64,000 nucleotides of DNA from Acinetobacter defluvii. Lineage in GTDB: Bacteria > Pseudomonadota > Gammaproteobacteria > Pseudomonadales > Moraxellaceae. This document shows, piece after piece, positions 1 to 64,000 of the stretch. Within the stretch, counting starts at the first letter, position 1; each line of letters starts with the position of its first letter. A program made the translations under genes and the position numbers. The notes under the pieces were generated by a model, which was not told the DNA's origin, ran no database searches, and worked only from the letters and a program-made list of their open reading frames with translations. Where the stretch lies: assembly GCF_001704615.3 (NCBI RefSeq), contig NZ_CP029397.2, positions 1,426,001 through 1,490,000 on the forward strand, read 5' to 3'.

Positions 1-690
1 CCGAATGGCATAAGCATCTTCTTCTAAACCTTGACCAAAACCTTGATAAGCAATGTCTAAGAATGGAATGAGATCACGAACTTTGAGCACCTCGATCACA
101 CGATCCCATTCAGCAGGGGTTAAATCTGCACCTGTTGGATTGTGGCAGCATGGATGCAGTAATACGATGCCTTTTGCAGGAATCTTATTTAAATCCTCTA
201 GCATTGCTTCGATGTTGACACCATTGGTCGCAGCATCGAAATAACGATAGAAATGAGCATTAATTCCAGCACCATTAAAGATCGCAATATGGTTGTCCCA
301 AGTCGGTTGGCTCACCCAAATGTCAGATTCTGGGAAATATTTTTTTAAGAAGTCTGCGCCAACTTTTAATGCACCTGAGCCACCTAAAGTTTGAATCGTG
401 ACTACACGACCATCTTTACGTGCCTGTGAATTTTCACCAAACACCAACGCTTGTGTCGCTAAATTATAGGTTTTAGAACCATCCATAGGTAAATAAAGTT
501 TCACTTTATCATTGAGAGGTTCAATATTTTTAAGCGCAGTTTTAACTGCTTCTAACTGAGGCACAATACTGTCCTCATTATAATATAAACCGATACTTAA
601 GTTTACTTTTTGCGCTCGTTCATCCTTACTATATTCTTCCATTAATGAAAGAATCGGGTCACCAGCATAAGGATCGACATGTTGAAACAT
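1..690 (-). CDS. tyrB: Aromatic amino acid aminotransferase, 3' end outside window
   Basis: PLP-dependent class I aminotransferase that interconverts aromatic (and probably dicarboxylic) amino acids and their 2-oxo acids in the cytoplasm. The frame reads from ATG at 690 ([20 protein letters not shown]) to the window edge without a stop, giving 230 of the roughly 400 residues usual for AspC/TyrB. Visible family landmarks are [12 protein letters not shown] near residue 30, the TLGGSGAL segment near 105 and the NPTGADLT motif near 190. The PLP lysine lies beyond the edge. TyrB is preferred over AspC because the N-terminus matches the Acinetobacter aromatic enzyme as I remember it. It is divergent from the esterase at 976. 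Confidence 0.88.
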
Positions 691-975
691 GATTGAAAGT
701 CCTAAATCAAACGAAGTTATTGTGTCTAGCTAATATAAGCGATATTTGCGCTGACTCAAGAAAGGATTGCAGATAAATTCTTATGAATAGCTTAATTTTC
801 ATTTATAAGAGCACAAATCAGTACATATGTGACACTTAGAAGGTCTAACAGATTAAACGGATAAATACTTTAAAATAAAGCAATAATACGAGAGAGATAC
901 AATAAATTGTTGTTCAAATTCACAGATGTTGCGATGATAACTGTTCTTTGCAGTAATACATGATTTGGACGTTCT

Positions 976-1740
976 ATGTTATTAAATTATCAATTCCATC
1001 AACCGAAACACGATCAGCAAAAAATACCTCTGGTGCTTATACATGGTTTATTTGGTAGTTTGAGTAATTTAGGCGCAATTGCACGTGCTTTATACGAAAA
1101 ATATCCTGTGATTCAATTAGATGTACGTAACCACGGGCAGTCCCCTCATGCCGATGAAATGAATTATGACGTGATGGCGCAAGACATTTTAGAAACATTG
1201 GATCATTTGAATATTCAACAATTTTCAGTTATTGGGCATAGTATGGGCGGTAAAATTTCGATGAAATTGACCGAACTTGCGGCTGATCGTTTACAACAGT
1301 TAGTCATTTTAGATATAGCACCTTATGCTTATCAAGAAAATCACCATGATCAAATTTTTAAAGCATTATTCGCAGTCAAAGATGCCAATATAAGCAGTCG
1401 TAAAGAGGCGACTGAAATTATGCATAACTATTTAACAGAGGAAATGGTGATTCAATTTCTTTTAAAATCATTTAGTAAGGGACAGTGGTTATTTAATGTC
1501 GATGCATTATTTGCACATTATCATGATATTTTAGGATGGGTAGATATTAAACAATGGGAAAAGCCGACATTATTTATTCGTGGTGCAAAGTCACCATATA
1601 TTGGTAAAGATATATATTTAAACGCTATTCATTCACAGTTTGAAAAAGCAGATATACAAACAGTGGATAATGCAGGACATTGGTTACACGCAGAGCAGCC
1701 TGATCAAGTACTTAATCATATTTTTAAGTATTTAAAATAA
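976..1740 (+). CDS. Alpha/beta hydrolase, YbfF-like esterase
   Basis: Cytoplasmic serine esterase of the alpha/beta hydrolase fold, 254 residues, the usual length for the YbfF group that cleaves short acyl esters and thioesters. The oxyanion-side HGLFGS motif is near residue 23, DVRNHGQSP near 49, the nucleophile elbow GHSMGG near 87 (Ser nucleophile), and the catalytic His lies in GHWLHAEQP near 235. There is no signal peptide. It starts after a 285-base intergenic region shared with the divergent tyrB and is followed by a strong hairpin terminator, so it is probably a single-gene transcript. The physiological substrate cannot be read from the sequence. Confidence 0.85.
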   Translation: MLLNYQFHQPKHDQQKIPLVLIHGLFGSLSNLGAIARALYEKYPVIQLDVRNHGQSPHADEMNYDVMAQDILETLDHLNIQQFSVIGHSMGGKISMKLTELAADRLQQLVILDIAPYAYQENHHDQIFKALFAVKDANISSRKEATEIMHNYLTEEMVIQFLLKSFSKGQWLFNVDALFAHYHDILGWVDIKQWEKPTLFIRGAKSPYIGKDIYLNAIHSQFEKADIQTVDNAGHWLHAEQPDQVLNHIFKYLK

Positions 1741-2086
1741 AATAGTTTTTTGGTTAATATTGAGTAATATATCACTTAAGTTATGTTTAATTATCGAAGA
1801 CATAACTTAAGTTTTTGTGTTTAATTTAAAATTAGAATTAGAAAAATATTTTTTATCGTATGGTAAAATGTGATATATTTGGTATAAGTTTATAGTTACC
1901 TACATTGTGTAGGCAAAATCAACTGTGTGAATGCGCTTAAAACAAGAAATGAGTATATACAAGTTTTTTAAATCTATTTATATTTAATATCGGTTGAATA
2001 TTAGATAAAATCCTATTTATTAATATATATTCTTGAAATAATATTGATAAATATAAACCTAATCTCTATTTTGCAAAAGGATAGTT
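1741..2086. other. Intergenic, AT-rich; holds terminator and long 5' region
   Basis: 346 bases between the esterase and the GGDEF-EAL gene. The first part contains the terminator listed separately. The rest is very AT-rich, with no open frame that looks coding. The final bases carry AAAAGGA, a ribosome binding site for the ATG at 2087. Presumably the promoter of the diguanylate cyclase gene is here, but no convincing -35/-10 pair could be chosen in such AT-rich DNA. Confidence 0.5.
1774..1816 (+). terminator. Intrinsic terminator of the esterase gene
   Basis: A 12-bp perfect stem, ACTTAAGTTATG (1774-1785) with CATAACTTAAGT (1801-1812), encloses a 15-base loop and runs into a T tract. It lies 33 bases after the esterase stop. 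Confidence 0.75.
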
Positions 2087-4213
2087 ATGGCTATGTTAGA
2101 TTTGCCTTACGATTCACAAAAGAATCAGACAGATGCATCACAAGCAGCTAAACCGGTTGTCAAAACAGGGATTAGCGATGATGTAAAACAAAGTTTAGAC
2201 TTGCTCCCGCATTTGATTTGGATTCAACGAGGAGATGCGAGTTATTGTAATAGCAGTTTAAAAGATTATATTGGTGCAGAAAGCCAATTCATTCCTTACT
2301 GTGATTTACTCAAATGCATTCATCAAAAAGATGCTGAGCACTTATATAATCTTTGGAATATTGCGCAAAAAACAGGGCAAAACTTCGAAAAAGAATGTCG
2401 TATCTGTGATGTGAATGGTGATTTTCAATGGTTGTTATTGATTGCCAAAAGCCATATTTTAAATACGGAACAGTTTGATTGGACGGTTACATGTACCAAT
2501 ATCCATGAGCGTGCTGTGTTGTTACGAGAAACAACAGAGAGTTTACGTGCACATACTGATATGCTTGATGTGAGTGTGGATTGCATTAAAATTGTACGCC
2601 CAAATGGAACAGTTTCACATATGAATCGTTCAGGCTGTATCGCATTATTAGGACAAGAAAAAGTTAAAAAATTTGATATGGAATGGTTGAGTCTTTTACC
2701 GCCAGAAGTGCGAGATAAAGGGCAAATTGCCATCACGTCTGCTGCAAAAGGTAAAAATGCGCGTTTTGCTGGGATGAGTGGAGAAGGTGAGGGTCGACAA
2801 TATTGGGATAATATTTTAACTCCAGTAGTGAATGAAGAAGGTGAAACAACGAGCATTTTGTGTGTTTCACGTGATATCACCTTACAGCGAATTGCAGAAA
2901 ATAAATTGCGTATTAGTAGTGAGCGTGATGAGTTAACAGGTTTAATGAATCGACGTTTGTTTAAACAACAACTTAAAAAGTCTTTACTTAAAGCCAAAAA
3001 TAATAAGCATATGCTCGGCTTAATGTTGATTGATTTAGATCATTTTAAACATATTAACGATACACTTGGTCACCCTGCTGGGGATCATTTACTTCGAATT
3101 TTATCAAAACGTCTAAGTCATAGCTGTGATGAAAATACCTATGTCGCTCGTTTAGGTGGTGATGAGTTTGCTGTGGTTGTAAATCATGTAGAAGATATCG
3201 AGCACTTTAAACAAGCAGCACAAAAAGTTTTAAAACAATTAGACCGCCCAATCACTTATACAGGTAAATTGATCAATGGCGGGATGAGTATTGGTTGTGC
3301 AATATATCCTAATGATGCAAAAGAAAGTTCAAATCTTCTTAAATTTGCCGATACAGCTTTAAACAACCTCAAAGAAGGTGGGCGCGGTGGAGTACGTTTC
3401 TTTAATCAAGAAATGTTGGATATTACTATTCAAAAAGCCAAGCAATTAGAAATAGCACGTCAAATTGTCCGTGAAAATAGTATCGAACCGCATTATCAAC
3501 CTAAAGTAAATTTAGAGACCGGCAAGATTATTGGTTTTGAAGCATTACTGCGTTGGAGAGATCTACAGAATAACATTCAATTACCAAGTACTGTTGCAGA
3601 AGCATTTAACGATTATGAGCTGGCTACAAAAATTGCTGAAACTATGCATGGTAAAATTTTTGATGATATTGCACTTTGGATTCAACAAGGTCTAGCCGTT
3701 GTACCTGTATCGATTAATGCTTCGCCTGTGGAGTTTATGCGTGATAATTATGCAGAAATTTTACTCAAACGGCTTGAGCAATATCAAATCCCTCATCATT
3801 TAGTTGAAATTGAAATTACTGAACATATTTTAGCTGAGCGTGGCTATATTTATGTAGCACGTGCTTTAAATAAACTGAAACAAGAAGGTGTGCGAATAGC
3901 TTTAGATGATTTCGGTACAGGACATTCCTCTTTAACACATCTACATGATTATCCAGTAGACACTTTGAAAATAGACTGCGGTTTTGTACATCGTATGAAT
4001 AGTGAATTACCGATTCATGCAATTGTGCAAGGTATTTCCCAACTGGGTCCAATTTTGTCTTTAGACATTATTGCTGAAGGGATCGAAACAGAAGAACAGC
4101 TTGAAAGTCTGAAACAAGTGGGTTGCAGTCTTGGGCAAGGCTTCTTGTTTAGTCGTGCAATAGATGCATCCCATGTTGCTGAGATGTTAAGCAAAAACCA
4201 TTTGGACATATAA
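2087..4213 (+). CDS. PAS-GGDEF-EAL protein (cyclic-di-GMP synthesis and breakdown)
   Basis: 708-residue cytoplasmic signalling protein without membrane segments. Two PAS-like regions (about 35-150 and 155-270) precede a GGDEF domain with an intact RLGGDEF motif at residues 355-361 and an EAL domain whose EAL motif begins at residue 485. The EAL side retains EIEITEH, ALDDFGTGHSSL, LKID and AEGIETEEQ, so both the diguanylate cyclase and the phosphodiesterase could be active. The position five residues before GGDEF, where an inhibitory RxxD site would sit, reads DENT, so product inhibition at that site is unlikely. The PAS domains probably sense a small ligand or redox state; which one is unknown. 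It is monocistronic, with the DAHP synthase leader downstream. Confidence 0.9.
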   Translation: MAMLDLPYDSQKNQTDASQAAKPVVKTGISDDVKQSLDLLPHLIWIQRGDASYCNSSLKDYIGAESQFIPYCDLLKCIHQKDAEHLYNLWNIAQKTGQNFEKECRICDVNGDFQWLLLIAKSHILNTEQFDWTVTCTNIHERAVLLRETTESLRAHTDMLDVSVDCIKIVRPNGTVSHMNRSGCIALLGQEKVKKFDMEWLSLLPPEVRDKGQIAITSAAKGKNARFAGMSGEGEGRQYWDNILTPVVNEEGETTSILCVSRDITLQRIAENKLRISSERDELTGLMNRRLFKQQLKKSLLKAKNNKHMLGLMLIDLDHFKHINDTLGHPAGDHLLRILSKRLSHSCDENTYVARLGGDEFAVVVNHVEDIEHFKQAAQKVLKQLDRPITYTGKLINGGMSIGCAIYPNDAKESSNLLKFADTALNNLKEGGRGGVRFFNQEMLDITIQKAKQLEIARQIVRENSIEPHYQPKVNLETGKIIGFEALLRWRDLQNNIQLPSTVAEAFNDYELATKIAETMHGKIFDDIALWIQQGLAVVPVSINASPVEFMRDNYAEILLKRLEQYQIPHHLVEIEITEHILAERGYIYVARALNKLKQEGVRIALDDFGTGHSSLTHLHDYPVDTLKIDCGFVHRMNSELPIHAIVQGISQLGPILSLDIIAEGIETEEQLESLKQVGCSLGQGFLFSRAIDASHVAEMLSKNHLDI

Positions 4214-4238
4214 AAGAGTTAATTTTTTAAAAAAGTAC

Positions 4239-4267
4239 TTGTCAAATGTGGCAAGTCCGAGTATTTT
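4239..4267 (+). promoter_or_regulatory. Probable promoter of the DAHP synthase leader transcript
   Basis: TTGTCA (4239-4244) and TATTTT (4262-4267) are separated by exactly 17 bases, a sigma-70-like pair, and would start RNA near 4274, about 23 bases before the first leader ORF. An imperfect inverted repeat, ACTTG (4237-4241) with CAAGT (4252-4256), overlaps the -35 and could be an operator. Prediction by eye only. Confidence 0.45.
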
Positions 4268-4296
4268 AATTTTATAGATTTTTTTATGTGAATAAA

Positions 4297-4356
4297 ATGC
4301 GAGTTAAACCTTTGATCAATAACGTATCTTATTATTTTTGGCAGTTCTTTAAGTAA
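4297..4356 (+). CDS. Aromatic-rich leader peptide 1 (attenuator)
   Basis: Nineteen-codon ORF reading MRVKPLINNVSYYFWQFFK. Six of its last eight residues are Tyr, Phe or Trp. It precedes a hairpin chain ending in a terminator and then the DAHP synthase gene, which makes the first committed metabolite of aromatic amino acid synthesis. By analogy with pheL and trpL, stalling at these codons when charged aromatic tRNA is scarce would change RNA folding. No good Shine-Dalgarno sequence precedes the ATG, which is the weakest point of the assignment. The stop codon lies just before hairpin segment B (4357-4361), the position expected for a classical leader. Confidence 0.75.
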   Translation: MRVKPLINNVSYYFWQFFK

Positions 4357-4432
4357 TTGCCTGAATACGTTTGGGCAAAAAAGTTGCCCTTCAAAGTTAA
4401 TACCTGATCGGCAACACCGATCAGGTTTTTTT
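4340..4432 (+). promoter_or_regulatory. Transcription attenuator of DAHP synthase (competing hairpins and terminator)
   Basis: Segments that can pair: A (4340-4343, GGCA) with B (4357-4361, TTGCC); B with C (4374-4378, GGCAA); C (4373-4378, GGGCAA) with D (4384-4389, TTGCCC); D (4383-4388, GTTGCC) with E (4410-4415, GGCAAC); and the terminator stem ACCTGATCGG (4402-4411) with CCGATCAGGT (4417-4426), followed by T4427-T4432. A ribosome halted on the Tyr/Phe/Trp codons leaves B free. B:C then frees D, and D:E blocks the terminator. A ribosome at the stop codon covers B, so C:D and the terminator form. With no translation A:B forms and gives termination. This is the logic of classical attenuation; the pairings are seen in the sequence, the function is inferred. 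Confidence 0.75.
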
Positions 4433-4465
4433 ATGCATTTAATTTTTAGATTTTTGGAGAATATG

Positions 4466-4570
4466 ATGAACACATTTAACACTACATACTTTAGCTACTT
4501 TTATTGGTTTAACTTTAATCAAGTGATGATGCGTATTCTGCAATCGAATAGACCCCATAAGCTCAAATAA
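4466..4570 (+). CDS. Second aromatic-rich leader ORF before DAHP synthase
   Basis: Thirty-four-codon ORF beginning MNTFNTTYFSYFYWFNFNQV; nine of residues 4-17 are aromatic (five Phe, three Tyr, one Trp). A clear ribosome binding site, GGAGA (4456-4460), is 5 bases before the ATG at 4466; an in-frame ATG at 4463 is closer than usual. The ORF starts 34 bases after the attenuator terminator and ends 29 bases before the DAHP synthase start. No T-tract terminator follows it, so any control would have to act through translational coupling, Rho or the small stem at 4575-4592. I know of no named equivalent. Confidence 0.7.
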   Translation: MNTFNTTYFSYFYWFNFNQVMMRILQSNRPHKLK

Positions 4571-4574
4571 AAGA

Positions 4575-4592
4575 TTGGACTTGAAGTCCCAA
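4575..4592 (+). promoter_or_regulatory. Small stem next to the DAHP synthase ribosome binding site
   Basis: TTGGACT (4575-4581) can pair with AGTCC-c-AA (4585-4592, one bulged C), loop TGA. Its 3' arm touches the AAGGA ribosome binding site (4591-4595) for the ATG at 4600. A ribosome finishing leader ORF 2 at 4570 would cover it, which suggests translational coupling. Inference only. Confidence 0.4.
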
Positions 4593-4599
4593 GGAAATC

Positions 4600-5664
4600 A
4601 TGATGAACATGTTAAATCAGGCTTTACAACAAACCAGCAAAGTAGAAACACAACTCAGCACACCGATTCAATTAAAACAACAATTTCCGTTAAGCCATTC
4701 TTTTGCTATGCAAATCGCAGAGCATCGTCAAACCATTCAAAATATCCTTGCTGGTAAAGATCAGCGTTTGCTGGTGATTACAGGGCCTTGTTCGCTGCAT
4801 GACCCTATTTCTGCTATAGAATATGCACAAAAATTAAAACACTTACAAAGCTTAGTGTCAGATCAAATTTTCCTTGTAATGCGTACATATATTGAAAAAC
4901 CAAGAACTACAATTGGTTGGAAAGGTTATATGTATGATCCAGATTTAGATGGTTCTTCTCACTTACAATTAGGCTTAGAAAAATCACGTGAATTATTTTT
5001 AAATATTATCGAGATGGGTTTACCGATTGCCAGTGAAATTTTAAGCCCAATGGCAACAGCTTATTTTGATGATTTATTGGCGTGGGGTGCAATTGGTGCG
5101 CGTACCAGTGAATCACAAATTCACCGTGAAATCTCAAGTCATATGCCTTTTGCAATAGGTTTCAAAAATGGGACAGATGGTTCAATTCAAATCGCTTTAG
5201 ATGCCATTCAGTCTGCCACACATTCACACCAATTTATGGGAATGGGACAGCATGGCTTGCCATGTGTGTTAGAAAGTACAGGTAACCGTTTGGCGCATTT
5301 AATCCTACGTGGCTCAAATTCTGGTTCCAACTATGATTTAAATGCCATAAAAGCCATTCGTGAGCGTCATCAAGGTGCTTTACCTGCATTGGTGATTGAT
5401 TGTAGTCATGGGAATAGTGCTAAAAATCCATTCCAGCAGCCAGAAGTGCTCATTCAAATTATTCAAGAACGTCATGAAACGCATGTACGTGGCGTGATGT
5501 TGGAAAGTCATTTGGTGGATGGTCAGCAGAAAATTTCTGATAACTTGGTTTATGGTCAATCCATCACCGATGGTTGTTTGGGCTGGAGCAAAACACAAGA
5601 TTTACTATTGGTGACACATGCACAATTGCAAAGCTTAACAACAAAGCATAAGTCTTGTGCTTAG
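4600..5664 (+). CDS. aroG: 3-deoxy-7-phosphoheptulonate (DAHP) synthase, class I
   Basis: Cytoplasmic enzyme that condenses phosphoenolpyruvate and erythrose 4-phosphate, the first step of the shikimate pathway. 354 residues, normal for the AroF/AroG/AroH family. Recognisable are ITGPCSLHD near residue 64, MRTYIEKPRTTIGWKG near 94, GARTSESQIHRE near 168 (metal and substrate region), GFKNGTDG near 187 and IDCSHGNSAKNP near 266. Which aromatic amino acid inhibits it cannot be told by eye, so the symbol denotes the family only. AAGGA precedes the ATG at 4600; a second in-frame ATG follows at once. Two aromatic-rich leader ORFs and an attenuator lie upstream. Confidence 0.93.
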   Translation: MMNMLNQALQQTSKVETQLSTPIQLKQQFPLSHSFAMQIAEHRQTIQNILAGKDQRLLVITGPCSLHDPISAIEYAQKLKHLQSLVSDQIFLVMRTYIEKPRTTIGWKGYMYDPDLDGSSHLQLGLEKSRELFLNIIEMGLPIASEILSPMATAYFDDLLAWGAIGARTSESQIHREISSHMPFAIGFKNGTDGSIQIALDAIQSATHSHQFMGMGQHGLPCVLESTGNRLAHLILRGSNSGSNYDLNAIKAIRERHQGALPALVIDCSHGNSAKNPFQQPEVLIQIIQERHETHVRGVMLESHLVDGQQKISDNLVYGQSITDGCLGWSKTQDLLLVTHAQLQSLTTKHKSCA

Positions 5665-5690
5665 TAGATTATTTGTAAAAAGCTAAGTTT

Positions 5691-5714
5691 TGCAGTATTT
5701 TAGGAAATACTGCA
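5691..5714 (+). terminator. Hairpin after DAHP synthase, weak terminator
   Basis: A perfect 10-bp stem, TGCAGTATTT (5691-5700) with AAATACTGCA (5705-5714), loop TAGG, lies 27 bases after the DAHP synthase stop. It is not followed by a good T tract, so termination strength is uncertain. Confidence 0.45.
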
Positions 5715-5875
5715 GAATTAAAAAATAATTATATTTCAATGCATTAAATAAAATTAAACGGAGTAATATATCCATGTTATACTATTTAAGTATTTAATAT
5801 AGCCGATGTGCTTAGATGAGAAATATTAAATAGTCTATATACTTTAACTCATCAAAAAATTGATAGGAGCAAAAA

Positions 5876-6079
5876 ATGCCTCTTAAATTCATACTTCGTT
5901 TTGCAGTGATCTTGTTCTTTGTTGTGTTGTTAGATGCACTCGTCATCCAGTTTTTATTTTCAGGTTCAACTGTAGTTATTCTATGGATTTTGACTGTACC
6001 TGTTATTCTGGGTATCCCTATTCTTATGTCAGTGTTGTTGGCTTCTGATGAGGAAATGGAGATTCCTAAGAATATTTAA
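5876..6079 (+). CDS. Small two-helix membrane protein, unknown function
   Basis: 67-residue protein with two hydrophobic segments (about 5-28 and 33-55) and an acidic tail ending DEEMEIPKNI. A strong ribosome binding site (TAGGAG, 7 bases before ATG) supports translation. No family is recognised. It stands alone between DAHP synthase and a convergent gene. The probable topology is both termini on the same side of the inner membrane. Confidence 0.7.
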   Translation: MPLKFILRFAVILFFVVLLDALVIQFLFSGSTVVILWILTVPVILGIPILMSVLLASDEEMEIPKNI

Positions 6080-6155
6080 TCGCCAGATGTAGCTGGTTGG
6101 GAAATACAGCCTAGGTTTTTATTTGCTTGTATTTCCTTAGATGAGTTTGCTATTT

Positions 6156-6186
6156 AAAAAACCAGTAAATCCTTAAATTTACTGGT
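6156..6186 (-). terminator. Terminator for the DUF2058 gene
   Basis: A perfect 10-bp stem (6161-6170 with 6177-6186, ACCAGTAAAT/ATTTACTGGT). On the minus strand it runs into TTTTT (6156-6160). It is placed 37 bases beyond the stop of the gene at 6223. Confidence 0.75.
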
Positions 6187-6222
6187 AGAAAGATTTAAAT
6201 ATATTAATAGTAAGATACTGAT

Positions 6223-6759
6223 TTACCACATTAAATCATCAGGAATCACATATGCTGCATATGGGTCTTCTTCATCAGTGGTTGCTTGGTTGTTTTCAGT
6301 ATTATTTACAATAATAAAACCTGCCATTTTTTCATTAATACGTTCAGCTAAAGCCTTGGGTAAAAATGCATAGCTATTATTTTCCTTTGCAATAACTAAG
6401 CTACCAGATACAAGTGCATTGTAAATTTGTTGATTAATATATACTTTTTTAATTTTAGCCGCATCAATGAATTGATAACTGATTTCACCATCCGTGTCTT
6501 TAATTTTATGTTGAGAAATCATTTGAGAAATCGCTGCAACAAGAGCTTTCTCATCTAAAACACGTTGTTTTTCTTGGTTTAGTGCTTGGTCTTTGGCAAG
6601 TTTTTGTTGTTTATCTTGCTCGATTTTGGCTTTCATTTCAGCGTCATTATTTTGACCTGTACGCTGTTCATGCTGTGCTTGTTTCGACAACTTTTTTGCC
6701 TTTTTGTTATCGACTAAGCCCGCTTTTAATAACTGAGCTGCTAAAGCATTTTTAACCAT
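6223..6759 (-). CDS. DUF2058 (YaiL-like) protein
   Basis: 178-residue soluble protein of the DUF2058 family, described as nucleoprotein or polynucleotide-associated. The N-terminus (MVKNALAAQLLKAGLVDNKKAKK) is the family signature and leads into a lysine- and glutamine-rich charged, probably coiled-coil, segment (about 20-70). A globular region follows to about residue 140 and the tail is acidic (DEEDPYAAYVIPDDLMW). Its start is 15 bases after the end of the upstream membrane gene at 6775, so the two probably share a transcript. The molecular role is not established. Confidence 0.85.
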   Translation of the reverse strand: MVKNALAAQLLKAGLVDNKKAKKLSKQAQHEQRTGQNNDAEMKAKIEQDKQQKLAKDQALNQEKQRVLDEKALVAAISQMISQHKIKDTDGEISYQFIDAAKIKKVYINQQIYNALVSGSLVIAKENNSYAFLPKALAERINEKMAGFIIVNNTENNQATTDEEDPYAAYVIPDDLMW

Positions 6760-6774
6760 GTGAACAACCTACTT

Positions 6775-7449
6775 TTATTTGCTAAGATAATGAATACGAA
6801 AATAAATCAACCAGTACATGCAGCTTAAGCCAAAACTTAACAGCGCAGGAATTAGGAAGGTATGTAATTTTAAATAAGGATATGCCCATGTGGCAATTAC
6901 TCCACCTAAGATAAATCCAACTAAAATGAGTAAATGTAAAATTACTCTTTTTCTTTCAACGCTTAAACCTCTAAATAAATAGCCTAAAGCTAGTCCTAAA
7001 TCCGTTAATACACCCGACAAATGAGTTGTTCGAATAATTGCACCTTGATAATGGCTGACCATTGCATTTTGAATCCCCATTGCCGCACAAGCCCACAGCA
7101 AACCATAGCGTGGATAATCTGCGCTAAAAAACCAGCTAAATAAAATAAATAATGCAACTAAACTTAAGGGCAGACCATAACGGCGACCAAGCTGAAAATG
7201 GCTATTTCCCAAAATAAAACCACTGTAGCTAGAACCGAGTACATAACTTAGGATCACCAAAGTTAAGAAAATAATATTCGACAAATCGCCATGGATAATG
7301 CTCATTGCAAGCATACTGGCGTTTCCTGTCATATGTGACACAGATTGATGTAATAGGGTAATTAAGCCGATTACATTAATCATACCTGCATTGAGAGCAA
7401 GCATAAAAGCACCGAGTTGGATCCAAAGCGGGAGTTTTTGAAAAGGCAT
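6775..7449 (-). CDS. DUF1275 (YoaK-like) integral membrane protein
   Basis: 224-residue inner-membrane protein with about six hydrophobic segments, typical of DUF1275/YoaK. Family features include the Asn/Gly-rich first segment (LNAGMINVIGLI) near residue 18, SHMTGNASMLAM near 37 and TTHLSGVLTDLGLALG near 140. No substrate or activity is established for the family. It is upstream of, and probably cotranscribed with, the DUF2058 gene; the intergenic distance to sstT on the other side is 46 bases, so all three could be one unit read from 8692 downward. Confidence 0.85.
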   Translation of the reverse strand: MPFQKLPLWIQLGAFMLALNAGMINVIGLITLLHQSVSHMTGNASMLAMSIIHGDLSNIIFLTLVILSYVLGSSYSGFILGNSHFQLGRRYGLPLSLVALFILFSWFFSADYPRYGLLWACAAMGIQNAMVSHYQGAIIRTTHLSGVLTDLGLALGYLFRGLSVERKRVILHLLILVGFILGGVIATWAYPYLKLHTFLIPALLSFGLSCMYWLIYFRIHYLSK

Positions 7450-7495
7450 GAAACTGACTGAATCAAAAAAATATTTGATTCAGTATAAGAGCAGT

Positions 7496-8692
7496 TTATT
7501 TTTTAGCAAGGTCTACAGCAGCAGTAAACAATACATCGGTAGAGGAATTTAGTGCAGTTTCAGTTGAATCTTGCAACACGCTGATCACCATACCAATCGC
7601 AACGACTTGCATAGCGATTTCACTTGGAATACCAAATAAACCACATGCCACAGGAATCAATAATAAAGAACCGCCAGCAACTCCTGAAGCACCACATGCA
7701 GTCACCACAGCGACCACAGATAAAATCATCATTGTTACAAAATCTACATGAATGTTTAGGGTATTCACAGTGGCTAATGTTAGTACAGTAATAGTAACGG
7801 CTGCACCTGCCATATTGATGGTTGCCCCTAAAGGTATAGCAACACCGGCAGTAGCTTCATCGACACCCAAACGCTTCGCTAGGTCTAGATTCACAGGAAT
7901 ATTTGCAGCGGAGCTACGTGTAAAGAATGCGGTAATTCCACTTTCTTTTAAACACTTTAATACCAAAGGGTAAGGGTTACGGCGCATCACGAGCGCTACC
8001 AACAATGGATTAATTACTAAAGCGACAAAGAACATCGTTGCAACAAGTACTGCAATTAAATGCGCATAGTTTTCTAAAGTTTCTAATCCTGCTTGAGCAA
8101 AAGTTGCAACGACTAAACCAAAAATACCAATCGGTGCAAGGCTAATTACAATACGAATAATCGAGTTAATTGCCTCAGCAACATCTGTTACCACTTGTTT
8201 GGTCGTATCTGAGCCATGACGTAAAGCTGCGCCTAATCCAACCGCCCAAGCCAGAATGCCAATGAAGTTCGCTTCAGACAGCGCTGTGATAGGATTGGTA
8301 ATAAAACTTAAAAGCAAATTTTTTAAGACTTCTGAAACACTACCAGGGGGTTGTAATGCAACCTCAGAAGCACTGGTAAAAACTAAAGTGCTTGGAAATA
8401 TAAGGCTTGCAAATACAGAGCTAAATGCTGCTAAGAGCATGCCAGCCGCATATAACATTAAAATAGGTTTCAACTGACGGTTGCTTTGCCCGACTCTAAA
8501 ATTTGCAATGGATGACATCACCAAGACAAATACTAAAATCGGCGCAACAGATTTTAATGCTTTAATGAAAATGTCACCTAAAATACTGACATATGCAGCC
8601 GCATCTGGAAAAAGATATGCAACTATAAAGCCAAGTACAATGGCAATAAGAATACGTGTAACTAAACTTAAACGTGCTAGGGCAGCGAACAT
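7496..8692 (-). CDS. sstT: Serine/threonine:sodium symporter SstT
   Basis: 398-residue inner-membrane transporter of the dicarboxylate/amino acid:cation symporter (DAACS) family that imports L-serine and L-threonine with sodium. The N-terminus ([22 protein letters not shown]), the serine-rich [20 protein letters not shown] segment near residue 255 and [13 protein letters not shown] near 287 are SstT landmarks, and the length fits. About eight to nine membrane spans and re-entrant loops are expected. It is separated by 163 bases from the sulfate permease gene upstream, so it likely has its own promoter. Confidence 0.92.
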
Positions 8693-8855
8693 AGTGAAAC
8701 CTGAGTTGCCTTAAACTGGGCTAAAATCAATAAACAAGCCTACTATTCTATACCTAAAACTTCTCATAAATTGAAACAATTTCATATAAAAAATAAACCA
8801 TTAAAAAATATAAAAATTTTTAAAAACCAAGGTTAATCGATTGGGTGATGAGTGA

Positions 8856-10604
8856 TCATTTAGCCTCACTTTTCCTTGCACAAAAGGTTTGTGCATCTAA
8901 TTCATACATAGCTTGATAATGAGTTAAATAGAGATTACCACTTAATTCTTGCAGTAATTTAGAGATTTTTAAGCGATCCATGACAGGTCCTTTGACTTCG
9001 GACAAATGTAGTTGAATCTTTAACTTGGTGAGTTCTGCATTGATATCTTCTAACGCTTCCAACGCACTAAGATCGATATTACTGATACTAGAACAATTCA
9101 TCACGACATGATGTAAATCTTGATTTTTGCTGACTTCGGCAATAATAAATTCTTTTAAGGTATTGGCATTTAAAAAAGTTAAATTTTCATCAATACGAAT
9201 CGAAATAATGTTGGCACTGGTAACGACTTCATGTCGGGAAATATTTCTAAAATGTTGAGTCCCTTCCACCAAGCCAATCACGGCGATATGTGGACGGCTA
9301 ATTCTCCAAAGAAGCAATATAAAAGTTGAAACAATACCAATAATTAAACCTGTGGAAATATCAATGCACAGCACACCAAAAAAAGTAACCCACATGGCGA
9401 TGCCATCGGCTTTTGAATAACGCCAAGCTTCAATGAAAGGTTTAAAATCCACTAATTTCCAAATAGATACAATGATTGTTGCGGCTAAGGCTGCAAGGGG
9501 TAATGCTTTAAAAATTCCAGTGAAATATAAACTCACAATAATAATTAGGAGGGAAGATAATACTCCCGCCATAGGCGTTTTTGCACCTGCATCGGCATTG
9601 ACCACGGTACGAGATAAACTTCCTGTGACAGGGAAAGAAGAGCTAAATCCTGCACTTAAATTTGCCAAGCCCAGTGCAACCAACTCTTGGTTACTATTTA
9701 ACTCACTTCGCTTTTGAAATGCGGTAGCCTGTGCAATCGAAATCGATTCTACAAAACTTACCATTGTGATCATGGCAGCACCAGGAAGAAGCTGAATCAC
9801 TAAATCCCAAGACCAAAATGGCATGGAAAGCGGTGGGAATCCTGATGGAATTTCCCCAACAGTTTTTAATCCAAGCTGTTCTAGAGGAAAAAATTGTACC
9901 AAAGCAATCGAAAAAAAGACTAAAAATAATGGAATAGCTTTATTAATAAAAATAATAATATTTTTATTTAATTTTGCCAAAGAAAAGCCAATCAGTTGAG
10001 GGGCATAGATCAACAATAAAATCGCACTCATACCAAAAACTAAAGTAGGAAAATGAATGAGTGCAATATATTCAAAAGTAGATTGTGCAAATTCAATAAT
10101 ATTTCCAGATTTTAAGGGAAGATTTACCAAGAACTTGAGTTGGCTTAAAGCAATTAAAACTGCTGAAGCGATAATAAAACTTTTAATGACAGGATGGCTG
10201 ATTAAGCGAATTAAAAAACCAAATCTAAAAATACCGAGTAGAGTGGAAAGGATACCGACCAGCACTGCCAATAAACATGCAGCTTGAATATATACAGGCG
10301 AGCCTATCTCATATAAAGGTTGTAAAGTAGCGAATGTCATCATTGAGATCAATGCCACAGGTCCAATCGACAAAGTTGGACTGCCCCCGACAATTGCATA
10401 AACAATCATCGGTAGAATACTGGCATATAAACCTGTAATAGGTGGTAGGCCTGCTACCATTGCATACGCCATGCCTTGAGGAACGAGCATTGCAATTACA
10501 ATCAGCGCCGCAAGTAAGTCTGCTTTAAAGGATGGAGCATTATAATGTTGAAGCCACTGCCAAGCAGGAAAGATCGAACTCAATTTGAACTGAGTCTTAG
10601 GCAT
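8856..10604 (-). CDS. SulP-family anion transporter with STAS domain
   Basis: 582-residue inner-membrane protein. The SulP transport domain (about 25-430) shows PQGMAYAMVAGLPPITGLYAS near residue 42 and GSLSRTVVNADAGAKTPMAGVLSS near 325. A C-terminal cytoplasmic STAS domain (about 460-565) contains the VMNCSSISNIDLSALEAL helix. Families of this kind carry sulfate, bicarbonate or dicarboxylates; the anion cannot be decided here, and no cysteine or carbonic anhydrase gene is adjacent. ATG at 10604 is the first start after an AT-rich 279-base region. Confidence 0.9.
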   Translation of the reverse strand: MPKTQFKLSSIFPAWQWLQHYNAPSFKADLLAALIVIAMLVPQGMAYAMVAGLPPITGLYASILPMIVYAIVGGSPTLSIGPVALISMMTFATLQPLYEIGSPVYIQAACLLAVLVGILSTLLGIFRFGFLIRLISHPVIKSFIIASAVLIALSQLKFLVNLPLKSGNIIEFAQSTFEYIALIHFPTLVFGMSAILLLIYAPQLIGFSLAKLNKNIIIFINKAIPLFLVFFSIALVQFFPLEQLGLKTVGEIPSGFPPLSMPFWSWDLVIQLLPGAAMITMVSFVESISIAQATAFQKRSELNSNQELVALGLANLSAGFSSSFPVTGSLSRTVVNADAGAKTPMAGVLSSLLIIIVSLYFTGIFKALPLAALAATIIVSIWKLVDFKPFIEAWRYSKADGIAMWVTFFGVLCIDISTGLIIGIVSTFILLLWRISRPHIAVIGLVEGTQHFRNISRHEVVTSANIISIRIDENLTFLNANTLKEFIIAEVSKNQDLHHVVMNCSSISNIDLSALEALEDINAELTKLKIQLHLSEVKGPVMDRLKISKLLQELSGNLYLTHYQAMYELDAQTFCARKSEAK

Positions 10605-10883
10605 AAAAAAACCTATATCACATTTATGTATATATTATGCAGAAAAAATGCTAAGAATTATAGTCCAAATTTAATACTATTATGAAAAGCATGTTAATAA
10701 TTAAATAGAGCTTAAAAAGTAGACTTTGGTTACATTTAAAGCTGGGAAAATTAAGATAGAGTTTTTTATACGTTTCCTACTTGCGTATGCTGTAAAATTT
10801 TAGATATTTAACAAGTCAATAGGTTTGATATTAATGATTTGTTTAAAGTTTATACAAGGTTTCATTTAGAATAGAGTTTAATA

Positions 10884-11364
10884 GGGGCTTAGTAAGCTAC
10901 AGCGGGTTTTCACGGAGTAGTTTGGGCAAATTGAGGTACAAATTACTGTACCGATGATTGAAGCGATACTCCGTCTCTTTAAGATGCAGATAAAACATTT
11001 TCTTGTCAATTCCATTGAATTTAATTAAACACTTTTTTGCATATCCCCAAAATGATTCAATCTTATTTACCACGAACACGACGTGCCCTAAAGTAAGATT
11101 CATCAAGCTCAACGACACCTTCAAAAGGAGAAATTTTTTCATAAGCTTGGGCTATTTTATGATTTTTGATGAAGATTGAATTGATAGATCGGACAGAAAT
11201 ATTGGTTAATTCAGCGGTGTCAGTAGCAGTAAAATTCATGGCAAAAAAGCGAATAATCTGTCTGAATTTCGCTTCTATAATTTTAGAACGTAAATAGTAT
11301 CTATTTTTATGTTTCATATTAGGAAGTTACCATATAATTTAGATATGTTTACTTCCTAAGCCCC
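10884..11364 (-). mobile_element. Deleted IS1595-family insertion sequence remnant
   Basis: 481-base element bounded by imperfect inverted repeats: GGGGCTTAG at 10884-10892, and its complement CTAAGCCCC at 11356-11364, with a few further matching bases inside. Between them lie the N- and C-terminal parts of an IS1595-type transposase with the whole centre missing, so it cannot move on its own. The 8-base flanks do not match, so no target duplication is visible. The outer ends could still be recognised by a full-length relative elsewhere. Confidence 0.75.
10897..11317 (-). pseudogene. IS1595-family transposase with internal deletion and frameshift
   Basis: The N-terminal part (from ATG at 11317) has the helix-turn-helix-like ATDTAELTNISVRSINSIF and reaches the first catalytic aspartate in VELDESYF, then stops after RARRVRGK at about 11063. 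In a different frame, directly afterwards, the C-terminal part resumes at NKIESFWGYAKKCL and ends in LLRENPL at 10897. In intact relatives well over 50 residues, including the rest of the catalytic triad, separate these two motifs. A single deletion between VRGK and NKIESFWG explains both the loss and the shift. Confidence 0.8.
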
Positions 11365-11399
11365 TAAGCAATTACAGCTCTATTTATTTCTCTGTAAAA

Positions 11400-12272
11400 T
11401 TATTCTAAGGTAATTTTACTCCAAGATTCATAAAGTTTTACTGCGGTAGAAAAATCACTATCTGGCTTTGCCAAAGCATCTGCAGCTTGAATTAAGCTTT
11501 GCGTTAAGCCAATTACAGGCGCTGATAATTTTGCTTCTCGGATTAAATCTATGGCAATGCCTGTGTCTTTAGCCAAAAGTGGTAGGGCAAAAGTCAAAGG
11601 AAATTCACGGCTGAAAATACGTTGTGGTAATGCAGTTTCGGTAACGCCACTTTTACCACTCGAAGCATTAATACAAGCTAAGGCTTCATTTAAATTCACA
11701 CCATGTGCTTTAAGGGTAGTAAATCCTTCGGCAGCTGCACACAGGTGGACTGCCATCATCATATTGTTAATGGCTTTGACGGCAAAACCTGCACCAGAGC
11801 CACCTACAAGTTTGATAAGTTTGCCCATCGCTTGCATGGCTGGTAGCGCTTGTTCAAATGCACTTTGATCTCCACCCACCATAAAGGTCAGCGTTGCATT
11901 TTCTGCGCCAACGGTTTGTCCACTAACAGGTGCATCTAAAAAATAAACATCTTGCTCAGCCAAGTATTGTGCTTGCTTTTTGGCAGACTCCGGTACACCA
12001 CTGGTACAGTCCACCCAAATACTGCCTTTTTTAAGATATACTTGTGATAAAATATCATCAACTTCTTGACTGGTGGGTAAACAAGAAAAAATCACATCTG
12101 CCTGAGCGGCTTTTTGTAAATCAACAGCTTGTGTCCCATATTCAGCTGCATGTTGTTTGGCTTTGTCCTGATTTCTATTCCATACATAGACGTCATTAAA
12201 ATGTTTAGGTAAGTGCGCAGCCATACGATAGCCCATTGCGCCTAAGCCAATAAATGCAACTGATTGGATCAT
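11400..12272 (-). CDS. Beta-hydroxyacid dehydrogenase (NAD(P)-dependent)
   Basis: 290-residue cytoplasmic oxidoreductase of the 3-hydroxyisobutyrate dehydrogenase/tartronate semialdehyde reductase family. The Rossmann motif GLGAMGYRMA is at residue 9, the substrate loop DAPVSGQTVGA near 115 and the catalytic lysine in GAGFAVKAINNMMM near 167. The substrate is uncertain: it is a paralogue of mmsB at 32790 but is not in the valine operon. The start at 12272 lies 3 bases after the stop of the PhaC-like gene at 12276, so the two are cotranscribed. The IS remnant sits 36 bases beyond its 3' end. Confidence 0.82.
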   Translation of the reverse strand: MIQSVAFIGLGAMGYRMAAHLPKHFNDVYVWNRNQDKAKQHAAEYGTQAVDLQKAAQADVIFSCLPTSQEVDDILSQVYLKKGSIWVDCTSGVPESAKKQAQYLAEQDVYFLDAPVSGQTVGAENATLTFMVGGDQSAFEQALPAMQAMGKLIKLVGGSGAGFAVKAINNMMMAVHLCAAAEGFTTLKAHGVNLNEALACINASSGKSGVTETALPQRIFSREFPLTFALPLLAKDTGIAIDLIREAKLSAPVIGLTQSLIQAADALAKPDSDFSTAVKLYESWSKITLE

Positions 12273-12275
12273 TAT

Positions 12276-13397
12276 TTAGTCCTTAAATTTTGTTGAACGT
12301 TCATCTAACCATTGGGCAAGCTTTGGCCAAAATTCTTCAGCACTTTTTAAACTTGACATCAGTCCCAAATGCCCACCAGGAATTAGAGTAAACGTGACAT
12401 CACTACTGTTTGTCAATTGGGTCAAAGGCTTAACCGAGGCTGCTGTGACCATTTGATCATTCATTCCTGCACCAACCAAGAGAGGACAATCAATATTTTT
12501 TAATTCAATGATTTTATCTCTTAATTGAATTGTGCCTTTTTTTAGTGGATTTTGCAGCCAAATATTAAACAACATGTCTTGGTTTACACCGCCAGGATAA
12601 TCAATCATGTGATTTAAAAAATTACCCAAAGTTGCATGTTCGTGTAAAAGTTGTTCGTTGTCTAGATTTAATAAAAGCTGTTTATGTCCTTCATACCAAC
12701 CTTTTGGGTCTAAAACTTTAAAACCAATTGCATTTAAAATCCCAGGTGTATGGAGTACTTTTTTAGGAATAATGCCATGATAGATAGTTTTTTGAATTTT
12801 AAGATTTTTAGATAACAGCATATTGAGATGTTTATATAACTTACCAATACCGCCTGAGGAATAGCTGTCAATCGGACTACCTAAAACAATCAAGTTTTTC
12901 ACATAATTTGGTTGTCTTAGTGCTGTATAAAGCAGCACAAAAATGCCTGCCATGCTCCAACCATGTAAAGAAATTTGGTCGCTTTTAGAATGTTCACGAA
13001 TTCTGTTTATACAATATGGAATTGCTTCATCAATAAAGTTTAAGAAATTAAGATAACGATGTTTGTAGCTTAATTTCCCCCAATCCAATAAATAAACATC
13101 AAAACCTTGTTCCGTAAAATATTTAATTAAAGAACGGTAAGGGTATAAGTCGTATATCGCCATATTAATCGCAAGTGGTGCAACAAAAACCAGCGGTTCT
13201 TGGTATTTTCGTTCAGTTGCTGCATAAAAACGGATTTTGGCATGATTATATTGCGCAATCACTTCATAGGGGGTACTTTGCGATAAAACTAATGATTTAC
13301 CATTGAAAATACGTCTAGATAAATTTTTAATTTTGCTCGAACGGACTTGAGAAATACTCTTTAATTGTTCCATAAGGCGTTTTAGTCCAGAAATCAT
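12276..13397 (-). CDS. PhaC-like alpha/beta hydrolase
   Basis: 373-residue protein related to polyhydroxyalkanoate synthases: VFVAPLAINMAIYDLYPYRS near residue 69, VYLLDWGK near 101 and LVGAGMNDQMV near 308 are characteristic. In true PHA synthases the nucleophile is a cysteine in a GxCxG lipase box; here the elbow reads GWSMAG, with serine, near 147. It is therefore more likely an esterase or acyltransferase than a polymerase. The His in IPGGHLGLMSS near 341 completes a triad. It is cotranscribed with the downstream dehydrogenase and divergent from metZ, with about 114 bases between the two starts. Confidence 0.78.
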   Translation of the reverse strand: MISGLKRLMEQLKSISQVRSSKIKNLSRRIFNGKSLVLSQSTPYEVIAQYNHAKIRFYAATERKYQEPLVFVAPLAINMAIYDLYPYRSLIKYFTEQGFDVYLLDWGKLSYKHRYLNFLNFIDEAIPYCINRIREHSKSDQISLHGWSMAGIFVLLYTALRQPNYVKNLIVLGSPIDSYSSGGIGKLYKHLNMLLSKNLKIQKTIYHGIIPKKVLHTPGILNAIGFKVLDPKGWYEGHKQLLLNLDNEQLLHEHATLGNFLNHMIDYPGGVNQDMLFNIWLQNPLKKGTIQLRDKIIELKNIDCPLLVGAGMNDQMVTAASVKPLTQLTNSSDVTFTLIPGGHLGLMSSLKSAEEFWPKLAQWLDERSTKFKD

Positions 13398-13511
13398 AAA
13401 AGTTTGATCGAAGTCTAAGCGATAATTTCACATTATACCTTGACCTTAAATACATTAGACGCTCAAAATGTTAGCAATACTTTACAAAGGCAGTGGATCA
13501 CTGAATTTAAC

Positions 13512-14699
13512 ATGAGCCATCAAAACAACAGAGAATACCAACTTGATACATTAGCAATTCGCACAGGTCATACACGTAGTTTTGAGGGCGAGCATAGTGA
13601 GCCAATTTTCCTAACGTCATCTTTCGTTTGTGAAAATGCGGCTGATGCTGCTGCTAAATTTTCAGGGCAAATTGAAGGCAATACCTATTCGCGTTATACC
13701 AACCCAACGGTACAGGCTTTTGAAAAACGTTTAGCAGTTTTAGATGGCGCAGAACGCGCAGTGGCAACCAGTTCAGGTATGGCAGCGGTACATGCAGTAT
13801 GTATGGCATATCTTAAAGCGGGTGATCATGTGATTTGTTCACGTGCAGTGTTTGGTTCAATTATTTCTTTATTTGAAAAATATGTAGTTAAATTTGCAGT
13901 TGAGGTCACTTTTGTAGATTTGGAAGATTTAGACGCTTGGAAAAATGCTATACGTCCAAACACACGGTTACTTTTCATTGAAACACCTTCAAACCCATTG
14001 GCACAAGTGGGTGACATGCAAGCCATTGCGGATATTGCCCATGCACATGGTGCATTGTTTGCTGTGGATAATACTTTCTGCACGCCTGTTTTACAGCAGC
14101 CAATCAAATTTGGTGCAGACTTAATTGTATATTCATCCACCAAATATATTGATGGTCAAGGTCGTGCATTAGGGGGGGCAGTTGTTGGTAAAGATACACT
14201 TGTTGAAGAAATTAATAGTGTGATCCGTACCTTAGGTAACTCGATGAGCCCATTTAATGCATGGGTATTTTTGAAAGGTTTAGAAACCCTTAGTTTACGC
14301 ATGAAAGCACATTGTGAAAGTGCTCAAAAACTTGCAGAGTGGTTAGACGCACATCCAAAAGTTGAAAAAGTTTATTATGCAGGTTTAGCACATCATGCAG
14401 GGCATGAATTGGCGAAAAAACAACAATCAGGTTTTGGTGGCGTGGTATCTTTTGTTGTGAAAGGTGAGCGTGAAGGGGCATGGACAGTGATTGATCACAC
14501 TCGTTTCTTATCCATTACCAGTAATTTGGGGGATGTAAAGTCAACCATTACGCATCCTGCAACGACTTCTCATGGCAGAATGACTGCTGAAGCAAAACAA
14601 GCAGCAGGTATTGTTGAGGGGCTTATTCGTGTATCTGTGGGTTTAGAAAACATCGATGATATTATCGGTGACCTTTCTCATGGCTTAGATTTAATTTAG
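13512..14699 (+). CDS. metZ: O-succinylhomoserine sulfhydrylase
   Basis: Cytoplasmic PLP enzyme of the Cys/Met metabolism family that makes homocysteine from O-succinylhomoserine and sulfide in methionine synthesis. From the ATG at 13512 the protein is 395 residues (MSHQNNREYQLDTLAIRTGH), the usual length. The frame extends upstream to a TTG at 13440, but the extra 24 residues are not like the family. Seen are GNTYSRYTNPTV near 52, SSGMAAVHA near 82 and the PLP lysine in VYSSTKYIDGQGRALGG near 206. The symbol metZ rather than metB is chosen by overall resemblance. Confidence 0.88.
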   Translation: MSHQNNREYQLDTLAIRTGHTRSFEGEHSEPIFLTSSFVCENAADAAAKFSGQIEGNTYSRYTNPTVQAFEKRLAVLDGAERAVATSSGMAAVHAVCMAYLKAGDHVICSRAVFGSIISLFEKYVVKFAVEVTFVDLEDLDAWKNAIRPNTRLLFIETPSNPLAQVGDMQAIADIAHAHGALFAVDNTFCTPVLQQPIKFGADLIVYSSTKYIDGQGRALGGAVVGKDTLVEEINSVIRTLGNSMSPFNAWVFLKGLETLSLRMKAHCESAQKLAEWLDAHPKVEKVYYAGLAHHAGHELAKKQQSGFGGVVSFVVKGEREGAWTVIDHTRFLSITSNLGDVKSTITHPATTSHGRMTAEAKQAAGIVEGLIRVSVGLENIDDIIGDLSHGLDLI

Positions 14700-14795
14700 A
14701 ATCTGTTTGAATGCAATATATTGTATGCTCAAGTTTAAATTTTATTTTAGACTTGCGAAATGAAAATTTGAATCACTTTATGTTCGGAGAATTTT

Positions 14796-15125
14796 ATGAA
14801 CATTAATATGCTCATGCAGCAAGCTCAACGCATGCAAAAAGAAATGGAAAACAATGTTAAAAAGGCAAAAGAAGAGCTAGCTCAAACTGAAGTTCATGCC
14901 GAAGCAGGTGGTGGTTTAGTGAAAGTTACAATGACTTGCCGCAATGTCGTAAAACGCATTGAAATTAGCCCAGAATTATTACAAGACGATGCAGATATGA
15001 TCGAAGACTTGATTGCTGCTGCGATCAACGATGCTGCACGCCAAGCTGAAACTGTATCAGAAGCTAAAATGAAAGAAGCAAATGCAGGCATGGGTTTACC
15101 ACCTGGTCTTGCTGGTATGTTCTAA
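14796..15125 (+). CDS. ybaB: Nucleoid-associated protein YbaB/EbfC
   Basis: 109-residue DNA-binding protein that forms dimers and coats DNA. It begins [20 protein letters not shown], a helical segment, followed by the beta region [15 protein letters not shown] and ends [18 protein letters not shown], all standard for the family. Only 11 bases separate it from recR, the classic ybaB-recR pair. A GGAG ribosome binding site precedes the ATG. Confidence 0.93.
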
Positions 15126-15136
15126 GGACTGCCTAG

Positions 15137-15733
15137 GTGTTTAGTAACCGTTTTGATCAATTGGTACAAGCTTTAAGAATATTGCCAAGTGTTGGGCCAA
15201 AGTCGGCGCAGCGCATGGCATTGCATTTGATTATGAAAAATCAAGAAGGTGCACTCGCTTTGGCCCATGCTTTAAATGAAGCGACTTCTTATATTCATGA
15301 ATGTCGCATTTGTCATTCTTTAACCGAAAATGAAATTTGTGATATTTGCCAGTCTACAGAACGTAATGATGAGATTTTATGTGTGGTCGAGTCGCCTGCG
15401 GATGTGATGGCAATTGAGCAAAGTGGTAGTTTTAAAGGAAAATATCACGTTTTAGGTGGACATTTATCGCCTTTAGATGGAATTGGACCTGAAGAAATTG
15501 GAATTCCTTATCTTGTGCAAAGGTTGTCAAATGGGCAGATTCAAGAGGTGATTTTGGCAACCAATGCTACTGTTGAAGGGCAAGCCACTGCACATTATTT
15601 GGTGGAAGCAACTAAACATTTAGGACTTCAAATGACACGTATAGCGCAAGGTGTTCCCCAAGGGGGCGAGCTTGAATATGTGGATAGTCATACCTTAAGC
15701 CAAGCGGTTCACAATCGAATGCAAATGAAATAA
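15137..15733 (+). CDS. recR: Recombination mediator RecR
   Basis: 198-residue DNA-binding protein of the RecFOR pathway that helps load RecA at gaps. A helix-hairpin-helix (ILPSVGPKSAQRMALHL) is near residue 14, the four-cysteine zinc finger CRICHSLTENEICDIC spans about 56-71, and a Toprim domain (ILCVVESPADVMAIE) begins near 79. It starts at GTG 15137 after AAGGA. Its stop codon is part of the terminator stem. Confidence 0.95.
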   Translation: MFSNRFDQLVQALRILPSVGPKSAQRMALHLIMKNQEGALALAHALNEATSYIHECRICHSLTENEICDICQSTERNDEILCVVESPADVMAIEQSGSFKGKYHVLGGHLSPLDGIGPEEIGIPYLVQRLSNGQIQEVILATNATVEGQATAHYLVEATKHLGLQMTRIAQGVPQGGELEYVDSHTLSQAVHNRMQMK

Positions 15734-15755
15734 GCACACGCTGTGCTTATTTTTT
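15731..15755 (+). terminator. Terminator of ybaB-recR
   Basis: A perfect 8-bp stem, TAAGCACA (15731-15738) with TGTGCTTA (15742-15749), loop CGC, then six T. The recR stop TAA is the first three bases of the stem. Confidence 0.9.
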
Positions 15756-16047
15756 GTGAGAACATTTGAATTCGCTATCCTGTAATATAAATGTTTACAA
15801 ATGTTCGTCAGAATTATAATTTAAAATTTGCATTTTTATGTCACGATGCCTATAAATCAAATTGAAGTGATTGTTTTTAAGCAGTATTTGAATATAAATG
15901 AATTTATAGAAGACTAAGTTCTAAAAACTATTTGTCAAATGCATGTGTTGTATTGATACTGCTGAAAAATATAACTTTTGTTGTAAATTACTTTAAAAAT
16001 ATTATATTTATATTTTATATATTAAGGTAAAATCAACATTCATCTAA
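15756..16047. other. AT-rich intergenic region upstream of rnd
   Basis: About 290 bases between the recR terminator and rnd. No small ORF with a convincing ribosome binding site, repeat or RNA structure was found. The rnd promoter should be near its right end. Confidence 0.4.
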
Positions 16048-17208
16048 ATGCAACATTTGACGCAAACAGGCATGTTTCAATTTATTCATCAGCAAAACGA
16101 ACTTGATCACGTTATTCATTTAATGCGTCAAAGTTCAATTTATGGGCTAGATACTGAGTTTATTAAAGTCGATACTTTATGGCCAAAACTTGGTGTGTTT
16201 CAAATTAATGTTTGTGATCAAGTGTTTTTACTTGATGGCACGACATTGGATTTGTCAGCATTTTGGGCGTCCATTTATCAAGCTGAACAAAATGTTTTTC
16301 ATGCGTGTAGTGAAGATATTGATTTGATTTATCATTACTCCCAAAAAAGTTGTTTAGAAAATGTCTTTGATACGCAAGTGGCGATGTCTTTTTTAGGACA
16401 TGGTTTGCAGGTTAGTTATCAGTCTGCTTTGAAAACAGTTTTAAATATTGATATTGATAAAGATCAAACGCGCTCAGATTGGTTGGCACGTCCATTAAGC
16501 TGTAAACAAATGAATTATGCTGCAAATGATGTTTTATATATCATGCAGTTAGCCACTGATTTAAAAAAGCAATTAACTGATAAAAATCTTTATGAATGTG
16601 TGGTTGAAGATTGTAACCATTTAACTTTTGAAATTGCACAAGAAACGCCGAAAGACAAACTTTATTGTGATATTGGTAATTATCGTCATTCACGCAAACA
16701 ATTAATGCAATTACAACAATTAAGTTTGTGGCGTGAAGAGTTAGCAAAAGCTTTAAATCAACCACGTAGTTTTATTTTGAAAAACTCAACCATGAATGAT
16801 TTGGTTGAGAAAAATCCAAAAAATAATTTTCAGTTATCACACGCTAAAGATATTCGTCCTCATATTGTGCGTGAACACGGTAAGACGATTTTAGATTTAT
16901 TGAAGTTTTTGCCAAATATAGAGGAGTGGCCTTTACGTATTGCACGTCCTATTAAGCATTCTTCACAAGAAATTGCACAGGCAATGGATGATTTGATTTT
17001 AAATACAAGCATTGAAATGGATATTCCTAAAGAAGTCATTATGCGTAAAAAGTGGTTAAGTGCGTTGTATCAGCATGTAGTGTTTCAAGGTGATGAGCAG
17101 GATTTACCTCGTTATTTGCTGGGTTGGCGTTATGACATTCTGACTCAGCCATTGCTTAAAATATTGTCTAAAGATAAACAATATTTAACCACTCAAATGG
17201 AAGTGTAG
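16048..17208 (+). CDS. rnd: Ribonuclease D
   Basis: 386-residue 3'-5' exoribonuclease that trims tRNA precursors. The DEDDy exonuclease domain holds the first acidic pair in GLDTEF (D35, E37), the second Asp in HACSEDIDLIYH near 94, and the Tyr-x3-Asp motif in MNYAANDVLYIMQL near 160. An HRDC-type C-terminal region follows (LWREELAKALNQPRSFILKN, near 230-300). The length is that of the family. The next gene, ycgL, follows at 159 bases and its product family is often encoded next to rnd. Confidence 0.92.
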   Translation: MQHLTQTGMFQFIHQQNELDHVIHLMRQSSIYGLDTEFIKVDTLWPKLGVFQINVCDQVFLLDGTTLDLSAFWASIYQAEQNVFHACSEDIDLIYHYSQKSCLENVFDTQVAMSFLGHGLQVSYQSALKTVLNIDIDKDQTRSDWLARPLSCKQMNYAANDVLYIMQLATDLKKQLTDKNLYECVVEDCNHLTFEIAQETPKDKLYCDIGNYRHSRKQLMQLQQLSLWREELAKALNQPRSFILKNSTMNDLVEKNPKNNFQLSHAKDIRPHIVREHGKTILDLLKFLPNIEEWPLRIARPIKHSSQEIAQAMDDLILNTSIEMDIPKEVIMRKKWLSALYQHVVFQGDEQDLPRYLLGWRYDILTQPLLKILSKDKQYLTTQMEV

Positions 17209-17366
17209 AATTTTATTGAATACTTGAATAAAAGATTAAAAAATGAATTGGTCAAAGAATTTACAAACAGCATAAAATAACGACTGATGCGTTAACAAAC
17301 GCTAATGTATCCATTGTTTTTTTCATGTATGCTGTCGCTTGAGTTTTAGTTATGCCGTTGAATAAG

Positions 17367-17672
17367 ATGCACTGTGATATTTATAAGTCGAGCAAAAAAG
17401 ATGAAATGTATCTTTATGTGGCTCGTCCGAATCATTCAAATGAAGCTGAGAATACAGATCCATTAGCGGTTTTGTCTGAGGCTTTGCGTGTTGCATTTGG
17501 TCGTGCAACGCATGTGATGCATTTGGAGTTAAGTGAATCTCGTAAACTTGCACGCGTGAATGTTTTGCATGTGATGGATTCATTACAAACCAAAGGCTAC
17601 TTTATTCAGATGCCGCCAGAGGGATTAATTAATCCAAATGCGGTAGAACCAGAGGGACTGCGTGGTGCTTGA
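17367..17672 (+). CDS. YcgL-domain protein
   Basis: 101-residue YcgL-family protein of unknown function; the family is small, soluble and often encoded next to rnd, as here. Family signs are the N-terminal [19 protein letters not shown] and the C-terminal [10 protein letters not shown]. The start is taken as ATG 17367 (MHCDIYKSS), which fits related Acinetobacter proteins as I recall them; an in-frame ATG at 17352 would add five residues. Its end overlaps the next start by 11 bases. Confidence 0.85.
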
Positions 17673-18081
17673 ACAGTTATCAGGAATATGGGCAAATTTC
17701 CTCAACCTATTTGATTCTATACCAGAAGACAATATTGCGATCACCGTCTATATTCTTGGAACACTGATTATTTTAAGGTGTTGGTATTCGATTGCAAAAC
17801 GATTACCTTCGCCAGTCGGTGGGATTACATGGATTATTGTATTTGCAATCATTGCAACCCCGACAATTTCAGAAGGACCTAACTCTGCGATTGCACCAGC
17901 ATTTTTTGGATTGTTATTTGGTGTTTTAACCAAAGACTCTCCATTGATTTGGTCAAATGCAGCATTGATTACTTTTGTGATCGGTATTGGCTTGGTTGTT
18001 GGCTTTTTTTGGTCGAAATACAAAGCAAATAAAAAATCAGTGCAAGAACCAACTGCGACTAAAAACATTTCGCCACTTTAA
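17662..18081 (+). CDS. Hypothetical membrane protein
   Basis: 139-residue protein with about three or four hydrophobic segments (near 26-43, 54-68, 75-93 and 97-118) and a polar C-terminus. The start is GTG 17662 or the adjacent in-frame GTG 17665; both overlap the ycgL stop at 17670-17672, indicating translational coupling. No family is recognised. It ends 20 bases before the MoxR gene, so ycgL, this gene, the MoxR ATPase and the VWA gene may be one transcript. Confidence 0.72.
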
Positions 18082-18101
18082 ATAAAAAATAAAGGTTAAT
18101 T

Positions 18102-18953
18102 ATGTCTGTTGAAGCTCAACAATTTACAGGTACAGCGCAATATATCGCGACTGATAGTTTGAAACTGGCGGTAAAAGCTGCACGTGCGTTACAAAAGCCA
18201 CTTTTGGTCAAAGGTGAGCCGGGCACAGGTAAAACTTTACTGGCTGAACAAGTTGCTGAAAGTTTAGGTCTTAAACTCATTACTTGGCATATTAAATCAA
18301 CCACCAAAGCCCAACAAGGTTTATATGAATATGATGCGGTATCACGTTTACGTGATAGCCAGTTGGGTGATGATCGTGTTTATGATATTAAAAACTATAT
18401 TAAACCGGGTAAGTTGTGGGAAGCTTTTACCAGTGAAGAACGCTGTGTTTTATTGATTGATGAAATTGATAAAGCAGATATTGAATTTCCAAATGATTTG
18501 TTGCATGAGCTCGACAAAATGTCATTTTTCGTCTATGAAACAGGCGAAACCATTACTGCAACACAACGCCCAATTGTGATTATTACCTCAAATAATGAAA
18601 AAGAACTTCCTGATGCGTTCTTACGTCGTTGTTTCTTTCATTATATTGAATTCCCTGATGAAGCAACCATGCGTGAAATTATTGCGGTACATTTCCCTAA
18701 AATTTCATCGACTTTGGTTTCTGAAGCATTACAAGTTTTCTTTAAGCTTCGTCAAGTGCCGGGTTTGAAAAAACCACCTTCAACTTCGGAACTTATCGAT
18801 TGGTTAAGTTTATTGATGGCAGACGATATGCCTGAAGATATTTTGCGTAATCATGATAAGTCTAAAGCCATACCACCTTTATATGGTGCGTTGATTAAAA
18901 ACGAGCAAGATGTGCAATTGCTTGAGCGTTTAGCCTTTATGTCACGTCGTTAA
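18102..18953 (+). CDS. MoxR-family AAA+ ATPase
   Basis: 283-residue AAA+ chaperone-like ATPase. Walker A GEPGTGKT is near residue 37, Walker B VLLIDEIDKAD near 113, sensor 1 IITSNNEKELPDAFLRRC near 165, and the lid region follows. MoxR proteins typically work with a von Willebrand factor A (VWA) protein in assembling or activating a target complex; the next gene, 15 bases on, encodes such a partner. The target is unknown. Confidence 0.92.
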   Translation: MSVEAQQFTGTAQYIATDSLKLAVKAARALQKPLLVKGEPGTGKTLLAEQVAESLGLKLITWHIKSTTKAQQGLYEYDAVSRLRDSQLGDDRVYDIKNYIKPGKLWEAFTSEERCVLLIDEIDKADIEFPNDLLHELDKMSFFVYETGETITATQRPIVIITSNNEKELPDAFLRRCFFHYIEFPDEATMREIIAVHFPKISSTLVSEALQVFFKLRQVPGLKKPPSTSELIDWLSLLMADDMPEDILRNHDKSKAIPPLYGALIKNEQDVQLLERLAFMSRR

Positions 18954-18968
18954 TAGGGGGATCGCCAG

Positions 18969-20156
18969 ATGTTTGTGCGATTGTTTTATACCCTTAGAAA
19001 ATATGGCATACCTGTTTCAACCCGTGAGTTGATTGATTTAAATCAAGCTGTTGCAGCAGGTTTGGTATTTGCAAGCCAAGAGGATTTTTATCAACTTGTA
19101 AAAACAGTGATGGTCAAAGATGAGCGATTCTTTGATAAATATGACCGTGCCATGAAAGACTATTTTGAGGGGATTCAGACCTTCGATGTAGATGATTTAT
19201 TGAGTAAAGTCCAAAATTTACCCAAAGATTGGTTTGATTTAGAGTTATTAGAAAAGCATTTAACGCCTGAACAGCGTGCCGAGTTAATGAAAGCAGGCTC
19301 GCTCGAAGAGTTGATGAAAATGTTGGAAGAGCGCTTGCGTGAACAACATAAAAAACATCAAGGTGGCAATCGCATGATTGGTACAGGGGGGACATCGCCA
19401 TTTGGTGCATTCGGAGATCATCCTGAGGGTGTGCGGATCGGTGGACCAAGTCGTAAAAACTCTGCGGTGAAAGTTTGGGAGCAACGTAAATATCAAAATC
19501 TAGATGATGAGCAAATATTGGGTACCCGACAAATGCAAATGGCTTTGCGTCGTTTACGTAAATTTGCTCGACAAGGTGCTGCTGAAGAACTCGACATTCA
19601 AGGTACGATTTATGAAACCGCAAAGCAGGGTATTTTAGATGTACAAATGGTGCCTGAACGCCGTAACCGCATCAAAGTTTTGATGTTATTTGATGTTGGG
19701 GGGTCAATGGATGCACATATTGCCCAATGTGAAAAATTATTTAGTGCTGCGAAAACTGAGTTTAAGACTTTAGAATACTTTTATTTTCATAACTGCTTAT
19801 ATGACTATGTTTGGAAAGATAATTTTCGCCGTTCATCTACCCGAATGAATACGTGGGATTTGTTCAATACTTATGGTAAAGATTATCGGGTCATTGTTGT
19901 CGGTGATGCGAGTATGGCACCTTATGAATTAAGATCAGTTGGTGGCTCAGTTGAATACATGAATGATGAAGCTGGGGAAGTTTGGCTACGCCGTCTGCGC
20001 AATCATTTTGAAAAAACAGCATGGTTAAACCCAGAACAAGAAAATTATTGGCATTACACTCAAACCATCGGTTTAATTAAACAAATTTTTGAAGATCATA
20101 TGTATCCAATGACGCTAAAAGGGATAGAGGATTTGACTAAATATTTATCCCGTTAG
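18969..20156 (+). CDS. VWA-domain protein, partner of the MoxR ATPase
   Basis: 395-residue cytoplasmic protein of the CoxE-like VWA type. The N-terminal half is helical; a low-complexity basic and Gly-rich stretch (GGNRMIGTGGTSPFGAFG) lies near 134-151; the VWA domain starts near 235. Its metal-ion site reads DVGGSMDAHI, with Gly in place of the first Ser of the canonical DxSxS, a feature I believe is shared by this subfamily. It is cotranscribed with the MoxR gene 15 bases upstream, preceded by the ribosome binding site AGGGGGA. Confidence 0.87.
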   Translation: MFVRLFYTLRKYGIPVSTRELIDLNQAVAAGLVFASQEDFYQLVKTVMVKDERFFDKYDRAMKDYFEGIQTFDVDDLLSKVQNLPKDWFDLELLEKHLTPEQRAELMKAGSLEELMKMLEERLREQHKKHQGGNRMIGTGGTSPFGAFGDHPEGVRIGGPSRKNSAVKVWEQRKYQNLDDEQILGTRQMQMALRRLRKFARQGAAEELDIQGTIYETAKQGILDVQMVPERRNRIKVLMLFDVGGSMDAHIAQCEKLFSAAKTEFKTLEYFYFHNCLYDYVWKDNFRRSSTRMNTWDLFNTYGKDYRVIVVGDASMAPYELRSVGGSVEYMNDEAGEVWLRRLRNHFEKTAWLNPEQENYWHYTQTIGLIKQIFEDHMYPMTLKGIEDLTKYLSR

Positions 20157-20215
20157 ACTGGAAAATATTTATAATTTTGATTTAGTTTAAACACTTATGT
20201 GATCAGAGGAATAAG

Positions 20216-21424
20216 ATGACACATCAAATTAATGGTATTGCCTTACCCAATGAAGATGGTTTTTTTGGTGAATATGGCGGTCAATTTATTCCACCACATC
20301 TAAAACAAGCAATGGATGAAATCAATGTGGCATATGAAGAAATTCGTCACACTGAAGAATTTCAAAATGAGCTTGCTGAGTTATTTGCACATTATGTCGG
20401 TCGTCCAAGTCCATTATTTCACGCAAAACGATTGTCTGAGCAATTAGGTGGTGCACAGATTTATTTAAAACGTGAAGATTTAAACCATACAGGTGCGCAT
20501 AAAATTAACCATTGTTTGGGCGAAGCTTTGCTTGCTAAATATATGGGAAAAACCAAAGTCATTGCTGAAACGGGTGCAGGACAACATGGCGTAGCACTTG
20601 CAACAGCATGTGCGTTGGTTGGGATTCCATGTGAAATTCATATGGGTCAAGTGGATATCGAAAAAGAACATCCCAATGTTGTAAAAATGAAAATTTTGGG
20701 TGCAAATCTAATCTCTGTGACACGTGGTACTGCAACTTTAAAAGATGCTGTGGATAGTGCTTTTGAAGAATATTTAAAAGACCCGAAACACTTTATTTAT
20801 GCGATTGGTTCTGTAGTCGGTCCGCATCCATTTCCGAAAATGGTGCGTGACTTCCAATCCATTATTGGTGATGAAATTAAAGTTCAGACCAATCAACGTT
20901 TTGGTGCAAATCCTGACTATGTCGTGGCTTGTGTGGGTGGTGGTTCAAATGCAATGGGTGCATTTACTGCATTTTTAAATGAAGAAAATGTCAAACTTGT
21001 CGGTGTTGAACCTGCTGGGCATGGCTTGGAAACAGACCGACATTCAGCAACTTTAACTTTGGGTAAACCAAGTCAGCTTCATGGTATGGCATGCTATGTA
21101 CTTGAAGATGAACATGGCGAACCTCTACCAGTACACTCGATTGCTTCAGGGTTAGATTATCCTGGTGTAGGGCCACAACATAGTTTCTTAAAGGATTTAG
21201 GGCGTGTTGAATATTCAACAGCAACAGATCAAGAATGTTTAGATGCTTTTATGACTTTATCACGTGTTGAAGGCATTGTACCTGCGTTGGAAAGCTCTCA
21301 TGCAGTCGCTTGGGCAATTCGTGAAGCGGGTAAATTACCAAAAGAGACCAAGATTGTTGTAAATCTTTCAGGTCGTGGCGATAAAGACTCTGATTTTGTT
21401 GCAGAAAAATTAAGGTTGAACTGA
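20216..21424 (+). CDS. trpB: Tryptophan synthase beta chain family protein
   Basis: 402-residue PLP enzyme of the TrpB family, which makes tryptophan from indole and serine, normally with TrpA. Family motifs are [12 protein letters not shown] near 17, [12 protein letters not shown] near 61, the PLP lysine in [22 protein letters not shown] near 95, [13 protein letters not shown] near 117, the phosphate loop [10 protein letters not shown] near 242 and SSHAVAWAI near 361. No trpA or trpF is adjacent: the neighbours are a VWA gene and a CBS gene. Acinetobacter trpB is known to be linked with trpF and trpA, so this may be a second copy with a modified role. Ribosome binding site GAGGAA precedes the ATG. 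Confidence 0.85.
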
Positions 21425-21442
21425 TTTTTAGTTAAGTTAATA

Positions 21443-21467
21443 AACCTAGCTTTGGCTAGGTTTTTTT
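21443..21467 (+). terminator. Terminator of the trpB gene
   Basis: A perfect 8-bp stem, AACCTAGC (21443-21450) with GCTAGGTT (21455-21462), loop TTTG, then five T. It lies 19 bases after the stop. Confidence 0.9.
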
Positions 21468-21507
21468 ATGCAAACTTGAATTGATCTCAATATATTTATT
21501 CAGATTA

Positions 21508-21939
21508 TTAACCTGAAATATATTGTTTTAACTGTTCAATCAGTTGGCGTTGATCTTCCATGGTTGCTTTGACAAGGTCACCAATAGAAACAAAACCGAT
21601 TAATTCTTCATTTTCAATCACAGGTAAATGACGGAGATGACGATCTGTCATTAGACCTAAACATTCTTCTACAGTATTGTTACGTGTAACAGAAATCACT
21701 TTTGCTGTCATAATTTCTGCAACAGTGGTGTGATCAGAAGTACGTTGCATAAGTGCAATTTTACGTGTGTAATCACGCTCAGATAAAATCCCAACAACTT
21801 TTTCATCCTGAGTGACCACTAATGCACCAATACCTTTATTTGCCATGATCGTGATCGCTTCAAGAACAGTATGTTCAGGTGAAACCGTAAAGATTTCTTG
21901 TCCAATTTTATTGTGAATGACTTGAGCAACGGTGGTCAT
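21508..21939 (-). CDS. Tandem CBS-domain protein
   Basis: 143-residue soluble protein made of two CBS domains (about 9-60 and 73-130). The first carries ALVVTQDEKVVGILSERDYTR and the second HLPVIENEELIGFVSIGDLVK. Such stand-alone pairs bind adenine nucleotides, NAD or SAM and act as energy or redox sensors; the ligand is not known here. It is convergent with the trpB gene and followed on its left by that gene's terminator. ATG 21939 is preceded by AAAGGAAC. Confidence 0.87.
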   Translation of the reverse strand: MTTVAQVIHNKIGQEIFTVSPEHTVLEAITIMANKGIGALVVTQDEKVVGILSERDYTRKIALMQRTSDHTTVAEIMTAKVISVTRNNTVEECLGLMTDRHLRHLPVIENEELIGFVSIGDLVKATMEDQRQLIEQLKQYISG

Positions 21940-22340
21940 AATTATTGTTCCTTTCGATTTTTATTGCACTCTTTTAACTTAGCTTTATTTTAAAAGAATG
22001 CAAATACTTTCATATGACAATTTCAGAAAAAAACAATATTTTGTTTAATCTTTCATCAGAAAGATTTGGATTTTCTGATAAATGGTAAAATCATAATTTT
22101 AAGCATACGCAGATTCAAAAGATAAATGCAACATATTTGTAATCGGTCGAGAAAATTAGGGGCATTACAGCCGCTTCATTTTTAACTGGCAAGTGTAAAT
22201 ATACTCAGGAAAGTTCTCGTTGGATTTTTCACTGTGACACTTGTGAGTTGAATCTGCTAAAAATAAAAATCTGAATTTTTTAATTTATACAATTATTTGA
22301 GTTCTCATTGCACCCCAACAGAGTGCAATGAGAATTAGAT
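21940..22340. other. Intergenic region with a short zinc-ribbon-like relic
   Basis: 401 bases between the CBS and MscS genes. An open frame without a start codon (22143-22274, plus strand, 43 codons) reads into GKCKYTQESSRWIFHCDTCEL, a Cys-x-Cys-type pattern resembling a zinc ribbon. It looks like the end of a lost gene. A 12-bp inverted repeat (22302-22313 with 22323-22334) lies just before the MscS stop. No T tract follows it on either strand. Confidence 0.3.
22302..22334 (-). terminator. Long hairpin downstream of the MscS gene
   Basis: TTCTCATTGCAC (22302-22313) pairs with GTGCAATGAGAA (22323-22334), loop 9 bases. It is 6 bases after the stop of the MscS gene on the minus strand, the position of a terminator, but the T tract is missing. 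Confidence 0.5.
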
Positions 22341-23612
22341 TTAAGATGAAAACATCTGCTCATTTTTTTGATCATGATTTTGAGGGTATAATGCTTGTAG
22401 GTCTGTGCCGGATGGTGCTTGATAAATTTTCAAGCCAAACTCTGGCAAGATTGCCATTAAATGATCAAAAATATCGGATTGAATCATTTCATAGTCGCCC
22501 CATATTGTGGTGTTTGCAAAGGCATAAATCTCTAATGGTAAACCTTCACTCGTCGCTTGCAACTGACGAACCATAATGGTTTGGTTTTGAGAGATGCCTG
22601 AATGTTGCTTTAAATAAGCGGTTACATAGGCACGGAAAGTCCCAATATTTGTTAAACGACGTTGATTAAAAGCAGCATCATTTAAAAACTGTTGATTAAA
22701 CTCTTTTAGCTCATTCTGTTTTTCATCTAAATAGTCACCTAAAAGTAAAAAAGATTGTAACTTTTTCTGCTCTTGTGCACTCAAAAAATGGACGCTGTTT
22801 TGGTCTATGAAAATAGAACGTTTAATCCTTCTCGCACCTAATTGCTTCATACCACGCCAGTTTTTAAAAGTATCGGTCACTAATTTATTGGTAGGAATGG
22901 TAGTAAATGTTTTATCAAAATTTTGGACAGTAATTGTATGTAATGACATATCAATGACATCACCATCAGCATTTAAAGAGGGCATTTCGATCCAATCACC
23001 TATACGAACCATGTCATAAGATGAAATTTGTACGGAAGCAACTAAAGATAAAATCGTATTTTGAAAAACTAACATCAATACTGCGGCCATTGCACCAAAG
23101 CCTGCGAGTAAACTAAAGACATCTTTTTTCAGGAATGTACCTAAAATTAATAAAGCACAAACAATATAAATAATCAGTTTAACCAACTGCAAATAGCCTT
23201 TAATTGGCTTGTTACGTGACTTCGGATTCTTTTGATAAACTAAATTAAAAATACTTAGACATTCACTAATTGCTAGGGCAATGGTTAAAAATATAAACGC
23301 TTGTCCAAGCATTTGAATCAGTGTGATAACTTTTTCAGATAAATGTGGAACCGTAGGAATCCCATTAATGATGACAATGGCTGGAACAATATTCGCAACT
23401 CTTCGAATAACATTGTGTTCTGATAAAACCTCACTATTTGCAAATTTTAATTTTAAAATAAGCTTTCGAATACCACGAACTACAACTTGTTTCGCGATAA
23501 AATTTGCCAATACAGCAAAAAAAACCAGAAGACTGAGCGAGGTCAACATTTCTAACCATGGATATTGATCTGACCAATCCTGAATATTTTGGATAAAAGC
23601 AAACTTTTCCAA
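22341..23612 (-). CDS. MscS-family mechanosensitive channel, YbdG type
   Basis: 423-residue inner-membrane channel with about five predicted transmembrane helices in the first 200 residues. The pore-lining helix and the beta domain are represented by LLAGFGAMAAVLMLVFQNTI near 165 and RIGDWIEMPSLNADGDVIDMSLHTITVQNFDKTFTTIPTNKL near 205. The length and the DG(V/D)V region agree with YbdG-like osmotic channels. The role would be release of solutes on osmotic downshock. Start at 23612 is preceded by TCTCTTTTGG on the plus strand, that is, CCAAAAGAGA, a weak ribosome binding site. Confidence 0.85.
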   Translation of the reverse strand: MEKFAFIQNIQDWSDQYPWLEMLTSLSLLVFFAVLANFIAKQVVVRGIRKLILKLKFANSEVLSEHNVIRRVANIVPAIVIINGIPTVPHLSEKVITLIQMLGQAFIFLTIALAISECLSIFNLVYQKNPKSRNKPIKGYLQLVKLIIYIVCALLILGTFLKKDVFSLLAGFGAMAAVLMLVFQNTILSLVASVQISSYDMVRIGDWIEMPSLNADGDVIDMSLHTITVQNFDKTFTTIPTNKLVTDTFKNWRGMKQLGARRIKRSIFIDQNSVHFLSAQEQKKLQSFLLLGDYLDEKQNELKEFNQQFLNDAAFNQRRLTNIGTFRAYVTAYLKQHSGISQNQTIMVRQLQATSEGLPLEIYAFANTTIWGDYEMIQSDIFDHLMAILPEFGLKIYQAPSGTDLQALYPQNHDQKNEQMFSS

Positions 23613-24045
23613 AAGAGAAAACCTCTATTTTATGTGATAATTGTTATTCTATTGATTTATAATGACAATATCTTTTTTGATAACGATATAGCTACATTTA
23701 GTTAACTTTTCTCACTTAAAAATGATTTTTTAGTCAACGATTATGAATGTAAGTTTTTATATTTAGCAAAGACCGATGAGGAAAATAAAGACGAGTATAT
23801 TGGCAATGAATACTGTCAAAAGATTAATTTGATAGGAAAATACATACATCAGAAACTTAGTAATCATCAAAATGGTATTGGGACACCTCCAAATTTTAAA
23901 AAGGCATAAAAATTAAAGCAAAGTTTAGAATTTAAACAGATATGAAGAGAATTCATTGTTAAGTTGAAGATTACTCAAGCGTGATTTGAAATAATCTATT
24001 GGATTTATGTTCTAATACATATATCGATTTATGTAAAAAAACATT
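23613..24045. other. Intergenic region with a relic reading frame; no B12 riboswitch seen
   Basis: 433 bases between divergent genes. On the plus strand a frame open from 23706 to the TAA at 23907 contains LVNDYECKFLYLAKTDEENK and ends GTPPNFKKA. It has no start codon in frame and looks like a gene's tail. The family was not recognised. I searched for the conserved B12-box core and did not find it, so the downstream cobalamin genes appear not to have a cobalamin riboswitch. Confidence 0.35.
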
Positions 24046-24675
24046 GTGCTTCTACAACCTTTATCCGATGTTGTTCCTACACTTTCCCATGACTATGCTG
24101 AATGGCATCAGGGCAGGGAAAATTATGCATTGTGGTATATCGAAATTACAGAACCTGCATTGTTAAAGTATTTGAATAGATTGCGAGCACACTTTTCAGC
24201 ATTTTTATTCCAACCTAATACTCGCCAATTTCATATTACCTTATTTATTTGTGGATTTTTAACACACAATAATCCTATTTTAAATGATGATTTTTCCACG
24301 ATACAATTAGAACAACAGATTCAAGAGATACTTCAGCAAGCATTTAAAAGTTTTAAAGTTTCTACTGGAAATATTCAAAGTTTTGAGAGCGCATTATTTG
24401 TTGAAATTGTTGATCTTGAAAATAGCCTAAGTAATATTAGAACTTTACTAGCAAAAAACCATTGTGAAATTGCAGCCTTACCATATCTTCCTCACATTAC
24501 TTTAGGACTTTACAATCAAGCATACAGTGCCACTCAAATTTTTCAGACCATTGAAAATATTTCGCAACAACATTTTGAAATTAACATTCAACATTTAACA
24601 TTGGGTTATTACAAAGCCAAAATTATTCAAGGGCAATTATTTGCTCACCAACATATTCACTTGAGTTCATTATGA
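24046..24675 (+). CDS. 2H phosphoesterase (2'-5' RNA ligase family)
   Basis: 209-residue soluble protein with the two His-x-Thr motifs that define 2H phosphoesterases: HITLFICG near residue 65 and HITLGLYN near 148. The only start that fits the frame is GTG 24046, with no clear ribosome binding site. The stop overlaps the cobU start (ATGA at 24672-24675), so it is the first gene of the cobinamide operon. The usual substrates are cyclic or 2',5'-linked nucleotides. A role in cobalamin metabolism is suggested by position only. Confidence 0.82.
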   Translation: MLLQPLSDVVPTLSHDYAEWHQGRENYALWYIEITEPALLKYLNRLRAHFSAFLFQPNTRQFHITLFICGFLTHNNPILNDDFSTIQLEQQIQEILQQAFKSFKVSTGNIQSFESALFVEIVDLENSLSNIRTLLAKNHCEIAALPYLPHITLGLYNQAYSATQIFQTIENISQQHFEINIQHLTLGYYKAKIIQGQLFAHQHIHLSSL

Positions 24676-25217
24676 TTCAACTTATTTTAGGTGGCGCACG
24701 TTCAGGAAAAAGTCGTTTAGCGGAACAGTTCGCTCAAACATCGCCATTTGAAGTGACTTATATTGCGACCGCCGAAGCGTGGGATGCAGAAATGCAATCA
24801 CGGATTGAACATCATCAAAAACAGCGACCTATGGATTGGACTGTCATCGAAGAACCGATTTATTTGGCAAATATATTAGAAAAAATAGATCAGCCCCATC
24901 ATGTGATATTAGTGGATTGTTTAACGTTATGGATGACCAATTTGTTGTTAAAACAAGATGAAAATTCACAAAATGTTGAAAATGACGAGTTGCAGATTCA
25001 AGAGTGTGAAAAGTTATTAAAAATATTACCGACTTTACAAGCACACATTATTTTAGTGAGTAATGAAACAGGGCTTGGCGTCATCCCGATAGGTGAAATT
25101 AGTCGTAAATTTGTAGATGAATCAGGTCGTTTACATCAACAACTTGGAAAAATTGCCGATCAAGTGATTTTTTGTGTGGCAGGTTTTCCAATGTATTTGA
25201 AAGGAGAGAAACAGTGA
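24672..25217 (+). CDS. cobU: Adenosylcobinamide kinase/guanylyltransferase
   Basis: 181-residue bifunctional enzyme that phosphorylates adenosylcobinamide and adds GMP, in nucleotide-loop assembly of cobalamin. The P-loop GGARSGKS is at residues 6-13, VDCLTLWMTNLL near 79, and VSNETGLGVIP near 126. Its ATG overlaps the previous stop by four bases and its stop overlaps the cobT start. Confidence 0.93.
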   Translation: MIQLILGGARSGKSRLAEQFAQTSPFEVTYIATAEAWDAEMQSRIEHHQKQRPMDWTVIEEPIYLANILEKIDQPHHVILVDCLTLWMTNLLLKQDENSQNVENDELQIQECEKLLKILPTLQAHIILVSNETGLGVIPIGEISRKFVDESGRLHQQLGKIADQVIFCVAGFPMYLKGEKQ

Positions 25218-26266
25218 ATTGGTGGTTAGAGGCATGTAAAAATCCAAGTACTATTGCAAAACAGCAGGCGGAACAACGTCAACTGCAACTGACCAAACCC
25301 ACTGGTTCACTTTCAACTTTGGAAAATGTCGCTGTGCAATTGGCAAGTTTGCAAGATCAAGTCAAGCCAAATGTTGATTTTCCTTGGATTTGTATTTTCG
25401 CTGGGGATCATGGCGTGATGGAAGAAAATATTTCTGCCTATCCACAAGCCGTGACACGACAAATGTTGCAAAATTTCACTACGGGTGGCGCTTGTATTAG
25501 CGTAATTGCGAAAGAGTACAATGCAAAATTACAAGTGATTGACTGTGGTTCTGTGGGTGATCCATATGATTATCAAGGGGTTGAGCGACATTGTATTTCA
25601 CAAGGTACAGCAAATTTTGTAAAAACAGTCGCGATGAATGAAGTCCAATGTCAAGCAGCTATGCAACTTGGAAAAAACAGTGCCGATCAGGCTTTTGCAC
25701 AAAATGCTTCGATTTATGTGGCTGGTGAAATGGGCATTGGTAACACTTGTTCAGCATCGGCAGTTGCGTGTTTTTTATTGAATGAGTCTGCTGAAAAATT
25801 AACTGGCATAGGTACAGGGATTCGGGCTGAACAATTACAACATAAGAAAAATATTATTGATCAAGCCATCAAGCTTCATCAAGACTATGTAAATGGAGAT
25901 GCTTTTAAGGCACTTTGTGCAGTCGGTGGCTTAGAAATTGCAGCGATGGTAGGTGCATATATTCGTTGCGCACAAGTCGGCATGCCGATGGTGATTGATG
26001 GGTTTATTAGTAGTGTAGCAGCATTGATAGCTGTTCGTTTAAATCCACCAGTGCGTGATTGGATGCTATTTGGGCATCAGTCCGCAGAGTTTGGACATCA
26101 ACGCTTATTGGCTGAATTAAATGCTGAACCATTATTAAAACTGAATTTACGTTTAGGTGAGGGGAGTGGTGCAGGGGCGGCACTTGGTCTGATTAAACTC
26201 GCATGTCGTTTGCATAACCATATGGCGACTTTTGCGGAAGCTGCGGTGATTGGTGAAAAAGTTTAA
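25214..26266 (+). CDS. cobT: Nicotinate-nucleotide:dimethylbenzimidazole phosphoribosyltransferase
   Basis: 350-residue enzyme that forms alpha-ribazole phosphate from dimethylbenzimidazole and nicotinate mononucleotide, the lower-ligand branch of cobalamin synthesis. The start is GTG 25214, preceded by AAGGAGAG and overlapping the cobU stop; the frame can be read 14 codons farther up, but that part lies inside cobU. Landmarks are TKPTGSLSTLE near residue 28, GDHGV near 71, GEMGIGNTCSASA near 174 and the catalytic Glu in LRLGEGSGAGAALG near 315. Length matches the family. Confidence 0.93.
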   Translation: MNWWLEACKNPSTIAKQQAEQRQLQLTKPTGSLSTLENVAVQLASLQDQVKPNVDFPWICIFAGDHGVMEENISAYPQAVTRQMLQNFTTGGACISVIAKEYNAKLQVIDCGSVGDPYDYQGVERHCISQGTANFVKTVAMNEVQCQAAMQLGKNSADQAFAQNASIYVAGEMGIGNTCSASAVACFLLNESAEKLTGIGTGIRAEQLQHKKNIIDQAIKLHQDYVNGDAFKALCAVGGLEIAAMVGAYIRCAQVGMPMVIDGFISSVAALIAVRLNPPVRDWMLFGHQSAEFGHQRLLAELNAEPLLKLNLRLGEGSGAGAALGLIKLACRLHNHMATFAEAAVIGEKV

Positions 26267-26307
26267 TTATTTTGATGATTTAAATGCTTAGAATTTAGAG
26301 TTATATA

Positions 26308-26940
26308 ATGAAACTGAAGCTTGATCTACTTCGGCATGGTGAAACGCGGTTGAGCCATACTTTAAGAGGCTCTACAGATGATGCTCTCACTGAAATGGGG
26401 CTTGCTCAAATGCAAGCAACCATTCAGAAATTTTTATATCAATCTTTAGGGCAGATGATTTGGCAAGCAATTTTTAGCTCAGATTTGCAGCGTTGTCAGT
26501 ACTTTGCTGAAAAACTAAGTGAACAATACGATAAGCCTTTAGTTATCGAGCCTAATTTAAGAGAAATGCATTTTGGCGACTGGGAGGCACAATCTACACA
26601 ATGGATCTATGATAATTTTCCAGAACAACTAAGCCAATTTTGGCAAACACCCACACAATATACGCCACCTCATGCTGAAACGATGCTGCAATTTAATCAA
26701 CGCGTTCTTCAAGCGCTTGCAAATATTCAGCAGTATATGTTAGCCAATCATTGCCGACGTGTTTTATTGGTCACACATGGCGGTGTGATTAAACTGTTAA
26801 AATGCTTAGCTACACAACAACACTTAGATGATATTTTAAAAATGTCTGCTGAACTTGGTACATTACATACATTTGAGTTAGATACGGATAGCAAAGAAAT
26901 AAATTATTTATCAAGTAATTCTAACGACAAAGAACTTTAA
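26308..26940 (+). CDS. Histidine phosphatase family protein, CobC-like
   Basis: 210-residue phosphatase with the catalytic LLRHGETR at residues 7-14, LREMHFGDWEAQ near 84 and the second His in VTHGGVIK near 150. In the operon context it most likely dephosphorylates alpha-ribazole phosphate (CobC) before or after CobS acts. The histidine phosphatase family is broad, so the specificity comes from position between cobT and cobS. Its stop is followed after one base by the cobS ATG. Confidence 0.85.
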   Translation: MKLKLDLLRHGETRLSHTLRGSTDDALTEMGLAQMQATIQKFLYQSLGQMIWQAIFSSDLQRCQYFAEKLSEQYDKPLVIEPNLREMHFGDWEAQSTQWIYDNFPEQLSQFWQTPTQYTPPHAETMLQFNQRVLQALANIQQYMLANHCRRVLLVTHGGVIKLLKCLATQQHLDDILKMSAELGTLHTFELDTDSKEINYLSSNSNDKEL

Positions 26941-26941
26941 A

Positions 26942-27682
26942 ATGACACCATTTCTTATCGCCTTGCAGTTTTTAACAACCTTTCCAATTCAGTTAAAAAG
27001 TATGCCAAGTCCACAGCAAAATGGACAATCCTTATTATTTTATCCAGTTGTTGGGTTATTGATTGGGCTTATACTATTTTTCATCGCTTATATTTTCCAA
27101 AATTTACCCATTATTTTGTTGGCTTCCATCATTTTATTTGTTTGGATTTGGCTAACAGGTGGCTTACATTTAGACGGTTTGGCAGATACCGCTGATGCAT
27201 GGGTAGGTGGTTTTGGCGACAAAGAACGAACTTTGGCGATCATGAAAGATCCAAGTTGTGGTCCAATTGGTGTATTAAGTTTAATCATGGTGTGTTTGCT
27301 TAAATGGTCTGCAATTTATGTGCTTCTTCAACAAAAAATCTTGTTTGCTTTGGTAATATTTCCTGTTTTGGGGCGGATTGCTCCTCTGATTTTATTTCTG
27401 ACGACGCCTTATGTTCGAAAAAATGGTTTAGGAACGGCTTTAACTGAATATATTCCAAAACAATGGGCAATTTTTACTGTTCTGATAGCTTTGCTTATTC
27501 CAGTATATTTTTCATGGATGGGGATATTCAGTAGTTTAATTTTTATTTTATCTTTATTTTATTTACGGCTTAAATTTATTCAAAGAATAGAGGGAATTAC
27601 AGGGGATACTGTTGGGGCAAGCATTGAAATTTTGGAAATGCTTACGTTATTTAGTTTTGTAGTTTTGAGTTTTTATTTTTAA
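26942..27682 (+). CDS. cobS: Adenosylcobinamide-GDP ribazoletransferase
   Basis: 246-residue inner-membrane enzyme that joins adenosylcobinamide-GDP to alpha-ribazole, the last step of cobalamin assembly. Several membrane helices are evident. The motif TGGLHLDGLADTADAWVGG near residue 66 and MKDPSCGPIG near 101 identify the family. It is the last gene of the operon. With cobU and cobT it allows salvage of cobinamide; no corrin-ring genes are in the window. Confidence 0.92.
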   Translation: MTPFLIALQFLTTFPIQLKSMPSPQQNGQSLLFYPVVGLLIGLILFFIAYIFQNLPIILLASIILFVWIWLTGGLHLDGLADTADAWVGGFGDKERTLAIMKDPSCGPIGVLSLIMVCLLKWSAIYVLLQQKILFALVIFPVLGRIAPLILFLTTPYVRKNGLGTALTEYIPKQWAIFTVLIALLIPVYFSWMGIFSSLIFILSLFYLRLKFIQRIEGITGDTVGASIEILEMLTLFSFVVLSFYF

Positions 27683-27790
27683 TTTCTTAGAAAGTGATAA
27701 ATTTGGTCTAGCATGCTTTAAGCTTAACATGCATATTGAAAACTGGTTGTACAAAGAGATTTATGAATTTATGATCTAATATTTTAAAAT

Positions 27791-27820
27791 GCCAATCACC
27801 GAATACAGAGAATGATTGGC
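27791..27820. terminator. Hairpin between cobS and lrgB
   Basis: GCCAATCA (27791-27798) pairs with TGATTGGC (27813-27820), loop 14. It sits between convergent genes and may end both transcripts, though neither side has a strong T tract. Confidence 0.45.
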
Positions 27821-27835
27821 AGTTCATTGAATCAA

Positions 27836-28531
27836 TTAAACAGCAAAATATAAAATCATTTGTACCAAATAAGGTCCAAAAATCACCATAAAAATACCTG
27901 CTAAAACCATGGTCAAACTTGCAATTACACCTTCTTGTTGATCTCGCATATAAGCTTTACTGGTGCCAAAACCATGCGCTGCATTCCCTAAAGATGCTCC
28001 CATGGCAAAGTGTGATTTCAAATGAAGGATTGCTAAAATCACATCGCCAAAACACATGCCAATCAATCCTGTAATAATGGTAAACAAAATCACCAGCTCT
28101 ACAGAACCACCAATATGTGTACTCAGCTCCATTGCAAAAGGGGTAGAAATAGAACGAGCCATCAAGCTATAAGTGGTACTTTGATCAAAATCAAATAATT
28201 TCGCTAAATAAAATGCACTCAGCATTCCTGCAAACATCCCAATGCAAACGCCCATTGAAATAGATAACATATGTTGCTGAATAACTTTGCGATATTCATA
28301 AATTGGAATTGCAAAGGCGACTGTTGCAGGTCCAAGCATCCATACAATCCATTGGCTATCTTTCATATAAGTATCATAGGAAATATGAGTAGTGAGCAAA
28401 ATAAGCATAATCACGACAGAAACTAAAATCGCAGGTGAAAAAATCAAATATGGAAATTTGCGATAGAGTTGTTTTGCCAAAACATAAGCGAATAGTGTTC
28501 CTATAAAACATAAAATTGAAATTAAAGACAT
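27836..28531 (-). CDS. LrgB/CidB family membrane protein
   Basis: 231-residue inner-membrane protein of the LrgB (YohK) family, about six helices. The signature segment MARSISTPFAMELSTHIGG is near 122 and GNAAHGFGTSKAYM near 181. It works with a small LrgA/CidA holin-like partner; the pair is tied to murein hydrolase export control and to pyruvate uptake in other bacteria. It overlaps the upstream lrgA-like gene by 10 bases, showing translational coupling. Confidence 0.88.
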   Translation of the reverse strand: MSLISILCFIGTLFAYVLAKQLYRKFPYLIFSPAILVSVVIMLILLTTHISYDTYMKDSQWIVWMLGPATVAFAIPIYEYRKVIQQHMLSISMGVCIGMFAGMLSAFYLAKLFDFDQSTTYSLMARSISTPFAMELSTHIGGSVELVILFTIITGLIGMCFGDVILAILHLKSHFAMGASLGNAAHGFGTSKAYMRDQQEGVIASLTMVLAGIFMVIFGPYLVQMILYFAV

Positions 28532-28950
28532 TTGTGTTGCTCCTGATCCCGCGCAGATTTTTCACGATGTTCTAAGATCAGTTGTTTAATTTTATTTTCT
28601 AATTTAAAACCAAGATGTACACTATATGCAGTAAACACCATCACACAGACGGTGCCAACAAACACTGCAATCAATAGCTGCCAACCCTCTGTTAAAAATA
28701 GGTTTTTATACTTCATTAACCCAATGAAACAAGGAATAAAAAATAGTACCAATTCTGCTAAAATAAAGTCAGAACCTGCTTTAATCCATTGCAATTTAAA
28801 TACGCCACTCAGTAAGCACAACAATAAAATCATTAAGCCAATAACGGCAGCTGAAATCGGTAACTTAAATAATTTTTGAACAAAACTTCCTATACCGAGG
28901 AAAACCAACAATATTCCTATTTGTAAAATGATTTTAGCGATGAACTTCAT
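28522..28950 (-). CDS. CidA/LrgA family holin-like protein
   Basis: 142-residue inner-membrane protein with four hydrophobic segments. The motif LPISAAVIGLMILLLCL near residue 30 and the ADFILAELVLFFIPCFIGLMKY segment near 58 match LrgA/CidA. The start is taken as ATG 28950 (MKFIAKII); an in-frame ATG at 28980 would add ten residues that do not look like the family. It is the first gene of a two-gene operon with the LrgB partner, divergent from a LysR regulator. Confidence 0.85.
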   Translation of the reverse strand: MKFIAKIILQIGILLVFLGIGSFVQKLFKLPISAAVIGLMILLLCLLSGVFKLQWIKAGSDFILAELVLFFIPCFIGLMKYKNLFLTEGWQLLIAVFVGTVCVMVFTAYSVHLGFKLENKIKQLILEHREKSARDQEQHKCL

Positions 28951-29034
28951 CTTGCAGCTCAAAATGTGTAAATGGGACATGGAGTACAGCTTGTAGTAAA
29001 GACAGGCATTATTGTATTGCGATTTTTTATGCTA

Positions 29035-29048
29035 AATTATGAATAATT
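29035..29048. promoter_or_regulatory. Possible LysR operator between the lrgA-like gene and its regulator
   Basis: A perfect dyad, AATTAT-GA-ATAATT (29035-29048), lies between the divergent starts at 28950 and 29080 and contains the T-N11-A core common to LysR sites. In such AT-rich DNA chance is a serious alternative. Confidence 0.3.
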
Positions 29049-29079
29049 AAATTATTATTATTCTTTATAGGTATAATTT

Positions 29080-29979
29080 ATGGACTTAAAAAGTTTAAAA
29101 ATATTTGTGACTATTGTTCAACATCAAAGTTTTAGCCTTGCTGCTGAGCGTTTATGTTTAACACAACCCAGCATAAGTAAAGCCATAAGTAATTTAGAAA
29201 GTGAATTGCAGTCTGCATTATTTAAAAAAGGTGAAGCAGGACGTAAACGTGAGGTACATTTAACCTATATAGGTGAATTAATTTATCAACATGCTTTAAT
29301 CATGTTAGAAGAACAACAAAAAATTTATGACACCATTCAACACGTCCAATACCTTAAAAAAGGTAAACTTACTATTGGTTTGCCACCTTTAGGTTCTGTG
29401 CTGTTTAGTTCATTGATTGCATTGTTCCATCAACAATATCCTGAGATTGAGCTCAAGTTTTTAGAAGTTGGTGCAAACGGGGTAGAGAAAGCGATTGCTG
29501 CAAAAACGGTAGATGTCGGCATTTTACTCGGCAATCTAAGACCAAATTTTTCTGCCATTCCTGTGCTAGATTCCCCCATGTATTTACTGTCTAGCAAACA
29601 TTCAAGATGGAAAAATAGAATAAATGTTGACTTAATTGAACTGAAAAATGAATCATTTTTATTGTATGAAGATTCATTTACCCTAAATAAAGTGATTATT
29701 GATGCTGCTCATTCTGTTGGGTTTGATCCGCATGTTGTGTGTAAAAGTGGGCAATGGGACTTTATTTCAAAAATGGTCGAATTTGATATGGGGCTTGCTT
29801 TGTTGCCTAAAATTTATTGTGATCAATTAGATGTAGAGCGTTTTAATATGGCGTTATTGACTGAACCAAATTTACATTGGACATTGCGGATGGCATGGAA
29901 TACTTCCGTGGCAATGAGTCCAGCGACTCGTGCATGGCTAAATATTGTTGATCAAAATCGTGATAAAATTCATTTTTAA
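29080..29979 (+). CDS. LysR-type regulator (CidR-like)
   Basis: 299-residue transcription regulator. The winged helix-turn-helix is in the first 60 residues (SFSLAAERLCLTQPSISKAISNLES), and the effector domain follows (TIGLPPLGSVLFSSLIALFHQQYPEIELKF near 103). It is divergent from the LrgA/LrgB pair, the arrangement of cidR with cidAB, so it probably controls that operon in response to a carbon or acetate signal. That assignment is contextual. Confidence 0.87.
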   Translation: MDLKSLKIFVTIVQHQSFSLAAERLCLTQPSISKAISNLESELQSALFKKGEAGRKREVHLTYIGELIYQHALIMLEEQQKIYDTIQHVQYLKKGKLTIGLPPLGSVLFSSLIALFHQQYPEIELKFLEVGANGVEKAIAAKTVDVGILLGNLRPNFSAIPVLDSPMYLLSSKHSRWKNRINVDLIELKNESFLLYEDSFTLNKVIIDAAHSVGFDPHVVCKSGQWDFISKMVEFDMGLALLPKIYCDQLDVERFNMALLTEPNLHWTLRMAWNTSVAMSPATRAWLNIVDQNRDKIHF

Positions 29980-30187
29980 CATTTGATGAGTTTAGGGGGA
30001 GTATCGTTTTTAGGGGGGTGGTTTATTTCTATTCAAATACTTTAACTTTTAAAATCCTTTTATTTATAATCTTTATCAACCTACAATAATTTTTTACCCT
30101 TTATTGACATGGATAAAGATTAATATATGTCTTTAATATTTGGTGGTCAGTCATTCTTTTTTTGTAGTATGAATGTCGCTGAAAGCA

Positions 30188-31069
30188 CTAATCCATCAAT
30201 AAATACTGATATTCATCTGCTTGTTTACGTAAAAAATCCCACACCAATTTGATGCGTGGCTCATGTTGTAAATCCACCAAAGTCAGCATCCAAAAAGTAT
30301 GTACAAAACGAACTTCAGCACTTAAAACTTGCTCAAGCTCTGGTTTTTCTTCGGCTAAAAATTTGGGCAATATTGCCAATCCTGCATCTGCACACACTGC
30401 GATTTGCTGTGCCAAAATACTACTACTTCTAAAACTGGCATTCAGCTGCAAAGGGATTCGCTCTAGGCAATACAGTTCGGGGCTATAGACTAGATCATCA
30501 ATATAATTAACAAAGCGATGTGATTTTAAATCATCAAGTTTATGAATGGGTTGTGAATTATTTAAATAGTTTTTACTGCCATAAATTTTTAAACAATAAT
30601 CACTTAATCGCGTAATGATATAAGGACCTGATTTTGGTCGGTCAATTGAAATAACAATATCTGCTTCACGATGGGATAACTTAATCATTTTAGGAACAGG
30701 AATTAAATCAATAGTCAGTAAAGGATATTGTTTGGACAATTCTGCCAATAGCTTCGCTAAAAATGCGGTTCCAAAACCTTCAGGTGTGCCAATTCGCACA
30801 CGCCCTTGCAAAGGCTCATGAGGTTTTTCTATTTGTAAAAAAGCTTGCTCCATTTGCTCAACACGTGGAACTAAGGCTAAACCCTCAAGGGTAAGCTCAT
30901 AACCTGTGGCTTCACGTTTAAATAATGGTGTACCTAAAGCCAACTCTAAGGCTTGTATTCTGCGAGAAACGGTACTGTGCTCAACGCCGATCATACGGGC
31001 TGCATTGGTCAACGTCTTGGCACGTGCCAAAACTAAAAAATATTGTAAATGATCCCAGTCTACTTTCAT
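30188..31069 (-). CDS. LysR-type regulator of the valine operon
   Basis: 293-residue regulator with an N-terminal helix-turn-helix (TLTNAARMIGVEHSTVSRRIQALE) and a PBP2-like effector domain starting at GRVRIGTPEGFGTAFLAKLL near 91. The start is ATG 31069 (MKVDWDHLQYF), which has AGGAAG upstream; the frame runs 21 codons farther to 31132, but that part is unlike the family and covers the operator. It is divergent from mmsA with a perfect palindrome between them, so it probably regulates the valine genes. Confidence 0.87.
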   Translation of the reverse strand: MKVDWDHLQYFLVLARAKTLTNAARMIGVEHSTVSRRIQALELALGTPLFKREATGYELTLEGLALVPRVEQMEQAFLQIEKPHEPLQGRVRIGTPEGFGTAFLAKLLAELSKQYPLLTIDLIPVPKMIKLSHREADIVISIDRPKSGPYIITRLSDYCLKIYGSKNYLNNSQPIHKLDDLKSHRFVNYIDDLVYSPELYCLERIPLQLNASFRSSSILAQQIAVCADAGLAILPKFLAEEKPELEQVLSAEVRFVHTFWMLTLVDLQHEPRIKLVWDFLRKQADEYQYLLMD

Positions 31070-31084
31070 GAAGCTTATCTTCCT

Positions 31085-31100
31085 TGTGCAAATTTGCACA
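31085..31100. promoter_or_regulatory. Perfect palindrome, likely LysR operator for the valine operon
   Basis: TGTGCAAATTTGCACA, 16 bases, is a perfect inverted repeat lying 16 bases beyond the LysR start and 138 before mmsA. A related half-site (GTGCAT) follows at 31107-31112. This is the expected arrangement for a LysR protein that represses itself and activates the divergent operon. Confidence 0.6.
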
Positions 31101-31237
31101 GTAATCGTGCATGAATTTCTATTGGTCGTCAAAAAATTCTTTGTTAGTCTGATTTGAAATGGGAATTTAGAAAATACAACTTTAGGTTTTATTATATTTT
31201 CATCTGCAACAACAAAAATACAACCTATGGAGAGGTT

Positions 31238-32755
31238 ATGAACACCATGTCAAACATTCAGTCAACGACAGCAAAGTTGCTTATTAACGGTCAGTTTGTA
31301 GAGTCTAAAACACAAAATTGGCAAGATATTGTCAATCCTGCAACGCAAGAAGTCCTAGGTCGTGTGCCAATGTCAACTTTGGATGAAGTTGATGAGGCGA
31401 TTGCAGCTGCACAAGAAGCATTTAAGACTTGGCGTTTAACCCCAATCCAATCACGTATGCGCATCATGTTGAAATTACAAGACTTGATTCGTGACAACAT
31501 GAAAGACATTGCAAAAGTTCTGACTGCAGAACAAGGCAAAACTTTAGCAGATGCTGAAGGCGATATTCAACGTGGCTTAGAAGTGGTTGAGCATGCGTGT
31601 TCGATTGGTACTTTGCAAATGGGCGAGTATATCGAAGGCGTAGCACGTGGTGTAGATACATATACATTACAACAACCGCTTGGTGTCTGTGCAGGGATTA
31701 CCCCATTTAACTTTCCTGCAATGATTCCACTTTGGATGTTCCCAATGGCAATCGTTTGCGGCAATACTTTTGTGCTAAAACCTTCTGAACAAGATCCATT
31801 ATCCACCATGATGTTGGTTGAACTCGCAGTTAAAGCAGGTGTTCCAGCAGGTGTGTTAAATGTAGTACATGGTGGTAAAGAAGTCGTTGATAGCTTATGT
31901 ACACATCAAAATATTAAAGCAATTTCATTTGTAGGTTCTACAGCAGTGGGTACGCATGTGTATAACCTCGCAGGTCAACATGGTAAACGTGTTCAGTCGA
32001 TGATGGGTGCTAAAAATCATGTGGTCGTGATGCCAGATGCTAATAAAGATCAAACTTTAAATGCTTTAGTCGGTGCAGCATTTGGCGCGGCAGGTCAGCG
32101 TTGTATGGCGCTTTCAGTTGCTGTGATGGTCGGTGAAAGTAAAAACTGGGTCGATGAACTGGTCGAAAAAGCCAAAACTTTAAAAGTAAATGCTGGACAT
32201 GAACCAAATACCGATATTGGTCCTGTGATTTCTCCAGGTGCTAAAGCGCGTGTGATGGATTTGATCAATAGCGGTGTTGAGCAAGGTGCTGAACTGTTGC
32301 TTGATGGTCGTGATGTACAAGTCGTGGGTTATGAAAATGGCAACTTTGTTGGCGCAACCGTTTTCAACAAAGTCAACACTGATATGCGTATTTACAAAGA
32401 AGAAATCTTTGGTCCTGTGCTTGCTATTATCAATGTTGATACTTTGGATGAAGCGATTGAACTGATTAATGCTAATCCGTTTGGAAATGGTGTTGGTCTA
32501 TTTACTCAAAGTGGTGCAGTGGCACGTACTTTCCAAAACATGATTGATATCGGTCAAGTGGGGATTAATATTCCAATTCCTGTACCTGTTCCGTTCTTTA
32601 GCTTCACTGGTTCACGTGGTTCAAAACTTGGTGATTTAGGTCCTTATGGTAAGCAAGCAGTTCAGTTCTATACGCAGACCAAAACCATTACCAGCCGTTG
32701 GTTTGAAGATACCCAAGAAAAGGGTGAAGTAAACACGACGATTAACCTTCGTTAA
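31238..32755 (+). CDS. mmsA: Methylmalonate-semialdehyde dehydrogenase (CoA-acylating)
   Basis: 505-residue enzyme that turns methylmalonate semialdehyde into propionyl-CoA in valine breakdown. The start is ATG 31238, preceded by GGAGAGG; 28 further codons upstream are in frame but are not protein-like. Motifs are GVCAGITPFNFPAMIPLWMFP near 146, the cofactor loop FVGSTAVGTHVY near 228, and the catalytic Cys in GAAGQRCMALSVAV near 284. First gene of a six-gene unit. Confidence 0.94.
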   Translation: MNTMSNIQSTTAKLLINGQFVESKTQNWQDIVNPATQEVLGRVPMSTLDEVDEAIAAAQEAFKTWRLTPIQSRMRIMLKLQDLIRDNMKDIAKVLTAEQGKTLADAEGDIQRGLEVVEHACSIGTLQMGEYIEGVARGVDTYTLQQPLGVCAGITPFNFPAMIPLWMFPMAIVCGNTFVLKPSEQDPLSTMMLVELAVKAGVPAGVLNVVHGGKEVVDSLCTHQNIKAISFVGSTAVGTHVYNLAGQHGKRVQSMMGAKNHVVVMPDANKDQTLNALVGAAFGAAGQRCMALSVAVMVGESKNWVDELVEKAKTLKVNAGHEPNTDIGPVISPGAKARVMDLINSGVEQGAELLLDGRDVQVVGYENGNFVGATVFNKVNTDMRIYKEEIFGPVLAIINVDTLDEAIELINANPFGNGVGLFTQSGAVARTFQNMIDIGQVGINIPIPVPVPFFSFTGSRGSKLGDLGPYGKQAVQFYTQTKTITSRWFEDTQEKGEVNTTINLR

Positions 32756-32789
32756 TACCAATAGATAATAAAAATACAGGAGTTCAAGG

Positions 32790-33680
32790 ATGAATATTGC
32801 TTTTATCGGTTTGGGTAATATGGGCGGCAAAATGGCGCAAAACCTACTTAAAGCAGGTTTGAAAATCACAGGATTCGATCTGAGTGAAGTCGCGATTCAG
32901 CACTTTACTGAAGCAGGTGGCATTTCCTGTGAAAGTCCACAAGCCGCTGCAAAGGATGCAGATATTGTGATCACCATGTTGCCGGCTGCTAAGCATGTTA
33001 AGGATGTGTACTTGGGTGAAAATGGCGTGTTGTCAGTACTGAAAGCAGGTAGCTTATGTATTGATAGCAGTACCATTGATCCACAAAGTATCAAAGACAT
33101 TGCTGCAGTTGGCGCTGAAAAAGGCATTAAAATCTGTGATGCTCCTGTATCTGGTGGCACGATCGGTGCACAAGTAGGCACATTGACATTTATGGTGGGT
33201 AGTGATGATGCAGTATTTGAGCAAGCAAAAACTGTACTGCAACACATGGGCAAAAACATTGTGCATTGTGGCGATGTGGGTGCAGGGCAAATCGCTAAAA
33301 TTTGTAATAACTTAATATTAGGTATTTCAATGGCCGCAGTTGCAGAAGGTATGGCGCTCGGTGCAAAACTTGGTATAGATCCACAAGCACTTGCTGGTGT
33401 AGTGAATAGTTCAAGTGGTCGTTGCTGGAGTTCAGATGTATGTAATCCATGGCCAGGAATTTCTGCCAATGCACCTGCTGGGCGTGGTTATACAGATGGT
33501 TTTGCCACACAATTGATGTTGAAAGATATTGGTTTAGCGATTGAAGCCGCTGGGCAAGCGAAACAGCCGATTCTTCTAGGTGGCTTGGTACAACAGATGT
33601 ATCAACAATTGTGCATGCAAGGTAATGCACAGTTAGATTTTTCAAGCATTATTCAACAATACTTACCAAAAGAAAACTAG
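32790..33680 (+). CDS. mmsB: 3-hydroxyisobutyrate dehydrogenase
   Basis: 296-residue NAD-dependent enzyme that oxidises 3-hydroxyisobutyrate to methylmalonate semialdehyde. Rossmann motif GLGNMGGKMAQNLLKAG at residues 7-23, DAPVSGGTIGAQVGTLTFMVG near 115, and catalytic lysine in GAGQIAKICNNLILG near 169. It follows mmsA by 34 bases with the ribosome binding site CAGGAG. Confidence 0.93.
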   Translation: MNIAFIGLGNMGGKMAQNLLKAGLKITGFDLSEVAIQHFTEAGGISCESPQAAAKDADIVITMLPAAKHVKDVYLGENGVLSVLKAGSLCIDSSTIDPQSIKDIAAVGAEKGIKICDAPVSGGTIGAQVGTLTFMVGSDDAVFEQAKTVLQHMGKNIVHCGDVGAGQIAKICNNLILGISMAAVAEGMALGAKLGIDPQALAGVVNSSSGRCWSSDVCNPWPGISANAPAGRGYTDGFATQLMLKDIGLAIEAAGQAKQPILLGGLVQQMYQQLCMQGNAQLDFSSIIQQYLPKEN

Positions 33681-33764
33681 AGCTTAGCTTTCTTGGATTG
33701 CCTATGGATGGCAAATACACATTCCTCGTGTCATGAATAACAAAAATCTAGACGGAGTTAGAAA

Positions 33765-35423
33765 ATGTTGAACTATCAGGATGTAGCAACAGCATTTGAT
33801 TTAAAACATGCTGCAAAAGAAATGTTATCAGGCAGTTTAGAGCAGCTAAATGCCAGTTATGAATGCTGTGATCGTCATGCAGAAGCAGATGCCAATAAAG
33901 TCGCTTTGTATTGGCAAGGGAAAGATGGGCGACAAGAGCAATATACGTTTAGCCAATTGAAAAAATGGTCAAGTCAATTTGCTAATTTCCTCAAATCACA
34001 AGGTGTTGAAAAAGGTGATCGTGTTTCAGGTTTATTGCCTAGAACAGTAGAACTTTTGGTCGTTATTTTAGGTGCTTGGCGCATTGGCGCGGTATATCAA
34101 CCTTTATTTACAGCATTTGGACCGAAAGCGATTGAGCATCGTGTGCAATTGGCAAAAAGTAAATTGGTGATTTCCGATGTTGGAAATCGTAGCAAGCTTG
34201 ATGAAGTTGCTGATTGCCCTCAGATTGTGACTGTAGCTGATCGAGAAGGAAATGGCATACAGCAAGGTGACTTAAATTTTTGGGATGTGGTGAATACGCA
34301 ATCCGACCAATGTGAATTGGTGATGCAAGATATTCAAGCGCCATTTTTGTTGATGTTTACGTCTGGTACAACAGGACCTGCGAAACCACTTGAAGTTCCT
34401 CAAAAAGCATTGATTGCTTACGGTAACTATATGCGTGATGCGATTGGCTTAAAAGAGGATGATTCTTTTTGGAATATTGCTGATCCCGGTTGGGCGTATG
34501 GTTTGTACTATGGCATCACAGGTCCCTTGTTATTAGGTCATGCAACTTTGTTTTATGAAGGCGGTTTTAGCATCGACAGTCTTTGTCAGATTGTAAATGA
34601 TTATAAAATTACCAATTTGGCTGGTGCACCAACAGCTTATCGTATGATGATGGCTGCTGATCAAACACAAATGGCGAAGCTGAAAGGAAAATTCCGTGTT
34701 GTCAGCAGTGCAGGTGAACCTCTCAATCCAGAAGTCTTTCGTTGGTTTAAACAAGTCCTAGATGCTCCGATTTTTGACCACTATGGGCAAACTGAAGTGG
34801 GTATGGTGGTGTGTAATCATCATGGTTTAAGTCATGATGTTAAAGCAGGGTCAGCAGGTTTTGCTAGCCCAGGCTATCGTGTTGCTGTTGTAGATGATGA
34901 AGGCAATGAATTACCTGCAGATACCCCTGGGATTTTAGCGGTTGATATTGAACAGTCACCAATGATGTGGTTTGGCGGTTATAAAGAAAGTCGTAAGTCA
35001 CCATTTTTAAAGCACTATTATTTAACAGGTGATACTGCAGAATTACATGCTGATGGCAGCATGAGCTTTGTTGGGCGTAGTGATGATGTCATTACAACGT
35101 CAGGCTATCGCATTGGACCATTTGATGTGGAAAGTGCATTACTTGAACATGATGCTGTGATTGAAGCGGCTGTGGTGGGTGTGCCTGATCCTGAGCGTAC
35201 TGAAATCGTCAAAGCTTTTGTGATTTTGGCTGAAGGTGCGACAGCATCGAATGAACTTGCGGAGCAATTGGGACAATTTGTTAAAAAACGTCTTTCGGCA
35301 CATGCTTATCCACGCCAAGTCGAATTTGTCACAGAGCTACCAAAAACCCCAAGTGGCAAGATTCAACGCTTCTTATTGAGAAATCAAGAAATTGCAAAAC
35401 AGGCGGAAAATAAAGCCAGTTAA
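33765..35423 (+). CDS. Acyl-CoA synthetase (AMP-forming)
   Basis: 552-residue adenylate-forming enzyme. The AMP-binding P-loop reads FTSGTTGPAKPLEVP near 200, the second motif DHYGQTEVGM near 336, the hinge TGDTAELHADGSMSFVGRSDDVI near 422, and the C-terminal lysine is in TPKTPSGKIQRF-like sequence (LPKTPSGKIQRF) near 525. It is an acetyl-/medium-chain-type ligase; in this operon it may activate isobutyrate, 3-hydroxyisobutyrate or propionate to the CoA ester. The exact acid is not readable. GACGGAG precedes its ATG. Confidence 0.87.
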   Translation: MLNYQDVATAFDLKHAAKEMLSGSLEQLNASYECCDRHAEADANKVALYWQGKDGRQEQYTFSQLKKWSSQFANFLKSQGVEKGDRVSGLLPRTVELLVVILGAWRIGAVYQPLFTAFGPKAIEHRVQLAKSKLVISDVGNRSKLDEVADCPQIVTVADREGNGIQQGDLNFWDVVNTQSDQCELVMQDIQAPFLLMFTSGTTGPAKPLEVPQKALIAYGNYMRDAIGLKEDDSFWNIADPGWAYGLYYGITGPLLLGHATLFYEGGFSIDSLCQIVNDYKITNLAGAPTAYRMMMAADQTQMAKLKGKFRVVSSAGEPLNPEVFRWFKQVLDAPIFDHYGQTEVGMVVCNHHGLSHDVKAGSAGFASPGYRVAVVDDEGNELPADTPGILAVDIEQSPMMWFGGYKESRKSPFLKHYYLTGDTAELHADGSMSFVGRSDDVITTSGYRIGPFDVESALLEHDAVIEAAVVGVPDPERTEIVKAFVILAEGATASNELAEQLGQFVKKRLSAHAYPRQVEFVTELPKTPSGKIQRFLLRNQEIAKQAENKAS

Positions 35424-35543
35424 GTTTTATTTCACCATGATCAAGCAAAAGTAAAGCAGTATCAGACTTTCATCGAGTATTCATCATTGAAAACAATGTG
35501 TTAAATACTCGGTGAAAGCAAAAATTATGTAAGGGAAAACGAG

Positions 35544-36671
35544 ATGCAATTTACCGAAGAACAATTGTTAATTCAGGATATGGCGAGAAGTTTCGCACAA
35601 GAACAAATTAAGCCAAATGCAGCTGCATGGGATCAACATGGAATATTCCCCAAAGATGCATTGTCACAAATGGGACAATTGGGTTTTTTAGGTATGTTGA
35701 TCTCGGATCAATGGGGTGGTTCTGATACAGGCAATCTTGCATACGTCTTAGCACTTGAGGAAATTGCAGCCGCAGATGGTGCAACTTCAACCATTATGAG
35801 TGTACATAATTCGGTGGGTTGTGTGCCGATTGCGAAGTTTGGTACAGATGAGCAAAAAGAGAAATATTTAAAACCTTTGGCACAAGGTGAAATGATTGGT
35901 GCATTTGCATTGACGGAACCACACACAGGTTCGGATGCCGCAGCAATAAAAACCCGCGCTGTTAAAGATGGTGATCACTGGGTAATTAATGGCGCAAAGC
36001 AGTTTATTACGTCGGGACATAATGCAGGTGTAATTATTGTTTTCGCTGTGACTGATCCAAGTGCAGGGAAAAAAGGCATCAGCGCATTTATTGTGCCACG
36101 CCAGACACAAGGTTATGAGGTTATTCGCACCGAAGAGAAATTAGGCTTACATGCCTCTGATACTTGTCAGATTGCACTGACTGATGTGCGTGTACATGAA
36201 AGTTTAATGCTCGGCAAAGAAGGTGAAGGCTTAAAAATTGCACTAGCCAATCTTGAAGGTGGTCGTATCGGTATCGCCGCACAAGCGGTGGGTTTAGCAC
36301 GAGCGGCGCTTGAAGAAGCAACCAAATATGCCAAAGAACGTATTACTTTTGGTAAGCCAATTTTTGAACATCAAGCTGTGGCATTTCGTTTAGCCAGTAT
36401 GGCAACGGAAATCGAAGCAGCACGTCAACTTGTGCATCATGCAGCACGTTTAAAAGAAGCGGGTCGACCATGTTTAAATGAAGCCTCAATGGCGAAATTA
36501 TTTTCTTCGGAAATGGTTGAGCGTGTTTGCTCAGCAGCACTACAAATCCATGGTGGCTATGGTTATTTGAAAGATTTTCCAATCGAACGTATTTATCGTG
36601 ATGCTCGGATTTGTCAGATTTATGAAGGGACAAGCGATATTCAACGGTTAGTCATTGCTCGTAGTTTGTAA
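35544..36671 (+). CDS. Acyl-CoA dehydrogenase, probably isobutyryl-CoA dehydrogenase
   Basis: 375-residue FAD enzyme. The N-terminal helical domain, the FAD-side motif [21 protein letters not shown] near 119, and the catalytic Glu in the C-terminal [16 protein letters not shown] identify the acyl-CoA dehydrogenase family. Its position between valine-pathway genes implies isobutyryl-CoA to methacrylyl-CoA. It passes electrons to ETF. Other short-chain acyl-CoA substrates cannot be excluded. Confidence 0.9.
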
Positions 36672-36711
36672 ATGGACTGAAAAACAGCTATTTAGATTAG
36701 GAATTTAAAAA

Positions 36712-37485
36712 ATGCAATTTGAAACGATTTTATTAGAAAAGAAAAATGGTGTAGGTCTTATTACACTTAACCGACCTAAAGCTCTCAATGCTTTAAATTC
36801 ACAATTGATTAGTGAGGTCAATGCAGCACTGGATGATTTAGAAAAAGATCAAAGCATTGGCTGCATGGTGCTTGCAGGTTCAGAAAAAGCTTTTGCTGCG
36901 GGTGCAGACATTAAAGAAATGGCGAGTTTAACCTTCCCAAATATCTATTTTGATGATTTTTTCAACTTGGCAGATCGTATTGCACAGCGCCGTAAACCGT
37001 TAATTGCTGCGGTCAGTGGGTACGCACTGGGTGGTGGGTGCGAGTTGGCGTTGATGTGTGATTTTATTTACTGTGCAGATAATGCCAAATTTGGTTTGCC
37101 TGAAGTCACTTTGGGCGTGATTCCAGGGATTGGGGGTACACAACGTTTAACGCTTGCGATTGGTAAAGCCAAAGCGATGGAAATGTGTTTAACCGCGCGT
37201 CAAATGGGTGCAGCAGAAGCGGAACAATGTGGTTTAGTTGCACAAGTGTTTAATAAAGAAGAATTACTTGCACACACGATACAAGCAGCTGAAAAAATTG
37301 CTGAAAGATCATTGACTGCGACCATGATGATTAAAGAATCGATTAATCGTGCCTTTGAAGTGAGTTTGGCTGAAGGTTTACGTTTTGAACGTCGTACGTT
37401 CCACTCGATTTTTGCAACGTTGGATCAAAAAGAAGGGATGCAAGCTTTTGTAGAAAAACGTCCAGCCCACTTTAAAAATCAATAA
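36712..37485 (+). CDS. Enoyl-CoA hydratase
   Basis: 257-residue crotonase-family enzyme. The oxyanion-hole segments are AAGADIKEMA near 64 and YALGGGCELALMCD near 103; the second includes a catalytic Glu, and the other is in GLPEVTLGVIPGIGGTQRL near 128. In this operon it most likely hydrates methacrylyl-CoA to 3-hydroxyisobutyryl-CoA; broad enoyl-CoA activity is possible. Confidence 0.9.
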   Translation: MQFETILLEKKNGVGLITLNRPKALNALNSQLISEVNAALDDLEKDQSIGCMVLAGSEKAFAAGADIKEMASLTFPNIYFDDFFNLADRIAQRRKPLIAAVSGYALGGGCELALMCDFIYCADNAKFGLPEVTLGVIPGIGGTQRLTLAIGKAKAMEMCLTARQMGAAEAEQCGLVAQVFNKEELLAHTIQAAEKIAERSLTATMMIKESINRAFEVSLAEGLRFERRTFHSIFATLDQKEGMQAFVEKRPAHFKNQ

Positions 37486-37492
37486 GGATGCG

Positions 37493-38545
37493 ATGATGAG
37501 TACAGAAAACACCCTTCAAAATACGCCGCAAAATGACTTGCAAATCGAGCAACAAGGTGCGTTGGGCATCATCAGTTTAGATCGGGTAGCGAGTTTAAAT
37601 GCGCTGTCTTTAGACATGATTCATGGCATCCAACTACAACTCGAAAATTGGCAAAATAAAGATGAGATTCAAGCAGTTTTGATCAAATCGAATAGCCCTA
37701 AAGCATTCTGTGCAGGTGGTGATATTCGCTATCTCTATGATAGTTATAAAAATGGTAATGAAGACTATAAAGCATATTTTCAGTCTGAGTATGACATGCT
37801 GAATGCCATTCGTGCTTATCCTAAACCTATCATAGTGTTTTTAGATGGTTATGTATTGGGTGGTGGTTTTGGTTTAGCACAAGCATGTCATATCATTGTG
37901 AGCAGTGAAAAGTCACGTTTTGCGATGCCTGAAACTGCGATTGGTTTTTTCCCTGATGTTGCTGCAACACATTTCCTATCACGATTAGATGACATCGGGG
38001 TGTATATGGCGATCACAGGCGATCAGATCAGTAGTAGTGATGCACTGCATTTAGATTTGATTGATTATCATGTGCCGAGTGAAAAATTGGCTAACTTGCA
38101 AATGGCATTGAGCCAAGCGAAAACGTTGAATAAAGAAGACATTCAACAGCTTATTGCTCAATTTATCACTCGTCCTGAACAGAGTCAACTCAGCTTGATT
38201 TCTGAAACTATTCGTAAACATTTCGGTTTTGAAAGTTTAGAAGAAATTGAAAATAGTCTTGCAAATGAACAAGATGAACAGAATCAAGAATGGGCAAGTA
38301 AAACGCTGAATACTTTACAACAACGCTCTTTAACAGCAAAACAGGCGAGTTTAAAACTGCAACATATTGGACGTGGTTTGTCATTACCACAATGTATGCA
38401 AATTGAGCGTGACTTACAGGATGTATGGTTTGAGCATGGTGATATTGTCGAAGGCGTGCGTGCGCTCATTGTGGACAAAGACAAACAACCGAAGTGGCAA
38501 CAATCAAGTCCAATTTTAGATAAAATCTTGGCTGAATTGGGTTAA
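37493..38545 (+). CDS. 3-hydroxyisobutyryl-CoA hydrolase
   Basis: 350-residue crotonase-fold hydrolase that releases 3-hydroxyisobutyrate for MmsB. It is longer than hydratases and has the diagnostic FCAGGDIRYLYDSYKNG near 73 and YVLGGGFGLAQACHIIVSSEKSRFAMPETAIGFFPDV near 119. Two tandem ATGs begin the frame (37493 and 37496), with AAGGA upstream. It starts 7 bases after the hydratase stop and is the last gene of the operon, followed by a terminator. Confidence 0.9.
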   Translation: MMSTENTLQNTPQNDLQIEQQGALGIISLDRVASLNALSLDMIHGIQLQLENWQNKDEIQAVLIKSNSPKAFCAGGDIRYLYDSYKNGNEDYKAYFQSEYDMLNAIRAYPKPIIVFLDGYVLGGGFGLAQACHIIVSSEKSRFAMPETAIGFFPDVAATHFLSRLDDIGVYMAITGDQISSSDALHLDLIDYHVPSEKLANLQMALSQAKTLNKEDIQQLIAQFITRPEQSQLSLISETIRKHFGFESLEEIENSLANEQDEQNQEWASKTLNTLQQRSLTAKQASLKLQHIGRGLSLPQCMQIERDLQDVWFEHGDIVEGVRALIVDKDKQPKWQQSSPILDKILAELG

Positions 38546-38560
38546 TAATCTAAAATAACA

Positions 38561-38586
38561 ACCGAGTTTATACAACTCGGTTTTTT
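38561..38586 (+). terminator. Terminator of the valine operon
   Basis: A perfect 8-bp stem, ACCGAGTT (38561-38568) with AACTCGGT (38574-38581), loop TATAC, then T. It lies between two convergent genes. Confidence 0.9.
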
Positions 38587-38600
38587 ATTAACCTTAAATA

Positions 38601-39644
38601 TTAAAATTTTTCTTGAAAAATAGAGCAATAATCAGAATCTTGTGGACAGGCAATATGGGCTTTTCCACCTAAAATAAATGGTTTATTGACTTTTCCATGC
38701 CCAAAATAAGGATAATAATAAACTGGAATATGATTCTGTTCAGCAAAAGTGCGGATGACTTCTTTATAAATTAAACGTTCACCATCATTGGTTTTACTTG
38801 GATAAAACTGTCCAAAAACAATGGCTTTGGGTTTAAAATCTTTCTTAAATAATATTTGATGTAATAAACGATCTAACTGTTTATAAGTTACACTGATGTC
38901 TTCGAGTAATAAAATTTTATTGTCCCAAGAACGTTCATATTGGGTCGAAAATAAAGTTTGTACTAAAGTTAAATTACCACCTGTCAATGTACCTTCATAG
39001 AAATGTTGTTTAGCTGCGCTATTCAAAGGTAAAAGACCTTGATAATGTATTCCACTTTGGATGGTGGTAAAAATTTCATTGACTACATCATTTTGATTTT
39101 CATCAGCACTAAGTATATTGGCTTTTGCCGTTGGGGCTTCATCCATAGCGCTAGGTGTAGTAACAGGCGCATTCATAATTTTACCCGTTGCTGCGGTTGT
39201 CCCATGAATACTTTTCCAACCGATTTCATTATTGATAAAATAATGAATTGCGGTAACATCACTAAAACCAATTAAAACTTTCGGTGTGCTTTGCTTAATT
39301 TGTGCAATCTCTGCATGAAGTTTTGGTAATAAGTTTAATGCACCCGAACCACCACGCACAAACCAAAGATATTTGACTTGGTTATTCTTTAAAGCATGAA
39401 TTAAATTTTTGGCACGCTCATGGTCAGTGTTGACATAACCAAAGTCTGAAAGTTGTTGATTTAAATATTCGGTACTGACATTAAATCCTTTATTTTTAAA
39501 TGCTTGAGTGATCTTTGGAATATAACTTTCATCATAAGCAGATGAGCTAGAAATAAGATAAATGGTATCTTTGGCATGGGATGAAGAAATTGAAAAATAG
39601 AGTGAAATTGCCAATGTCGATATAAATTTCAAACTTATTTTCAT
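38601..39644 (-). CDS. Exported LD-carboxypeptidase (S66 family, LdcA/MccF-like)
   Basis: 347 residues with a signal peptide (about 1-24, cleavage after SSSHA). S66 peptidases hydrolyse the L,D-bond of murein tetrapeptides or, as MccF, microcin C-like peptide nucleotides. The Ser nucleophile is in FVRGGSGALNLLP near 98, GFSDVTAIHY follows near 126, the catalytic Glu is in ILLLEDISV near 247, and the His is in FGHGKVNKPFILGG near 312. Most LdcA proteins are cytoplasmic; the signal peptide here is notable and puts it in the periplasm, where it could trim murein or destroy a toxic peptide. Confidence 0.87.
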   Translation of the reverse strand: MKISLKFISTLAISLYFSISSSHAKDTIYLISSSSAYDESYIPKITQAFKNKGFNVSTEYLNQQLSDFGYVNTDHERAKNLIHALKNNQVKYLWFVRGGSGALNLLPKLHAEIAQIKQSTPKVLIGFSDVTAIHYFINNEIGWKSIHGTTAATGKIMNAPVTTPSAMDEAPTAKANILSADENQNDVVNEIFTTIQSGIHYQGLLPLNSAAKQHFYEGTLTGGNLTLVQTLFSTQYERSWDNKILLLEDISVTYKQLDRLLHQILFKKDFKPKAIVFGQFYPSKTNDGERLIYKEVIRTFAEQNHIPVYYYPYFGHGKVNKPFILGGKAHIACPQDSDYCSIFQEKF

Positions 39645-39834
39645 TGCAACATATACCTAAATTTTAAAAATATAATTGTAGGAAAGTTATTAGCAAAGAC
39701 CTAGCTTTATTGCAGAATCTAAACAAATTCATTGCATTAAAAGTATTGTACTCATTTTATTCTATAAAACATTTTACTAAAAAATAAGCCTTTAATTTAT
39801 AAAGACTTACTTTTAGTGAACAACTCATAAAAAC

Positions 39835-40272
39835 TTAAGGAACTCGGTGCCATGTTTGTGAACGACCAAGTGCAGATACGCCAATAAAACCACGACCTTT
39901 CAAAATTTGACCATTTTCAGATAATGTTGCATTGAACTTATAGGTTTTACCTGTTTGTGGATCAGTAATATGACCCCCCGTATATTTATTATGTCCAACG
40001 CTTTTTAAATTAGAAATGATATTGGCACCAATTAAAGGTTTATTTTGATATTTACCAACACATTTTGTACATTTTTGTGCCTGACTTGATTCAAAAACTT
40101 TTTGAATATTTGCAGATAATGTCCCGTTCCTATTCTCAGTAAATTTTACAATCGACATCGGTTTTTGGGTTTTATCATCAATGGTTTTCCATAAGGTTCC
40201 ATTCAAAGGATCATTGGCATAACTGTGCGCAGAAACCAGTAAGACGGTTAATAAACCAAGATATTTTATCAT
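39835..40272 (-). CDS. DUF2147 secreted protein
   Basis: 145 residues with a signal peptide (cleavage near SYA-ND, residue 19). The mature part shows NGTLWKTIDDKTQKPMSIVKF, a CTKC pair near 75 and the C-terminal LKGRGFIGVSALGRSQTWHRV, all DUF2147 features. The family is small and periplasmic; its function is unknown. It is transcribed alone. Confidence 0.87.
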   Translation of the reverse strand: MIKYLGLLTVLLVSAHSYANDPLNGTLWKTIDDKTQKPMSIVKFTENRNGTLSANIQKVFESSQAQKCTKCVGKYQNKPLIGANIISNLKSVGHNKYTGGHITDPQTGKTYKFNATLSENGQILKGRGFIGVSALGRSQTWHRVP

Positions 40273-40677
40273 TTTTCAACCTCATTAATATAATTTCGAT
40301 CATAGACAATCATATACTTTAAAATCGAGTTTAACATTTTCATTGCTTTATCTAAAATGTATTTCAAATTAATATACATAATGAAGACTTTGTGTTGCTT
40401 TTATTTCTCTAAATTGTTTAGTTTTTATATCTAATTTAATTTTAAAAAACATAAATAAATCAATAAAATATTAATATATTTAATTTTTAAGTTGTCATTT
40501 AAATCAGTGGTATAAAAAATAAAACCGAATCACTTATTATTAATATAAAAAACTGAATCAGCTTATGTTGATGATTTAATCTAAAATAACTAAATTTTCA
40601 TCTTTAAATTCAGTTATTATCTAAGTGGAGTAAATGTAAATGGATTGATTTATTCAAATGCAATATAAGGGAATGTT
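40273..40677. other. AT-rich intergenic region
   Basis: 405 bases between divergent genes, mostly A and T. An imperfect direct repeat (AAACCGAATCA, AAACTGAATCA) sits at about 40521-40560, near the start of the LysR gene. No ORF with a ribosome binding site was found. The promoters of both neighbours are expected here. Confidence 0.4.
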
Positions 40678-41595
40678 ATGGAGCTTAGACATTTAAAGTA
40701 TTTTGTTGCAGTGGTTGAACAGCAAAGTTTTACCAAAGCAGCAGATAAGTTATTTATTGCACAGCCACCACTTAGTCGACAAATACAAAATTTAGAACAT
40801 GAATTGGGGGTTCAACTCTTTGAACGAGGAAGCCGCCCTTTAGTAACGACTGAAGCAGGACATTTTTTTTATCAACACGCTTTACATTTACTCAGTCAGG
40901 CTGATGAATTAAAACTGATGACAAAAAGAATTGGTGTGATTGATCGAACCATTACTTTAAGTTTTGTCGGATCATTATTATTTGGTTATTTGTCTAAAAT
41001 CATTTTCTTATTTAAACAACGAAATGAACATTTGAAAATTGAACTGGTTGAAATGTCTTCGGTCGAGCAAATTCAAGCTTTGAAAGAGGGACGGATTGAT
41101 ATCGGTTTTGGTCGTGTGGACATCCCTGATCCAGCCATTCAAAGAATACATTTAAGGGAAGAGCCTTTAGTCATCGCCATACATGCAGGACATCCTTTAG
41201 CACGCGTTAAAGAGGGGATATTGCTTAAAGATTTAGTGGAAGAAGATTTAATTTTTTATCCTAAAAATGATCAAATCAATTTTTCCACCCAAGTCCATGC
41301 GTTATTTTCACGACAAGGTTTAACGCCTCAACATGTCCGTTATGTTCGTGAAATGGCATTGGCTTGTGGTTTTGCGGCAGCGGGTGATGGTATTGTAATT
41401 GTACCTAAAAGTGCTGCAAATATTCACCTAACAAATTTGAAATTTATTCCAATTTTAGACCCTACTGCGATCAGTAATGTAGTGATGGCTATTCGTAAAG
41501 AGCAGTGTTCAGAAGATCTAAAGTCTTTTTTTGATTGTATATATCAAGTATATGATTTAGAAGGTGTTTTGTATAATAAATATATAGATTTTTGA
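40678..41595 (+). CDS. LysR-type regulator, BenM/CatM-like
   Basis: 305-residue regulator. The N-terminus (MELRHLKYFVAVVEQQSFTK, then LFIAQPPLSRQIQNLEHELGVQLFERG) is nearly that of Acinetobacter BenM/CatM, which sense muconate and benzoate. The effector domain has SVEQIQALKEGRIDIGFGRVDIPDPAIQRI near 125, also as in that group. It lies upstream of an AraC regulator and the anthranilate genes, so it may respond to an aromatic or muconate signal. The ben/cat structural genes are not in the window. Confidence 0.85.
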   Translation: MELRHLKYFVAVVEQQSFTKAADKLFIAQPPLSRQIQNLEHELGVQLFERGSRPLVTTEAGHFFYQHALHLLSQADELKLMTKRIGVIDRTITLSFVGSLLFGYLSKIIFLFKQRNEHLKIELVEMSSVEQIQALKEGRIDIGFGRVDIPDPAIQRIHLREEPLVIAIHAGHPLARVKEGILLKDLVEEDLIFYPKNDQINFSTQVHALFSRQGLTPQHVRYVREMALACGFAAAGDGIVIVPKSAANIHLTNLKFIPILDPTAISNVVMAIRKEQCSEDLKSFFDCIYQVYDLEGVLYNKYIDF

Positions 41596-41624
41596 TCACT
41601 TATTTATTCTCAGGGAGGACTATT

Positions 41625-41648
41625 ATGTACTCGGCGTATGGGGGTTAA
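41625..41648 (+). other. Seven-codon mini-ORF with strong ribosome binding site
   Basis: MYSAYGG, preceded by AGGGAGGA (41612-41619) at 5 bases from the ATG, one of the best Shine-Dalgarno sequences in the window. It could be a leader peptide or the relic start of a lost gene. Evidence is the ribosome binding site alone. Confidence 0.3.
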
Positions 41649-41859
41649 ATAACCACATTATACTTTTAAGGTATAAAAATATGTAATTTTATCTATTAAC
41701 TTTTTTTATTTTTTCAGTTTTAATAAAGTAGACTATTTTTATCAGGAATTGTTCCGTAAAAATACAGTTGATTCGCCAAAATGATATTTAAGTTGTTTAA
41801 ATTAAACTATGTTAATTGAAACAGCAAGGGATTAAAAACCTCAGTGAGGTGCAGGGAAA

Positions 41860-42849
41860 ATGCAATCATTTAGCCAACATTCAGATTTAAAACATGATAC
41901 CAAACAAGCGGACTTTGCTCAAAATTTGATGTCACAAATTTGTGGTGCACACTATTTAGAAACAACGTATCGGGATACTTTAGATTTTCAATACGAAGGC
42001 TTACGTTTACCTAAAAAACATATGACGATTGGTTGTATTCAGTATGGAGCAAATGTTGCGATTAATATTTCACAACTTAAATCATATAGTATCAGTCTGC
42101 CATTACATGGAACACAATCATTAAATATTCGTGGTGAACGGCATCAATCTAATGAAAAGCAAGGGCTCATTGTTTCTAATAATGATTCTCAGGATTTATT
42201 TATTGATAAAAACTGCAAAAAATTACAAGTCGTGATTCCTGAAAAAAGTATGCAATTGGTTTTATCTGATCTGTTGCATCGTCCTATTCACGAACAGATT
42301 ATTTTTAATCCAATGATGAATTTGGGTATAGACCAAATGGTAGCTGCATGGTGGTTAAATATCCAAAATTTTATGTTAGTCAAAGCGCAATATAAAGGTT
42401 TTTATGGCTTAAATATGTTTTCTGAGGATTATGAAAATTTTTTGATAAAAACACTGTTGTTATCTCAAGAAAATAATTTTTCTAATGCTTTACGCAGTTT
42501 GGCAGATTCAGCCGAGCCAATTTATATTCAAAAAGTAAAAAAGTTTTTGATCGAGCATGCACAAGAAAATATTACAGCAGAGATGATTTTAAATGTTGCA
42601 GGAGTATCTAAAAGTAAGTTGTATGAACAATTTCAGCATTATTATGGTACCAGCCCGATCGCTTTTTTAAAGAAATATCGTTTGCAAAAAATTTATCAAA
42701 CTCTAAGTATTCGCCAACAGCAAGACTTCTCGATTTCAAAATTGGCTTATGATTGGGGCTTTAGTCATTTAAGTCGTTTTTCGCAAGAATATCGTGAAGA
42801 GTTTGGTGAAAATCCAAGTGAAACAAAGGCAAAGTCTTTATTTAATTAA
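41860..42849 (+). CDS. AraC-family regulator, probably AntR-like
   Basis: 329-residue activator. The N-terminal ligand domain is of the AraC-binding-like type, and the C-terminal AraC/XylS DNA-binding domain (about 230-325) holds ITAEMILNVAGVSKSKLYEQFQHYYGTSPIAFLKKYRL and the second helix-turn-helix SISKLAYDWGFSHLSRFSQEYREEFGENP. AraC/XylS activators control anthranilate and benzoate dioxygenase operons elsewhere. It faces the transporter and antCBA genes in convergent orientation, so it probably activates antA. Specificity is inferred from neighbours. Confidence 0.85.
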   Translation: MQSFSQHSDLKHDTKQADFAQNLMSQICGAHYLETTYRDTLDFQYEGLRLPKKHMTIGCIQYGANVAINISQLKSYSISLPLHGTQSLNIRGERHQSNEKQGLIVSNNDSQDLFIDKNCKKLQVVIPEKSMQLVLSDLLHRPIHEQIIFNPMMNLGIDQMVAAWWLNIQNFMLVKAQYKGFYGLNMFSEDYENFLIKTLLLSQENNFSNALRSLADSAEPIYIQKVKKFLIEHAQENITAEMILNVAGVSKSKLYEQFQHYYGTSPIAFLKKYRLQKIYQTLSIRQQQDFSISKLAYDWGFSHLSRFSQEYREEFGENPSETKAKSLFN

Positions 42850-42870
42850 AGTTTCTTTCTTATAAATAAA

Positions 42871-42900
42871 AACCTGTTATCTGAAAATAACAGGTTTTTT
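42871..42900. terminator. Bidirectional terminator between AraC and transporter genes
   Basis: A perfect 10-bp stem, AACCTGTTAT (42871-42880) with ATAACAGGTT (42887-42896), loop 6, then T on the plus side and A-rich sequence on the other. Confidence 0.85.
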
Positions 42901-42910
42901 GCTGCATTGA

Positions 42911-44257
42911 CTATGCTAATTCACGTGAATTTAATGCTGCTTTATTTTTTGATTTTTCACCCATTACTTTTAAACTGAGTGCAATAAACGAGATGAGCGT
43001 TGGAATTGCCAAGACATAGAAAATTCCACTTAAGCTTAGTTCAAAAGTAAAGATCAGTGAGCCAAAAAAAGCCCCTAAAATTGCTCCGACACGTCCAATG
43101 CCGTGCATCCATGATACACCTACTGCACGACAGGTCGATGGATAGAACATCGCAGAGAGTGGCAGTAAAGATGATTGCGCACCTGCAAGCAAAGCCCCAA
43201 TTAGGAAAATACTAATACCAAATAGGAGGATATTCGAGCTGACAAACCCTGTTAAAAGGAAAAGTAAAAATGCAAGTAAATACGAATACTTAATGACATT
43301 GGTTGGATTGGTTTTATCCATATAGTAGCCCATAATCGTTGCACCGATTACACCACCAAATGGGAAAATAGCCGCAATTAAACTGAATTGTTGTGTGCTA
43401 AATCCTGCTGTTTTTAAGATTGTTGGCATCCAACTGGTTAATAGATAAAACACCAATAAACTCATAAAACAGCATAACCATAACATGCTCGAACCCCATA
43501 AGTATTTTCCTAAAACTTGTTTAACGGGGCTTTCAGCGGTGTTGTTAGTTTCGGTTGCAGCAAGTCTAAATTGCACATCAGATGCAAATGCTTGACCTTG
43601 GATTTTCTCCAAAATGCTTTTTGCTTGGGCTGTTTGGTTTTTCTTGACGAGATATTGAGTAGATTCTGGTAATTTTAACATTAAAACGATTGCTAAAATC
43701 ACAGGAATGACACCACCAATAATGATGACTTTTGCCCAGCCTAAACTTTCCAATAAAAATGCAGACAATACGCCACCACAAGAGATTCCGAGCATAAAGC
43801 CGCAGCCTGCAATTCCAGTCAGAAAAGCTTTACGTTTACTCGGCATATATTCAGAAACAATCGTACTGATATTTGGCATTGCTGCACCTAGACCGATACC
43901 TGTAATAAAACGATAAATCATTAGATCATTGGTGGAAGTGGCAAAACCACACAGAATGGTAAAGAGGGCAAAAAGTAATGTGGTGCTTACAATGACTTTT
44001 TTACGACCGAATTTATCAGCAAGAGGTCCTGAAATGATTGCACCGATAGACATACCGACTAAAGCAGCACTCAGTACAGGTGCAAGTTGTGGTTTAGTGA
44101 TGCCCCAAGCTTCGAGTAAAGACGGTGCAACAAAGCCGATAATGCCTGTGTCTAAGCCATCGCAAAAGAACACCAAAAAGCCGAGGAAAAACACCAGCCA
44201 TTGTAGTGGTGAGAGTTTGTCACGGTCAATGACCGCATTAACATCGATTGTTTGCAT
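42911..44257 (-). CDS. MFS aromatic acid:proton symporter (AAHS family)
   Basis: 448-residue inner-membrane transporter with about twelve helices. The first helix carries FFCDGLDTGIIGFVAPSL and the loop 2-3 signature is GPLADKFGRKKVIV, both typical of the aromatic acid:H+ symporters such as BenK and PcaK. The start is ATG 44257 (MQTIDVNAVIDRDKLSPLQWL), which has AAGGGAA upstream; the frame could extend 14 codons to 44299. By location, the likely substrate is anthranilate or benzoate. Confidence 0.88.
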   Translation of the reverse strand: MQTIDVNAVIDRDKLSPLQWLVFFLGFLVFFCDGLDTGIIGFVAPSLLEAWGITKPQLAPVLSAALVGMSIGAIISGPLADKFGRKKVIVSTTLLFALFTILCGFATSTNDLMIYRFITGIGLGAAMPNISTIVSEYMPSKRKAFLTGIAGCGFMLGISCGGVLSAFLLESLGWAKVIIIGGVIPVILAIVLMLKLPESTQYLVKKNQTAQAKSILEKIQGQAFASDVQFRLAATETNNTAESPVKQVLGKYLWGSSMLWLCCFMSLLVFYLLTSWMPTILKTAGFSTQQFSLIAAIFPFGGVIGATIMGYYMDKTNPTNVIKYSYLLAFLLFLLTGFVSSNILLFGISIFLIGALLAGAQSSLLPLSAMFYPSTCRAVGVSWMHGIGRVGAILGAFFGSLIFTFELSLSGIFYVLAIPTLISFIALSLKVMGEKSKNKAALNSRELA

Positions 44258-44514
44258 AATTATTCCCTTAATAATTGAAAATCGATTGTGTTGATTCACG
44301 ATAATGTTTATCGCCTATCTATTGCTGTTTATTTAAAACCTTTTGATTCAATTAAAATTATTCATTTCTCTTTAGCAAATAGAGTGGTTGTTGAAAATAT
44401 TTTTAGTGAACTTTTCCATTGATTTCACGAGAAAATATTTTTGGAATTTTCTTAATTCGTACAGGAAATACCTCTCCCTCGAAAAGGAGAGTTTTCAGCA
44501 GAATCTATAAATTT
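44258..44514. other. Intergenic region between antC and the transporter gene
   Basis: 257 bases with both flanking genes on the minus strand. CTCTCC (44472-44477) can pair with GGAGAG (44486-44491), a weak hairpin downstream of antC without a T tract. The transporter promoter must lie here. Nothing else stands out. Confidence 0.4.
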
Positions 44515-45546
44515 TTAAGCCTTAACAGTATTGCTGGATAAAAACTTTTCGCTGTAAATCTTAAAGTTACTTAAAGCAGCTGTATCTAGCCATGTTTTTA
44601 CCGCTTCGATCATCGGGGGGGGACCACATAAATACATATCAAAAGCCTGTTCAGCCAGTTGATCTTTGTTTAAATGTTCATGGATAAATCCAGTTTTTCC
44701 AGACCATGTTTCTGTGGCTTGGGTGACGATCGGGTGGTAATTAAAATTAGCAATTTTATTGGCATAATCTTGTAAACGTTGCTGTTCACATAAATCAGTT
44801 TCTTTATTGACTCCATAAAACAGCTCAATTTTGGGTGGGTTGTGCTGTTCAGCAAGGTTGTCCAACATGCCTAAAAATGCCGAAAGTCCTGTTCCACCTG
44901 CGATAAATACCAACGGTTTTTCAACTTCACGTAAATAGAAGCTACCTAAAGGTGCTTCCATCACAATGGTTTGTCCCACTTGGCAACGATCACGTAAGTA
45001 GTTGCTCATCACACCATCAGGCAAGAGGCGAATTAAAAACTGGAGTTGATTACTTGTGTTTGGACGATTGGCGAATGAATATGAGCGCCATTCATCCGTA
45101 TCCGGAATTTGCAAACGGGCGTATTGTCCAGGTAAATACTGTAATTGTTGTGTATGACTACTTGCATCTACATGTAAAATCGCAGTTGTTTCAGATACTA
45201 ACTCAACTTGCGTGACTGTCGCAGCAATTTTTAAAGTATCGCCAGCATTACAAATATTTGAATCATGATCAAAGAAGAAAGCGGCATCTGACTGTACACG
45301 GGTTTGACATGCCAACATTTTTCGTTCAGCCAAATCACGTGCGCTGAGCGCTTCCTCATCGACATATTCTTGTTCATAAATGCCAGTTTCGCATTGTCCC
45401 TGACAGGTGCCACACACGCCTTCACGGCAGTCGAGCGGAAGGTTGATGCCTTGACGAATCGCAGCATCGAGTAATAATTCGTCATTATTTACAGAAATAA
45501 AAAAGGTTTTACCATCTGCAAAATTTAGTGCAACTGAATGTCCCAT
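44515..45546 (-). CDS. antC: Anthranilate 1,2-dioxygenase reductase component
   Basis: 343-residue electron-transfer protein that moves electrons from NADH to the oxygenase. A plant-type [2Fe-2S] domain (CREGVCGTCQGQC near 40, fourth Cys in KMLACQTRV near 80) is followed by an FAD domain (RSYSFANRP near 155) and an NAD domain (VFIAGGTGLSAFLGML near 213 and YLCGPPPMIEAV near 309). The length equals that of Acinetobacter AntC, shorter than BenC as I recall. It is the last gene of antABC; 11 bases separate it from antB. Confidence 0.9.
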   Translation of the reverse strand: MGHSVALNFADGKTFFISVNNDELLLDAAIRQGINLPLDCREGVCGTCQGQCETGIYEQEYVDEEALSARDLAERKMLACQTRVQSDAAFFFDHDSNICNAGDTLKIAATVTQVELVSETTAILHVDASSHTQQLQYLPGQYARLQIPDTDEWRSYSFANRPNTSNQLQFLIRLLPDGVMSNYLRDRCQVGQTIVMEAPLGSFYLREVEKPLVFIAGGTGLSAFLGMLDNLAEQHNPPKIELFYGVNKETDLCEQQRLQDYANKIANFNYHPIVTQATETWSGKTGFIHEHLNKDQLAEQAFDMYLCGPPPMIEAVKTWLDTAALSNFKIYSEKFLSSNTVKA

Positions 45547-45557
45547 TTTAAAACTCC

Positions 45558-46049
45558 TTAAACGTGGTAGAAGTCTAAAACAGAATCAATTTTGTCATTC
45601 AGCAACACCGTATGTTGTTTGCGAATGCGGAAACTGTCTTCAGTTTTGCGTAATGTGTACGTTGCATGACCGTAAAAGCAACCTTCCAAACCTTGACGGT
45701 TATATAATGTTTGCCAAACGACTTTGGCTTCAATCAAACCATTTGCCAATTCTTTTACACGAACATTGCTAATAAAATGTGCAGTACGTGGCAAGGGGGT
45801 TGCTGATGCTGCTTTACCTGTTTCGATACGGAAGACACGGTCTTCTAAACCTGTACGATCTTCATAGTAAATATAAGACATACCTTGGTTTGGATCAGTC
45901 ACATAAGTATGGTCATCGATCCATTGTGGAATGTGGTAAAGGCTGTCTTCATCATACAACTCTAAATACTCATTCCATTGATAGTTATCACAATATTCAG
46001 ATTTTTGGTTTAAAAACTGAGTGACTGCAAAGGTTAACTCCATGTTCAT
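45558..46049 (-). CDS. antB: Anthranilate 1,2-dioxygenase small (beta) subunit
   Basis: 163-residue subunit of the ring-hydroxylating dioxygenase beta family. It starts MNMELTFAVTQFLNQKSEYCDNYQWNEYLELYDEDSLYHIPQW, with the typical YxI.....LYDEDs pattern, and ends DSVLDFYHV. It stabilises the alpha3beta3 hexamer and has no metal site. It is 2 bases from antA. Confidence 0.92.
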   Translation of the reverse strand: MNMELTFAVTQFLNQKSEYCDNYQWNEYLELYDEDSLYHIPQWIDDHTYVTDPNQGMSYIYYEDRTGLEDRVFRIETGKAASATPLPRTAHFISNVRVKELANGLIEAKVVWQTLYNRQGLEGCFYGHATYTLRKTEDSFRIRKQHTVLLNDKIDSVLDFYHV

Positions 46050-46051
46050 AC

Positions 46052-47464
46052 TTAGATCTCCTCAGTTTCTGCGTGTTGGAAAGTCATGTCATGCATTTTC
46101 AAAGCACTTTTATTTAAACCATCAAGGAGTAGTTTTCTCCAATGCCCATGCTGGTTGACATATAAGCCTTCATGGGTAATTTCACGTCCTGTGATCACAG
46201 GCTTAATCCCAAGAATCTCGGCATTTTTACTTGTGCCGTAGTTCCAATTGTGATGACCACGTGAAATATCACTCCAACGCTCTAAACGGGCTTGGAAACC
46301 TTTTTGTTGTTCTCTAAACTCGACTAAATCGTCTGGTGTACCTAAGCCTGAAACGTTAAAGAAATCTTCAAACTGACGAATACGATTACGGCGTGCTTCA
46401 GCAGACTCACCTTTCACCCCGATACATTGGCTAATGACTTCCGTTTTGTTCCAAGCCACAGGACGGACGATACGCAATTGCGAACTGATTTGGTCCATAA
46501 AGAATAGGCTAGGGTATAAGTTCAAATTACGTAAGCGATGCATTGCCCATTTGGCACGCTCTTCGCCATATTTTTCAACCAAATAGGGCATGACAGTTTC
46601 ATAACCTGGACGTACAGTTGGGTTTGGCATGTCACTAAATAAAACGCTGTGACCGTTTTTAAAGCTAAAGAAACCATCATCGGTGTCACCATCACCTGCG
46701 CCTAATTTACTATAATCAAGCGTGTCCATATCTTGACCATTTTCAGCATTGACTTGTTGGCGATGCTGCACAGTGGATACATAGTTATAATGAACTGTAC
46801 TGACATGGTAGCCATCTAAACCATTTTCATCTTGTAGTTTCCAGTTGCCTGCAAAAGTATAAGCAGATTTACCTTGTAAAACTTCAAGTTCGCCTGTCGG
46901 TGACTGTTCCACCATCAAATCCAAAAATACTTTAGCATCGCCTAAAAATTCTTCTAGAGTGTCTGTTGCTTGAGTATCAAGGCTGACAAATACAAAGCCA
47001 CGATAGCTTTCAATACGACCTTGTTTTAAACCACGGCTAGATTTATCAAAATCATCACAATATTCGCTTGGACCTTTGACTTTGATCAAGCGACCATCAG
47101 ATTTATAACACCAAGCATGGAACGGACAGGTAAAGGTTGATTTGTTACCTTTTGCTACACGAGTCAAGGTCGCACCACGATGCTCACAAGCATTGACCAG
47201 AGCATGCAGTTGACCTGAACCATCACGGCTGATGATCATCGGTTGACGACCAATTTGTACGGTGACAAAGTCATTATTATTTGGAATTTCACTTTCATGG
47301 CAGGCATAGATCCATACTTTTTCAAAAATATGTTCCATTTCCAAGTCGAATAACTCTGCTTCTGTGAACATTTCACGAGCAATGCGATACACGCCATCTT
47401 CAGGACGGAAATCCAAACAATTATTAACAAATTCTTGCCATTGGGCAGTATTGCGAGCTTCCAT
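46052..47464 (-). CDS. antA: Anthranilate 1,2-dioxygenase large (alpha) subunit
   Basis: 470-residue catalytic subunit that deaminates and decarboxylates anthranilate to catechol. The Rieske cluster ligands are in CEHRGA and CPFHAWCYK (about 87-107), and the mononuclear iron site is DENGLDGYHVSTVHYNY (about 215-230), with Asp and two His. The sequence closely follows Acinetobacter AntA, including HESEIPNNNDFVT; benzoate BenA is a little shorter. The operon promoter should be in the 325 bases above it. Confidence 0.92.
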   Translation of the reverse strand: MEARNTAQWQEFVNNCLDFRPEDGVYRIAREMFTEAELFDLEMEHIFEKVWIYACHESEIPNNNDFVTVQIGRQPMIISRDGSGQLHALVNACEHRGATLTRVAKGNKSTFTCPFHAWCYKSDGRLIKVKGPSEYCDDFDKSSRGLKQGRIESYRGFVFVSLDTQATDTLEEFLGDAKVFLDLMVEQSPTGELEVLQGKSAYTFAGNWKLQDENGLDGYHVSTVHYNYVSTVQHRQQVNAENGQDMDTLDYSKLGAGDGDTDDGFFSFKNGHSVLFSDMPNPTVRPGYETVMPYLVEKYGEERAKWAMHRLRNLNLYPSLFFMDQISSQLRIVRPVAWNKTEVISQCIGVKGESAEARRNRIRQFEDFFNVSGLGTPDDLVEFREQQKGFQARLERWSDISRGHHNWNYGTSKNAEILGIKPVITGREITHEGLYVNQHGHWRKLLLDGLNKSALKMHDMTFQHAETEEI

Positions 47465-47789
47465 TCGTTATTCTCCATTTCAATACATCTTTGAGATGAT
47501 TGAAACCCGAATCAGATATTGGCTCTATCCACTTTTTCCGTTTCTTTATCCAATCAGTGCATTTATTGAAAATTTAAGCAAATTCATCTCGAATGGCAGA
47601 CAAACATTATCAACTGCCTAAAATCTCTTTATAATAGTGCCCATTCTTTTCGAGTTGTGTTTGTTGAAATATTGAAATTTCATTGATCAACTCGTTTTTC
47701 TATTTTTAGTCAATTGCTACAATTCGACTGATTTAAATATTTTGAAATTTATGTGCTTGTAAATACACATAAAAGCTTTAGGTGCTCAC
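47465..47789. other. Divergent promoter region of antA and the OsmC-YcaO gene
   Basis: 325 bases between the antA and OsmC-YcaO starts, which face away from each other. It should hold both promoters and the AntR-type site. No clear dyad was identified. No small ORF with a ribosome binding site was seen. Confidence 0.4.
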
Positions 47790-49991
47790 ATGGAAATCAA
47801 AGTCAATTATCTCGACAATCTTCGACAAGAGGCGAAGTTTGATGACTTCACGGTGATTGCCGATCAGCCAATTCGTTATAAAGGCGATGGCTCTGCACCA
47901 GGTCCATTTGACTACTTTTTAGCATCATCAGCATTGTGTGCAGCGTACTTTGTGAAAGTCTATTGTGCTGCACGTGATATTCCTACCGATAATATTCGCC
48001 TATCTCAAAATAATATTGTTGATCCAGAAAACCGTTATAAACAAATTTTTAAAATTCAGGTCGAATTACCTGCGGACATTTCAGATAAAGACCGCCAAGG
48101 CATTTTGCGCTCAATAGACCGTTGCACTGTGAAGAAAGTCATTCAAACGGGACCTGAATTTGTCATTGAAGAAGTTGAAAGCATTGATGCAGATGCACAA
48201 GCTTTGCTCATGCCTGATTTAGCAAAAGAAACTACCACGTTTATTCATGGAAAAGATCTGCCTTTAGAAGAAACCATTGCCAATATGTCTGGAATTTTGG
48301 CAGGTTTAGGCATGAAAATAGAGATTTCTTCATGGCGGAATATTGTCCCGAACGTATGGTCGTTACATATCCGTGATGCACAATCTCCGATGTGTTTTAC
48401 TAACGGTAAAGGCTCAACTAAAGAAAGCGCTTTGGCTTCGGCTTTGGGTGAGTTTATTGAGCGTCTGAATTGTAACTTCTTCTATAACGATCAGTTTTGG
48501 GGTGAAGACATTGCAAATGCTGAGTTTGTGCATTATCCAGATGAAAAATGGTTTCAGCCTGGTGCAAATGGTGAATTACCGACTGAAATTTTAGATGATT
48601 ATACGCGTGAAATTTATGATCCTGAAAATGAACTTTTAGGCACACATTTATATGATACCAACTCAGGCAATAAAGTACGTGGCATTTGTTCATTACCATT
48701 TGTACGACAGTCAGATGGTGAAACGGTGTATTTCCCATCGAATCTGATTGAAAACTTATATCTTTCCAATGGGATGAGCGCAGGTAATACCTTAGCGGAA
48801 GCGCAGGTGCAGTGTTTGTCTGAGATTTTTGAGCGTGCGGTGAAACGTGACATTATCCAAGGTGAAATCGCATTACCTGATGTGCCTGAAGCAGTTTTGG
48901 CAAAATATCCAAAAATTGTAGAAGGCATTAAAGGCTTAGAAGAACAAGGCTTTCCTGTTTTAGTCAAAGATGCATCACTTGGCGGGAAATATCCTGTGAT
49001 GTGTGTCACCTTGATGAATCCTCGCACCGGTGGGTTTTTTGCATCATTTGGTGCACATCCAAAATTTGAAGTGGCTTTAGAGCGTAGCTTAACTGAGTTG
49101 TTACAAGGGCGTAGTTTTGAAGGTTTAAACGATTTGCCAAAACCAACTTTTAGTAGCAATGCTGTGACTGAACCGAATAATTATGTTGAACATTTTATTG
49201 ATTCAAGCGGTGTCGTATCATGGAAATTCTTTAGTTCGCAGTCAGATTATGACTTTGTGGAATGGGACTTTACAGGCAATGGTGATAATGAAGCCGAAGC
49301 TGCAACCTTGTTCGGTATTTTAGAGGATATGGGCAAAGATGCTTATATGGCGGTGTATCAGCATTTGGGTGCAACTGCTTGCCGTGTCTTAGTGCCTGAT
49401 TATTCTGAAATTTATTTGGTTGAAGATTTGATTTGGGACAATACCAACAAAGCATTGGATTTCCGTGAAGATATTTTAAATATTCACCGTTTGGATGAAG
49501 AACAGCTTGCAGCTTTGGTTGAGCGTTTAGAAGAAGTTGAGGTTGATGATTATACGGATATTGTGACTTTAATCGGGATTGAGTTTGATGATAATACCGT
49601 ATGGGGACAATTGACTGTTTTGGAGCTTAAACTTCTAATTTATATTGCATTGCAAGAATTTGAAGCAGCGAAAGATTTGGTTGAACAATTTTTACAATAC
49701 AATACCAATACGGTAGAGCGTGGTTTGTTCTATCAATGTATGAATGTGGTCTTAGAAGTTGAGCTGGATGATGAACTTGACCTGAATGATTATGAGCACA
49801 ATTTCCGACGTATGTTTGGTGATGAACGTATGGATGCGGTGATTGGCTCAATGGAAGGTAGCATTCGTTTTTATGGCTTAACTGAAACCAATATGCAACT
49901 TGAAGGTTTAGATCGCCATTTACGTTTAATTGATAGCTATAAAAAACTGCATGCAGCGCGTGCAAGATTTGTGGCTGCCTCTAAAGGTTAA
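47790..49991 (+). CDS. OsmC-YcaO fusion protein
   Basis: 733-residue cytoplasmic protein with an OsmC-like domain (about 1-140), a YcaO domain (about 185-570) and a helical repeat-like C-terminus (about 585-730). OsmC cysteines appear in SSALCAAYFVKVYC near 46-59 and IDRCTVKKVI near 112. The YcaO ATP-binding residues appear in NGKGSTKESALASALGEFIERL near 208-229 and LAEAQVQCLSEIFERAVKRD near 333-352. YcaO enzymes activate backbone amides with ATP; the E. coli protein is linked to ribosomal S12 methylthiolation. A peroxidase or thiol function is typical of OsmC. The fusion is known in this lineage but its reaction is not. Strong terminator follows. Confidence 0.88.
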   Translation: MEIKVNYLDNLRQEAKFDDFTVIADQPIRYKGDGSAPGPFDYFLASSALCAAYFVKVYCAARDIPTDNIRLSQNNIVDPENRYKQIFKIQVELPADISDKDRQGILRSIDRCTVKKVIQTGPEFVIEEVESIDADAQALLMPDLAKETTTFIHGKDLPLEETIANMSGILAGLGMKIEISSWRNIVPNVWSLHIRDAQSPMCFTNGKGSTKESALASALGEFIERLNCNFFYNDQFWGEDIANAEFVHYPDEKWFQPGANGELPTEILDDYTREIYDPENELLGTHLYDTNSGNKVRGICSLPFVRQSDGETVYFPSNLIENLYLSNGMSAGNTLAEAQVQCLSEIFERAVKRDIIQGEIALPDVPEAVLAKYPKIVEGIKGLEEQGFPVLVKDASLGGKYPVMCVTLMNPRTGGFFASFGAHPKFEVALERSLTELLQGRSFEGLNDLPKPTFSSNAVTEPNNYVEHFIDSSGVVSWKFFSSQSDYDFVEWDFTGNGDNEAEAATLFGILEDMGKDAYMAVYQHLGATACRVLVPDYSEIYLVEDLIWDNTNKALDFREDILNIHRLDEEQLAALVERLEEVEVDDYTDIVTLIGIEFDDNTVWGQLTVLELKLLIYIALQEFEAAKDLVEQFLQYNTNTVERGLFYQCMNVVLEVELDDELDLNDYEHNFRRMFGDERMDAVIGSMEGSIRFYGLTETNMQLEGLDRHLRLIDSYKKLHAARARFVAASKG

Positions 49992-50000
49992 TTTATGCAC

Positions 50001-50031
50001 AAAAAAAGCGTGAATTTATCACGCTTTTTTT
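50001..50031. terminator. Bidirectional terminator between OsmC-YcaO gene and azoreductase gene
   Basis: Seven A (50001-50007), stem GCGTGA (50008-50013) with TCACGC (50019-50024), loop ATTTA, then seven T. It works for both convergent genes. Confidence 0.92.
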
Positions 50032-50038
50032 GTATTTT

Positions 50039-50605
50039 TTAAAGTGTTTTAATACGATTTAAGGCTTCTTCAATGGCTTTGTCTTTTAACTCTGCACCCA
50101 TATTGACACCTTCTGCACGAATAATTTGAATATCAGTCACACCTGTAAAATTCAGTACAGTGGTTAATAAACCTTCTTGGAAATCCATAGGGTTATTTTC
50201 ACCATAAATACCCCCACGACTACTGGCAATATAAGCTTTTTTGTCGCCTGCTAAACCGATTGAACCATTCTCAGTATATTTAAAGGTTCTGCCTGCAACA
50301 CTGATACGGTCAATCCATGCTTTTAAGGTCGATGCCAAACCAAAATTATACATGGCAGCACCAATCACCACGATGTCGGCATTCAGATATTGTTGAATTA
50401 ACTTTTCATTGAGCTGGCTTTGTTCTGTATTTTGACCCATTAAAATTTCAGCAGTTAAATGTGGAATAGGTTGAGTCGCAAGGTCTAAGTATTCAACATT
50501 CAAGTCGGTATTTTGTTGCTGTAACTGAGTGATAATCGCTTGACTCAACTGGCGGGAAATCGAAGCATCACCTAAAATACTTGAATCAATATGTAGAGCG
50601 TTCAT
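50039..50605 (-). CDS. azoR: FMN-dependent NADH-azoreductase
   Basis: 188-residue flavodoxin-fold quinone/azo reductase. From ATG 50605 (MNALHIDSSILGDASISRQLSQAI) the FMN-phosphate loop is visible near residue 8-17, ADIVVIGAAMYNFGLASTLKAWIDRI near 78-103, and ASSRGGIYGE near 128. AAGG lies about 8 bases upstream; the frame could extend 14 codons to 50647 without support. Reduces quinones and azo compounds with NADH. Confidence 0.9.
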   Translation of the reverse strand: MNALHIDSSILGDASISRQLSQAIITQLQQQNTDLNVEYLDLATQPIPHLTAEILMGQNTEQSQLNEKLIQQYLNADIVVIGAAMYNFGLASTLKAWIDRISVAGRTFKYTENGSIGLAGDKKAYIASSRGGIYGENNPMDFQEGLLTTVLNFTGVTDIQIIRAEGVNMGAELKDKAIEEALNRIKTL

Positions 50606-50766
50606 GTTAAGACCTTGATATATAAAACATGAAATTGAATATATCAAAAATAGAAAGGCTTAAAATCTATAAAGTTATGACACAGTATTCTATTTATAGA
50701 ACACACTAATTTTGAATGAGTTTAAATATTTCAAATATTCTCTATGATATTTTTCTACTTTTGCAT

Positions 50767-51540
50767 TTATTGTATAATATCTGTACCATTAAGTGAGCGG
50801 TAGTCACGGTATATTCTCAGCACCCATTGACCTACAATACGGTCTCTCAGTTCTTGCCGCTGTTGTGATGCAACTTCAGGTAATCTTGAGTCAGCCCAAG
50901 GACTGTTATTCGGTCCAATCAATGGTGCAAGCATACTTGCCGCAGTTAAATCAGCCAAACTAAATTGATTGTTTACTAAATAATTTCTTTCATTTCCATT
51001 TAAGTGTCGTTCTAATAAGTCTAGCGCATCGTTTACTTTTTGATTTGAATTTATCACTTGTGGTTCATAAATTTGAAAGGTTTTTCGGATCATTAGTCTT
51101 AAAATGCTTTCCCTATAATGGGTTATGCAGCGTTGCAATGGACTATATCCAGTAAAATTAAAAAAAATCTCCACGATTTCAGGTTGTTGTATAACCATAC
51201 TCCAACACAGCCTACGCACATGATCACCAAGTTCATCAAAATATTGTTCATATTCCAATACTTGTTTTTGTATTGCGAGTTCAGAGGGAATCAGTGGAAA
51301 TTGTGAATATAGATTTTCCAAATATAATGCAATATTTGTTGAATCCCCAATGACTCGTTGATCATCTCGTAGAATGGGAAGGCTTCTTTGTTGAGCAATT
51401 GCCCATGCAGAAAATACATGCAGTCCAGGTAAGAGGTTGTTACATGAATAATCTAAACCTTTAAAATCCAAATTCCATCGCATTTTTTCACAATAAAGTG
51501 AGAGTGGAAATTGATAAAGAATTCTTTTGCTTTTTTTCAT
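50767..51540 (-). CDS. Glutathione S-transferase family protein
   Basis: 257-residue thioredoxin-fold plus helical-domain protein. The N-terminal region reads LYQFPLSLYCEKMRWNLDFKGLDY, with Ser/Cys in the active-site position, and SLPILRDDQRVIGDSTNIALYLE near 52. The C-terminal domain contains FSLADLTAASMLAP near 205. No substrate can be assigned. It stands alone on the minus strand. Confidence 0.82.
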   Translation of the reverse strand: MKKSKRILYQFPLSLYCEKMRWNLDFKGLDYSCNNLLPGLHVFSAWAIAQQRSLPILRDDQRVIGDSTNIALYLENLYSQFPLIPSELAIQKQVLEYEQYFDELGDHVRRLCWSMVIQQPEIVEIFFNFTGYSPLQRCITHYRESILRLMIRKTFQIYEPQVINSNQKVNDALDLLERHLNGNERNYLVNNQFSLADLTAASMLAPLIGPNNSPWADSRLPEVASQQRQELRDRIVGQWVLRIYRDYRSLNGTDIIQ

Positions 51541-51689
51541 CGATTTTCATTTTTATTTTGAAGATATTTTGATAGTACAGAACTCAGAATAACTTAAGCA
51601 ATAGTAAAATTTTAAGATTTTAGTGAAAATAAGTCATCGATTTTTAAAGAACACAATATGCTCTGATCATTATAAAATTTGTCCCAAAT

Positions 51690-51722
51690 TAAAAAGCCAA
51701 ATAAGTATACTTCTTTGGCTTT
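51690..51722 (-). terminator. Terminator of the copper chaperone gene
   Basis: AAAGCCAAA (51693-51701) pairs with TTTGGCTTT (51714-51722), loop 12. On the minus strand it runs into a T-rich stretch (TTTTTAATTT). It is 27 bases past the chaperone stop. Confidence 0.8.
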
Positions 51723-51748
51723 AAAGGATTTAGAATCAATCACTTGAG

Positions 51749-51943
51749 TTACTGAACTTTTGCAGGGAAACCATCTTCTGCTAATGCTTCAGTAATTTTG
51801 TCTGTACTTGCAGTTGTTTCTACCGTCACGATTTTAGTGGTCAAATCTACATCCACTTTTGCATTAGCATCAATATCTTGAATTGTTGCTGTTACACCAC
51901 GTGCACAACCACCACAAGTCATATTTTCAATGAAGAGTTTCAT
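51749..51943 (-). CDS. Heavy-metal-associated (CopZ-like) copper chaperone
   Basis: 64-residue protein with a ferredoxin-like HMA fold and the metal motif MTCGGC at residues 8-13. Such small proteins bind Cu(I) and pass it to P-type ATPases. The start is ATG 51943, seven bases from AGGAG; ATG 51949 is only one base from it. A MerR-type promoter lies just upstream, implying copper control. No copper ATPase is adjacent. Confidence 0.88.
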   Translation of the reverse strand: MKLFIENMTCGGCARGVTATIQDIDANAKVDVDLTTKIVTVETTASTDKITEALAEDGFPAKVQ

Positions 51944-51976
51944 ATTCATTCTCCTAGAACATTATTTTCTGACTTA

Positions 51977-52007
51977 AGTCTAAACCTTATCATGATGGTA
52001 AGGTCAA
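51977..52007 (-). promoter_or_regulatory. MerR-family (CueR-like) promoter with 19-base spacer
   Basis: On the minus strand TTGACC (-35, 52007-52002) and TAGACT (-10, 51982-51977) are separated by 19 bases, longer than normal. The spacer is filled by a dyad with arms ACCTTA and TAAGGT at 51984-52004. This is the hallmark of promoters that MerR proteins untwist, and the sequence resembles known CueR sites. Transcription would start some 20 to 30 bases before the chaperone ATG. Confidence 0.75.
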
Positions 52008-52078
52008 GGTTTAAATTGAGTCGAAAAATGATTAAAATAAGTAATGCACATAGATAATCTCCTATATTTAAAATAAGT

Positions 52079-52174
52079 ATGACTAAAATGAATGATGAAA
52101 TAAAAATTGCAATCGTTGGCGTTGGCGGTCGAATGGGACGCTATTTGCTAAAAATTTTTAATAATTCGATTTAA
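52079..52174 (+). pseudogene. DapB-like N-terminal fragment
   Basis: A 31-codon frame, with a nucleotide-binding motif reading KIAIVGVGGRMGRYLL, resembles the start of 4-hydroxy-tetrahydrodipicolinate reductase (GxGGRMGR signature), then ends abruptly at TAA. No other part of the enzyme follows. It is probably a relic of a truncated duplicate. A terminator-like hairpin is 18 bases on. A plain chance ORF is less likely because of the intact motif. Confidence 0.55.
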
Positions 52175-52192
52175 TTAGAATGCCTTATAGAA

Positions 52193-52217
52193 AAACCCGC
52201 CTTTAAAGGGCGGGTTT
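52193..52217. terminator. Strong GC-rich hairpin
   Basis: AAACCCGCC (52193-52201) pairs with GGCGGGTTT (52209-52217), loop 7. Located between the DapB-like fragment and the convergent gene at 52325; it may serve both sides. Confidence 0.7.
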
Positions 52218-52324
52218 AATTTATCAACTTTTACATTGATGTTTTAAAACACGGCACAATAAGACCAGGGAAAATCTTTATCGCATTGTTTTAATGCAAC
52301 AATTATCGCTAAAAAATCTTTGAA

Positions 52325-52780
52325 CTAATTATCATTTTTAGCCATTTTTATGTCATTTTCTGACAATTTAACCTTTACTGAACCACAAAACACTTCTTGG
52401 GTCATACCTGACGCAACAAATGACTGCTGTTGGCGCTCTAAAAACTGATTGGCAATGATGAGCATCAGATTTGCAGTATCTAAATTTAGATTATTTTTAG
52501 AAATATCTGCAATTTGTTGATAGGCATATAAGCGTGTACAAAAAGCTTGCTTTTGTGCAGACGCATCTGCATTTTCAGACTCATCTAGTACTTTTTTGGT
52601 TGCATTGACTTTATTGGTAAACTGGTCAATCAATTGGTTATATTGATCTTGTGTCAAATTCTGATTTTTGAATTTTAAATTTTCTTGGGCAAAGGTCAAT
52701 GTTGCACTCAATAAACTGATCACAAAGAAAATCTGTGCGCAAGTTTTCAAAATTCTTATTTTCATTGGCTTAGAATGCAT
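52325..52780 (-). CDS. Hypothetical secreted protein
   Basis: About 151 residues. A signal peptide (MKIRILKTCAQIFFVISLLSATLTFA, mature end starts at QENLK) is preceded by a short N-terminus. The ATG at 52780 has GGAAAG five bases upstream; the downstream in-frame ATG at 52765 would begin right at the signal sequence and could be the true start. The mature part has two Cys (AFCTRLYAY near 84 and EVFCGSV near 133) that could form a disulfide. No family recognised. Its start overlaps the end of the gene at 52770. Confidence 0.65.
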   Translation of the reverse strand: MHSKPMKIRILKTCAQIFFVISLLSATLTFAQENLKFKNQNLTQDQYNQLIDQFTNKVNATKKVLDESENADASAQKQAFCTRLYAYQQIADISKNNLNLDTANLMLIIANQFLERQQQSFVASGMTQEVFCGSVKVKLSENDIKMAKNDN

Positions 52781-53120
52781 CTGCTTTCCATACATCTTCA
52801 TATTCATCAGCATCAATCATAAAACGGAATCCTTGTTCTAATGCCAAATATGGAATAGCGTCTGGAAAAATATCCTCTAACTCTTTAACCGTCACCAATT
52901 CAAAGTCGTCCTGATCAGCAGCAATTTCTCCACCGTAAATAAACCATGCCACCTGATTTTCATCAGGCGCTTTACGCAGACCGACAATCGGTTCTTGGTT
53001 TAATGTGTGTTTTGCAATGGCAACCACATCTGTTTCATTTACTTTGATATAGCGAGAGTCAAACTCTTCACATACCAATTTTTGTTCTTCAATAAAATCT
53101 TGCAACATGAGGTATTTCAC
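52770..53120 (-). CDS. Small acidic protein, Imm33/DUF2185-like
   Basis: 116-residue acidic, soluble protein. The middle (VGLRKAPDENQVAWFIYGGE) and end (AIPYLALEQGFRFMIDADEYEDVW) are faintly like DUF2185 immunity-type proteins; I am not certain. It is translationally coupled to the secreted-protein gene (11-base overlap). No toxin gene is adjacent. A family search would decide. Confidence 0.6.
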   Translation of the reverse strand: MKYLMLQDFIEEQKLVCEEFDSRYIKVNETDVVAIAKHTLNQEPIVGLRKAPDENQVAWFIYGGEIAADQDDFELVTVKELEDIFPDAIPYLALEQGFRFMIDADEYEDVWKADAF

Positions 53121-53246
53121 ACAAATAAGTTTGTTTTAAATTCTATGCATTTCAAGGTAGATGTACAATGCAGCATAAGGAAAATAACTGAATTAATTTT
53201 AGTAAGCTTATGCATTTGTTTTTAATTTAAAATCTACTCTCTAACA

Positions 53247-53278
53247 TGACAAAACCCCGAAAATTCGGGGTTTTGTCA
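53247..53278. terminator. Long palindromic terminator
   Basis: A 15-base arm starting TGACAAAACCCCGAA at 53247 pairs with its complement ending at 53278. Both strands have T-rich 3' arms, so it ends transcription in either direction. It lies 29 bases after the Q/N-rich gene's stop. Confidence 0.9.
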
Positions 53279-53307
53279 CTTCTATCCATAGTATGCGGTT
53301 TAAAAAA

Positions 53308-53475
53308 CTATTTCTGTTGACCTTGTTGCTGTTGAGCATTTTGTTGACGTTGTTGATCAGATTGTTGCTGCTGTTGTTTCTGATCATTCTGTTGGTTGTG
53401 CTGTTTTTGCCCTTGTTGGTCAGATTGTTGTTGCTGACCATTGTGTTGGTTATGCTGATTGTTTTGATTAGCCAT
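53308..53475 (-). CDS. Q/N-rich low-complexity protein, 55 residues
   Basis: Short gene below normal size cut-offs. The protein starts MANQNNQHNQHNG; 29 of 55 residues are Gln and 8 are Asn (67 percent). It contains QSDQQ twice. AAGGAAG precedes the frame: an ATG pair at 53484 and 53481 is too close to it, while ATG 53475 is well spaced. A strong terminator is just downstream. The protein is predicted to be disordered and prion-like in composition. Function unknown. The opposite strand has a leucine-rich reading frame that is only its shadow. Confidence 0.7.
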   Translation of the reverse strand: MANQNNQHNQHNGQQQQSDQQGQKQHNQQNDQKQQQQQSDQQRQQNAQQQQGQQK

Positions 53476-54571
53476 TTTCATCATCTTCCTTTTAAATTAT
53501 GGGAATGCCGTATGAATAACGACAAGACTTACTTTAAAACTTTTTCAGAGCTGGACAAGCACACAAATGTGTCATTTTTAAACAATGTAAGCTTTAAAAT
53601 ATAAGTCTTTCAATTCAAAAAGACTTTTAAATGTCGAAATTACGTTGGTTACTTAAGTCAATTCAAGTTTATTTTCTCGTTACATTACATAATTTTTTAT
53701 TCATAAAAATAGAGCTTATAAAGGCTAAACGCAATAAAGACATTCTCACCCTAAAATATCATCGCAACACAACAATAATGTTTTGCCAATGCGCTTTTTT
53801 ATAAAGGAGATGCAATCTGCTTAGTCCTCATACAGCCACTGAGCAATTCGGTCAATTTCAAATAGATCTAGTTTTTGATCCTCATCAATTTTTTTGAATG
53901 CCATGTCTAATATAGGTTTAAGCAGATGGCTAATAATTATGGTTACTCTTAAAAAGTAAACATTCAGCTTTGCTGTGAGTAAAAAATGATAATTTTTAAT
54001 CATTGTATATTTGTAATGATGCGTACATTATCTATACTAGAGTTTGAGTGCTATAAGTATATAAATGTATTGAAAATAAATTTAAGAATCTATTTTTTAA
54101 AGTTATTTTTTATATTTCTAAGAATGAATGGATATTTTAAGAACATCTTTTAGTGTCAGTTTAAAAATGAAGAAAATATTTGCTCGTTATCAAATATAAG
54201 CAATATTTATTTTAGTCATCTCTTGAGTCTTAAAAAATTGTGTAATTTAAATCATTTTTATTCAAATTGCACAAAGTTATCCTTATTTCTATAGAATTAT
54301 TTATCTTAACTTTGGCTGATTATACAAATTAAAACAACAGTTTTGGTCAATTAGGTTTAGACTAGAATAATTGAAAAAGATTAGAAAATTTGTCATATTT
54401 TAACATTGTTATTTAATGGCAAAATTCACAATATATAGCACATCGTCGGTATGTGATTTCTACACCAATTAAAACAAATTATAAAGTTCATGTGGAAAAT
54501 TGTGCCATAATATGCAAACTTTGCAGACATCTTGCAAAGATTTTTGCAACTTTGAAATTGGAGTAGGCTCA
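53476..54571. other. Long gene-poor region with possible relics
   Basis: 1,096 bases before aroQ. A plus-strand frame at 53631-53804 (57 residues, MSKLRWLLKSIQVYFLVTLH) has a membrane-like start but no ribosome binding site. A minus-strand frame at 53821-54003 ends AFKKIDEDQKLDLFEIDR and IAQWLYED, like the end of an EF-hand-type protein. Neither is convincing as a living gene. The rest is AT-rich. Hairpins: 53603-53610 with 53619-53626, and TTGCAAA with TTTGCAA near 54533-54550, the latter in the aroQ leader. Confidence 0.45.
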
Positions 54572-55027
54572 ATGAGTTCGACCATTTTGGTCATTCACGG
54601 ACCAAACTTAAACTTGCTAGGAAAGCGCGAACCAGAAGTCTATGGTCACCTTACTTTAGAAGATATTAACCAACAACTTATCACTCAAGCACAGTTGTCA
54701 AATATGACATTGGACACATTCCAAAGTAACTGGGAAGGCGCTGTCGTAGATCGTATTCACCAAGCTCAACAAGAAGGCGTGAAATTCATCATTATTAACC
54801 CTGCTGCATTGACGCATACTTCAGTTGCAGTTCGGGATGCGTTATTGGGTGTTGCAATCCCTTTTATCGAAGTTCATTTGTCCAATGTGCATGCAAGAGA
54901 AGCATTTCGACATCACTCCTATTTATCCGATAAAGCCGTTGGCGTGATCTGTGGTCTAGGTGCAAAAGGATATTCTTTTGCATTGGACTATGCGATCGAA
55001 AAAATTAATTCTTCAACTCATTCATAA
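54572..55027 (+). CDS. aroQ: 3-dehydroquinate dehydratase, type II
   Basis: 151-residue enzyme of the shikimate pathway that dehydrates 3-dehydroquinate. The start is ATG 54572 ([21 protein letters not shown]), eight bases from GGAG; the open frame begins 24 codons earlier, but that part lies in the leader. Motifs: GPNLNLLG near 10, [13 protein letters not shown] near 78 and [18 protein letters not shown] near 99. First gene of aroQ-accB-accC. Confidence 0.95.
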
Positions 55028-55045
55028 TATTAGGAATACGAATCC

Positions 55046-55468
55046 ATGGATATCCGCAAAATCAAAAAGCTCATCGATTTGATGATCGAATCTGACCTTC
55101 AAGCCATCGAAGTTAAAGAGGGTGATCAGTCGATTGCATTGACGCGTCGTAATCCTGTTGTTGCCGCAAGTGTTGCAGCACCAATCGCTGCTCCTGTAAG
55201 TGAAGTACCTGTTGTAAAAGCAGCATCACGTGGTGCTGTTGAAACTTCGCCAATGGTGGGTGTGTTCTATGCCGCACCTAATCCAGGTGAAGCCCCATTT
55301 GTTAATGTGGGGCAAACAATTTCTGCAGGTGAAACTTTAGGAATCATCGAAGCAATGAAAATCATGAACCCAATTGAAGCAACACAAAGCGGTGTGATTG
55401 AAGAAATTTTAGTGAAAAATGGTGATGTGATCCAATTCGGTCAACCTTTATTCCGCTACCGCGCGTAA
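55046..55468 (+). CDS. accB: Biotin carboxyl carrier protein of acetyl-CoA carboxylase
   Basis: 140-residue carrier. An N-terminal helical part (MDIRKIKKLIDLMIESDLQAIEVKEG) and a Pro/Ala-rich linker (VAASVAAPIAAPVSEVPV) precede the biotinyl domain; the biotin lysine is in EAMKIMN near 103. It starts 18 bases after aroQ and accC begins 16 bases after it. Confidence 0.96.
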   Translation: MDIRKIKKLIDLMIESDLQAIEVKEGDQSIALTRRNPVVAASVAAPIAAPVSEVPVVKAASRGAVETSPMVGVFYAAPNPGEAPFVNVGQTISAGETLGIIEAMKIMNPIEATQSGVIEEILVKNGDVIQFGQPLFRYRA

Positions 55469-55484
55469 TCGCTAGGGGGTTGAT

Positions 55485-56849
55485 ATGTTGCAAAAAGTTT
55501 TAATTGCAAACCGCGGTGAAATTGCATTACGCATCACACGTGCTTGTAAAACTTTAGGGATCAAAACAGTTGGGATCTATTCCGATGCTGACAAAGATTT
55601 GATGCATTTACGTTTTGTTGATGAAGCAGTTTGCATCGGTCCAGGCGCAAGCAGCGAAAGTTATTTAAATATTCCTGCAATCATTACAGCAGCAGAAATT
55701 ACGGGTGCTGATGCCATCCATCCGGGCTATGGTTTCTTATCTGAAAATGCGGAATTTGCTGAAATTGTAGAAAGCTCTGGCTTTATTTTCATTGGTCCTC
55801 GTCCTGAACACATCCGTTTGATGGGAAATAAAGTTTCAGCGATTATGGCAATGCGTAAAGCAGGTGTGCCGACTGTTCCCGGTTCTGCTCATGCAGTAAC
55901 ACCAAATAATGCTTTGGCTGAAGCCAAAGAAATTGGTTTTCCATTGATCGTGAAAGCGGCTTCTGGCGGTGGTGGTCGTGGTATGCGTATCGTTGAACGT
56001 GTGGATACTTTACTTGAATCCGTTCAGGCAGCGCAACGTGATGCTGAAATGTGGTTTGGTGATGATACGGTCTATATGGAGCGTTTTTTACAAAAACCTC
56101 GCCATGTGGAAGTGCAAGTATTAGCAGATGGTAATGGTCATGCCGTACATTTATATGACCGTGACTGTTCATTACAACGTCGTCATCAAAAAGTACTTGA
56201 AGAAGCACCTGCACCAGGTTTACCAGAGGAAGCACGTGCACATATTTTAGAAGCATGTGTCAATGCATGTAAACTTATGCAATATCGTGGCGCAGGCACA
56301 TTTGAATTCCTATTTGAAGAGGGTGAGTTCTTCTTTATTGAAATGAATACCCGTGTTCAGGTTGAACATCCTGTGTCAGAAATGGTGACAGGTATAGACA
56401 TTATTGAACAGCAATTAAGGATTGCAGCAGGTTTAGGCTTGAATCTTCAACAAGAAGATATTCATGTTCAAGGACATGCGATTGAGTGTCGTATCAATGC
56501 TGAAGATCCTTCAACCTTCTTACCTTCACCGGGTAAAATTGAAAATTTTTATACCCCAGGTGGAGCAGGAATTCGTTTAGATTCTCATATTTATCAGGGT
56601 TATAGCATTCCACCATACTATGATTCTATGATTGCTAAACTAATTTCACATGGTAAAGATCGTGATACTGCGATCGCACGTATGAAACAAGCTTTAGATG
56701 AAATGATTTTGACAGGTATCAAAACTAATATTCCATTACACAAAGACTTGATCTTGCAAGATAAAAATTTTTGTGAACAAGCTATGGATATTCATTACCT
56801 TGAAAAACACTTGCTTAAACAAGTGCAAGGCCATGAAAATGATGCTTAA
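55485..56849 (+). CDS. accC: Biotin carboxylase of acetyl-CoA carboxylase
   Basis: 454-residue ATP-grasp enzyme that carboxylates biotin on AccB, the first step of fatty acid synthesis. The N-terminus is [21 protein letters not shown], the glycine loop [11 protein letters not shown] is near 157, and [21 protein letters not shown] near 286. Length and motifs are standard. The start ATG 55485 is preceded by AGGGGG. A long palindrome follows. Confidence 0.97.
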
Positions 56850-56885
56850 GACTTTTACTTAGATCAATACATAGAATCCCAATTT

Positions 56886-56924
56886 ACAAGAATGCCAGTT
56901 AGTTAAGCTAATTGGCATTCTTGT
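56886..56924 (+). terminator. Long hairpin after accC
   Basis: ACAAGAATGCCA (56886-56897) pairs with TGGCATTCTTGT (56913-56924), with an inner TTAG/CTAA extension. It lies 37 bases past the accC stop. The T tract is weak (ATTTAT), so termination may be partial. Confidence 0.6.
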
Positions 56925-56976
56925 ATTTATAGGTTTTTCTTAAAAAATAGATTGGAAATATTGTAAACAGACCATT

Positions 56977-57828
56977 ATGGAACTCATCTTTTTAGCTGCA
57001 TTGTGCAGCGTTTTAGTATCGATTCTCTTAAAATTTGCTAAAAGTAAAGGTTTTGATGCCTTGCAAATGATTGCGTGGAATTATGCTGTGGCGAGTTTTT
57101 TATGCTTTGTATGGTTTAAACCTGAATTAGTAGATATTTCTATTTCACATACACCTTGGTGGCTGATTGCTACATTGGGCATTATTTTACCAAGTATTTT
57201 TCTATGTTTAGCAAAATCGCTAGATACAGCAGGTATTGTTAAAACTGAAATTGCACAACGTTTATCTATAGTTTTGTCGCTTTTAGCTGCTTATTTTTTG
57301 TTTCAGGAACAATTTAATTCATTAAAAATTGCTGGAATTATTCTAGGTATCATTGCGGTTATTTGTATTGTTTTTCCTCAAACAACGTCAACACAACCTT
57401 CATTAAATCACACAGGAATGTTGTATTTATTAAGTGTATGGTTTGGCTATGCTTTAGTTGATATTCTACTGAAATATACCACGAGTTTGGGGTTGCAGTT
57501 TGCTGTAACGCTTAACTTGATGTTTATTTTTGCTTTTATCTGTTCAGTGTTGTATGTACTTTTAAGAAAAAGCCAATGGTATGCTAAAAACCTGATTGCT
57601 GGTGGGGTTTTGGGTGTTTTAAATTTTGCGAATATCGCTTTATATGTAAAAGCACATATATTATTAAAAGATTCTCCTGCAGTTGTTTTTGCAGGTATGA
57701 ATATTTTGGTAGTATTATTTGGCGTGATCGCAGGATTATTAATTTTTAAAGAAAAATTAAAATTATTGAGCTGTCTTGGTTTGATTTTAGGTTTGACTGG
57801 TGTTATTTGTTTGGCCTTGGCAATTTAA
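56977..57828 (+). CDS. EamA/DMT-type transporter
   Basis: 283-residue inner-membrane protein with about ten helices, the drug/metabolite transporter size. Two EamA halves (about 1-130 and 140-283) are recognisable, for example KTEIAQRLSIVLSLLAAYFLFQEQF near 90 and FAGMNILVVLFGVIAGLLIFKEKLKL near 236. Substrate unknown; export of small metabolites is typical. It stands alone. Confidence 0.85.
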   Translation: MELIFLAALCSVLVSILLKFAKSKGFDALQMIAWNYAVASFLCFVWFKPELVDISISHTPWWLIATLGIILPSIFLCLAKSLDTAGIVKTEIAQRLSIVLSLLAAYFLFQEQFNSLKIAGIILGIIAVICIVFPQTTSTQPSLNHTGMLYLLSVWFGYALVDILLKYTTSLGLQFAVTLNLMFIFAFICSVLYVLLRKSQWYAKNLIAGGVLGVLNFANIALYVKAHILLKDSPAVVFAGMNILVVLFGVIAGLLIFKEKLKLLSCLGLILGLTGVICLALAI

Positions 57829-57951
57829 GCTCAAGACAGTGGTGTGTAAATAACACGTAATAAAGTCATAAAATCATCATTTTCTGATCATAAAATTTAA
57901 AAAAATATAGCAGAAAATAGGCGAGAGCTTTCTTTACGATGGTGTAAGACC

Positions 57952-58554
57952 ATGAATCAAGATATATTCTCGACGTTATATGCTTCACTTTATCAAAATC
58001 AGGTGCAGCTCATTCCATTGCGTGAGGAGCATGAATCCGCTTTGGTTGAAGTCAGTCAAGATGGTCGTTTATGGGAGTTAGAGTATACATTTGCACCGCA
58101 TTATTTGGAAATGCGAGAGTATATTCAGAAAGCTTTAACACAAAAAGCAGAGGGAAAGCGAATTCCGTTTGTTGTGATGGATCAAACGTCAGGGCGGATT
58201 GTTGGAACAACCAGTTTGCGTGATTTTAATTGGGATGTTCGTCGTATCGAGATTGGGTATACGTGGTATGCGCAATCTGTACAACGTACTCATATCAATA
58301 CCAATTGTAAGTTTCTATTATTACAACATGCGTTTGAAGTATTACAGGCAAATTCAGTGATCCTACGAACTGATATTTTAAACCTAAAAAGTCAAAAAGC
58401 GATTCAACGTCTAGGTGCAAAACGTGATGGCGTTTTGCGACAGGATGCTTTAAGAAAAGATGGCTCGATTCGAGATACGGTGATGTTTAGTATCGTGCGT
58501 GATGAATGGTTGGAGATGAAAAAACACTTATTGGATTTAACTCATCAACATTAG
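57952..58554 (+). CDS. GNAT-family N-acetyltransferase
   Basis: 200-residue acetyltransferase of the RimJ/RimL type. The core contains GRIVGTTSLRDFNWDVRRIEIGYTWYAQSVQRTHINTNCKFLLL near 80-125 and DILNLKSQKAIQRLGAKRDGVLR near 142-164, where the acetyl-CoA loop is modified from the usual Q/RxxGxG/A (here QRTHIN). The target (protein N-terminus or small molecule) is unknown. Confidence 0.85.
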   Translation: MNQDIFSTLYASLYQNQVQLIPLREEHESALVEVSQDGRLWELEYTFAPHYLEMREYIQKALTQKAEGKRIPFVVMDQTSGRIVGTTSLRDFNWDVRRIEIGYTWYAQSVQRTHINTNCKFLLLQHAFEVLQANSVILRTDILNLKSQKAIQRLGAKRDGVLRQDALRKDGSIRDTVMFSIVRDEWLEMKKHLLDLTHQH

Positions 58555-58638
58555 TGTCATATTTGCTTTGAGGTTAATGATTAGAGTGACGTATTATAAT
58601 TTTAGGCTGGAAAATTACAGCGTTCTTTAATTTTACTT

Positions 58639-59361
58639 CTAACAATAAAACTCCTCTCTAAAGCTTGCAACCAGTTCTGGTGGTACTCGTGTGGTTTGCC
58701 CATTAGTACGCATAAATAATTCACCTTTGTAATATAAAGGGCGATCAGCTTTATTACATTTAAACACTAAAATGGTTTTACCATAAATTTTAATATCTTC
58801 AAGTGTTGAATAAATATTTGAAATTTTATGGCTTTCATGTGCGAGTTTATCGATTAAACTACGCTTCATTAAATCTAAAGAATTATTATAAAAATCCTTC
58901 ATTTCTTGTTCAATTCCCACAATTTTTAAATCATCCGAAACTCCAATAAAAACATAGCCATTTCGTGTATTCATAAAAGCAAAGCAGGCTTTAACCCATT
59001 TATCAGATTTACGATTGGTTAAAAGATCAGTGGTACGCTCTTTAAACTCAACCCGTTGATTTTCACCCAATCGAATGAGGTTGAGATAATAATCAATAGA
59101 AGATTTTTGTTGGTAATTTCTGAGAATATTTTTGATTTTTTCTAGAGATTTATAAGCAGTTACAGTTTCTAGATTTTGGATATTTTGCCACTGATAAATT
59201 AGCTTTATTTTATGCTCAGTTGCAACATTTATATCCGCTAGAAAATCAAAGCTTTGATTTAAGATTCGTAAAATTTCTGTATAAATTTCATGGCTATGAA
59301 TGGGAATTGAGATTTTATTAAAAGTTTCTTTGATTCTTTCAATTTTTTTTATGTAGTTCAT
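58639..59361 (-). CDS. AlbA_2 (Schlafen-type) domain protein
   Basis: About 240 residues. The AlbA_2 domain occupies the second half: LGENQRVEFKERTTDLL, then ACFAFMNTRNGYVFIGVSDDLKIVG, then YYKGELFMRTNGQTTRVPPEL. The first half is helical. The start is put at ATG 59361 (MNYIKKIERIKETFNK); ATG 59397 would overlap the upstream gene by 59 bases instead of 23. AlbA_2 domains bind nucleic acids or act as nucleases and occur in regulators and some defense genes. This one is coupled to the 114-residue ORF above it. Confidence 0.72.
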   Translation of the reverse strand: MNYIKKIERIKETFNKISIPIHSHEIYTEILRILNQSFDFLADINVATEHKIKLIYQWQNIQNLETVTAYKSLEKIKNILRNYQQKSSIDYYLNLIRLGENQRVEFKERTTDLLTNRKSDKWVKACFAFMNTRNGYVFIGVSDDLKIVGIEQEMKDFYNNSLDLMKRSLIDKLAHESHKISNIYSTLEDIKIYGKTILVFKCNKADRPLYYKGELFMRTNGQTTRVPPELVASFREEFYC

Positions 59362-59683
59362 AGGATTCTTGGTGAAAGCTAAGATATCTAAACTCATTTA
59401 AAATATGTTCATAGGGGCGATGAAAAGAAACAGGAAAGAGTTGTTTGGGAGGAGTATGAATGTGTTTTTCAATTCTTTGAAAATAATGTCTTAGTGTTGG
59501 ATATTGTAAAGATTGATAAATATTAATTTCAAATTTTTCTGAAAGCTCTTTGGTGGTATAAGATTGAAAAAAGAGTAAAGTTTGGATTTCTTTATAAGTA
59601 TTGGGGTAGTCGTGCCAATGCGTTTCTAAAAACTCATTGAAGTTCTTAAATTTATTGGTGATATATGTGTTTAAATCCATCAC
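59339..59683 (-). CDS. Hypothetical protein with possible helix-turn-helix
   Basis: 114 residues, aromatic- and charged-rich. TTKELSEKFEINIYQSLQYPTLRHYFQRIEKH near 43-74 looks like a winged-helix motif. It is in a different frame from, and overlaps, the AlbA_2 gene downstream. Two readings are possible: two coupled genes, or one gene of about 350 residues split by a frameshift near 59340-59400. I cannot choose from the sequence alone. No family recognised. Confidence 0.6.
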   Translation of the reverse strand: MMDLNTYITNKFKNFNEFLETHWHDYPNTYKEIQTLLFFQSYTTKELSEKFEINIYQSLQYPTLRHYFQRIEKHIHTPPKQLFPVSFHRPYEHILNEFRYLSFHQESYELHKKN

Positions 59684-59985
59684 ACACCTTTTCCCTCATG
59701 ATTTGGTGTTTTGTATTTACAACAAATATGTCATCGGACTATTTATATAGTTTAGATATAAGTGATTTAGCTTGATAAATAAAGATGAATAGCTAATTTT
59801 AAGGATGAAAGTTGTTAAAAAATATGCCAAATATTTCAGTTTAGTGACTGGAAAACTATATTATTTCTAAAGTCTAGTTTTAAATGTGATCACTTGAAAA
59901 TAGAAAATTTTCCAAAATTCTCTATCTCTTTCAATACATTAAAAAAATGAAAATGCATGTTTTATAGGGTTAACTGCAAAGGATT
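59684..59985. other. AT-rich intergenic region
   Basis: 302 bases between thiM and the helix-turn-helix ORF, both on the minus strand. No RNA structure, terminator or coding relic is evident. It should hold the promoter for the overlapping gene pair. Confidence 0.35.
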
Positions 59986-60849
59986 TTATTGAATTATAAT
60001 AAAATCAGCATATGCACTGATCGTTTCAGCATTCATTTCATAAATAGCATCTAAAAAAGCAACGTTGAAGCTACCTACCGATTGTGATTTTTCAAAAGCA
60101 CGTTTTCCTGCAATTGCAAAATGGATATGTGCTGAAAGCGTGGCGATTGTGGGCGTTGTGACACTACTATACGCTGCAATTAAAGCACCTAAAGCACAAC
60201 CTGTTGCTGTGACTTTGGGTTGTAAATAACTACCACCATTCACTTGAATGACGCAATTCAGCGCTTTCGATAAAATAAAATCAGATTCACCCGAAATAGC
60301 AACACATTCACCATAAGTTAAAAGTGACATCGCTTGTTGATAGACTTCATGGCTGGCAACTGTACTGTCGACACCTTTGGACTGTATTTGGTTACCTGCA
60401 AGCGCACTGATTTCAGAGGCATTTCCTCGAATAATGGTAGGCTGTAATAAAACCAACTCATCGACCATGTCACTGCGCCATTTTAAAAATGGTCCATAAC
60501 CAACAGGGTCTAGCACCCAAGGAGTTGCTTTGGTCGCTACTGTTTGCGCTGCAATACGCATCGCTTGCATTTGTTCAGATGTAGGCGTGCCGAGATTAAT
60601 GCTAAGCGCAGCAGCGATATTGGCAAAGCTTTCTGCTTCAAAAGGGTTATCAATCATGGCAGGAGATGCACCTGCTGCTAGAAGTACATTTGCGACATAA
60701 TTTGCAGCAACACTATTGGTAATACAATGCACAAGTGGTTGTTGCGTTTGCAATTGCATCCATGCATTAATCACTTTTTCAAGTAACATCTCAGTTTGAA
60801 TATTTCTTTGTTCAGAATGAATATTTTGAAGATCTTCAAGGTGGTTCAT
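59986..60849 (-). CDS. thiM: Hydroxyethylthiazole kinase
   Basis: 287-residue kinase that phosphorylates 4-methyl-5-(2-hydroxyethyl)thiazole for thiamine salvage. Motifs: HCITNSVAANYVANVLLAAGASPAM near 40-64, WVLDPVGYGPF near 110, IRGNASEISALAG near 139 and the catalytic loop TATGCALGALIAAY near 218. There are about 25 extra N-terminal residues, with an in-frame ATG (MLLEKV) at residue 20. No thiE or thiD is adjacent. Upstream gene ends 9 bases away, so it may be cotranscribed with the zinc-ribbon gene. Confidence 0.92.
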   Translation of the reverse strand: MNHLEDLQNIHSEQRNIQTEMLLEKVINAWMQLQTQQPLVHCITNSVAANYVANVLLAAGASPAMIDNPFEAESFANIAAALSINLGTPTSEQMQAMRIAAQTVATKATPWVLDPVGYGPFLKWRSDMVDELVLLQPTIIRGNASEISALAGNQIQSKGVDSTVASHEVYQQAMSLLTYGECVAISGESDFILSKALNCVIQVNGGSYLQPKVTATGCALGALIAAYSSVTTPTIATLSAHIHFAIAGKRAFEKSQSVGSFNVAFLDAIYEMNAETISAYADFIIIQ

Positions 60850-60858
60850 ATTCAGTCC

Positions 60859-62010
60859 TCACTTGGTAAAATAATGATCTTGATGTTTACAGCAGTTACA
60901 AAATGTAGAAATTGATTGGTTATCATCATATTCAACGATTAAATCTGTCGAACCACAATACATACAGTTAAATTTTGAAAAAAACTCCATACGTGGCTTA
61001 ATATTTTGCCAAATAGAAGGAATTGTTTGCGCAACATAATTTTCATCGAGTTTAATTAAATGAAATAAAAATATTTCACTGACCCGACTAAAATATAAAT
61101 CATAAGGACGGGGCAGGGTTGATATTTCAAACTTTCTGGTAATTGAGTTCTTTCGATATTCTTCTAAAGTTTTGCGTAATTTATTGGTATTATTAAAATC
61201 CGTATTAAGTGAGTCAAGTGCATTTTTTTGCTCAGATAAGTAATCTAATGCCGTTTGCACCATATAATAAATTTGCCCCAACGATAAATAGTTTAATAAG
61301 TAATAACAATATTCTTTAAATTTTTTATTACCAGAAAACTTAACACCTAATCGTTTGCAGTAATATTGGGTGAACTCCAAAATTTCATGATAGAAAATAA
61401 TAAATAAGGTGCTATGTACTTCTTCAGCTTGTTGAAAAGGTGCACCAAATTTAAAATCTTCAAAAAACCATTGCTTTAATTTTTGATGAATCGCATATAA
61501 TGAGGGTTCTAAAAAGCGATCCACTCGTATATTTAAATAAAAGTCATTGTCATTATCTTTTAATGTTACCATTTTCTTTTTGGTAATGACATTATACTTC
61601 TCTAAACGATATAAAATTGTGCTTTGTAAAGAATAAGTCGCTGTTACTTTTTCCCATTTTATTTTTTCAAAGTTAATAAACTCATTTTGAAAATAATCAT
61701 TATTCGATATTTTATCTAAAATGGCGAATAAAAATAATTTATCGATTAAATATAAGCTTGATAAATTTCGAACATTTAAAACTTTTTTATTTTGTGGAGA
61801 GGTGGTTTTTTGTTCGAGCAGGGCATTTGAACATGTCTGACAAGTACAATGAATTAGACTTGAGTCAGAGATTTTATGTTCACAATGTGTGCATTCAAAA
61901 TATTCAACAGGCTCATCGTTTAGTTCTGCAGAAACGATAAACATGGATGCTTTACACAGGGGACAAAAGCTACTTTCATCATGTTCTTTTTGCAGAATCA
62001 GTAAAGCCAT
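60859..62010 (-). CDS. Unknown protein with zinc ribbons at both ends
   Basis: 383 residues. The N-terminus has CPLC (17-20) and CTHC (40-43), then CTCQTC (54-59); the C-terminus has CMYC (347-350) and CNCC (371-374). The cysteine pairs suggest two or three zinc sites. The middle is helical, rich in Tyr, Phe and Lys, and has no recognised fold. Zinc-ribbon ends point to nucleic-acid or protein binding. The start ATG 62010 and the following thiM start are 9 bases apart, so both are probably in one transcript. Function unknown. Confidence 0.75.
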   Translation of the reverse strand: MALLILQKEHDESSFCPLCKASMFIVSAELNDEPVEYFECTHCEHKISDSSLIHCTCQTCSNALLEQKTTSPQNKKVLNVRNLSSLYLIDKLFLFAILDKISNNDYFQNEFINFEKIKWEKVTATYSLQSTILYRLEKYNVITKKKMVTLKDNDNDFYLNIRVDRFLEPSLYAIHQKLKQWFFEDFKFGAPFQQAEEVHSTLFIIFYHEILEFTQYYCKRLGVKFSGNKKFKEYCYYLLNYLSLGQIYYMVQTALDYLSEQKNALDSLNTDFNNTNKLRKTLEEYRKNSITRKFEISTLPRPYDLYFSRVSEIFLFHLIKLDENYVAQTIPSIWQNIKPRMEFFSKFNCMYCGSTDLIVEYDDNQSISTFCNCCKHQDHYFTK

Positions 62011-62084
62011 AATTCATCAAAATATTCAAGTTAAAGTGATTATAGCCTAGATTGATACTACTTTGGATTTTTCTAAAATGAAAT

Positions 62085-62139
62085 CACCTAAAAATAGGTG
62101 GAAAAGAAAAGGAATATGATTGCTCATATTCCTTTTTTT
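62085..62139. terminator. Terminator pair downstream of the porin gene
   Basis: A perfect 9-bp stem, GGAATATGA (62111-62119) with TCATATTCC (62124-62132), loop TTGC, is followed by seven T; the other side is TTTT-rich on the minus strand. A small stem CACCTA/TAGGTG (62085-62090 with 62095-62100) is next to it. Located 16 bases past the porin stop (minus strand). Confidence 0.85.
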
Positions 62140-62154
62140 GTAGCAGAATAGGGG

Positions 62155-63234
62155 TTAGAAGTTGTATTCCATACCTACACCAAAGACAGTTTTCTTATCT
62201 TCTGCTTTCCAATCGTGTTTTTGCTGTGCTAACACACCATAAAAACGAGTTTGTTTGTTGAAATTATAGTCTACACCAACACCATATTGGTCAATTGTGC
62301 GATCCGTCATGCCATCTGCTGTGGTTTCAGCAGATTGATACTGTGCTTTTAATGTCACTGGCGTTTCAGGGATGGTATAACCCGCAGTAATTGCCCATGC
62401 TTTTTCTTCAGCAGAAGCTGCTTCAGGTTTTAATTTTGCAGCAGTTAAAGCAGCAGCAGAAGGAGAGTCTGAAAGTTCAGCATGTTGCCATAAAGCACCA
62501 AATACTAAACCTTTCGCACCTAAAGCACCTAAGTCTAATGAGCCAGTAACACGATATGCATCAGATTCAACATCTTTTAAGCTAAGCGCAGCATAGTCAC
62601 CAGGTACTGCAAAGTTACCCGCAATCGCAGCAGCTAAACCGATGTCTTTATTTTCATAAGAAATTGAAGTCGATACACCACTGAAACTGTCATTTTCTTT
62701 AGTTGTATATTCAGTAGAGTTATGTTCGCCTACAAGTGCCATAATGTTGAATTGTAGACCTGGAACGATGAGGTTTTTATCTGTTTCAAAACCTACAACG
62801 TTTTTAAGACGCTCTTCACCATGCATGGTTTTAGTGATATCTAGATTTGTATCATCATTAAAGATATCTTGGTATTTACCTGCAGCAGTTTTGAAATAAG
62901 AATCGTAGTTACCTGCTTTTAATGTACCAACATCTTTAAACTTAAGACCTAAAAATCGATTACGAGCACTCCAGTCAGTATCTGAACCTGAACCATCTGT
63001 AGAAACAGCCCATTCTGCTTGATATACTGCTGAAATATTATCTGTTAAAGCTTCTTCGCCTTTAACCCCAATACGAGAAGCGTTTGAATTTAATTGAGTT
63101 TCATCATTATCTGCAAAATCATAGTTTTGAACTTGGTTTAATGAAACGTTGAGTTTACCATACAATGTTGGCGCTGCTTGCGCTGCGCTTAAGCCGAATG
63201 ATGCAACTGCGGCAGCGAGTAGCACTTTTTTCAT
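62155..63234 (-). CDS. Gram-negative porin
   Basis: 359 residues with a signal peptide (MKKVLLAAAVASFGLSAAQA, cut after AQA). The mature protein begins APTLYGKLNVSLNQVQNYD, has alternating strands, a GDYDSYFK-like loop and ends in the C-terminal Phe of outer-membrane barrels (GVGMEYNF). It forms a general or specific diffusion pore in the outer membrane. Substrate unknown. The gene is transcribed alone, with a terminator after it. Confidence 0.9.
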   Translation of the reverse strand: MKKVLLAAAVASFGLSAAQAAPTLYGKLNVSLNQVQNYDFADNDETQLNSNASRIGVKGEEALTDNISAVYQAEWAVSTDGSGSDTDWSARNRFLGLKFKDVGTLKAGNYDSYFKTAAGKYQDIFNDDTNLDITKTMHGEERLKNVVGFETDKNLIVPGLQFNIMALVGEHNSTEYTTKENDSFSGVSTSISYENKDIGLAAAIAGNFAVPGDYAALSLKDVESDAYRVTGSLDLGALGAKGLVFGALWQHAELSDSPSAAALTAAKLKPEAASAEEKAWAITAGYTIPETPVTLKAQYQSAETTADGMTDRTIDQYGVGVDYNFNKQTRFYGVLAQQKHDWKAEDKKTVFGVGMEYNF

Positions 63235-63450
63235 TGAGATTTCTCCAAATCTGTCCTAGTTGGGCATAAGCCTATAAATTTTTTATATCGCGTAAGCAAG
63301 AAACAAATCTTTACGTGACTTACTAACTTGGAAGCAGTATCTGTAAACTTTGTTACAAATGGGTGAAGACTAGATGACATTTTGATGACGTTAAATGAGA
63401 AATGGAAAAAATTGTCTGAAATGATGAGGATTATTATTCTAAGAATGAAA

Positions 63451-63479
63451 AAAAATGAGGCTTTGAACGCCTCATTTTT
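63451..63479 (-). terminator. Terminator of the HIT gene
   Basis: AAAAATGAGGC (63451-63461) pairs with GCCTCATTTTT (63469-63479), loop 7. On the minus strand the T tract follows. It lies 25 bases beyond the HIT stop. Confidence 0.85.
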
Positions 63480-63503
63480 AGGTTTTGAGTTGAGTATTTT
63501 ATT

Positions 63504-63917
63504 TTAAAGAGCAGCTTTGATTCGTTCTGCAAATACTTTAATTTTTTCTTGATCACCCATTTGTGCTGCATGTTTGCCAAGTTCATGCACTGAGCTTGGA
63601 ATGAGGTGGAAATGTACATGTGGTACAGTTTGACCCGCTGACTCACCTGAAAGCTGCATGAGTACAATGCCTGGAACATCCAATCCTTTTTTCATTGCAT
63701 TTGCAACTTTCTGAACCACTTGAATGGTATATGCAGCAGCATCTGGAGGTAAATCAAGTAAGGTTATAGCAGGGGTTTTAGGAATGACTAAAGTATGACC
63801 ATCGGCTTGTGGCATAATATCCATAAAGGCAAGCACTTGTTCATCTTCATAGACTTTGATTGCAGGAAGTTCACCCCGTAAAATTCGAGCAAATATATTT
63901 TGATCATCATAAGCCAT
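63504..63917 (-). CDS. HIT-family protein (HinT-like)
   Basis: 137-residue nucleotide-binding protein with the histidine triad HVHFHLIP near residue 106; such proteins hydrolyse adenosine phosphoramidates. The start is ATG 63917 (MAYDDQNIFARILRGELPAIKV), with AAGGA upstream; the frame extends 7 codons more to 63938, but that is unlike the family. Length is slightly longer than E. coli HinT. It stands alone. Confidence 0.92.
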   Translation of the reverse strand: MAYDDQNIFARILRGELPAIKVYEDEQVLAFMDIMPQADGHTLVIPKTPAITLLDLPPDAAAYTIQVVQKVANAMKKGLDVPGIVLMQLSGESAGQTVPHVHFHLIPSSVHELGKHAAQMGDQEKIKVFAERIKAAL

Positions 63918-64000
63918 TTTTAAATTCCTTCTTTGCAATGTTAAAACTATGAAATATTATTATCATACCTTTATTTGCATTTTAATTCTTTTTGACGTTC

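Follow-up and report, generated by a model that had tools for sequence, protein, structure and literature searches.

The region analyzed here lies in a 64,000-nucleotide stretch of the Acinetobacter defluvii genome (the window), and its central feature is aroG, a gene for a DAHP synthase. Upstream of this gene are, in order, a promoter-like site, a short open reading frame rich in aromatic codons (leader 1), a series of alternating pairings that ends in an intrinsic terminator, and a second aromatic-rich open reading frame (leader 2) (Table 1). Both reading frames were found exactly where a preliminary description, made from the sequence alone, had placed them; at leader 2, two ATG codons stand in tandem, at 4463 and 4466. 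We infer that the leader transcript starts near position 4274. In the promoter consensus scan, the number of sites was not above that in shuffled sequences, and several divergent Acinetobacter were seen by eye to have, 5′ of leader 1, a TTGTCA motif followed about 17 nt on by a TATnnT-like motif. For the interval from the terminator to leader 2, the same scan listed no plus-strand promoter-like site. Because leader 2 lies 3′ of the terminator, only transcripts that read through would include it, barring a separate leader 2 promoter.

Table 1. Features of the aroG leader region and gene (positions within the window)
Feature	Position	Strand	Sequence or basis
Promoter-like site for leader transcript	4239-4267	+	TTGTCA-17-TATTTT; consensus scan
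Leader 1 ORF	4297-4356	+	MRVKPLINNVSYYFWQFFK; YYFW..FF close to end
5′ arm, co-varying helix	4321-4327	+	AACGTAT; partner 4365-4371; partner-swap test
Segment A	4340-4346	+	GGCAGTT; within Trp/Gln/Phe codons of leader 1; complementary to B
Segment B	4355-4362	+	Starts in leader 1 stop codon; near-invariant core
3′ arm, co-varying helix	4365-4371	+	ATACGTT; partner 4321-4327; partner-swap test
Segment C	4373-4378	+	GGGCAA; near-invariant core
Segment D	4383-4389	+	GTTGCCC; near-invariant core
Intrinsic terminator and T tract	4402-4432	+	E:F, 10 bp; 148/149 genomes by script
Leader 2 Shine-Dalgarno (SD)	4456-4459	+	GGAG; position before ORF
Leader 2 ORF	4466-4570	+	MNTFNTTYFSYFYWFNFNQVMMRILQSNRPHKLK; aromatic codons 4475-4516, aromatic-free tail after
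Trp-Phe codons, candidate anti-RBS segment	4505-4510	+	UGGUUU; 6 bp with 4595-4600
Hairpin, leader 2 stop to aroG SD	4577-4589	+	GGACT-TGA-AGTCC; fold conservation
aroG RBS	4591-4602	+	AAGGA and first ATG; second ATG at 4603
aroG, DAHP synthase (AroFGH type)	4600-5664	+	354 aa; NF009395 465 bits, TIGR00034 402 bits, both above cut-off

Upstream DNA was examined for 149 of the 175 Acinetobacter genomes searched. Every one of the 149 has leader 1, and in 148 a script recovered leader 2 beyond the terminator, the single miss (G119) being a failure of the search pattern in a genome that does carry leader 2. Conservation across the genus, which the preliminary description had proposed as a check, extends to both leaders and the terminator in 149 of 149 genomes, with one leader 2 frameshifted (G142). 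The same order of leaders, terminator, and gene was found in 25 of 25 genomes of one Pseudomonas-type genus, and the tandem-leader design is not limited to Acinetobacter. Within the A. defluvii genome, no comparable aromatic leader was found 5′ of the trpE and pheA matches (L260 and L263), and a second DAHP synthase gene (L264) has a single weak aromatic-leader candidate upstream. The leader patterns matched neither leader in 10 Acinetobacter loci (L221 to L230) that carry the second DAHP synthase paralog.

Leader 1 is constrained as a coding sequence, with pN/pS values of 0.18 for pairs differing by 2 to 15% and 0.30 for pairs differing by 10 to 30%, against 1.12 to 1.33 in the other two frames (here and for leader 2, the frameshifted L067/G142 was left out). 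All complementary segments needed for the described alternating order of pairing are present (A, 4340-4346, with B, 4355-4361; B, 4357-4362, with C, 4373-4378; C, 4373-4378, with D, 4384-4389; D, 4383-4388, with E, 4410-4415; E, 4402-4411, with F, 4417-4426), and six T residues directly follow the terminator stem. The fold of positions 4268 to 4436 is much stronger than those of dinucleotide-shuffled sequences (z = −4.33; equaled by 0 of 200). In relatives, the core GGCA/UUGCC/GGGCA/UUGCCC/GGCAA is near-invariant, and invariant pairs carry no covariation information. Covariation was found in a flanking helix, AACGYAU:AUGCGUU, which has a native mean score of 13.94 versus 12.53 with partners swapped among 116 unique sequences (sd of the control, 0.18; maximum, 13.07 of 200; three sequences without a core match dropped). 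The locus thus has a translated leader rich in regulatory codons, an intrinsic terminator before the structural gene, and conserved, mutually exclusive pairings. The reading first offered for it, a known type of ribosome-mediated transcription attenuator before a DAHP synthase gene, is well supported by the coding constraint on leader 1, the near-invariant core, and the co-variation of the helix.

In the operation of this first gate, a ribosome stalled on the YYFW codons of leader 1 would mask A, so that B:C and then D:E could form and weaken the terminator, and a ribosome at the leader 1 stop codon would mask B, so that C:D and the terminator could form. This assignment of on and off states follows from the order of pairing and not from minimum-energy folds, in which the terminator was kept both ribosome-free and in all six masked ribosome positions.

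Leader 2 is also constrained in its reading frame (pN/pS of 0.28 for pairs differing by 2 to 15% and 0.50 for those differing by 10 to 30%; 0.96 to 1.16 in the other two frames), which points to a translated leader upstream of an RBS that it may regulate, as in translational attenuators. At least 11 residues follow its last aromatic residue in 74 of 74 non-redundant sequences, and in 117 of 118 unique sequences its third-last codon has G as the last base, whatever the residue. The peptide is kept within the main Acinetobacter clade and varies across clades and genera, with aromatic richness kept throughout. Folds and inspection by eye also brought to notice a pairing of the leader 2 tail (AGACC...AAUAAAAG) with the aromatic codons and one of a leader 2 AGUC with the 5′ arm of the hairpin that follows, each of which is absent or invariant in some clades.

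Between the leader 2 stop codon and the aroG SD, a hairpin of at least 4 bp occurs in 71 of 71 foldable sequences (from 74 non-redundant ones), with a mean z of −3.29 and a sequence that differs between clades; the hairpin analysis also covered 17 of the 32 Pseudomonas-type loci with both leaders. The spacer from stop to hairpin is 6 nt in 51 of these 71 sequences and the gap from hairpin to SD is 1 nt in 43, while the loop and the total distance vary. The leader 2 stop lies mostly 31 to 45 nt before the aroG ATG. Three genomes (G144, G013, and G091) lack the hairpin and have the stop 8 to 17 nt 5′ of this ATG, and in another arrangement, seen in six genomes, leader 2 ends just past the aroG start, where the SD pattern searched for is missing. 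Most aroG starts have an AAGGA-like SD of their own. In the window's species, the region after the terminator as a whole (4437-4640) folds no better than shuffles (z = +1.73).

The Trp codon of leader 2 and its neighbors are complementary to the aroG RBS more often than controls in both genera, in a test that was framed post hoc, once examples had been seen. The pairing is 6 bp long in the window and up to 12 bp in other species. A 7-mer at the Trp codon can pair with the RBS in a fraction of 0.33 of the 64 Acinetobacter sequences (mean over positions, 0.031), and among 16 Pseudomonas-type loci, hand-picked from the 32 with both leaders for the k-mer profile and control tests, the fraction for 6-mers is 0.38 versus 0.028. 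For Acinetobacter, P values were 1e-7 against 125 RBSs of other genes and 1e-10 against other windows of the same leader (n = 64), and collapsing the set to 14 sequences gave 0.010 and 6e-4; for the Pseudomonas-type loci, they were 0.011 against other-gene RBSs (48 controls) and 5e-5 against other leader windows (n = 16), or 0.049 and 0.006 after collapse to 9. Pairing of nUGGn 5-mers with the RBS was found in 26 of 64 Acinetobacter sequences (0.21 expected) and 12 of 20 Pseudomonas-type sequences (0.00 expected), and the bases flanking UGG change along with their partners (U-UGG-U with A-CCA-A, C-UGG-C with G-CCA-G). In a folding model of 67 sequences, the mean unpaired fraction of the RBS was 0.33 for free RNA, 0.53 when a ribosome covers the Trp codon, and 0.29 when one is at the leader 2 stop.

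Several other tests gave weak or null results. Duplex energies of whole leader 2 with the RBS were ordinary, with a mean z of −0.37 versus synonymous recoding and −0.14 versus 26 other RBSs (n = 74), and a whole-leader duplex as a general rule was rejected. Duplexes in the window and in L004 to L006 are weak (−4.7 to −6.9), and CCA before the AUG is absent in some clades. For a 24-nt stretch around Trp, the mean z was −1.16 over the 64 Acinetobacter sequences, of which 18 reached P ≤ 0.05 and none 0.01. The 20 distinct Pseudomonas-type loci (from 31 of the 32 with both leaders; 20 controls) gave a mean z of −0.14, and none of them reached 0.05. Among strict Watson-Crick 5-mers in Acinetobacter, the Trp codon gave the second-highest peak (0.27), the top one (0.53) lying 22 nt 5′ of it, where UUCAU is complementary to AUGAA at the start codon. 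Accessibility of the RBS was modestly below that under synonymous recoding (mean z = −0.49 free and −0.54 at the stop; sem, 0.17 and 0.16; n = 65), with the opposite sign in the window sequence. Among 15 of the 32 Pseudomonas-type loci with both leaders, placing the ribosome at the last aromatic codon instead of at the stop left the RBS clearly more open in only 4. No column pair between leader 2 and the RBS reliably co-varied in the Acinetobacter screen; of the five column pairs that it gave, the one that looked reliable lies in hairpin 2, and covariation is therefore no proof of RBS pairing within this genus. Nine non-redundant sequences of other architecture were excluded from the covariation screen, recoding accessibility, Trp-stretch energies, k-mer profile, and control tests; G007, which has no Trp codon, from the Trp-stretch energies, k-mer profile, and control-RBS tests; and the frameshifted L067/G142 also from the duplex comparison that includes L004 to L006, the folding model, and the covariation screen.

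Based on the conserved hairpin and on the Trp-stretch:RBS complementarity above controls in both genera, leader 2 is probably a translational attenuator added to the transcription attenuator of leader 1. A translational or Rho-dependent second gate had been suggested from the window, and it is the translational form that conservation and complementarity favor, short of proof and alongside the weak or null tests above. With plentiful aromatic amino acids, a ribosome would clear leader 2, and the Trp stretch could then pair with the aroG SD-AUG, in a duplex that would adjoin the hairpin abutting the SD, and reduce initiation; a ribosome that stalls within the aromatic run would occupy the Trp stretch and leave the RBS open. 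The signal sensed by both leaders would be a shortage of charged Phe, Tyr, or Trp tRNA, and we see an even chance that one starvation signal is read twice on the same transcript, at the first gate for transcription and at the second for translation. The second gate could also shut off aroG mRNA that has already been made.

The near-constant spacer and gap around the hairpin, kept while loop and total distance vary, would suit a positive coupling, in which ribosomes ending leader 2 re-initiate at aroG, the hairpin holds the stop near the SD, and the aromatic codons throttle rather than induce AroG. The close stops in the three hairpin-less genomes and the missing SD pattern in the six overlapping ones point the same way. 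However, the sign of such coupling opposes that of the first gate, as starvation would lower AroG; the complementarity of the Trp codon to the RBS is left unexplained, and most aroG starts have their own SD. We consider this coupling unlikely, and slightly more doubtful still is an effect of ribosome traffic alone, in which a ribosome terminating on leader 2 occludes or unfolds the aroG start without specific anti-RBS pairing, and upstream stalling leaves the initiation region free. Traffic would work despite weak pairing, as in the window, and is consistent with the early aromatic codons of leader 2, the residues that always follow them, and the overlap in six genomes, but it does not predict the complementarity, and the usual distance from stop to ATG may exceed the reach of direct occlusion.

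Two further explanations seem very improbable. Control by leader 2 of Rho-dependent termination within the leader, the other form of second gate suggested earlier, would fit the lack of strong structure after the terminator in the window, but stalling under starvation would be expected to expose RNA and favor Rho, which is the wrong sign. TnaC is an arrest peptide that senses a free aromatic amino acid, and a similar role for leader 2, equally remote by our estimate, would accord with a peptide kept within the main Acinetobacter clade; against it, the sequence varies between clades and genera at constant aromatic richness, and the end of the reading frame is kept at the RNA level, as the third-last codon indicates.

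If leader 2 does act by translational attenuation, a biosynthetic gene would be controlled by one amino acid signal at two levels, transcription and translation, each through a separate leader peptide. This would account for how Acinetobacter and Pseudomonas-type bacteria regulate the entry into aromatic synthesis. The purpose of a second aromatic ORF after the terminator is now testable.

The his, trp, and phe attenuators of enterobacteria have a leader peptide with codons for the regulated amino acid, alternating segments, and an intrinsic terminator, all of which recur here; the aroG leader region differs from them in that its codons cover three amino acids and another leader follows the terminator. 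Its six-segment relay is closer to the his-operon attenuator than to the four-segment trp/phe type. In ermC-type translational attenuators, a ribosome that stalls on a leader ORF opens the RBS of the gene that follows, and ermA has two leader peptides. The logic proposed for leader 2 is the same, whereas the signal would be starvation for amino acids and the complementarity to the RBS lies in the sensing codons themselves. The mgtM/mgtP leader of Salmonella mgtCBR likewise has two short ORFs in one leader, with different signals and arrangement.

Among the open-licence literature matches listed (titles and abstract starts), none dealt with leader peptides for the DAHP synthases of Acinetobacter or Pseudomonas, and none reported a tandem two-leader design. 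The earlier statement that such a leader is undescribed for a DAHP synthase was too broad: PMC4046766 and PMC11802643 describe a Phe-Tyr-Phe leader, aroR, for the DAHP synthase gene aroF of Corynebacterium glutamicum, and PMC11802643 also mentions trpL and pheL. As described there, aroR resembles the present leaders in being an aromatic leader peptide before a DAHP synthase, but it is a single leader in another phylum.

The Acinetobacter attenuator also aligns with Rfam P15 (RF00627, “Pseudomonas sRNA P15”), which is catalogued as an sRNA gene with a model that does not include leader 2. In three Pseudomonas-type loci, L231, L233, and L068 (104, 96, and 82 bits; gathering cut-off, 70 bits), the P15 match runs from the end of leader 1 to the terminator, which it includes; L242 scored 27 bits, below the cut-off, and the covariance search gave no match in the Acinetobacter window or in Pseudomonas-type L245. 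These matches suggest a function for the catalogued “sRNA.” We tentatively propose, at somewhat less than even confidence, that Acinetobacter and Pseudomonas-type bacteria share a tandem attenuator in which the sensing codons of leader 2 are also the anti-RBS and P15 is the terminated product of the first half.

Two short aromatic-rich ORFs, leader 1 and leader 2, precede the DAHP synthase gene aroG in the window, with a terminator between them. The coordinates and peptides that the preliminary description had assigned to the leaders were correct when checked on the window sequence, and all five of its alternating pairings exist there. Relatives of this DAHP synthase were from Acinetobacter in 67 of 68 loci. 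Sigma-70-like sites in this region were no more common than in shuffled sequences.

Coordinates of features around the DAHP synthase gene and of the P15 stretches in other loci
Feature	Sequence	Position	Remarks
Large GGDEF-EAL protein, cyclic-di-GMP phosphodiesterase type	window	2087-4213	same strand, directly upstream
Sigma-70-like site, TTGTCA-17-TATTTT	window	4239-4267	upstream of DAHP synthase; consensus match
Leader 1	window	4297-4356	
Terminator, 10-bp stem	window	4402-4426	then six T; end of alternating complementary segments
Leader 2	window	4466-4570	own GGAG
UUCAU, 22 nt before Trp codon	window	4484-4490	complements AUGAA at aroG start in about half of Acinetobacter
Leader 2 end	window	4550-4570	commonest codons in main clade AGA CCC ATA ACG CTC AAA
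DAHP synthase, AroFGH type	window	4600-5664	NF009395, 465 bits; TIGR00034, 402 bits
P15 stretch	L231	1090-1210	RF00627, 104 bits; upstream of DAHP synthase
P15 stretch	L233	1131-1250	RF00627, 96 bits; upstream of DAHP synthase
P15 stretch	L068	2076-2196	RF00627, 82 bits; upstream of DAHP synthase

Both ORFs are conserved across Acinetobacter. A DAHP synthase match was found in 175/175 genomes searched; in G116, G128, G129, G147, G148, and G168 it was a single match at second-paralog level (44 to 46% identity), and the leaders were absent from these genomes. Upstream DNA was examined for 149 of the remaining 169 genomes. By script, leader 1 was present in 149/149 and the terminator plus leader 2 in 148/149, the one miss (G119) being a pattern failure with leader 2 present; in G146 the script chose a wrong ORF, and the correct leader 2 is in locus L177. 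Leader 2 was thus found in all, once frameshifted and ending 71 nt before aroG (G142, the same record as L067), through either natural loss or an assembly error. The same picture emerged from 67 named Acinetobacter loci, a set overlapping the 149. Record NZ_CP064203.1 (L294; 3.97 Mb), labelled a plasmid in PLSDB, is probably a chromosome, because this chromosomal locus lies on it. MNSKQVFRWRH, a short ORF that has an AGAGGA-like Shine-Dalgarno (SD) sequence, was seen by eye just before trpE of the window's own genome (L260); it is below the size limit of our leader scan.

Both leaders evolve as coding sequence, with pN/pS values of 0.18 to 0.30 (leader 1) and 0.28 to 0.50 (leader 2) versus 0.96 to 1.33 in the two alternative frames. 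Leader 2 is, in addition, conserved as RNA at its end: its last codons include CTC in 103 of 118 unique sequences, and the codon before CTC ends in G in 117/118, irrespective of the residue encoded.

By its sequence features, the region from leader 1 to the terminator belongs to the ribosome-mediated attenuators, and its segments match those of the his attenuator in number and order. In the window, the region folds far better than shuffled sequences (z = -4.33). Its pairing core is almost invariant among 137 unique sequences and therefore holds little covariation information, but C-G to U-A changes were seen in the terminator stem, and a flanking helix, AACGYAU:AUGCGUU, co-varies (mean score of 13.94 versus 12.53 for 200 partner swaps, with a standard deviation of 0.18 and a maximum of 13.07; 116 unique sequences, 3 without a core match having been dropped). 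Because ribosome-masked folds at six positions retained the terminator every time, we infer the antitermination step from the pairing order.

The arrangement extends to Pseudomonas-type bacteria, defined here as those whose leader matches the Rfam family Pseudomonas P15 or that share a genus or family with such a match. In one such genus, the order leader 1, terminator, leader 2, DAHP synthase was found in 25/25 genomes, with leader 1 as ..YFFYGYWFSQRRA or similar and leader 2 as MTAYTTYRYYRTSDWRFSS..RTLR or similar; both leaders are also present in Pseudomonas massiliensis (L068). An order-wide survey of 115 genomes, with 29 loci scanned, yielded both leaders in 7 (L231, L232, L233, L234, L236, L242, and L245, no terminator being called in L236) and leader 1 alone in 5 (L235, L237, L238, L239, and L244). 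The scan found neither leader in 17, one of which (L251) has a doubtful candidate; many of the 17 are probably other paralogs. In L231, L233, and L068, RF00627, "Pseudomonas sRNA P15" (cutoff of 70 bits), covers the stretch from the leader 1 end up to and including the terminator ahead of DAHP synthase; P15 therefore resembles the product of an attenuator more than an independent sRNA gene. L242 scored 27 bits, under the cutoff, and the RF00627 model did not recognize the Acinetobacter attenuator, which nonetheless aligns with P15.

After the terminator, a hairpin of at least 4 bp separates the stop codon of leader 2 from the aroG SD in all 71 foldable sequences (mean z = -3.29) of 74 nonredundant Acinetobacter sequences, 3 being too short to fold. 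The stop-to-hairpin spacer is 6 nt in 51/71, and the hairpin-to-SD gap is most frequently one base (43/71). The hairpin reads GGACUG...CAGUCC in the main clade and differs elsewhere (e.g., GGGUUUCGACCC and GAGCAGAAUGCUC), and the order stop, hairpin, SD recurs in many Pseudomonas-type loci (15/17 foldable; mean z = -1.15). The post-terminator region of the window species folds no better than shuffled sequences (z = +1.73). The hairpin is missing in G144, G013, and G091, where the stop is 8 to 17 nt ahead of the ATG, and in G070, G076, G077, G084, G100, and G153 (L215 to L220) leader 2 runs past the aroG start in a different reading frame. Leader 2 ends in an aromatic-free tail of at least 11 residues in 74/74.

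The preliminary description had suggested a second gate after the terminator. In many species, pairing is possible between the aromatic codons of leader 2 and the aroG ribosome-binding site (RBS), at up to -19 kcal/mol. In a ribosome-position folding model of 67 sequences, the mean RBS unpairedness was 0.33 when free, 0.53 when a ribosome occupied the Trp codon of leader 2, and 0.29 with one at the stop. In folds of Pseudomonas-type loci, placing the ribosome on the final aromatic codon rather than at the stop opened the RBS by at least 0.05 in 4/15 (L231, L232, L282, and L285). Controls of the pairing were mixed: whole-leader duplexes with the RBS were not special (n = 74), synonymous recoding had a modest effect (mean z of -0.49 and -0.54; n = 65), and a covariation screen gave no support outside hairpin 2. 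For the 24 nt around Trp, Acinetobacter energies were below those obtained with 92 other-gene RBSs (mean z = -1.16; P ≤ 0.05 in 18/64). No such difference was seen for 20 Pseudomonas-type loci compared with 20 controls (mean z = -0.14; 0/20).

A contiguous-helix test at the Trp codon, framed after examples had been seen, gave a clearer result than these controls. RBS pairing of 6 and 7 bases peaks at the Trp codon in both Acinetobacter (n = 64) and Pseudomonas-type loci (n = 16); with strict 5-mers, the Acinetobacter peak lies 22 nt upstream of Trp, where UUCAU faces the start codon, and Trp comes next. In the lwoffii group, UUCAU:AUGAA is a longer pairing than that at Trp. The Trp window exceeded pairing with other genes' RBSs (P = 1e-7 in Acinetobacter, 125 controls; P = 0.011 in Pseudomonas-type loci, 48 controls) and the pairing that the remaining windows of that leader make with this RBS (P = 1e-10 and 5e-5, respectively). 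With similar sequences collapsed, the respective P values were 0.010 and 6e-4 for 14 Acinetobacter sequences and 0.049 and 0.006 for 9 Pseudomonas-type sequences. CCA occurs within the SD-AUG stretch in 25/64 Acinetobacter loci versus 12/125 controls and in 13/16 Pseudomonas-type loci versus 13/48 controls, and the bases flanking UGG and CCA change jointly between the two groups. The window's own Trp:RBS pairing is UGGUUU:AAAUCA only, and the window and L004 to L006 are weak. On balance, a translational gate at leader 2 is likely, with the Trp codon as anti-RBS its best but unproven form; conservation and Trp:RBS complementarity support such a gate, whereas several of the other tests gave weak or null results.

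The preliminary description had also regarded a dual leader as undescribed for DAHP synthase. Among the matches listed in the open-licence literature, no tandem design was described, but passages of two papers report a DAHP synthase leader in Corynebacterium glutamicum (PMC4046766, PMC11802643); passages of a regulon study covering Proteobacteria mention attenuation only for trp and pheA (PMC5343134). The gate at leader 2, if it works as proposed, would act like a translational attenuator.
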